Positions 1 to 24,816 of a stretch of 24,816 bases of DNA are shown here, piece after piece. How positions within the stretch are numbered: the first letter of the stretch is position 1; the number at the start of each line of letters is the position of its first letter. A program made the translations under genes and the position numbers. Location: IMG/VR virus record IMGVR_UViG_3300010885_034871, positions 1 to 24,816 of that record, one strand, 5' to 3'. This DNA comes from a virus. A model generated the notes under the pieces. That model was not told the DNA's origin, searched no databases, and worked only from the letters and a program-made list of their open reading frames with translations.

Positions 1-1
1 C

Positions 2-1189
2 GAAACGTTCGACGCCCTCGGCTTGGAGGTCAAGGGACAGCGCGACGTGGACAGCCACAAGGTGCGCCAGCGCATCATGAGCGGCGCTGAGGTGCTCGAC
101 ACCGTCGAATGGGCGGGGAAGTATATCCCCATCGTCCCGGTCTACGGCGCTGAGGTCAACTTCAAGGGCAAGCGTCACTTCCGCAGCCTGATCCGCGGTG
201 CCAAAGACGCCCAACGGATGTTCAACTACTGGCGGACCACCTCAACCGAACTGGTGGCGCTGGCTCCAAAGGCCCCGTTCATCGGTCGCAAGGGTGCGTT
301 TGAGACCGACTTTCAGAAGTGGGCGACGGCCAACACGCAGGCCCATGCCTACCTTGAGTACGACGGCCCGGAAGCCCCTCAGCGGCAACCGTTCTCAGGT
401 GTGCCTTCAGGTGCCCTGCAAGAGGCGCTGAACGCCTCCGACGACATCAAGACCGTGATGGGCATCTACGACGCCAGCCTCGGTGCGCGGTCGAATGAGA
501 CCTCCGGCAAGGCCATCATCGCCCGGCAGATGGAAGGCGATAACGCCACCTTCCACTTTGTGGACAACCTGTCCCGCGCCATCCGTCATGCGGGCCGGAT
601 CATGATCGACCTGATCCCCCAGGTCTATTCGGTGCCGCAAGTGGTGCGGATTGTGGGCCTCGACGGCGAGCCCGACATGAAGTCGGTCAACCAGCCGGTG
701 CGGGAGCAGCAAGAGAACCCGCAGACCGGCGAGATTGAGGAAGTCACCAAGATCTACGACCTCACGGTGGGCCGCTACGACCTCACCGTCTCGGCTGGCC
801 CGTCCTACGCCTCGCTGCGTCAAGAAGCGGCATCGCAGATGATTGAACTCATCCGCGCCTATCCGGATGCAGCCCCGGTCATTGGTGACTTGCTCGTCAA
901 GAACCTGGACTGGCCGGGTGCCGACGAGATTGCCGAGCGGCTGGCGAAGGCAATGGGCCAGGCGACCGGGGAGCAGGGCCAGCCCGGCCCCGATCCGCAG
1001 GCCATGCAGGCGGTGCAGCAGTACCAGGGCGCCCTGCAACAGATGCAACAGAAATATCAGGCGCTTGAGGCTGACAAGAGCCTTGAAGCCCGGAAACTCG
1101 ATATCGCGGCGTTTGAGGCTGAGACCAAGAGGATCAGCGCGACGACCCGCGAAACCAGACTGCCCGCCGGCCTCTACACGGACGGCTGA
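2..1189 (+). CDS. P22-like portal protein, C-terminal part (5' truncated by window edge)
   Basis: The reading frame is open from base 2 and ends at a TGA at 1187-1189. The first 396 codons visible are an internal and C-terminal part, and the real start lies upstream. The TTG at 23 is not a convincing start. The stretch around 1.5-0.6 kb before the stop, including a GDNATFHFVDNLSRAIRHAGR segment and the following LIPQVY, matches what I know of the P22-type dodecameric portal that forms the DNA entry vertex. The last ~80 residues are rich in Gln and Ala and look like a helical barrel tail (QQYQGALQQMQQKYQALEAD). The gene is followed by scaffold and then coat, which is the standard order for this head type. 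I am confident of the family; the N-terminus cannot be described. Confidence 0.9.
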   Translation, partial: ETFDALGLEVKGQRDVDSHKVRQRIMSGAEVLDTVEWAGKYIPIVPVYGAEVNFKGKRHFRSLIRGAKDAQRMFNYWRTTSTELVALAPKAPFIGRKGAFETDFQKWATANTQAHAYLEYDGPEAPQRQPFSGVPSGALQEALNASDDIKTVMGIYDASLGARSNETSGKAIIARQMEGDNATFHFVDNLSRAIRHAGRIMIDLIPQVYSVPQVVRIVGLDGEPDMKSVNQPVREQQENPQTGEIEEVTKIYDLTVGRYDLTVSAGPSYASLRQEAASQMIELIRAYPDAAPVIGDLLVKNLDWPGADEIAERLAKAMGQATGEQGQPGPDPQAMQAVQQYQGALQQMQQKYQALEADKSLEARKLDIAAFEAETKRISATTRETRLPAGLYTDG

Positions 1190-1198
1190 CAGACCCCC

Positions 1199-1218
1199 GG
1201 CCCGTCGTGAGACGCGCC
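1199..1218 (+). promoter_or_regulatory. 5'-UTR hairpin, copy A (upstream of scaffold gene)
   Basis: The arms GGCCCGTC and GACGCGCC pair at 7 of 8 positions around the loop GTGA, which is a GNRA-type tetraloop. The element ends 25 nt before the scaffold ATG. The same arms, base for base, recur at 2181-2201 and 3840-3860. Copies A and B also share a following CTTCCC and GGAACCT. The repetition and placement are seen directly; a function as an RNA structure or protein-binding site is inference. Confidence 0.6.
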
Positions 1219-1243
1219 TTCCCTTAGATGGAACCTACTCAAA

Positions 1244-2164
1244 ATGGAAAACGACGCGACCAATCCGGTCGACGTTGAGGACGATGCTGTCCTCGACGCT
1301 CCGGAAGTCGAGGCGACGTCCTACAGCGGCGACACCTCAGAGGCGGAAACCGATGGAGCCCCGGAAGACGAGGGCCAACCGGAGGACGATACCGAGGAAG
1401 TGGATTGGGACGGTACCAAGTACCGGATCCCCAAGGCGCTGCGACCCGGCTTGCTCATGCAGGCTGACTACACCCGAAAGACGCAGGAGCTTGCCGAGCA
1501 AAGGCGGAACGTTGAGCAGCACGTCCAAGCGCTGAACCAACGGGCCGAGCTGGAGCAGGCAACCCTCGAACACCGGGTGAACCTGAGAACGGTGGAGCAG
1601 CAGCTTCAGCAGTTCTCCGGCACCGACTGGTCCAACTATTCGGCTCAGTACGGTGCGGACGCCACAGCCGCGGCTATGGCCTCCTGGCAGCAGTACAGGG
1701 ACGCGAAAGCCGAACTTGAAGGCGCCATCGCGAAGACCGAGACCGAAACCCGGCAGATCAGCGAGCGCAGCAGCGCCAACGCGATTGCCCAGGCCGATCA
1801 GGCTCTGTCGCGAGAGATCGAGGGCTGGTCCCCTCAGCTCGTTCAGGACCTTGCCGGATACGCTGCCGAGACCTTCGGCATCACCCCGCAAGAGCTTCGG
1901 GACAGCGTCGTCAACCCGGACGGCACCCCAGACACCCGGACCTTCAAGGTCCTGGCACGTTTGCACAAGGCCGAGACGGAACTGGCGAAACTGAAGGCCA
2001 GCCAGACCAAGGCGCAGAACGCCGAGAAGGTCGCAGCAGTCACCCCCGCCAAGGCCGTTGGCCAGCGGGCGGGCGGGTACCAGCCCGGCCTGAACGACCA
2101 GCTACCGATCGACGAGTGGATGCGCCGTCGCAACGCCGAGCGAGCGAGAGCCGCCGGGCGCTGA
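1244..2164 (+). CDS. Capsid scaffolding protein
   Basis: This 306-residue protein lies between portal and coat, the usual scaffold position. Residues 1-52 are strongly acidic. A short conserved-looking block follows (WDGTKYRIPKALRPG, then MQADYTRKTQELAEQRR), which is typical of phage scaffolds. Residues ~80-180 are charged and Gln-rich with coiled-coil character, and the C-terminus is basic (EWMRRRNAERARAAGR), as expected for the coat-binding tail of a P22-type scaffold. The ATG at 1244 has only a weak ribosome site (a GGAA-type sequence about 11 nt upstream). The leader contains hairpin copy A. Family assignment rests on composition, motif and synteny, not on a database match. Confidence 0.85.
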   Translation: MENDATNPVDVEDDAVLDAPEVEATSYSGDTSEAETDGAPEDEGQPEDDTEEVDWDGTKYRIPKALRPGLLMQADYTRKTQELAEQRRNVEQHVQALNQRAELEQATLEHRVNLRTVEQQLQQFSGTDWSNYSAQYGADATAAAMASWQQYRDAKAELEGAIAKTETETRQISERSSANAIAQADQALSREIEGWSPQLVQDLAGYAAETFGITPQELRDSVVNPDGTPDTRTFKVLARLHKAETELAKLKASQTKAQNAEKVAAVTPAKAVGQRAGGYQPGLNDQLPIDEWMRRRNAERARAAGR

Positions 2165-2180
2165 CCCCCAACAACATCAC

Positions 2181-2201
2181 GGCCCGTCGAGATGACGCGC
2201 C
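2181..2201 (+). promoter_or_regulatory. 5'-UTR hairpin, copy B (upstream of coat gene)
   Basis: This copy has the same arms as A (GGCCCGTC, GACGCGCC) around a 5-nt loop GAGAT, and ends 21 nt before the coat GTG. Just after it, TTCC (2202-2205) can pair with GGAA (2212-2215), which is part of the coat Shine-Dalgarno sequence. A second small helix could therefore mask the ribosome site. Confidence 0.6.
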
Positions 2202-2222
2202 TTCCCAAGAAGGAACCTGATC

Positions 2223-3425
2223 GTGGCTAATACGATCCTCACTCCGACAATGGTCACGCGTGAAGCGCTGGCCGTTCTCCACCAGAAGCTGAACTTCGTC
2301 GGCAACGTCAACCGCACCTACGATGACAGCTTCGCCCAGGATGGCGCCAAGATCGGCTCTACCCTGAAGATCCGCCTGCCGAACCAGTACACGCTTCGGT
2401 CTGGCGCCACCCTGTCGGCTCAGGACACCTCAGAACAGAGCGTGGATCTGGCGGTCGCCACCCAGAAGGGTGTTGACCTGAACTTCACCTCGACGGACCT
2501 CACCCTGTCCCTGCAGGACTTCAGCGCCCGCATCCTGGAGCCGGCCATGTCGGTTCTCGCGGCGGGTATTGAAGCTGACGCCCTCTCGATGGCCACTGAC
2601 GTCTATCAGTCGGTGTGGAACGGCGGCGCTGCGGCCACCTTCCAGCGGGTTCTTGCCGGTCGCAAGATCATGCAGGACGCCCTCGCCCCCATGAACGACC
2701 GCAATGCCCTGCTTAACACGCAGGACAATGTGGACCTCGTGGACGCGCTCAAGGGCCTGTTCAACGACCAGACCAGCCTGAGCAAGCAATACCGCGAAGG
2801 CTTCATGGGTCGGACGGCGGGCTACGACTTCAGCGAAAACACGCTGATCCCGACTTTCACCCGTGGCGCCGGCAACACCGCCTATACCACCAGCACCCAA
2901 ACCAGCACTCTGGCCACCGATGGCACGGCTTACGCCGCTGTTACCGTGGCTTCCGGCTCTGGCGCTCTGGTGAAGGGTGACGTGTTCACCATCGGCAACG
3001 TGTTCAAGGTGCACCCGGAGTCCAAGGTCTCCATGGGCATCCTTCAGCAGTTCGTGGTGACGGCGGCCTACGCGGGCGGTGCCGGTTCTGTGACCATCTC
3101 CCCCAGCATCGTCCTGGGTGGTGGTCGCCAGAACTGCATCATCCCGACCACCTCGGCAACGGCGGCAATCAGCTTCCTCGGCACCGCCTCGACTGCCGTT
3201 GGCACGTCGCTGCTGTTCCAAAAGGACGCCTTCGCCTTCGCCACTGCCGACCTGGTCATGCCGAAGGGTGTGGACTTTGCCTCGCGGCAGGTTCTCGACG
3301 GCATCTCCATGCGGATTGTGCGCCAGTACGACATCAACAACGACAAGTTCCCGACCCGTCTTGATGTCCTCTACGGCTACAAAACCATCCGTCCGCAACT
3401 GGCGGTTCGCCTCCACAACAACTGA
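2223..3425 (+). CDS. Major capsid protein, P22 coat (gp5) family
   Basis: The 400-residue product starts MANTILTPTMVTREALAVLH and continues with the KIGSTLKIRLPNQYTLRSG region, the N-terminal signature I associate with P22-type HK97-fold coat proteins. The length is close to P22 gp5 (430). The start is a GTG at 2223, supported by AAGGA about 8 nt upstream. The protein forms the T=7-type shell with the scaffold encoded just before. Upstream lies hairpin copy B and downstream a 9-bp stem-loop, so the most abundant virion mRNA segment is bracketed by structures. The middle region (residues ~215-330) is rich in Thr, Ala and Gly and probably holds the inserted surface domain. No sign of damage. 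Confidence 0.92.
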   Translation: MANTILTPTMVTREALAVLHQKLNFVGNVNRTYDDSFAQDGAKIGSTLKIRLPNQYTLRSGATLSAQDTSEQSVDLAVATQKGVDLNFTSTDLTLSLQDFSARILEPAMSVLAAGIEADALSMATDVYQSVWNGGAAATFQRVLAGRKIMQDALAPMNDRNALLNTQDNVDLVDALKGLFNDQTSLSKQYREGFMGRTAGYDFSENTLIPTFTRGAGNTAYTTSTQTSTLATDGTAYAAVTVASGSGALVKGDVFTIGNVFKVHPESKVSMGILQQFVVTAAYAGGAGSVTISPSIVLGGGRQNCIIPTTSATAAISFLGTASTAVGTSLLFQKDAFAFATADLVMPKGVDFASRQVLDGISMRIVRQYDINNDKFPTRLDVLYGYKTIRPQLAVRLHNN

Positions 3426-3433
3426 TGAGCAAG

Positions 3434-3457
3434 GGGGAGGGGTTAGCGCCTCTCCCC
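3434..3457 (+). terminator. Stem-loop after coat gene (terminator-like, no U-tract)
   Basis: GGGGAGGGG (3434-3442) pairs with CCTCTCCCC (3449-3457) in a 9-bp stem with one G-U pair and loop TTAGCG. No run of T follows, so efficient Rho-independent termination is doubtful. It could be a partial terminator, an mRNA 3'-end stabiliser or a processing site between the coat and the next small gene. Confidence 0.5.
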
Positions 3458-3486
3458 TGAGCCTTCTCAACTGAAGGAGACGCCCG

Positions 3487-3798
3487 ATGGGTGCAACGAT
3501 CAATGAAGACCGGTTCGGGGTGGTCACTTTCACCTTCGACCCGGCATCAGTGGCTGCGGCCACTTCCGCTGAACAGACCGTCACCGTCTCCGGCTTGAAG
3601 ACCGGCGATGTGGTGGTCCTCAGCAAGCCCACGGCGACGGCTGGCGTTGGCATTGTCAACGCCCGCGTGTCGGCGGCGAACACGCTGGCCGTGACCTTCG
3701 TCAACGCCACGGCCTCGTCTGTGGACCCGGCTTCCGAGACCTACACGCTGTTCTGGTTCCGACCGGAAAAGACGGTCTCCGGCGTGGTCAACCCGTAA
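3487..3798 (+). CDS. Small virion protein (putative capsid decoration protein)
   Basis: This 103-residue protein follows the coat gene and has a good ribosome site (AAGGAGA, 6 nt before the ATG at 3487). The sequence is all-beta in character, with alternating Val/Thr stretches (EQTVTVSGLKTGDVVVL, NTLAVTFVNAT). It has no signal peptide or membrane segment, and its acidic-aromatic C-terminus reads TLFWFRPEK. Small beta-sandwich proteins directly downstream of coat genes are often head decoration or Ig-like surface proteins, and I infer that role from position and composition. It sits alone between two stem-loops (3434-3457 and 3804-3833), which suggests its expression is tuned separately. I do not recognise a specific family. 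Confidence 0.7.
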   Translation: MGATINEDRFGVVTFTFDPASVAAATSAEQTVTVSGLKTGDVVVLSKPTATAGVGIVNARVSAANTLAVTFVNATASSVDPASETYTLFWFRPEKTVSGVVNP

Positions 3799-3803
3799 CC
3801 GGA

Positions 3804-3833
3804 CGGCGGGGGCTTCGGCTCCCGCCGCTCTTT
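3804..3833 (+). terminator. Rho-independent terminator with UUCG tetraloop
   Basis: CGGCGGGGGC (3804-3813) pairs with GCTCCCGCCG (3818-3827) over 10 bp including one G-U pair, closed by TTCG. CTCTTTCC follows. This is the strongest intrinsic-terminator shape in the late region. It lies between the head genes and the remaining virion genes, so read-through or antitermination would be needed for tail gene expression. Confidence 0.75.
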
Positions 3834-3839
3834 CCATTT

Positions 3840-3860
3840 GGCCCGTCGAGATGACGCGCC
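3840..3860 (+). promoter_or_regulatory. 5'-UTR hairpin, copy C (upstream of the 197-residue virion gene)
   Basis: This copy is identical over 21 bases to copy B, with arms GGCCCGTC/GACGCGCC and loop GAGAT. It ends 23 nt before the GTG at 3884 and begins 12 nt after the terminator stem. Its place right after a terminator would also suit a promoter or operator role, although no ordinary -35/-10 pair is evident. Confidence 0.6.
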
Positions 3861-3883
3861 CCATCTCATGACGGAGGCCGCTC

Positions 3884-4477
3884 GTGCCCAACGCCTTCCC
3901 CATCCTGCGTGACGGAACCCGCCAGCTTGCCGTAAACAGCGGCGCTGGGTCCAACTTCACCGTTCCTTCGGCGGATAACGAGCCGGAGCGCAATACCTAC
4001 CGCTCGTTTGCCTTCGGCCTGGCCCCAACGGGCGCGGTCAATGACCTGGTCGCCCTCGGTGGATCTGCCACCAAGCTGATCCGCCTGAAGGGCGTGATTG
4101 TGTCGGGCACGGCTACGGCGGCGACCAACGTCCCGATCTACATTTTCAAGCGGACGGCGGCCTATGTCGGCGGCACTGCCACCACCATCAGCCGAGTGTC
4201 GGCGGACACGGACGATCCGGTTTCGACGGCAAGCTTGGTCCACTACGCCACGGCAGGCGCTACGGCTGGCACCGGAACGATGCTCGACGGTTGCCGCCTG
4301 AACCTGGCCCCGGCGGCAAACGGCGGCATTGACCGCTTCCTGTTTCAGTACACCTGGCAGAACGACAAGGCCCCAAACCTTCGCGGCGTGACTGAGTTCA
4401 TCGGCGTGGGCCTGAACGGAACCACCTTCCCTGCCGGCGGCGGCCTTGATGTCGCTCTGGTCTGGACGGAGGAATAA
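3884..4477 (+). CDS. Hypothetical virion structural protein (197 aa)
   Basis: Translation starts at GTG 3884, decided by GGAGG about 6 nt upstream. The product begins MPNAFPILRDGTRQLAVNSG. It is rich in Ala, Thr and Gly and predominantly beta in character, with no transmembrane segment. It ends in a short acidic tail (VALVWTEE). It lies between the coat/decoration genes and the head-tail adaptor. Proteins of this size and composition in that slot are often minor head or head-fibre proteins, but I do not recognise this one. Its leader carries hairpin copy C, so it belongs to the same regulatory set as scaffold and coat. Confidence 0.75.
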   Translation: MPNAFPILRDGTRQLAVNSGAGSNFTVPSADNEPERNTYRSFAFGLAPTGAVNDLVALGGSATKLIRLKGVIVSGTATAATNVPIYIFKRTAAYVGGTATTISRVSADTDDPVSTASLVHYATAGATAGTGTMLDGCRLNLAPAANGGIDRFLFQYTWQNDKAPNLRGVTEFIGVGLNGTTFPAGGGLDVALVWTEE

Positions 4478-4479
4478 CG

Positions 4480-5136
4480 GTGGCCCTTACGACCTTCTCC
4501 GAGCTTAAGGCGTCGGTCGCGGACTTCCTGAACCGTACCGACCTGACGACGACGATCCCGGACTTCATCGCCCTGGCCGAAGCCGACATCAACAGTCACT
4601 TCGACTTGCGGACGGTGGAGAGCGATCAGGCCCTAACCGCGGTGACAAACTCGCGGTTCATTGCCCTGCCGACGGGCTTCCGGGAGCCTCAGAACCTCTG
4701 GATCAACTGGCCCTATGGCCGGGGCGATCCCCTGCGGTTCATGGCCCCTGAGCTGCTGGTGACCAGCACCACCCCGGGCATCCCTTTGCTGTGGAGCATT
4801 GACGGGTCGAACATCGCCTTTGAGCGCCCGGCGGGAAGCGCCTATTCGCTGACCCTGCGGATGATCGGCGGCGTCACCCTGTCGGACGCCAACCCCACCA
4901 ACCTCGTCCTCACCAACTACCCCAACGTCTACCTCTACGGAGCCTTGAAAGAGGCGGCGCCCTACCTGCGGGACGTTGAAGGCGCGGGCCTGTGGGAAGC
5001 GAAATACCAGGACGCCATCATGAAGGCCAAGGCGAAGGAAGGCCGTGAAAAGTCGCTGGTGACGCTTTCGACTGAGCCGGGGGCTCTGACCTTCCGGGGC
5101 AATCGTGGCGGCTTCAACATCAACCGGGGCTTCTGA
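4480..5136 (+). CDS. Head-tail adaptor (connector) protein
   Basis: The 218-residue product starts at GTG 4480 with GGAGGA about 8 nt upstream, only 2 nt after the previous stop. The N-terminal part (FSELKASVADFLNRTDLTTTIPDFIALAEADINSHFDLRTVE) is a helical block typical of podoviral adaptors that bind under the portal. A beta-rich middle follows (RFIALPTGFREPQNLWI), and then a C-terminal helix pair with YLYGALKEAAPYLRDVEGAGLWEAKYQDAI. This layout is characteristic of the SU10/gp4-like adaptor group as I know it. Position after the capsid genes agrees. It probably forms the first ring of the neck. Confidence 0.8.
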   Translation: MALTTFSELKASVADFLNRTDLTTTIPDFIALAEADINSHFDLRTVESDQALTAVTNSRFIALPTGFREPQNLWINWPYGRGDPLRFMAPELLVTSTTPGIPLLWSIDGSNIAFERPAGSAYSLTLRMIGGVTLSDANPTNLVLTNYPNVYLYGALKEAAPYLRDVEGAGLWEAKYQDAIMKAKAKEGREKSLVTLSTEPGALTFRGNRGGFNINRGF

Positions 5137-5396
5137 TGCCGGTTTCCGTCCGCCCAATCAGCCCCGACCTTGGCTTTCCGGTTTCCGCCATCCTCCAGGA
5201 CTTGTCGGACGCGGCAGCCGAGATCCAGACGCCGACCCAGCCGGTGCAGCTCGCCACGGTCCTGTTCGCCTCCCTGCCGCCGGCCGATAGCTGGCGGGCC
5301 TGCATGATCCACGTCTCTGACAAGAACTCTATCGCCATCAGCACACCTGTCGCCGGGGTCTACACCTGGCTGCGGGCTGACGGGAGCGCCCTGTAA
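5136..5396 (+). CDS. Small hypothetical tail-region protein (86 aa)
   Basis: The ATG at 5136 shares its A with the previous TGA (TGATG), so it is probably translated by re-initiation. The gene ends by sharing one base with the next start (TAATG at 5394). The product has no signal or membrane segment and is mixed in character (LQDLSDAAAEIQTPTQPVQLATVLFASLPPAD, then a short beta section ending TWLRADGSAL). Its place between adaptor and fibre-like genes suggests a virion or tail-assembly part. I do not recognise the family. Confidence 0.7.
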   Translation: MPVSVRPISPDLGFPVSAILQDLSDAAAEIQTPTQPVQLATVLFASLPPADSWRACMIHVSDKNSIAISTPVAGVYTWLRADGSAL

Positions 5397-6094
5397 TGGC
5401 TTCGTCCTATTCCACATCGTTCCGGCTGAATTATCAGGCCCCCGGCGACAACCTCAACATCTGGGGCACAACGCTCAACACAGGCGTTTTCCAGCTTCTG
5501 GAGGATGCCCTTGCCGGGGCTGTCAGTCAGGCCCTGTCGGGCACCCTGAGCCTTACCAGCGTCAACGGCGCGACGGATCAGGCCCGGTGTCTGGCGCTCA
5601 ACATCACTGGCGGGACCGGCGGCACCATCACCGCGCCGGGCGTCAAGAAGCTCTACTTCGTCCGCAATGCCGCTTCGGGCTCGGTCATCGTCACGACCGG
5701 GGCAGGGGCCACGGCAACATTTGCGGCGGGTGACGTAGGCTTCTGCTACTCGCCGGACGGCATCAACTTCTACCGGACCTCGACCACGACGGCCTTTGGC
5801 GGCGTGACGCTAACTGGCCTCGGCTCGCCCTCGGCGGCAACGGATGCTGCGACCAAGGGCTATGTTGACGGCGTGGCCTTCACCATGGCTGCCGGCTCGC
5901 TCCCCGGCCAAGGCGGCAACGCTGGCAAGTCGCTCATCACCAACGGCACGGTTGCCTCCTGGGGCATCCCAACCCTCACCGTGGCTGACCTTCCGGCCCT
6001 CGCGACCTCCAACCTCACCGACTACGCCTCCGACCAGGCCGCGAAGACCGCGACGGCCACCAAACTCGCCATCGCCTTCGCGGCTGCGCTCTAG
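5396..6094 (+). CDS. Tail fibre-type protein
   Basis: This 232-residue beta-rich protein begins MASSYSTSFRLNYQAPGDN and contains WGTTLNTGVFQLLEDALAGAV near the N-terminus, a region commonly found in phage tail fibre heads. Around residues 139-152 is a SPSAATDAATKGYVD segment, the recurring fibre motif that precedes trimeric shaft or tip domains. The C-terminal ~45 residues are Ala/Thr-rich and helical, perhaps a trimerisation segment. It starts in a 1-nt overlap with the upstream gene. It is short for a complete fibre and may work together with the two adhesin-like proteins encoded next. Confidence 0.75.
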   Translation: MASSYSTSFRLNYQAPGDNLNIWGTTLNTGVFQLLEDALAGAVSQALSGTLSLTSVNGATDQARCLALNITGGTGGTITAPGVKKLYFVRNAASGSVIVTTGAGATATFAAGDVGFCYSPDGINFYRTSTTTAFGGVTLTGLGSPSAATDAATKGYVDGVAFTMAAGSLPGQGGNAGKSLITNGTVASWGIPTLTVADLPALATSNLTDYASDQAAKTATATKLAIAFAAAL

Positions 6095-6106
6095 GGATCC
6101 TGACAC

Positions 6107-6772
6107 ATGGCCATTGCCTCAAACTCCATTATCACCCCGCAGCGGCCTTTTACGGCTGTGGCGGTCGCCACTACGGCGAACTCGACCTATACGGACAGCC
6201 CGACCAACACGGTCTTGCTCGCCCGTCAGGACTTGCTTCCCGTCAACCCCTTCACCGTGGTGAACCTGTCGGCCACGGTCACGGTATCGCACCCCGACCA
6301 CGGCTTGTTTACCGGGATGCAGATCACGGTGTCAGGGGCGGCGGCGGTGGGCGGCATCACGCCTTCGGGCGCCTACAGCATCACCGTGCTGACGGCGGAC
6401 ACCTACACCTTCACGCATGGCTCCAGCGCCACCTCAAGCGCCACTGGCGGCGGTTCGGCCGTTCTGGCGCAACTGGCCCGCACCTCGGCCAACGGGGCGC
6501 GGATCACGCGGATGACGGCTCTAGCTCGGGCTACTCCCTCGGCGACGGAACTTCAGCTCTACGTCTCCAACGACGGCGGCACCACGAAGCGCCTCATCCG
6601 GTCGGTGACATTGCCTGCGTACACGGTGGTTCAGACGGCGGGTCAAACGGCGATTGACATGGGCTATTCGGACAGCGCCCCGCTGATCCTGGGGCCTTCG
6701 GATACGCTCTACGTCGGCATTGGCGTGAGCAACACCGGCATTGTCTTCCGCGCTGAAGGCTTCGGCTACTGA
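6107..6772 (+). CDS. Tail/adhesin protein with a shared ~75-residue beta module
   Basis: The 221-residue product starts at ATG 6107, 12 nt after the previous stop. It has an N-terminal beta region. Residues ~44-121 form a module with HGLFTGMQITVSGAAAVGGIT and later DTYTFTHGSSATSSATGGGS; a close relative of this module is in the large tail protein at 8465-10264 (its residues ~99-176). The rest (SANGARITRMTALARATPSATELQLYVSNDGGTTKRLIRS) resembles carbohydrate-binding or fibre-surface domains with laminin-like beta character. No signal peptide or membrane segment. I infer a virion surface role from neighbours and from the shared module; a precise family is not recognised. Confidence 0.7.
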   Translation: MAIASNSIITPQRPFTAVAVATTANSTYTDSPTNTVLLARQDLLPVNPFTVVNLSATVTVSHPDHGLFTGMQITVSGAAAVGGITPSGAYSITVLTADTYTFTHGSSATSSATGGGSAVLAQLARTSANGARITRMTALARATPSATELQLYVSNDGGTTKRLIRSVTLPAYTVVQTAGQTAIDMGYSDSAPLILGPSDTLYVGIGVSNTGIVFRAEGFGY

Positions 6773-7734
6773 TGCCCGCCAATCCCCTCGGGCCTACGGG
6801 CCTTCTCGCTCAATCCATGACCCTCCCGGCGGGCTCTCAGAGCCTGTCGATGGGCGGGAACAAGGTGCGGGCGCAGGGGATGGATGGGCGGAAGAAGGGC
6901 GGAGCAAGCCGAACTGTTGATTATCTCCTTGGCGGTGGCGGTGGCGGCGGCTCGGGTGGCTATTTCGGCGCAGGCGGCGGCGGTGGCGGCGGGCAAGTCA
7001 TCAGCCGGTCGTCCATCCTGCTCGCGGCGGGTTCCTACCCGGTCACGATTGGCAACGGCGGGCAGGGCGGCTCCAACGACGACACAACCCCGGCAACGCA
7101 AGGTCAATCCAGCACCTTCAATGGTGAAACGGCCATCGGCGGCGGACGTGGCGGCAACAACATCACCGCTGGGGTACGAAATGGCGGCAACGGCGCAAAT
7201 GGCGGCGGCGGCGCGGGCTCAAGCGTCAATGTCACGTCGGGCGGAACTTCTACAATTGGCGGCAATGTCGGAGGCGGTGGCGGCTACGACGCTGGCAATT
7301 GGAACTGTCCGGCAGGCGGCGGCGGCGGGTCGGCAGTAGTTGGTTATGGTGGCACCGGTCAGAACCTCAATTTTGGCAACGCTGGCAACGGCGGCACCGG
7401 CCTCGCCTCAAGCATTAGCGGAACATCTTTGGAATACGGCGGCGGCGGCGGTGGCGGCGCAAGTGCGCCCGGAACCGCAGGCATCGGGGGCGGTTCTGGC
7501 ACTTCGGGCGGCAACGGCGGAACGGCTGCTGCGGGCAGCAATGGAGCGCCAAACCGATGTGGTGGCGGCGGCGGCACTGGCGCGGCGACCAACGGCGGCA
7601 ACGGCGGCTCCGGCGTCCTGATCGTGCGCTACCTGACCGGCACGGCCAACTGCACCGGCGGCGCCATCACCTTCTCGGGCGGCTACACCATCCACACGCT
7701 CACTTCCCCCTCTGACACGTTCACGGTGGCTTGA
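6772..7734 (+). CDS. Glycine-rich tail adhesin (polyglycine-type receptor-binding protein)
   Basis: The ATG overlaps the previous stop (TGATG). Residues ~1-50 form a non-repetitive N-terminus suited to attachment to the tail. Residues ~54-290 contain many GGGGG runs and GxGGNGG motifs broken by short variable segments, and a C-terminal beta cap follows (GVLIVRYLTGTANCTGG...YTIHTLTSPSDTFTV). This layout matches the glycine-rich domain proteins found in phage tails. In T-even-like adhesins such repeats fold as a polyglycine-II sandwich whose loops bind the receptor. By analogy the short non-Gly segments would be the specificity loops. Cysteines are few (C179, C263, C294). The GGC-rich DNA is repetitive and creates long shadow frames on both strands, which I discount. 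Confidence 0.82.
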   Translation: MPANPLGPTGLLAQSMTLPAGSQSLSMGGNKVRAQGMDGRKKGGASRTVDYLLGGGGGGGSGGYFGAGGGGGGGQVISRSSILLAAGSYPVTIGNGGQGGSNDDTTPATQGQSSTFNGETAIGGGRGGNNITAGVRNGGNGANGGGGAGSSVNVTSGGTSTIGGNVGGGGGYDAGNWNCPAGGGGGSAVVGYGGTGQNLNFGNAGNGGTGLASSISGTSLEYGGGGGGGASAPGTAGIGGGSGTSGGNGGTAAAGSNGAPNRCGGGGGTGAATNGGNGGSGVLIVRYLTGTANCTGGAITFSGGYTIHTLTSPSDTFTVA

Positions 7735-8162
7735 TGCTCTACCAACGCAAGACCCTCCCCGACGCTCTCATGGGCGACCCTGCCCCGCTTCCCGCCGCTC
7801 TGGTGGGCCTTGCGGACGCCAGCCTTGCCGACCTGACCGCCGCTCTCGGCGTGGCGGCGGAGGAACTCGGCTTCGACGGGCAGGGGTTCTTTCCCTTCAC
7901 GCCTGAACCTTCCCCGCCTCCCCCGGTGGATGAACTCAACAAGGTGGACTTCCTGCGGTTGTTCACTCAGGCCGAGCGCATCGCCATCCGGCAGGCGGCG
8001 GCGGGCTATCCTACGCTGGACGACTATCAGGCCATGCTTGAGGCCGCGACAACCGTTCGGCTGTCCGATGCCGACATGCAGCGCGGCGTGGTCCTCATGG
8101 AAATGGGCGGGCTTCTCGGCGTCGGCCGGGCGGCGCAAATCCTCGCGGGGAAGGCCCCGTGA
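7734..8162 (+). CDS. Conserved phage hypothetical protein after adhesin (possible fibre chaperone)
   Basis: I start it at ATG 7734, which shares its A with the upstream TGA, and not at the TTG three bases earlier. The 142-residue protein has an N-terminal helical part and a proline-rich linker (EPSPPPPVDE). The C-terminal helical domain begins LNKVDFLRLFTQAERIAIRQ and ends GLLGVGRAAQILAGKA. I have seen this C-terminal pattern in many short phage proteins near tail fibres. Its position directly after the adhesin gene would fit a fibre assembly protein or a small tail component, but this is inference. Confidence 0.7.
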   Translation: MLYQRKTLPDALMGDPAPLPAALVGLADASLADLTAALGVAAEELGFDGQGFFPFTPEPSPPPPVDELNKVDFLRLFTQAERIAIRQAAAGYPTLDDYQAMLEAATTVRLSDADMQRGVVLMEMGGLLGVGRAAQILAGKAP

Positions 8163-8461
8163 GTGAGATGCCGCAAGATCAAGCCACCCTGCCCGGCAAG
8201 CCGATCCTGTCCTATTTCCGGCGGCTGTTTGTGGCGGTCGACCAACTCCTAAACACCATCCTCGGCGGCAACGAGGACGAGACGATCTCCTCCCGCGTCG
8301 GGAAGGATGCTCGCCGGGGCAAGCCGTTCGCCTGCGTCCTCTGCCGGGTGCTGCATTGGATTGACCCTTTCCATTGCGAGAAAGCCATTGAGCGGGATCG
8401 GGGCAAGCGGCCTGGCCAATTCAACCCCCCCGCCACTCCCTTCCGTTCCGACTGGAGCTGA
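8159..8461 (+). CDS. Small conserved phage protein (100 aa)
   Basis: The start is GTG 8159 overlapping the previous TGA by GTGA; an in-frame ATG at 8168 is the alternative. The core reads FVAVDQLLNTILGGNEDETISSRVGKDARR and then CVLCRVLHWIDPFHCEKAIERD. I recall this 'DQLLN.L.GG..DET.SSR' type from many tailed phages and prophages, without an established function. The cysteines (C25-like spacing CVLC...HC) hint at a metal site but do not make a standard zinc motif. It lies between the fibre block and the large tail protein. Confidence 0.7.
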   Translation: MSEMPQDQATLPGKPILSYFRRLFVAVDQLLNTILGGNEDETISSRVGKDARRGKPFACVLCRVLHWIDPFHCEKAIERDRGKRPGQFNPPATPFRSDWS

Positions 8462-8464
8462 TCC

Positions 8465-10264
8465 ATGCCCCGCGTCGTCTTTGAGCTTCCCCCTGGGCTG
8501 AACAACGACGACACGACCTTTTCTGCCTCGGGCCGGTGGGCCGATGGTTCCAACGTGCGGTTCTGGCGGGGCCGGGCGGAAGTTATCGGCGGCTGGGAAG
8601 CCATCACGACCACGCCCCTGACGGGCATCACCCGCAAGCTGTTCGGCTGGACGGACAATGCGGCCGTGCTGAACGTGGCCTCGGGCTCGCACCTGGCGCT
8701 TCAGCTTTACCAAGGCGGCGCGGTCTACGACATCACGCCCTATGGCCCTCCGACGCTTCTGCCTTCCAACCCGCTGACGGTCTTCAACGGCTCGCCAACG
8801 GTGACGGTCGCGCACACGGCGCATGGCATCCCAAACGGCACAAGCGTCATCTTCGCCGGCGCAACCGCGGTCGGCGGCATCACACCGAACGGCACCTTTG
8901 CCATCACGGTGGTGGACGCCAACTCCTACACCTACACCTTCACGTCGAACGCGACCCTTGGCGCAGTGGGTGGCGGGTCAGGCGTCATTGTCACCCCTCA
9001 AATGGCCCTGCCTGCGGGCAATGTGGACGGCACTGGCGGCGCTGGCTACGGAACGGGGACTTGGTCTACCGGAACCTACTCAAGCCCGTCCACGGTCGAT
9101 TATTTCCCCCGCACGTGGTCGATGGGGCCATGGGGTCAGAACCTGATCGCCAACCCCCGCAACGGCGGGATCTACACCTGGACAAATAGCACGGCGGCGC
9201 GGGCAGTCGTCGTCACCAACGCCCCGGTGCAGGTGACTTACGCCCTTGTCTCGCCAACCCGGCAGGTGTTCGCCCTTGGCTGCAATCAAGAGAGCTCGCC
9301 CTACACTTTTGACCCGCTGGTGATCCGTCATTCGAGCATCGGCAACAACACCGAGTGGAACACGGCGGCTTCGACCACGGCGCGGGAATATCGCCTGCCG
9401 GGTGGGGGCCGCATCGTCTGCGGCGCCGTGATCGGGCAGAACCTCCTCGTCTGGACAACCGGCGGGCTCTACGTCGGCACCTTCATCGGCTCCCTCGTCC
9501 AGCCCTGGCGCTTTGACCTGGTGGGTGAAGAGTGCGGCATCATTGGGCCGAACGCCTTTACCGTGGTCGGGCAACGGGCATTCTGGGTGGGTCCGAACCT
9601 TCAGTTCTATGCCTACACCCTGGGTGGCCAGCCTCAGATCGTCACCTGCCCGATCCGCTCGGCCTTTGCCGACAACATGGCCCCGGCCCAGACCGACAAG
9701 ATCACGGTGGGCTCGACGGCGTTCTTTGACGAGATCCGCATCGACTATCCCGACGCCCGCGACGGGGTGGAGAACTCGCGGTATCTGGCGGCCTACATTC
9801 CGGCTCTGCTCGAAAGCCCGGACAACGCCTGGTATCGCGGCATCATGGCCCGAACGGCCTATGTGGACACCCCGCCAAGCCCGAACAGCTATCCGATGGC
9901 GGTGGACCCTTTCGGGGGCCTCTTTTGGCATGAGAAGGGTCGCACGGCCAACGGCGGGGTCTTGTCCTGGTTCATTGAGACGGCGGACAACTACCTTGAC
10001 CCCAACCTAACGATGCAGGTGCGCGCCATCTGGCCGGACTTCAAGAACCAAGTGGGCGCCATTGCCGTTTCGGTCATCACCCGGTTTCTGCCCCAAGGCA
10101 CCGAGACGACGACCTCTGGCCAGACGATCAGCGTGGGCACGGAGAAGTCCGACGTTCGCGCCTCGGGACGCCTGGCCAAGCTGCGGTTCTCCGGCTCGGC
10201 AAGCCCGACCTTTGCCCGCCTTGGCAACCCGACCGTTGATGTGGTCCCGGCGGGGCAGCGTTGA
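8465..10264 (+). CDS. Large tail structural protein (nozzle/stabilisation-type)
   Basis: This 599-residue, beta-rich protein opens with MPRVVFELPPGLNNDDTTFSASGRWADGSNVRFWRG, an N-terminal pattern known from tail proteins of podovirus-like phages (RW.DGSNVRFWRGR.E.IGGW). Residues ~99-176 hold the same beta module as the 6107-6772 protein. The central part (VTYALVSPTRQVFALGC, LLVWTTGGLYVGTF, QRAFWVGPNLQFYAY) has repeated Trp/Tyr blades suggestive of a beta-propeller, as in podoviral nozzle proteins that extend the portal-adaptor channel. It ends one base into the next gene's TTG start. Structural role is likely; the exact tail position is inferred. Confidence 0.75.
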   Translation: MPRVVFELPPGLNNDDTTFSASGRWADGSNVRFWRGRAEVIGGWEAITTTPLTGITRKLFGWTDNAAVLNVASGSHLALQLYQGGAVYDITPYGPPTLLPSNPLTVFNGSPTVTVAHTAHGIPNGTSVIFAGATAVGGITPNGTFAITVVDANSYTYTFTSNATLGAVGGGSGVIVTPQMALPAGNVDGTGGAGYGTGTWSTGTYSSPSTVDYFPRTWSMGPWGQNLIANPRNGGIYTWTNSTAARAVVVTNAPVQVTYALVSPTRQVFALGCNQESSPYTFDPLVIRHSSIGNNTEWNTAASTTAREYRLPGGGRIVCGAVIGQNLLVWTTGGLYVGTFIGSLVQPWRFDLVGEECGIIGPNAFTVVGQRAFWVGPNLQFYAYTLGGQPQIVTCPIRSAFADNMAPAQTDKITVGSTAFFDEIRIDYPDARDGVENSRYLAAYIPALLESPDNAWYRGIMARTAYVDTPPSPNSYPMAVDPFGGLFWHEKGRTANGGVLSWFIETADNYLDPNLTMQVRAIWPDFKNQVGAIAVSVITRFLPQGTETTTSGQTISVGTEKSDVRASGRLAKLRFSGSASPTFARLGNPTVDVVPAGQR

Positions 10265-10605
10265 TCAAACAATGGGTGCGGGTCCGCCGCTGGCTTCTGC
10301 CGGCAATGGTGGACACGACGGAGGCGGAAGTGGTTGCCGAGCTGCTGGCCGGGCGGGCGACGCTCTGGCCGGGTGAGCGGGCGGCGTTCGTCACCACACT
10401 GATTACCGACCCGCCTCGGATGCACGTCTGGCTGGGTGGTGGGGATGGGTCCGAGATGCTGGCGATGATTGCCGGAATGTCGGCCTGGGGACGGGCGCAG
10501 GGCGCTCACTGGGCCACGGTCAACGGGCGAAAGGGCTGGAAACGGTCCCTCCGCGCACACGGTTTTGAGCCCCGAAATGGGGAACTCTGGAAGGCGCTGA
10601 CATGA
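10261..10605 (+). CDS. Small virion-associated hypothetical protein (114 aa)
   Basis: The start is a TTG at 10261 overlapping the upstream TGA (TTGA). The next in-frame candidate would delete the conserved-looking N-terminal helix. The product is Trp-rich (VWLGGGDGSEMLAMIAGMSAWGRAQ, GRKGWKRSLRAHGFEP). A closing motif of the type GR.GW...L...GFE is one I associate with small podoviral proteins encoded next to internal virion proteins, sometimes compared with GNAT folds. It ends in an ATGA overlap with the ejection-type gene, so it is probably co-translated. Function not established. Confidence 0.65.
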   Translation: MIKQWVRVRRWLLPAMVDTTEAEVVAELLAGRATLWPGERAAFVTTLITDPPRMHVWLGGGDGSEMLAMIAGMSAWGRAQGAHWATVNGRKGWKRSLRAHGFEPRNGELWKALT

Positions 10606-12080
10606 GCAAGAAGACCAAGACGACCAGCCAATCGACGCAGACCCAGACCCCGACCAATCCCACGTTCGTGACGGAGGGGCTGGCGGGTGTGGGCGGTAGC
10701 CTTCAGAGCCTGATGGGCCGCAATCCCACGGACTTTGTGGCCGGGCCTTCTGCGCTGCAAACCAAGTCCTACCAAGACGCGGGCAATCTCAGCCTGTCGC
10801 CCTTGTATGGGCAGGCGTCGGACCTGTTCGGCAGCGTGGCCAAGGCGGGGCCGAACACCTACGGCGCCCAGGGCTACGACGCCTCCGGCTACGGCGCCAC
10901 GAACGCTACCTCACGCGGCTATGACGCCCAGAACGCGACCTCACAGGGCTACGACGCGCAGGGATACACCGGGCAGGGCTACGATGCCCGCAAGGTCGGC
11001 AGCGCGGTTGGCTACGATCCGACCTCGGCCAGCGCCTCGACCTACAATGCCTCGTCCCTGCTGGACGGGCTCGGCAACTACATGAGCCCCTACACCGGCC
11101 AGGTGGTCGATGCGGCGCTTCAGGACTACGACTACGGCGCAGGCCAGACGCGGGCGAACCAGGCGCTGGACGAGGCCCGCAGCGGGGCCTTTGGCGGCTC
11201 GGGTGCAGCCATTGGCCGGTCGATGACGGAAGGCGAACTTGCTCGCGGTCGCGGCTCCCTGTCGGCAGGCCTGCGGGATCAGGGCTTCACACGCGGCGCG
11301 GGCCTGTCAGCTCAGGATGCGGGCTTCCGCAACGACGCCTCGCGGTTCAATGCCGATGCCCAGACCCGCGTGAGCATGTCCAACGCCGACGCGGCGAACC
11401 AGGCGGCGGCACTCAGGGCCGCGGCTCAAAACCAGTTCCTGATGACCGACGCCGAAGCGGCAAACGCGGCCGCTCGGTTTGGATCGGATGCGCTCAACAA
11501 TTCCAACCAGTTCAGCACCGCTGCCCGCAACAACGCCCTCCAGTTCGGGACCGACGCGGCGAACCGGGCGGCGCTGGCCAACACGGACGCTGCGAACCAA
11601 GCCTCGCGGTTTGGATCGGACGCCTTCAACCGCACCAGCCTTGCCAACTCGGATGCTGCGAACCAGGCCGCGCAGTTCGGGGCCGACGCTCGCAACACGG
11701 CCGCACGGTTCGGGGCCGGGGCTCAGAACGACGCGGGCCAATTCAACGCTCAGGCGCGGGATGCAGCCCTTGCCCGGCAGTTCTCGGCAGGCGGTGCGCT
11801 GGCAGGCCTTGGGCAGACGATGGGCGCGGACACGCGATCCAACATCGCCCTGCAGAACGCCCTTGGCGGGGACCAGAGGGCCATACAGCAGGCGCTACAG
11901 GGCGCTCCGCTCGACGTGCTGGAGCGTATCTCCCGGATGTACGGCGGCCTGCCCTTGAACCTCCTGAACGGTCAGACCTCAACGGGGACGGGCTCGGGGA
12001 CGTCGAAGACGTATGACCCCTGGGGGACCTACACCGCCATCCTCGGCGCGAACGCCAGCAACGCCTCAAAAGTCATTTAG
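10602..12080 (+). CDS. Internal virion (ejection-type) protein with tandem hendecad repeats
   Basis: The 492-residue protein begins with a Ser/Thr/Gln-rich disordered tail. Residues ~90-145 contain five GYD-A/P motifs in short imperfect repeats. Residues ~155-240 form a block recalling podoviral internal proteins (YMSPYTGQVVDAALQDYD, ANQALDEARSGAFGGSGAAIG, LRDQGF). Residues 249-391 are thirteen consecutive 11-residue units of the form [F/A][G/N]xDAxNxAxx with no gap. The C-terminus ends in a Gly/Ser-rich linker and WGTYTAILGANASNASKVI. It sits with three further ejection-type genes just before lysis, the standard place for DNA-ejection proteins. Role inferred from this context. Confidence 0.75.
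   Translation: MSKKTKTTSQSTQTQTPTNPTFVTEGLAGVGGSLQSLMGRNPTDFVAGPSALQTKSYQDAGNLSLSPLYGQASDLFGSVAKAGPNTYGAQGYDASGYGATNATSRGYDAQNATSQGYDAQGYTGQGYDARKVGSAVGYDPTSASASTYNASSLLDGLGNYMSPYTGQVVDAALQDYDYGAGQTRANQALDEARSGAFGGSGAAIGRSMTEGELARGRGSLSAGLRDQGFTRGAGLSAQDAGFRNDASRFNADAQTRVSMSNADAANQAAALRAAAQNQFLMTDAEAANAAARFGSDALNNSNQFSTAARNNALQFGTDAANRAALANTDAANQASRFGSDAFNRTSLANSDAANQAAQFGADARNTAARFGAGAQNDAGQFNAQARDAALARQFSAGGALAGLGQTMGADTRSNIALQNALGGDQRAIQQALQGAPLDVLERISRMYGGLPLNLLNGQTSTGTGSGTSKTYDPWGTYTAILGANASNASKVI
11346..11774 (+). repeat. Thirteen tandem 33-bp units encoding 11-residue (hendecad) repeats
   Basis: The units run without interruption from the codon for F249 to that for A391. Consensus positions are: 1 Phe or Ala, 2 Gly or Asn, 4 Asp, 5 Ala, 7 Asn, 9 Ala. 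Protein-level periodicity is exact at 11, while the DNA copies have diverged, so the repeats are kept by selection on the protein rather than by recent duplication. Confidence 0.85.
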
Positions 12081-12095
12081 GCCGGAGCCTCACAC

Positions 12096-12785
12096 ATGCC
12101 TCTTTTCGGCAAGACGGGCGAAAAGGCCCGCAACTTCCTCGCCGGCGACGTTGGCCAGGCGCTCATGCGGACGGCCTCGGGCCTCATCCCCGGCGACCCC
12201 TACGGCTACGTCATGGCGCAACGTGCGCGGGACCAAAAGCTGGCCCAACAACAGCAGCAACGGCAGGCCTATGCCGACTTGATGGGCTCCTACCGTGGCC
12301 CGGACATGGAAACGGCAGGCGTCAATGACCTGATCGGCGGGGCGAACGAGACCGGCGCCCGAATGGGCATGGCTCCCATGCAGCGCCAGGACCCCCGCTA
12401 TCAGCAGGGCTTCGACATGGGCGACCCCAACACGCAATCCGCGATGGCCAACTTCCTCGCCATGGGTGGAAGCCCGGCAGACATGAAGGCCATCCAAGAA
12501 ATGGGCCGGGGACCAAAGCCGTCCTACTTCAACACCCGCTCCGGCGTGGTGGCCGTAGATCCCGAGACCGGGCAGGCAAACGAGGTCTACTCCGACCCCT
12601 ACGCCGGAGCCCTGGCGCAACGGCAGATCGACGCTCAAGGCGCCCTTGCCGAGCAACGCCGGGCAGGGGGCCGGGCTGCAATGATCCGCGCCACGAAGCC
12701 GCCGGCGGGCAGGGCTCCCGCTCCCGCGCCGGGCGCCGCCCCCGTCAAATCGCATCCTTCTGACCGATACAAAGGGAGGCCCTAA
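12096..12785 (+). CDS. Putative internal virion protein (229 aa)
   Basis: The ATG at 12096 has GGAG 8 nt upstream. The protein has an Ala/Gly-rich N-terminal helix (EKARNFLAGDVGQALMRTASGLIPG), a Gln-rich helix (RDQKLAQQQQQRQAYADLMGSY) and a central low-complexity Met/Gly-rich part. Its C-terminus is Pro/Ala-rich and basic (PPAGRAPAPAPGAAP...). This composition, mostly helical with disordered ends, and its place among ejection-type genes support an internal virion protein. No specific family is recognised. It may pair with the 206-residue protein that follows 2 nt later. Confidence 0.65.
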   Translation: MPLFGKTGEKARNFLAGDVGQALMRTASGLIPGDPYGYVMAQRARDQKLAQQQQQRQAYADLMGSYRGPDMETAGVNDLIGGANETGARMGMAPMQRQDPRYQQGFDMGDPNTQSAMANFLAMGGSPADMKAIQEMGRGPKPSYFNTRSGVVAVDPETGQANEVYSDPYAGALAQRQIDAQGALAEQRRAGGRAAMIRATKPPAGRAPAPAPGAAPVKSHPSDRYKGRP

Positions 12786-12787
12786 CG

Positions 12788-13408
12788 ATGCAGGCTCCAC
12801 GCCCCGGAACCGTTGAGGACGGCTATATCTTCGTCGGGGGCGACCCCGGCCAGGAAGCCAACTGGCGGCCGGTTCAGAAGGTCGGTTCCCAAGACGCTTC
12901 GGCAATAGCGGACATGCGCGGCGCGGCAACGCGGTCGCAGAACTTCGCCACTATGGCCGATCAGTTCATGAACCTGAACCGGCAGACCGGCACCGGCCCG
13001 GCCCGCTCCTTCGGGCTTGGCGAACTGCTGCCAAGCAAGACCTCGGCCAACCTTCAGGCCATGCAGGCCATTGCCTCGCGGGCGGCTCCGTCCATGCGCG
13101 CTCCCGGATCGGGGACGACGTCGGACAAAGACATGGCGCTCTATATGGCGTCGTTCCCCAAGGTCACAAACTGGGGCGGTTCAAATGCCGAGGTCACGAA
13201 AGGCCTCAAGCAGGACGCCAGCAAAACCGCAGCGCGAGCGGCGTGGGCCGAGAAGTGGACGCAGACCACGGGCAGCCTAGCGGGCGCTGATGCCGCGTTT
13301 GAGACCTGGTGGGCCGGCCGTTCCGCAGGCGGCCAGAAGAAGGCTCCCCCGATAGCCGCCCCGCCGGCCGCCAACACCGGCTGGGGCAAGGCTACCCGCA
13401 CCGATTAA
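12788..13408 (+). CDS. Putative internal virion protein (206 aa)
   Basis: GGGAGG lies about 8 nt before the ATG at 12788. The product has an N-terminal segment GYIFVGGDPGQEANWRPVQK and a helical middle (RSQNFATMADQFMNLNRQTGTGPARSF). A GLGELLPSKTSANLQAMQAI block and SFPKVTNWGGSNAEVTKGLKQDA follow, and the C-terminus is Pro/Ala-rich. The 'FNGLNRxTxTG...' and 'SxPxxxN...N' type segments are ones I have seen in internal proteins of podovirus-like phages that contact the cargo DNA or other ejection proteins. Assignment depends mainly on neighbours. Confidence 0.65.
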   Translation: MQAPRPGTVEDGYIFVGGDPGQEANWRPVQKVGSQDASAIADMRGAATRSQNFATMADQFMNLNRQTGTGPARSFGLGELLPSKTSANLQAMQAIASRAAPSMRAPGSGTTSDKDMALYMASFPKVTNWGGSNAEVTKGLKQDASKTAARAAWAEKWTQTTGSLAGADAAFETWWAGRSAGGQKKAPPIAAPPAANTGWGKATRTD

Positions 13409-13420
13409 GAGGAGGGGCCA

Positions 13421-16108
13421 TTGCCCACCTACAGCATCAAGGCGCCAGACGGGCGGACCTACAGCATCCAAGGCCCGGCAGGGGCCTCAGATGCACAGGT
13501 GCGAGCCGAGGTCATGCGGCAGTATCCAGACGCGGGTGGGACCGCCAAGGGCGGGAAGGGCGATCAATCGTTCAGCCAGGCCCTTTTCGGCAGGCTAGGC
13601 CGGGACATTGTCGGGCTCGGGAACCCTGCGCTTCAAGCCATTGTCGGCCCGACGATCGACAAGGTCATGGGCCCGAACACCGTGCGGGACTTCACGCAAC
13701 GGGCGGTGCAGCCGATCACCCTGAACGCCGCGGATGAGGTGGTGTCTGCCGTTCCGGCCGTCGCTGCCGCTCGCCGCGGTCAGCCGGTGAAGCAGGCGTT
13801 CAGCCAATCGCAGCGCGCGCAATCGCGGGAGCGCGCCAAGATCCAGACCGAACGTCCAGGGCTGGCGATGGCGGCGGACCTGACGGGTGGGGCCGCGTCC
13901 CTTGCCCTGCCAATCCCTGCGGCTGGCGGTTTCATCAAGGCGGCTCCTAACCTCATGCAGACCGCCCTTCGCACTGGCGCTGTCGGTGCGGGTCAGGGCT
14001 ACGTGGGCGGGTTCCTCGCGGGTGAAGAAGGCGACCGGCTGAATAGCGCCGGAACGGGGGCTGTGATGAACGCCGCCATAGGTGCCGGCCTACCCTATGC
14101 CGCCGCAATAGGTGGCAACGCTTTGCAGCGCGCCGCCCCTATTGTCCAAGACCTCATGCGGCGCGGCGCTCCGATGGTGGAGGGCGTAGGGCGCGCCGTG
14201 CCGGCCGTCGATGATCTGGCGGGCAACTTGGCAACCCGGATGCGTGGCACCGCCCCTGACGCCGTTTCTAACCTGTCCACGCCAGAACAGATTGCCCTGC
14301 GCCATATCTCCCGGAACCTTCAGACCTCGGGGCTGTCGCTGGATGATCTGCGAAATGCCCCGGATAGCATCACGGCGGCGGAAGCTCTCGGCCGCACCGG
14401 GCAACGCCAGCTTGGCGCCCTGGCTCGCATGGAAGGCCAGACCGGCGACAAACTGGCGGCCAAGATTGCAGAGCGCCGCGCCGGCCGGCCTGAACTTCTA
14501 AAGCAAGAGTTTGCTCGGGCCACCGGGGTTGCGCCTGATGACGCCATGGGCGCTATTCAGTCTGTTGTGAAAAAGGGTCGGGAAGAAGCAGCCCCGCTTT
14601 ACGATGCTGCTTACCAAGCCGGGCCAATTGACAGCTCGGTCCTCAATCGCCTGATGGGAAGGCCAAGTCTGAAGCAGGCCATGAACAAGGCCTATAAGCT
14701 GGCGGCGGAAAAAGGGGAAAACCCTGAAGCCCTTGGCTTGGTCTTCATGGACAACATGAACGATTGGGCGGTCACCAATCCGGCCGATGTAGGTGACGCG
14801 CAATCTGCCGTGCAAAGGGCAATTCGCGGCCCGTCGCAGGCGCCAAGTCAAGGCCCGTCGCTGGTCAAGTTCTTGGCGGACAATGGCGGCGTTGCCGACG
14901 TTGGCGGAGACTTGGCGGCAATGGGTGCCGGGTCGTGGCACAAGGGCAAGGCGTATCAGCGGCCCGTCATCGGCAAGGTGAGCGCTGATGATGCAGCGTT
15001 GAAGGCGTGGGAGCTTGGCTATTTCCCTGGCCGGCAGGAACGGCCCGACATCAATGAACTGTTTGACGCTGTCGACCGCGAATTGCGCGGGCAGCCGACA
15101 TACGCCAGGGCGGCGGATCAGGGCGCGGCGGATCGGTTCGCGGCACGCAATGCGGCGGACGAGGCAGCTTACTACGGCTACACGGGCGAGGATGCCCCTA
15201 TGGAGTCAGATTACGGCCTGCGCCCTGAGCCTGTCAGCGACCCTGTCTTCACAAGCCTGCCAACCGCAAAGACGTGGGACTACGTGAAGCGCGGCTTAGA
15301 TGATGTGCTCGAAGGCTATCGAGACCCTAATACTCGACGCCTGCCCAACACTGGTGAGGTCGGGGCAATTCAGGACACGCTGAGGGATCTGCGACGGGAG
15401 TTGATCTCTGCGAGCCCGGCTTATGGGAAGGCCCTGAAAGTGTCGAGTGACTATCTCGGCGCGCAAGACGCCTTCTTTCGCAGTCAAAAGCAGTTCCTAA
15501 ATCCCAACGTGACGGAACAGCAGTTTGCCGAAAATATTGCCGCGCTGAGCGGTGCGGAGAAGTCTGCGTTCAAGGCGGGCATTGCCAACCAGATGTTCGA
15601 CAGCGCCCAAAACGGCAAGCTAGACCCGCGCATGTTCAAGGCCCCTCGGGTGCAAGAAAAGATGCGCCTGATCTTTGGGGATCGGGATGCGCAGTCCCTG
15701 ATCTCAACCTTGGAGCGCGAAGCGCAGAAGGCGGTTTTTGAGAACCGTTACGGCCCGGCGGCGGGATCGATCACGGCCGACATGCTGGCCGGCGGCGAGG
15801 AACTGGCGCAGAGCGTTGGCGGTGGACCGCTCAACCTAGGCCGGATGGTGATGAACCCCGTGCAGAGCGTGAAGGCCGGCGGGGAGGCGCTTATCAACCG
15901 GGCCTATTCCGCCGCGACCCAGCCCGGCCAGGCTTCGGCGCGGGACGCCATCGGCCGAAACTACATGATGAGCCCGCAGGAACTGGCTGACTACCTTCAG
16001 GCCAACCCGGTGAACGTGAAGCCGCCAATCTTCCCCGGCTCTCGGGCGCCCAATCCGTTCGCCTTTACCGCACCGCCCCCACGAGCCGCGTCACTGCAAA
16101 GGCGATAA
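13421..16108 (+). CDS. Large internal virion / DNA-ejection protein (895 aa) with an inserted polyvalent-type module
   Basis: The start is TTG 13421, chosen because GGAGG lies 5 nt upstream and the product then begins with the known phage N-terminus PTYSIKAPDGRTYSIQGPAG...DAQVRAEV. Residues ~80-260 include Gly/Ala-rich hydrophobic helices (AADLTGGAASLALPIPAAGG, AVMNAAIGAGLPYAAAIGG) that could insert in membranes. Residues ~480-585 hold a separate module (LVKFLADNGGVADVGGDLAAMG, then DDAALKAWELGYFPG..RPDINELFDAVDREL). The C-terminal half has AKTWDYVKRGLDDVLEGYRDPNTRRLPNTG and RVQEKMRLIFGDRDAQSLISTLEREA, typical of long podoviral internal proteins. Its 3' end overlaps a minus-strand small ORF by 44 bp. 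Confidence 0.75.
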   Translation: MPTYSIKAPDGRTYSIQGPAGASDAQVRAEVMRQYPDAGGTAKGGKGDQSFSQALFGRLGRDIVGLGNPALQAIVGPTIDKVMGPNTVRDFTQRAVQPITLNAADEVVSAVPAVAAARRGQPVKQAFSQSQRAQSRERAKIQTERPGLAMAADLTGGAASLALPIPAAGGFIKAAPNLMQTALRTGAVGAGQGYVGGFLAGEEGDRLNSAGTGAVMNAAIGAGLPYAAAIGGNALQRAAPIVQDLMRRGAPMVEGVGRAVPAVDDLAGNLATRMRGTAPDAVSNLSTPEQIALRHISRNLQTSGLSLDDLRNAPDSITAAEALGRTGQRQLGALARMEGQTGDKLAAKIAERRAGRPELLKQEFARATGVAPDDAMGAIQSVVKKGREEAAPLYDAAYQAGPIDSSVLNRLMGRPSLKQAMNKAYKLAAEKGENPEALGLVFMDNMNDWAVTNPADVGDAQSAVQRAIRGPSQAPSQGPSLVKFLADNGGVADVGGDLAAMGAGSWHKGKAYQRPVIGKVSADDAALKAWELGYFPGRQERPDINELFDAVDRELRGQPTYARAADQGAADRFAARNAADEAAYYGYTGEDAPMESDYGLRPEPVSDPVFTSLPTAKTWDYVKRGLDDVLEGYRDPNTRRLPNTGEVGAIQDTLRDLRRELISASPAYGKALKVSSDYLGAQDAFFRSQKQFLNPNVTEQQFAENIAALSGAEKSAFKAGIANQMFDSAQNGKLDPRMFKAPRVQEKMRLIFGDRDAQSLISTLEREAQKAVFENRYGPAAGSITADMLAGGEELAQSVGGGPLNLGRMVMNPVQSVKAGGEALINRAYSAATQPGQASARDAIGRNYMMSPQELADYLQANPVNVKPPIFPGSRAPNPFAFTAPPPRAASLQRR

Positions 16109-16316
16109 GCAGGAACGCCAGAAGCGACAGAAACTCGCCAACGCAGCCAAGGCGGGGAGCATCTGCGCGGAACGGGTTGGGGTCATCCCACCTCGGCAAA
16201 ATGTGTGGCTTTGGCGGCTCCGGCTCGGCAACGACCACCTCCGGCGGCGGCTCGCGCGTCGGGTCCTGAACCCGCTCCCATTCGAGGTGAACCACCTCGG
16301 GTTCTTTCTCATCCAT
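16065..16316 (-). CDS. Antisense small membrane protein (83 aa), possible
   Basis: This is the only plausible minus-strand gene in the late half. From ATG 16316 it encodes an acidic N-terminus (MDEKEPEVVHLEWERV), a Pro/Glu-rich middle (REPPPEVVVAEPEPPKPH) and one C-terminal membrane helix (GEFLSLLAFLLIAFAVTRLVGAV) followed by Arg. A longer form could begin at ATG 16343, which would overlap the + strand ATG at 16342. It fills most of the otherwise empty 233 bp between the ejection gene and the lysis cassette and overlaps the former by 44 bp. Clean tail-anchor topology argues for a real protein. Promoter not identified. It may be a lysogenic-conversion or lysis-control gene, or not a gene. Confidence 0.45.
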   Translation of the reverse strand: MDEKEPEVVHLEWERVQDPTREPPPEVVVAEPEPPKPHILPRWDDPNPFRADAPRLGCVGEFLSLLAFLLIAFAVTRLVGAVR

Positions 16317-16341
16317 CCCCCTACCTACCACGGAGCCTGCC

Positions 16342-16716
16342 ATGCCGGAAACCCCGCCGCAGAGGCGCGCCCGTGCCGTGAACCAGCCGGAGGGCCGGAC
16401 GCATGAGGAGATCTACAAGCTGGTGGAGGACTCCTGCCTGCAATCGGCCCAAGCCCTTCAGGCCTCGGCGGAGATTACGGCGCTCCTGACAACGCTCACG
16501 GCAGCGATCGGGACCGAAAGTCAGGACGAGTACGGCCAGCCCGTAGGCACCGGGATTGTGGGCCGGCTCATGCGCCTGGAGCGCGATGTGCAGCGCCGGT
16601 TCGCCACTTGGGACGGGTGGGTGAAGACCGCGACGGGGGCAATCGCCGCGGCAACGGTTCTCGGTGCGGTCCTGTGGTGGCTGCTCGGGGAACGCCTCGG
16701 TGAGCTCCTGAAATGA
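16342..16716 (+). CDS. Holin-like membrane protein with N-terminal helical domain (124 aa)
   Basis: GGAG lies about 7 nt before the ATG at 16342. Residues 1-20 are basic and Pro-rich, residues ~22-92 are helical and soluble, and one membrane segment spans ~95-115 (VKTATGAIAAATVLGAVLWWLL). A short amphipathic tail (GERLGELLK) follows. It is the first gene of the lysis cassette and ends in an ATGA overlap with a two-helix holin-like gene. A single-helix membrane protein with a cytoplasmic head next to a holin could be a holin of another class or an antiholin. It may also be a virion membrane factor. Class not settled. Confidence 0.65.
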   Translation: MPETPPQRRARAVNQPEGRTHEEIYKLVEDSCLQSAQALQASAEITALLTTLTAAIGTESQDEYGQPVGTGIVGRLMRLERDVQRRFATWDGWVKTATGAIAAATVLGAVLWWLLGERLGELLK

Positions 16717-16955
16717 TGAAGCTGATCCGCGACCTGTTCACCGGGCTGGACGGAAAGACCTGGGCCATCGGTCGCATCTACTCCCTGCCGATGTTGGCCA
16801 GCGGCCTAGCCCTGCCTATCGCCGCCCTCGTCAACGGCCAGCCCCTCGATTTTGCCGCTCTGGGCCTGATGTACGGCGGGCTCGGCGGCGGCGTGATGGC
16901 GATGGTCTGGGGCACCAATCCAACCGAACCGCCAAAGGAGCCGCCCCATGAGTGA
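16713..16955 (+). CDS. Small phage holin, two membrane helices (80 aa)
   Basis: Starts at ATG 16713 or 16716, overlapping the previous stop. The charged N-terminus (KLIRDLFTGLDGKTWAIGR) is followed by two membrane helices at about residues 21-41 and 46-66. A hydrophilic Pro/Glu-rich tail (PTEPPKEPPHE) completes the usual small class II holin layout. Its end overlaps the endolysin gene by 8 bp, so the two are co-expressed. The holin would permeabilise the inner membrane and release the cytoplasmic endolysin. Confidence 0.75.
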   Translation: MMKLIRDLFTGLDGKTWAIGRIYSLPMLASGLALPIAALVNGQPLDFAALGLMYGGLGGGVMAMVWGTNPTEPPKEPPHE

Positions 16956-17448
16956 CACTCCCCTCTGGATGGGCGTTGCAAAAGCGCAGATCGGCGTGAA
17001 GGAACTCCCCGGCCCTAAGTCCAACCCCACGATCCTGACATGGGCGGGGAAGGTCGGGCGCAAGCTGGGCATCGCCTACACCGATGACGCGGTGCCGTGG
17101 TGCGGGCTGTTCGTGGCCTACTGCATGACCGCGGCTGGCCAGACCCCGCCCGACATCTCCGTGAGGGCAAGCGCCTGGGCAACCTGGGGCCTGCCGGTGG
17201 AACCGACCCTCGGCGCGGTGCTGGTGTTCGAGCGGCCCGGTGGAGGCCATGTCGGCTTCTATGCCGGGGAGACGGCTACGGCCTATCGCGTGCTTGGTGG
17301 GAACCAGGGCGACGCGGTCAACTATGCGTGGATCGCCAAGGCCCGATGCGTGGCCGTGCGCTGGCCTCCGAAGGCGAGCCTTCCGCCGAAGACTATCCGC
17401 GTCGTCGGCTTTCCCGATCCCAAGTCCATCAGCGTGAATGAGGCCTGA
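16948..17448 (+). CDS. Endolysin, Cys-His amidase/endopeptidase (CHAP/NlpC-like, TIGR02594-type)
   Basis: AAGGAG lies 8 nt before ATG 16948. The 166-residue protein starts WMGVAKAQIGVKELPGPKSNPTI, the usual opening of this phage lysin family. The catalytic set is visible: Cys52 in VPWCGLFVAYCM, His101 in GGGHVGFYAGE and Asn119 in LGGNQGD. There is no signal peptide or membrane anchor, so access to peptidoglycan depends on the holin encoded just before. It cleaves peptide or amide bonds in peptidoglycan; the exact bond cannot be read from the sequence. The C-terminal ~25 residues may be a short wall-contact tail. Confidence 0.88.
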   Translation: MSDTPLWMGVAKAQIGVKELPGPKSNPTILTWAGKVGRKLGIAYTDDAVPWCGLFVAYCMTAAGQTPPDISVRASAWATWGLPVEPTLGAVLVFERPGGGHVGFYAGETATAYRVLGGNQGDAVNYAWIAKARCVAVRWPPKASLPPKTIRVVGFPDPKSISVNEA

Positions 17449-17844
17449 ATGTGGTGGTTGTCCCCCCGCGTCTGGCTAGCCGGGGGCATGGCCCTCCTGC
17501 TGGCCCTTTCCGTTGTCCAGACCGTGCGCGTAGGCCGGTTGAAGGACGCGCTCACAGAGGCCCAAAAGAGCGCCACTGAGGCCCGTTCCGCCCTCGCGGG
17601 ACAGAAGGCTCGCGCCGACACTTGCGAGGCTGCCCTGACCCGCCAGAAGGCTGCGGTGGATGCTCTGGTCGCTGCGTCCGTGCAGAAGCTGGCGCAAGCC
17701 GACAAGGCCGCATCCGAGGCGCGAGCTGTAGCGGCATCCGCCCGACGCCAGGCCGATGCCCTGCTGAACGCTCGGTTGAAGGGCAAGACCGCCTGTGAGC
17801 GGGCCGAGGATGTGCGGCGCCAGTTCGGTGAGGTGGTGCCATGA
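17449..17844 (+). CDS. Rz: Inner-membrane spanin (Rz-like)
   Basis: The ATG follows the endolysin stop directly, with GAGG about 5 nt upstream. One N-terminal membrane helix (residues ~9-27, VWLAGGMALLLALSVVQTV) is followed by a long periplasmic Ala/Lys/Glu-rich coiled coil (~30-110), including SATEARSALAGQKARADTCE. The size (131 residues) and shape are those of i-spanins. Two cysteines at 59 and 120 could make disulphides between subunits. It overlaps the lipoprotein gene by ATGA, and the pair would fuse inner and outer membranes in the final lysis step. Confidence 0.82.
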   Translation: MWWLSPRVWLAGGMALLLALSVVQTVRVGRLKDALTEAQKSATEARSALAGQKARADTCEAALTRQKAAVDALVAASVQKLAQADKAASEARAVAASARRQADALLNARLKGKTACERAEDVRRQFGEVVP

Positions 17845-18104
17845 GGCTGTTGCTTCTGCCCTGCCTGCTGCTCGCCGGCTGCGCTCACGATGGCCAGGTC
17901 ATCGAGATCAAGGTGCCGGTCCCGGTGCCGTGCGTCTCGGCCGATTTTCCCAAGCCCCCGACCTATCCCGACACCCGCGAGGCCCTGCGCCAAGCCCCCG
18001 ACCAAGCCGAGTTTGTGCGGCTGTTGGCGGCTGGCTGGCCCCTGCGCGATGCCCGTCTCAAGGCCCTCGAGGCCGCTTTGGAGCCCTGCCGAAAGACCCC
18101 CTGA
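17841..18104 (+). CDS. Rz1: Outer-membrane lipoprotein spanin (Rz1-like)
   Basis: The 87-residue product has a lipoprotein signal MRLLLLPCLLLAGCAH with lipobox LAG/Cys14. The mature part is Pro-rich (VPVPVPC, PKPPTYPD) and ends in a short helix with EALRQAPDQAEFVRLL. This is the o-spanin partner of the gene before, in the separate-overlapping arrangement (4-bp overlap) rather than nested. Extra cysteines (C31-like in PVPCVS and C83-like in EPCRKTP) may give covalent dimers. Confidence 0.82.
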   Translation: MRLLLLPCLLLAGCAHDGQVIEIKVPVPVPCVSADFPKPPTYPDTREALRQAPDQAEFVRLLAAGWPLRDARLKALEAALEPCRKTP

Positions 18105-18125
18105 AATATAACACCAGGAGGCCAT

Positions 18126-19277
18126 ATGGCCCCGCCTTCCATAACACGCGAAGCCGCCGACGACCTCATCTCAGCCATCGAAGAAGTGATGGGCGAGGGG
18201 CATCCTTACCCCGGCGTCCCCGGCGACCACGTCAACCCCGGCGCGGTCTTCATCTATGCCGAGCGGGAAGTGATGCCCGCCATGACCGTTCGCTCCCGGC
18301 TGAAGCGGGCGAAGGAGGTCTACGGCATCGAGCCCAACCAGAACGCCTACCGCCCTCCCAAGGCAAAGCCCATCTTCACGGTGGACAGCCTGCCCTCGGA
18401 CGGCGAGCCTGAAGCGGCGGACCTGATCGCCAAGCTGGCCGAGCAACACCGCAAGCGCAGCGAACACCACCAAGCCGCCAAGCTGCGTCAGGTGCGCGTT
18501 CATATGGACGGGCCGATTGCCATTGCAGGGTTCGGGGATCCGCACATCGACGACCCCGGCTGCGCTTGGGGCGACCTTGAGCGGGACGTTCGCATCTGCC
18601 GCGACACGCCCGGCATCATGGCGGTCAACATCGGGGACTCGACCAACAACTGGGTGGGTCGCCTGATGAAGCTCTACGCCGATCAGGAGGTGACGTCGAA
18701 GCAGGCCCTGAAGCTGATTGAATGGCTCATGACGGCCCTGCCCTGGCTTCTGGACAAAGAGGGCAATCACGACCTCTGGAATACGGAGAAGGGCGACCCT
18801 GCCGAGGTTATCCACCGGCTCATGAAGCTGCCCGGCATTCGTGAGATGGGCTCATCACGGTTGCGCCTTGCCCTGCCGTCCGGTGCTGAGGTGTTGATGC
18901 ACGTTCGCCACGACTTCCCCGGCGGATCGCAGTTCAACCCGGCCCATGCGCTTGTCCGCGAGACCCTGTTTGGCTTCCGCGACCACATCCTCATGTGCGG
19001 GCATCGGCACTCGTCGGGCTACATCCCCGTCTTCCACAACGACCCGCGCCGGCTGTGCCACGGCTTCCGGCTGGGCACGTATAAGGACTTCGACCACTAC
19101 GCTGCCGAGAAGGGCTTTCAGGATACGAACTGGGCTCGCAGCATGGGCGCCGTCATCAACCCGGACCACGCCGACGACCCGACCCGGTTCATCAAGCCGT
19201 TCTTCAACCTGGAGGAGATGGCGGAGTATCTGACCTGGCGGCGGGGCAAGTGGGAAGTGGGCAAAAGCGCCGCCTGA
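18126..19277 (+). CDS. Calcineurin-like metallophosphoesterase
   Basis: AGGAGG stands 4 nt before ATG 18126. In the 383-residue protein the two-metal phosphoesterase motifs are in order: GDPHID at 137-142, GDSTNNW at 170-176, GNHD at 213-216, HVRHDF at ~259-264 and CGHRHS at 291-296. Residues ~1-75 (EEVMGEGHPYPGVPGDHV...MTVRSRLKRAKEVYGI) look like a small separate helical, perhaps DNA-binding, domain. The substrate could be a nucleic acid end, a nucleotide or a phosphoprotein and cannot be deduced. It is the last gene of the late operon and is followed by a terminator at the edge of attP. Confidence 0.85.
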   Translation: MAPPSITREAADDLISAIEEVMGEGHPYPGVPGDHVNPGAVFIYAEREVMPAMTVRSRLKRAKEVYGIEPNQNAYRPPKAKPIFTVDSLPSDGEPEAADLIAKLAEQHRKRSEHHQAAKLRQVRVHMDGPIAIAGFGDPHIDDPGCAWGDLERDVRICRDTPGIMAVNIGDSTNNWVGRLMKLYADQEVTSKQALKLIEWLMTALPWLLDKEGNHDLWNTEKGDPAEVIHRLMKLPGIREMGSSRLRLALPSGAEVLMHVRHDFPGGSQFNPAHALVRETLFGFRDHILMCGHRHSSGYIPVFHNDPRRLCHGFRLGTYKDFDHYAAEKGFQDTNWARSMGAVINPDHADDPTRFIKPFFNLEEMAEYLTWRRGKWEVGKSAA

Positions 19278-19280
19278 TAC

Positions 19281-19297
19281 CTCCCACGTATCTCCCA
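19281..19297 (+). repeat. Putative integrase arm-site pair (left): CTCCCA-N5-CTCCCA
   Basis: Two CTCCCA hexamers at 19281-19286 and 19292-19297 are separated by CGTAT, an 11-bp period (one helical turn). The same pair with the same spacing stands at 19512-19528, on the other side of the tRNA-like core. Tandem short direct repeats flanking a core are what arm-type sites of tyrosine integrases look like. Confidence 0.55.
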
Positions 19298-19298
19298 C

Positions 19299-19334
19299 GC
19301 CGGGTTCCATGTTCACGGAACGTCCCGGCATTTT
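19299..19334 (+). terminator. Rho-independent terminator of the late operon
   Basis: GCCGGGTTCC (19299-19308) pairs with GGAA and CCCGGC (19317-19320 and 19324-19329, separated by a 3-nt bulge), loop ATGTTCAC, followed by ATTTTCC. It lies 22 bp after the metallophosphoesterase stop. There is no T-run on the other strand, so it serves + transcription only. Confidence 0.6.
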
Positions 19335-19407
19335 CCGCACATTTCGCGGGCCGGTGTTTCTCGTTACACATTTGAATTGTTGACGTTTTCAGCCAGTCTG
19401 CCGAGCC

Positions 19408-20476
<1,069 letters not shown>

Positions 20477-20648
20477 GGTGAAGCGAGGGCGGTCTGTAGG
20501 GCGAGGAAATGGGCCTCAGTCAGACGCCGCCGGCGACCGAGACGCAAGCACAATCCGTGCCGGTCGATCACAGGCCGAAGGGCGCGGAGGGAATAGCCCA
20601 GCCTGTCAGCCGCCTCGGCATCGGTGATGGTGCGGACGGAGAAGGCGG

Positions 20649-20819
20649 TCATTCAAACTCCGGCGTCTCGGGCAGATAGCCAGCCTTCACGGCGCTGTAT
20701 CGGGCAATCTTGTAGTCGCCGTAATAGGTGGACCACGTTGCTTCGTACCCCCAACGCTCGGCGTCCATCAGCGCGTCGCGAGCGTCGTAGTAGGCTTGCA
20801 GTTCGGGTGGGTAGTTCAC
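20649..20819 (-). CDS. Small soluble hypothetical protein (56 aa)
   Basis: I place the start at GTG 20819, which overlaps the stop of the upstream membrane-protein gene (GTGA) and has GGAG about 7 nt upstream. A longer form from 20888 would run through the neighbour's coding sequence. The product is rich in Tyr and Ala (NYPPELQAYYDARDALMDAERWGYEATWSTYYGDYKIARYSAVKAGYL), helical and without a membrane segment. It ends in an ATGA overlap with the HTH gene. Family not recognised. Confidence 0.6.
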   Translation of the reverse strand: MNYPPELQAYYDARDALMDAERWGYEATWSTYYGDYKIARYSAVKAGYLPETPEFE

Positions 20820-20974
20820 GGCCACGCTCCGATCAGTATGGTTATCAGGAAGCCCAGCCCCCACGCGCCCAAGAAAACCGCCAGCCACAGCGGGCAGTAG
20901 GTGTCGCGCTCAGGTCGTCGGGACGGTTCGCGGAGGGCGTCAACGAAGTGGAGGAAAAGCCAGCTAGGATTCAC
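20816..20974 (-). CDS. Small single-pass membrane protein (52 aa)
   Basis: Read from GTG 20974, with GGAG 8 nt upstream, to TGA 20816-20818. The N-terminal ~28 residues are soluble and basic (PSWLFLHFVDALREPSRRPERDTY). A membrane helix follows at ~29-51 (PLWLAVFLGAWGLGFLITILIGAW) and the protein ends two residues later. It overlaps the 39-residue gene upstream by 11 bp and the 56-residue gene downstream by 4 bp, which is why I regard it as real despite its size. Function unknown. Small membrane proteins in early operons often act in host takeover or exclusion. Confidence 0.6.
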   Translation of the reverse strand: MNPSWLFLHFVDALREPSRRPERDTYCPLWLAVFLGAWGLGFLITILIGAWP

Positions 20975-21083
20975 TGGTCAGTCTCCTTTTCGTAGCCCAT
21001 GCCCCATCCGGAAAGCCGTCCTCATCGCAGATGGTTGCCCAATATTTCCCCACCCACAGCAGGGCCTTGTCTGGATTGCTCAT
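20964..21083 (-). CDS. Very small hypothetical protein (39 aa)
   Basis: ATG 21083 overlaps the stop of the pentapeptide gene (ATGA), and the stop is a TAG at 20964-20966. The product is MSNPDKALLWVGKYWATICDEDGFPDGAWATKRRLTSES-like in length and reads as a compact Trp-rich, acidic-then-basic peptide. Evidence is the unbroken overlap chain on both sides; there is only a weak ribosome site, so it probably depends on re-initiation. No family recognised. Confidence 0.5.
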   Translation of the reverse strand: MSNPDKALLWVGKYWATICDEDGFPDGAWATKRRLTSES

Positions 21084-21283
21084 TGTGCAGCCCCGTCTGT
21101 TAGCCTGAACGTGCGATTACCCACCGCGATCTCGACACCGCTCAGGTAGGCCTCGCTCAGGTAGGCCCCGCGCAGGTTGGCCCCGCGCAGGTTGGCCCCG
21201 CTCAGGTAGGCCTCTGGCCAGACCACTCGCCCGTTAATCCATGAATTAACGGCGAGGCTGGCTATGGTGTCGTTGCCGATCAT
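21080..21283 (-). CDS. Miniature pentapeptide-repeat protein (67 aa)
   Basis: AAAGGAG lies about 9 nt before ATG 21283. After a short N-terminus (MIGNDTIASLAVNSWINGRVVW) come pentapeptide-repeat units of the A(N/Y)LxG type: AYLSG ANLRG ANLRG AYLSE AYLSG. A tail of ~18 residues (VEIAVGNRTFRLTDGAAQ) follows. Classical pentapeptide proteins form a right-handed quadrilateral beta-helix and can mimic DNA. Five units give little more than one coil, so a full helix would require self-association. Function here unknown; mimicry of DNA against host nucleases or gyrase would be an inference only. Confidence 0.65.
   Translation of the reverse strand: MIGNDTIASLAVNSWINGRVVWPEAYLSGANLRGANLRGAYLSEAYLSGVEIAVGNRTFRLTDGAAQ
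21141..21215 (-). repeat. Five tandem 15-bp units within the pentapeptide gene
   Basis: On the + strand the units are CTCAGGTAGGCCTCG, CTCAGGTAGGCCCCG, CGCAGGTTGGCCCCG twice, and CTCAGGTAGGCCTCT. They are in frame and encode the pentapeptide repeats. The two identical central copies suggest recent duplication by slippage. Confidence 0.8.
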
Positions 21284-21543
21284 CGTGCAGTCTCCTTTGC
21301 GGTTTCCCGATCACCGACCCCGGCCACGCCTTCAGCACCGCTCGGGCGAAAGGTGCGGGCTTCCTCCAAGGTCAATTCGGCCAGCACAAACCCGGCCTCG
21401 ATGTCCTGGATGATGCTGGCCACGCGGTCGGTGTCGTCCAGTTCCCCGGCGCGGATGGGTCGGCTGAGGACGTTGGCCTGAGCAGGCGACAGGCGCTGGA
21501 TGGCGCGTTCGCGGGCTAGGCGTTGGATGATGTCGGCGGTCAT
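21280..21543 (-). CDS. Small hypothetical protein (87 aa)
   Basis: Starts at ATG 21543 in a 4-bp overlap with the methyltransferase stop and ends in a 4-bp overlap with the pentapeptide gene. The sequence is helical and charged (TADIIQRLARERAIQRLSPAQANVLSRPIRAGELDDTDRVASIIQDIEAGFVLAELTLEEARTF), without membrane segment or metal motif. Its coupling to the methyltransferase may mean a helper role, but I see no motif that shows it. Confidence 0.6.
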   Translation of the reverse strand: MTADIIQRLARERAIQRLSPAQANVLSRPIRAGELDDTDRVASIIQDIEAGFVLAELTLEEARTFRPSGAEGVAGVGDRETAKETAR

Positions 21544-23192
21544 GCGACCCTCTGGTTCAGGTGGAGGTTTTCAACGGCGGCGATCCGGCGACCGATCCAG
21601 GCCATGACCGGCACGGCCATGCTGTTCCCCAGGGCCTTGTATCGCGGGCCGTCTGAGGCGGGCTTGCCGCGGTAGGGGATAGCGGTCCAGCCGTCCGGGA
21701 AGCCCTGTAGGCGCTCGCACTCGGTCGGGGTCAGGCGGCGGACTTGGAGGTGCGGGCCGACAACCGCCGGGGTCTGGCAGCGTTGAAGTTGCGCCGTGTC
21801 CTGGGGGTCCAGCCCTCGGCAATCCCCGCCGGATTGCCAGTCAAACGCCTGCACCACACCGCGCTCCTCACCGCAACGCGGGCACTCCGCAGGGGCAAGA
21901 CCGCCGACGCCGGTGGCGTAAGGGTCCGCAAACGACTCCCCGCACGCCTTGCACTCGTAAAGCGGAGTGCCGATCACAACCGCTCCACTACCTTGCCCCG
22001 AGCCGTCTTCGCTCCCGTCGTGGCCATCTGCCCGCAGCGTGTGGAAGACCTCGCCCGTCGCGCAGAGGGCCACGTGCATCCGGCTTTCCTTTGAGAGCGT
22101 GGAGGCCGGGAGCTCAGGCTCAACCCGCGTCCGGTTGGCGGCGCTGGTGATCTGGGCAAGGTCAAAAGCCACGGCCTGCGGGACCGTTCGGGCCTCCAGC
22201 GTGTAAGCGGCACCATCCGCTCTGAACCCCGCCCCATCTGGGCCTGCGTTCGGGTTTTCGCAGATGGCGCGTTCTTGGATGGCAAAGGGCTGGACGACAT
22301 AGTCCCCGCCCTGATTGCCCCCGACCGGGGACGTCATCACGAGCTGGGCGATATCCGTCTCGCGGGCCTTGTAGTCCTTGCCGCTGTTCATCGACATGAT
22401 TGAGAAGGCGACGGGCTCAACCAGAAACGTCTCGCTCTCGAAATCCAGTCGGCCGTGCGGGCTGTTACACGCCACCCTGGCCGTCGCAACGTCGATTGCG
22501 CCAGCCGTGTTGTTCCCGCCAAAGGCGACCGCCACTAAGGGGTCCTGTCCTCGGGTGTCTCCGGTTCGCTCGACGCCCCGGCCACTTGCGACAAGGCTTG
22601 GTGCAACATCGGCGGAAGTGCCTTTCCCCGCCGTTCGGCTCGGCGGAGCATCCCCGCGCAGGCTTTGCCGCTCAAAAAGTACCGCCGCGGCAGGGCGCCA
22701 GTCTCCAAGGTGTCCGACAACGAAGACACGGCGGCGTCGCTGGGCCACTCCAAAGAACTGAGCGTCAAGAACTCGATAGGCGAACCCATACCCGAGCTGG
22801 ACCATGCCCCCGAGTATGGAACCAAAGTCCCGTCCTCCGTTGGATGACAAGACGCCGGGGACGTTCTCCCAAACCAGCCACCGGGGCCGCAGTCGGTCAG
22901 CCAGCCTAAGATATTCGAGGGCCAGGTTACCGCGGTCGTCATCCAATCCGCCTCGGAGGCCTGCGATGCTGAAGGACTGACAGGGGGTTCCGCCGACCAG
23001 AAGGTCAATTGGCCGGTAGTCGCCGTCCTGGATCGTCGTGAAGTCGCCATGTAGGGGCACCTCTGGGAAGCGGTGCGCCAGGACGGCGCGGGGGAAGGCG
23101 TCAATCTCGGAAAAGAATGAGGGCGTCCAGCCGAGCGGGTGCCAAGCGGCAGACGCGGCCTCGATGCCGCTGCACACGGAGCCGTAGATCAT
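21540..23192 (-). CDS. DNA (cytosine-5-)methyltransferase with long, zinc-ribbon-containing recognition region
   Basis: The 550-residue protein carries the C5 motifs in order. Motif I is SVCSGIEAASAAW (5-17) and motif IV is GGTPCQSFS with catalytic Cys71. Motif VI is ENVPG (109-113), motif VIII is QRRRRVFVVG (151-160), motif IX is RRLTPTECERLQGFPDGW (~485-502) and motif X is RYKALGNSMAVPV (517-529). Between VIII and IX lies an unusually long (~320 residues) target-recognition region with several diverged units beginning VAF. It ends with a zinc-ribbon-like pair of CxxC motifs at Cys414/417 and Cys437/440. No restriction enzyme is adjacent other than the HNH gene. A likely role is protecting phage DNA against host restriction. 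Confidence 0.92.
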   Translation of the reverse strand: MIYGSVCSGIEAASAAWHPLGWTPSFFSEIDAFPRAVLAHRFPEVPLHGDFTTIQDGDYRPIDLLVGGTPCQSFSIAGLRGGLDDDRGNLALEYLRLADRLRPRWLVWENVPGVLSSNGGRDFGSILGGMVQLGYGFAYRVLDAQFFGVAQRRRRVFVVGHLGDWRPAAAVLFERQSLRGDAPPSRTAGKGTSADVAPSLVASGRGVERTGDTRGQDPLVAVAFGGNNTAGAIDVATARVACNSPHGRLDFESETFLVEPVAFSIMSMNSGKDYKARETDIAQLVMTSPVGGNQGGDYVVQPFAIQERAICENPNAGPDGAGFRADGAAYTLEARTVPQAVAFDLAQITSAANRTRVEPELPASTLSKESRMHVALCATGEVFHTLRADGHDGSEDGSGQGSGAVVIGTPLYECKACGESFADPYATGVGGLAPAECPRCGEERGVVQAFDWQSGGDCRGLDPQDTAQLQRCQTPAVVGPHLQVRRLTPTECERLQGFPDGWTAIPYRGKPASDGPRYKALGNSMAVPVMAWIGRRIAAVENLHLNQRVA

Positions 23193-23386
23193 GCGGCCCT
23201 CCGGGCTTTGGTGATCTCAACCTTCATGGCGGCGAGTTGGGCTCGCATCCGGTCGGCGGCGCGTTCGGCGGATGCCAGGGCCTCGGGCGTGGCCCAATTT
23301 CCGCAGGCCCGGCGTATCAGCGCGGCCTCTGAGGCGAGGGTGTCAGATAGAGCGCGGGCGGATGGGGTGATGGTGAGGTAGGTCAT
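23189..23386 (-). CDS. Small helical hypothetical protein (65 aa)
   Basis: Overlaps the HNH gene before it and the methyltransferase after it by ATGA. The product is Ala-rich and helical (ARALSDTLASEAALIRRACGNWATPEALASAERAADRMRAQLAAMKVEITKARRAA), probably a short helical hairpin or coiled coil. No motif recognised. Confidence 0.6.
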   Translation of the reverse strand: MTYLTITPSARALSDTLASEAALIRRACGNWATPEALASAERAADRMRAQLAAMKVEITKARRAA

Positions 23387-23787
23387 GCGTCGAGCCTTCG
23401 GACTGTGCCGTCGAAGCGGCGAGATGATGTGAAGCCGCGGCTCTTGAGGCGGGACGGTTTTGGCCCCTCCGTCTCGCGGCGGATGATGCGTTCGGTCTTG
23501 GCGATGGTCTTCACGTCACCCCGCGTCTTCGCCTTGTGGCAGTCGATGCAGATCGGGACCCAGTTCCCCGGCTCATGCCGGCCTGACAAAGCCAGGGGGA
23601 TTACGTGGTCAATGTGCCATGCCCCTGTCAGGGCCGTTTCGCAGGCGCTACAGGCCCCGGACCAGTCCTCGGCCACCTTCCTGCGCTGTGAGGGCGTAAA
23701 GCCCCTGCGCGGCGTTTTCTCCGGCCGGATTTGGCCGATGGCTTCCCGCAAGCGGGCGAGGGTGTCGCGTTTGTCGGCGGGGGTCAT
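23383..23787 (-). CDS. HNH endonuclease
   Basis: The 134-residue protein has the zinc-braced HNH motif: Cys46 and Cys49 (CSACE), His58-Ile-Asp60-His61 (WHIDHVIPLALSG), Asn75 (GNWVPIC) and Cys80/Cys83-His84 (CIDCHKAKT). The flanks are basic (TPRRGFTPSQRRK, IRRETEGPKPSRLKSRG), fitting DNA binding. It acts as a double- or single-strand DNA nuclease. In phages, HNH proteins serve packaging, recombination or homing. This one stands in an early operon with a ninB homologue and a methyltransferase, two genes before the methyltransferase. It is not inserted within another gene, so homing is not suggested. Confidence 0.88.
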   Translation of the reverse strand: MTPADKRDTLARLREAIGQIRPEKTPRRGFTPSQRRKVAEDWSGACSACETALTGAWHIDHVIPLALSGRHEPGNWVPICIDCHKAKTRGDVKTIAKTERIIRRETEGPKPSRLKSRGFTSSRRFDGTVRRLDA

Positions 23788-24077
23788 GCGACCCTCCGGC
23801 AGTAAGTGACCCGAGGCGTCGGTTCCTCGCTGTAGGCCGGGATGCCCGCGTCGAGGTCGGCCAAGGCGTCAAAGCCCTTGGCGGTGATGCGGGTGATGCA
23901 ATCCCGCTCGGCGGTGAAGCCGTGGTCCTTCAGCGCCAAGATCAGGAAATGCGCCGTCCGCTGGTCGCGGGGGTCATCACTGCGGGCGATCAGATCCACA
24001 AGGTCCGCGTGGGCCTGCGGGCCGGAGGCGAGGGCGTCAAGGGTTCTGTGGCCACGACCGCCAACACGGAAGGTCAT
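23784..24077 (-). CDS. Hypothetical protein, possibly winged-helix (97 aa)
   Basis: Coupled by ATGA overlaps to ninB before it and HNH after it. The sequence has the pattern of a small DNA-binding winged helix: helix-rich ADLVDLIARSDDPRDQRTAHFLILALKDHG and then a beta-like FTAERDCITRITAKGFDAL. The assignment is only by impression of secondary structure. It could be a regulator of the early operon. Confidence 0.55.
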   Translation of the reverse strand: MTFRVGGRGHRTLDALASGPQAHADLVDLIARSDDPRDQRTAHFLILALKDHGFTAERDCITRITAKGFDALADLDAGIPAYSEEPTPRVTYCRRVA

Positions 24078-24478
24078 GCTGCCACCTGCTCCTGCGCCGG
24101 CGCTGCAAACGTCACGCCCTGCCGAGCGGCAAAGGCGTCGATGAGGTCCATCAGGTCGGCCATCTCACCGACCGACAGGCTGGACGAGGAGCGGCCAAGC
24201 TGGACGAAGCCGGTGCTGTCGAGGTTCGGGACGATGCGCATTTCCTGTTTCAGCGCGGCCATAAAGATCAGCTTCCAATCGTCGGCCGTCAGCTTCTGTC
24301 CGTGCCACTTCACCTGACGGGCGACGTCCGTGAGCATCGCCCACATCCGCGCGTTCTGGTCCGTGGTGCGCTTAGCCTCTTGGAAGGTGACGCGGGTTCC
24401 CCAGGGGGCCTGACGCGCCCATGAGATGACGCGCTCCCGGTCTGTGGCGCGGGTGATGATGACGAGGGCTCGGCTCAT
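24074..24478 (-). CDS. ninB: NinB-family recombination protein
   Basis: The 134-residue protein matches the lambda NinB (Orf) family pattern as I know it: ALVIITRATDRERVISWARQ, QEAKRTTDQNARMWAMLTDVARQVKWHG, LTADDWKLIFMAALKQE and PNLDSTGFVQLGRSSSSLSVGEMADLMDLIDAFAARQGV. NinB binds single-stranded DNA and helps recombination-mediator steps in place of RecFOR. In lambdoid phages it lies in the ninR region expressed early. It starts at ATG 24478 overlapping the upstream stop. Confidence 0.88.
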   Translation of the reverse strand: MSRALVIITRATDRERVISWARQAPWGTRVTFQEAKRTTDQNARMWAMLTDVARQVKWHGQKLTADDWKLIFMAALKQEMRIVPNLDSTGFVQLGRSSSSLSVGEMADLMDLIDAFAARQGVTFAAPAQEQVAA

Positions 24479-24639
24479 TTGTCCGCCGCCTTTTCGGGCT
24501 CAATGCCAGCGCGAGCATGTTCCAACACTCGCGCCGCAAACCAGTCGCCGCGCTTTACATCAAGAAGGATCTCGCCTGCCTTGGCCGGGCTGAACCCGTA
24601 GGCTATGAGCGCGGCGTAATCAGTTTGGCTGGCCATCAT
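24475..24639 (-). CDS. Small hypothetical protein (54 aa)
   Basis: ATG 24639 (or the next codon, ATG 24636) is preceded by a GGGAGGG-type ribosome site and overlaps the stop of the gene at the window edge. The TGA at 24475-24477 overlaps the ninB start. The sequence is helical (QTDYAALIAYGFSPAKAGEILLDVKRGDWFAARVLEHARAG). Real by its place in the overlap chain; function unknown. Confidence 0.6.
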   Translation of the reverse strand: MMASQTDYAALIAYGFSPAKAGEILLDVKRGDWFAARVLEHARAGIEPEKAADK

Positions 24640-24816
24640 GCCGCCCTCCCCACCGCACCGGAGAAGGCCGCGTCCATGTCGTCCTCGGGCTGGCCCTTGC
24701 CGAACAGTTCATCCCGCCGCAGGTGCAGCCGGTCGCGGATCGGGTCGAGCCATGAGAGGGGGAGGTCTGAGGTATAGGCGTCGAAGTTGGCCAGCCAGTC
24801 GGCCATGCCCTCTTTC
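24636..24816 (-). CDS. Partial small early gene at the right edge
   Basis: The frame is open from the edge to a TGA at 24636-24638. The visible part reads KEGMADWLANFDAYTSDLPLSWLDPIRDRLHLRRDELFGKGQPEDDMD and ends GRAA. An ATG at 24806 is possible but has a poor ribosome site, so the gene may begin outside the window. Function not recognised. Confidence 0.5.
   Translation of the reverse strand, partial: KEGMADWLANFDAYTSDLPLSWLDPIRDRLHLRRDELFGKGQPEDDMDAAFSGAVGRAA

Follow-up and report, generated by a model that had tools for sequence, protein, structure and literature searches.

A hairpin that recurs with unchanged arms in front of the scaffold gene, the coat gene and a third gene of a 24.8-kb virus raises the question of what kind of element it is and which molecule reads it. 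The pattern GGCCCGTC-N3-7-GACGCGCC matches exactly three times in the window (the whole stretch of DNA analysed, 24,816 nucleotides), always on the + strand, and not once in 100 shuffles of the window; the three hairpins reported by a first-pass annotation of the sequence are thus located exactly. The features concerned are listed below, where bit scores refer to R1, a covariance model built from 18 copies of the hairpin, which is designated P1.

1199 to 1218, + strand: P1 hairpin copy A, GGC-C-CGTC GTGA GACG-C-GCC; 35.1 bits with R1.
1219 to 1233, + strand: TTCCC (1219-1223) and GGAA of the ribosome site (SD; 1230-1233) of copy A, which can pair (P2), as judged from the sequence, the fold and the YCCC and SD conserved in the alignment.
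1244 to 2164, + strand: scaffold gene, 306 aa (phrog_3927, 1.3e-22).
2181 to 2201, + strand: P1 hairpin copy B with a GAGAT loop; 33.2 bits with R1.
2202 to 2215, + strand: TTCCC (2202-2206) and GGAA/SD (2212-2215) of copy B, from sequence and alignment.
2223 to 3425, + strand: major capsid gene (P22-type coat), 400 aa (phrog_283, 1.5e-75; P22 coat proteins in named phages).
3840 to 3860, + strand: P1 hairpin copy C with a GAGAT loop; 24.8 bits with R1.
3861 to 3877, + strand: CCATCTC followed by the SD GGAGG of copy C, from sequence.
3884 to 4477, + strand: gene of a 197-aa protein 3' of copy C, an open reading frame.

The hairpins end 25 nt before the scaffold start (ATG 1244), 21 nt before the coat start (GTG 2223) and 23 nt before the start of the 197-aa protein (GTG 3884). 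The loop is GTGA in copy A and GAGAT in copies B and C, the C.C mismatch is present, and the tail reads CTTCCC...GGAACCT in copies A and B and CCATCTC...GGAG in copy C. The distances of 21–25 nt, the mismatch, the loop variation and the common tail of copies A and B all agree with the earlier reading, whose scaffold and coat identities are borne out by the PHROGs matches, while the 197-aa protein has no match in the PHROGs search. Beyond the window, the third copy is seen only in the close relatives L004 and L201. The window hairpins do not stand out in folding energy (z between about -0.9 and -1.8), and as single-sequence folding energy is uninformative, the structural evidence is comparative, namely covariation. 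The fold also offers an alternative in which the P1 5' arm pairs with the GGAGCC that follows the SD, but L315, L316 and L319, whose arms differ, do not preserve it. An intrinsic terminator was also rejected, as YCCC and SD come after the stem and a T run is absent.

Upstream of the coat gene, the same plan with differing letters occurs in many of 80 relatives, and the hairpins are almost certainly members of a large RNA family, as judged from comparison of the copies. A covariance search of relatives upstream of scaffold and coat, which the first-pass annotation had put forward as a check, matches these leaders cleanly and with compensatory changes; until noise begins, the best R1 matches are all on the sense strand and comprise the scaffold and coat leaders of relatives. 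The family plan consists of seven Watson-Crick pairs, a GNGA or GNGA+Y loop, one 1x1 mismatch, then YCCC and then the SD, and the relatives have an apical helix of 4-5 bp, a mismatch whose 3'-strand base is C (C.C or A.C) and 2-3 basal pairs. In the curated set of 145 copies, the GNGA(Y) loop is found in 139, YCCC in 138 and one mismatch in 143 (C.C at pair 5 in 128), together with an invariant C-G/G-C step. The interval from stem to start codon, mostly 21-25 nt, is 27 nt or less in 126 of the 145, and most copies with a longer one hold an inserted second hairpin. Two-sided changes affect 6 of 8 pairs among 82 non-redundant copies, in which the covariation score is 0.153 vs 0.046 +/- 0.006 after shuffling and no slid register comes close. 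For loci gathered by arm pattern, the arm sequence (in part of them TTCCC too) is ascertained; this does not hold for the genes downstream, the place of the SD or the extra copies that the model found. Second copies found by the model in these contigs contain the compensated arms CGCU/AGCG, CGCA/UGCG, CGAC/GUCG and GCC/GGC.

Comparison thereby establishes the family, its covarying structure and its fixed position before SD and start codon, and upholds the earlier proposal of a cis-acting RNA family tied to start codons and lying beside a pairable ribosome site. The sense orientation, the variation in loop length and the fixed start-codon distance speak for an element acting as RNA, and the retention of the mismatch suggests recognition rather than mere stability, because its repair would give a more stable stem. 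The YCCC and SD strands may meet, a suggestion partly supported by the change of UCCC/GAAGGA to UCUC/GAAAGA (UCC/GGA to UCU/AGA) in L005, L035 and L056, though several U-to-G changes are uncompensated; in L007, L011, L032, L039 and L055 an inserted second hairpin separates YCCC from the SD. Many phages other than the P22 type have a further hairpin upstream of P1 (P0, loop CUUNGGCAA), which is absent from the window copies and whose stem covaries in 5 of 5 pairs (0.790 vs 0.180 +/- 0.041 shuffled). A scan of 4227 Rfam families gave no plausible match to the element, and the literature search found no paper that describes such an element or autoregulation by RluB, in line with the initial remark that no described element with these arms is known.

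A scan for both arms identifies many contigs with the element 5' of genes other than that of the P22-type coat, and nearly all of the more than 50 sites scored strongly by R1 stand directly before a virion gene, a usage likewise established by comparison. As assigned by clustering and PHROGs (family numbers in brackets), the head genes 3' of the element encode P22-type coat, HK97-type (phrog_10/617), lambda gpE-type (29), phrog_264 and phrog_1005 proteins, the tail genes encode major tail proteins (158, 807, 290), a tail chaperone (313) and tail fibre, and the other downstream genes encode decoration protein (49), scaffold, Mu-type sheath (165) and tube (185). Because these genes are unrelated to one another, the copies are excluded as remnants of gene duplication, one of the outcomes that the first-pass annotation had named as refuting its view. 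The element is carried by podo-, sipho- and myovirus-type phages of Rhizobiales and Caulobacterales; 33 of 34 whole phage records contain a match, with 1-4 copies each, and some relatives have different hairpins at its place. Matches occur in 14 of 398 Rhizobiales genomes, where the strong ones precede prophage-type head and tail genes and not host housekeeping genes, and in 2 of 399 genomes across the phylum, both of which the alphaproteobacterial sets include as well. No real copy was found in named phage isolates. Among 17 element-bearing phage contigs (some covered in part), no shared phage-encoded reader was found, and the families with the broadest distribution encode an integrase-like protein (8) and the HK97 capsid (7).

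RluB is the pseudouridine synthase of U2605 in 23S rRNA. R2, a model built from phage copies only, has matches in 14 of 200 Caulobacterales genomes and found leaders of rluB in four genomes. R3, built from nine rluB leaders, gives 15 matches at E<=1.5e-7 in the 200 Caulobacterales genomes, all of them at rluB and 6 outside the seed; the next real matches in this set are prophage head and tail genes, and no other host gene recurs. By this comparison rluB is the only chromosomal gene repeatedly associated with the element (15 of 200 Caulobacterales genomes), and it is divergent from tadA in the loci read. The Caulobacterales protein is RluB and not RluF, as it matches PDB 4lab at 1.2e-45 vs 3dh3 at 3e-22 and has RluB as its best NCBIfam family. 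Covariation inside the rluB leader set is weak. Searches at 30 Rhizobiales rluB loci and in 260 genomes across the class did not turn up the leader, even though the element is present in Rhizobiales prophages.

The substrate of RluB is the 23S stem-loop 2587-2607, which has seven Watson-Crick pairs, a four-nt loop and a bulged A2602, and the S4 domain of the enzyme contacts the loop end of this stem-loop (PMC3919597). The 23S helix 93 (H93) segment, GAACGTCGTGAGACAGTTCGGTCCC, shares CGTCGTGAGAC with P1, GCCCGTCGTGAGACGCGCCATTCCC, and the cap CGUC-GUGA-GACG of P1 is that of H93 minus A2602. The likeness to the RluB stem-loop (PMC3919597) thus comprises the GUGA loop, the CGUC/GACG apical pairs, seven Watson-Crick pairs, one irregularity of the 3' strand and CCC 3' of the stem; the irregularity lies one pair lower in P1 than in H93, and CCC is at equal offset. 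Within a 2.4-kb stretch of 23S rRNA, the phage consensus matches H93 best (17 of 26 positions), with 16 of 400 shuffles as good, and so do the tested rluB leaders, for one of which 117 of 400 shuffles are as good, so the sequence score of P1 against H93 is modest evidence on its own. In contrast to H93 with its bulged A2602 and U2605, P1 sits in mRNA leaders and has a 1x1 mismatch; the 2605-equivalent is never U in the phage copies, and 2604 is U in only two of them. P1 as an RluB substrate proper is rejected on account of the mismatch and the missing U, and with no target U it would be bound by RluB unmodified. The one Caulobacterales RluB that was aligned has Ala where the E. coli enzyme has the bulge-contacting Glu135; the binding mode therefore cannot be assumed from E. 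coli. P0 is not another 23S mimic, its loop being absent from the 23S stretch compared.

RluB is proposed as the reader of P1 because the sole cellular gene to bear this leader codes for the enzyme that acts on the H93 hairpin; as is typical of autogenous leaders mimicking rRNA, the rluB leader lies before a gene whose product binds the likened rRNA site. That RluB reads the H93-mimic leader, and that the phages borrowed the autoregulatory site of rluB, stands at about even odds on the sequences compared. P1 would imitate H93 directly 5' of YCCC...SD as a translational leader, and we infer that RluB binds it as a non-modifiable pseudo-substrate and thereby occludes the SD site, so that free RluB would autoregulate rluB by feedback. 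Temperate phages would have borrowed the site to keep leaky virion mRNA silent until strong late transcription, and release would come when RluB is titrated by abundant late mRNA or captured by nascent 23S rRNA. Repression is the favoured sign of regulation, and an activating role is possible. The complete reading is that the host pseudouridine synthase is an mRNA regulator, controlling the gene that encodes it by means of an H93 mimic that it cannot modify and that many unrelated phages have captured for their most abundant virion genes, with free RluB, ribosome-assembly state and mRNA dose in control; its probability is put at roughly 0.45. Counting against RluB are the 1x1 mismatch in place of the A2602 bulge, the patchy rluB leader (15 of 200) and P0, which RluB leaves unexplained.

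In an unlikely but still weighty alternative, the leader serves translation or mRNA stability and its reader is a host factor other than RluB (a different S4-domain or 50S assembly protein, a ribosomal protein, an RNA chaperone or an RNase), with rluB merely sharing it. Unrelated phages share the element without a common phage reader, the kept mismatch and loop imply specific recognition, and P0 suggests a second partner, all of which such a factor would accommodate; however, the only cellular gene repeatedly found encodes a binder of the H93 hairpin. Less probable again is an intrinsic element of expression for which no dedicated reader exists; on highly expressed genes, the hairpin would shield the SD against translation or folding upstream of it, or would protect the mRNA. 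Its presence on the most abundant virion proteins, in 1-4 copies per phage record, and the different hairpins at the same place in other relatives agree with this, but a stabiliser is not expected to keep the C.C mismatch in almost every copy, the GNGA loop type and the invariant C-G/G-C step. Autoregulation by coat or scaffold, which the first-pass annotation had put forward among other options as setting the coat:scaffold ratio, is suggested by the window copies before scaffold and coat and by the P22 precedent, in which the scaffold regulates its own synthesis post-transcriptionally; it is contradicted as a general explanation, and very improbable, since the element also precedes non-homologous HK97-type, lambda-type and other capsids, tail tubes, sheaths and the host gene rluB. 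A DNA-level site (a phage RNA polymerase promoter or the operator palindrome considered earlier), for which the repeats before several late genes could be cited, is equally improbable, as the element is sense-oriented at a fixed start-codon distance and keeps its mismatch around a 4- or 5-nt loop, and no conserved promoter-like sequence was found upstream of it, where the P0 hairpin lies instead.

The proposed reading by RluB has partial parallels in known systems. The leaders of L1, L10, S8 and S15 are autogenous and mimic rRNA sites, and share with P1 an rRNA-like hairpin beside the SD of the gene of an rRNA-binding protein, presumably for feedback repression; here, however, the gene codes for an enzyme that modifies rRNA, and the site is also borne by virion genes of unrelated phages. 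The ermC methyltransferase, which probably regulates its own mRNA by way of an rRNA-like site, is likewise an rRNA-modifying enzyme with translational autoregulation, but differs in being a methyltransferase of another host, acting on other RNA and having no phage counterpart. P22 scaffolding autoregulation concerns post-transcriptional control in the same gene module, whereas the element here is not module-specific, and we know of no rRNA-like hairpin in that system. The intercistronic CUUCGG hairpins of T4 also lie close to starts in phage mRNAs, but have another loop, lack a conserved mismatch and are not confined to virion genes. To our knowledge, one leader RNA common to non-homologous capsid, tail and sheath genes from unrelated phages and to one host gene has not been described.

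Loss of RluB, an rRNA-modifying enzyme, usually has mild effects, and the present comparison suggests a regulatory role for it. The element is a candidate for how alphaproteobacterial phages control the mRNAs of their costliest proteins, and provides a ready marker of major virion genes in unannotated phage contigs. A host enzyme of ribosome maturation may thus be a gatekeeper of virion production.

A second covarying hairpin, P0, lies a few nucleotides 5' of the repeated GNGA-loop leader hairpin P1 in many non-P22 phages (e.g. at the fetched loci L307, L315, L319, L098, L117, L134 and L170), and is laid out as stem, CUUNGGCAA and stem'. P0 with the CUUNGGCAA loop is found upstream of head and tail genes in siphovirus-type phages; Mu-type sheath and tube genes are preceded by a different version, stem + GCGGGAC.. 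+ stem'. The single P0 example scanned had no match in Rfam.

GNGA hairpins also occur in tandem before a single gene (L311, 1480/1502; L104, 2168/2224; L306, 587/620; L181, 2435/2492), which suggests that the unit is capable of duplication. P22-type prophages of Phenylobacterium relatives lacking P1 contain another conserved hairpin in the coat leader:

CCGAGCACGCG...CGCGCCTCGG, upstream of coat: L036-L038, L044, L050-L054, L208, L211, L241, L256

A weak element-like hairpin (L369, 1501) precedes a dodecin-like 69-aa gene in a Caulobacterales genome; it has a perfect stem and a 7-nt loop, and its resemblance to P1 is probably coincidental.

Between coat and the third P1 copy of the window (copy C, 3840-3860), two features are located:

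3487-3798, gene of a 103-aa protein, after coat
3805-3833, terminator-like stem, GGCGGGGGC TTCG GCTCCCGCC, then GCTCTTT

The 103-aa protein, which has no PHROG match, is by gene position a candidate decoration protein. As the terminator-like stem is placed between this gene and copy C, the latter may head a separate transcript or depend on read-through.

Four element-bearing phages (contigs of L101, L174, L004 and L022; records G695, G709, G718 and G719) share a family of small, putatively GcrA-like proteins, GcrA being a cell-cycle regulator. Two further window genes were read from the sequence:

19445-20476 and 21540-23192, minus strand, genes resembling those of an integrase and a DNA cytosine methyltransferase

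Their presence suggests that the window phage is temperate.
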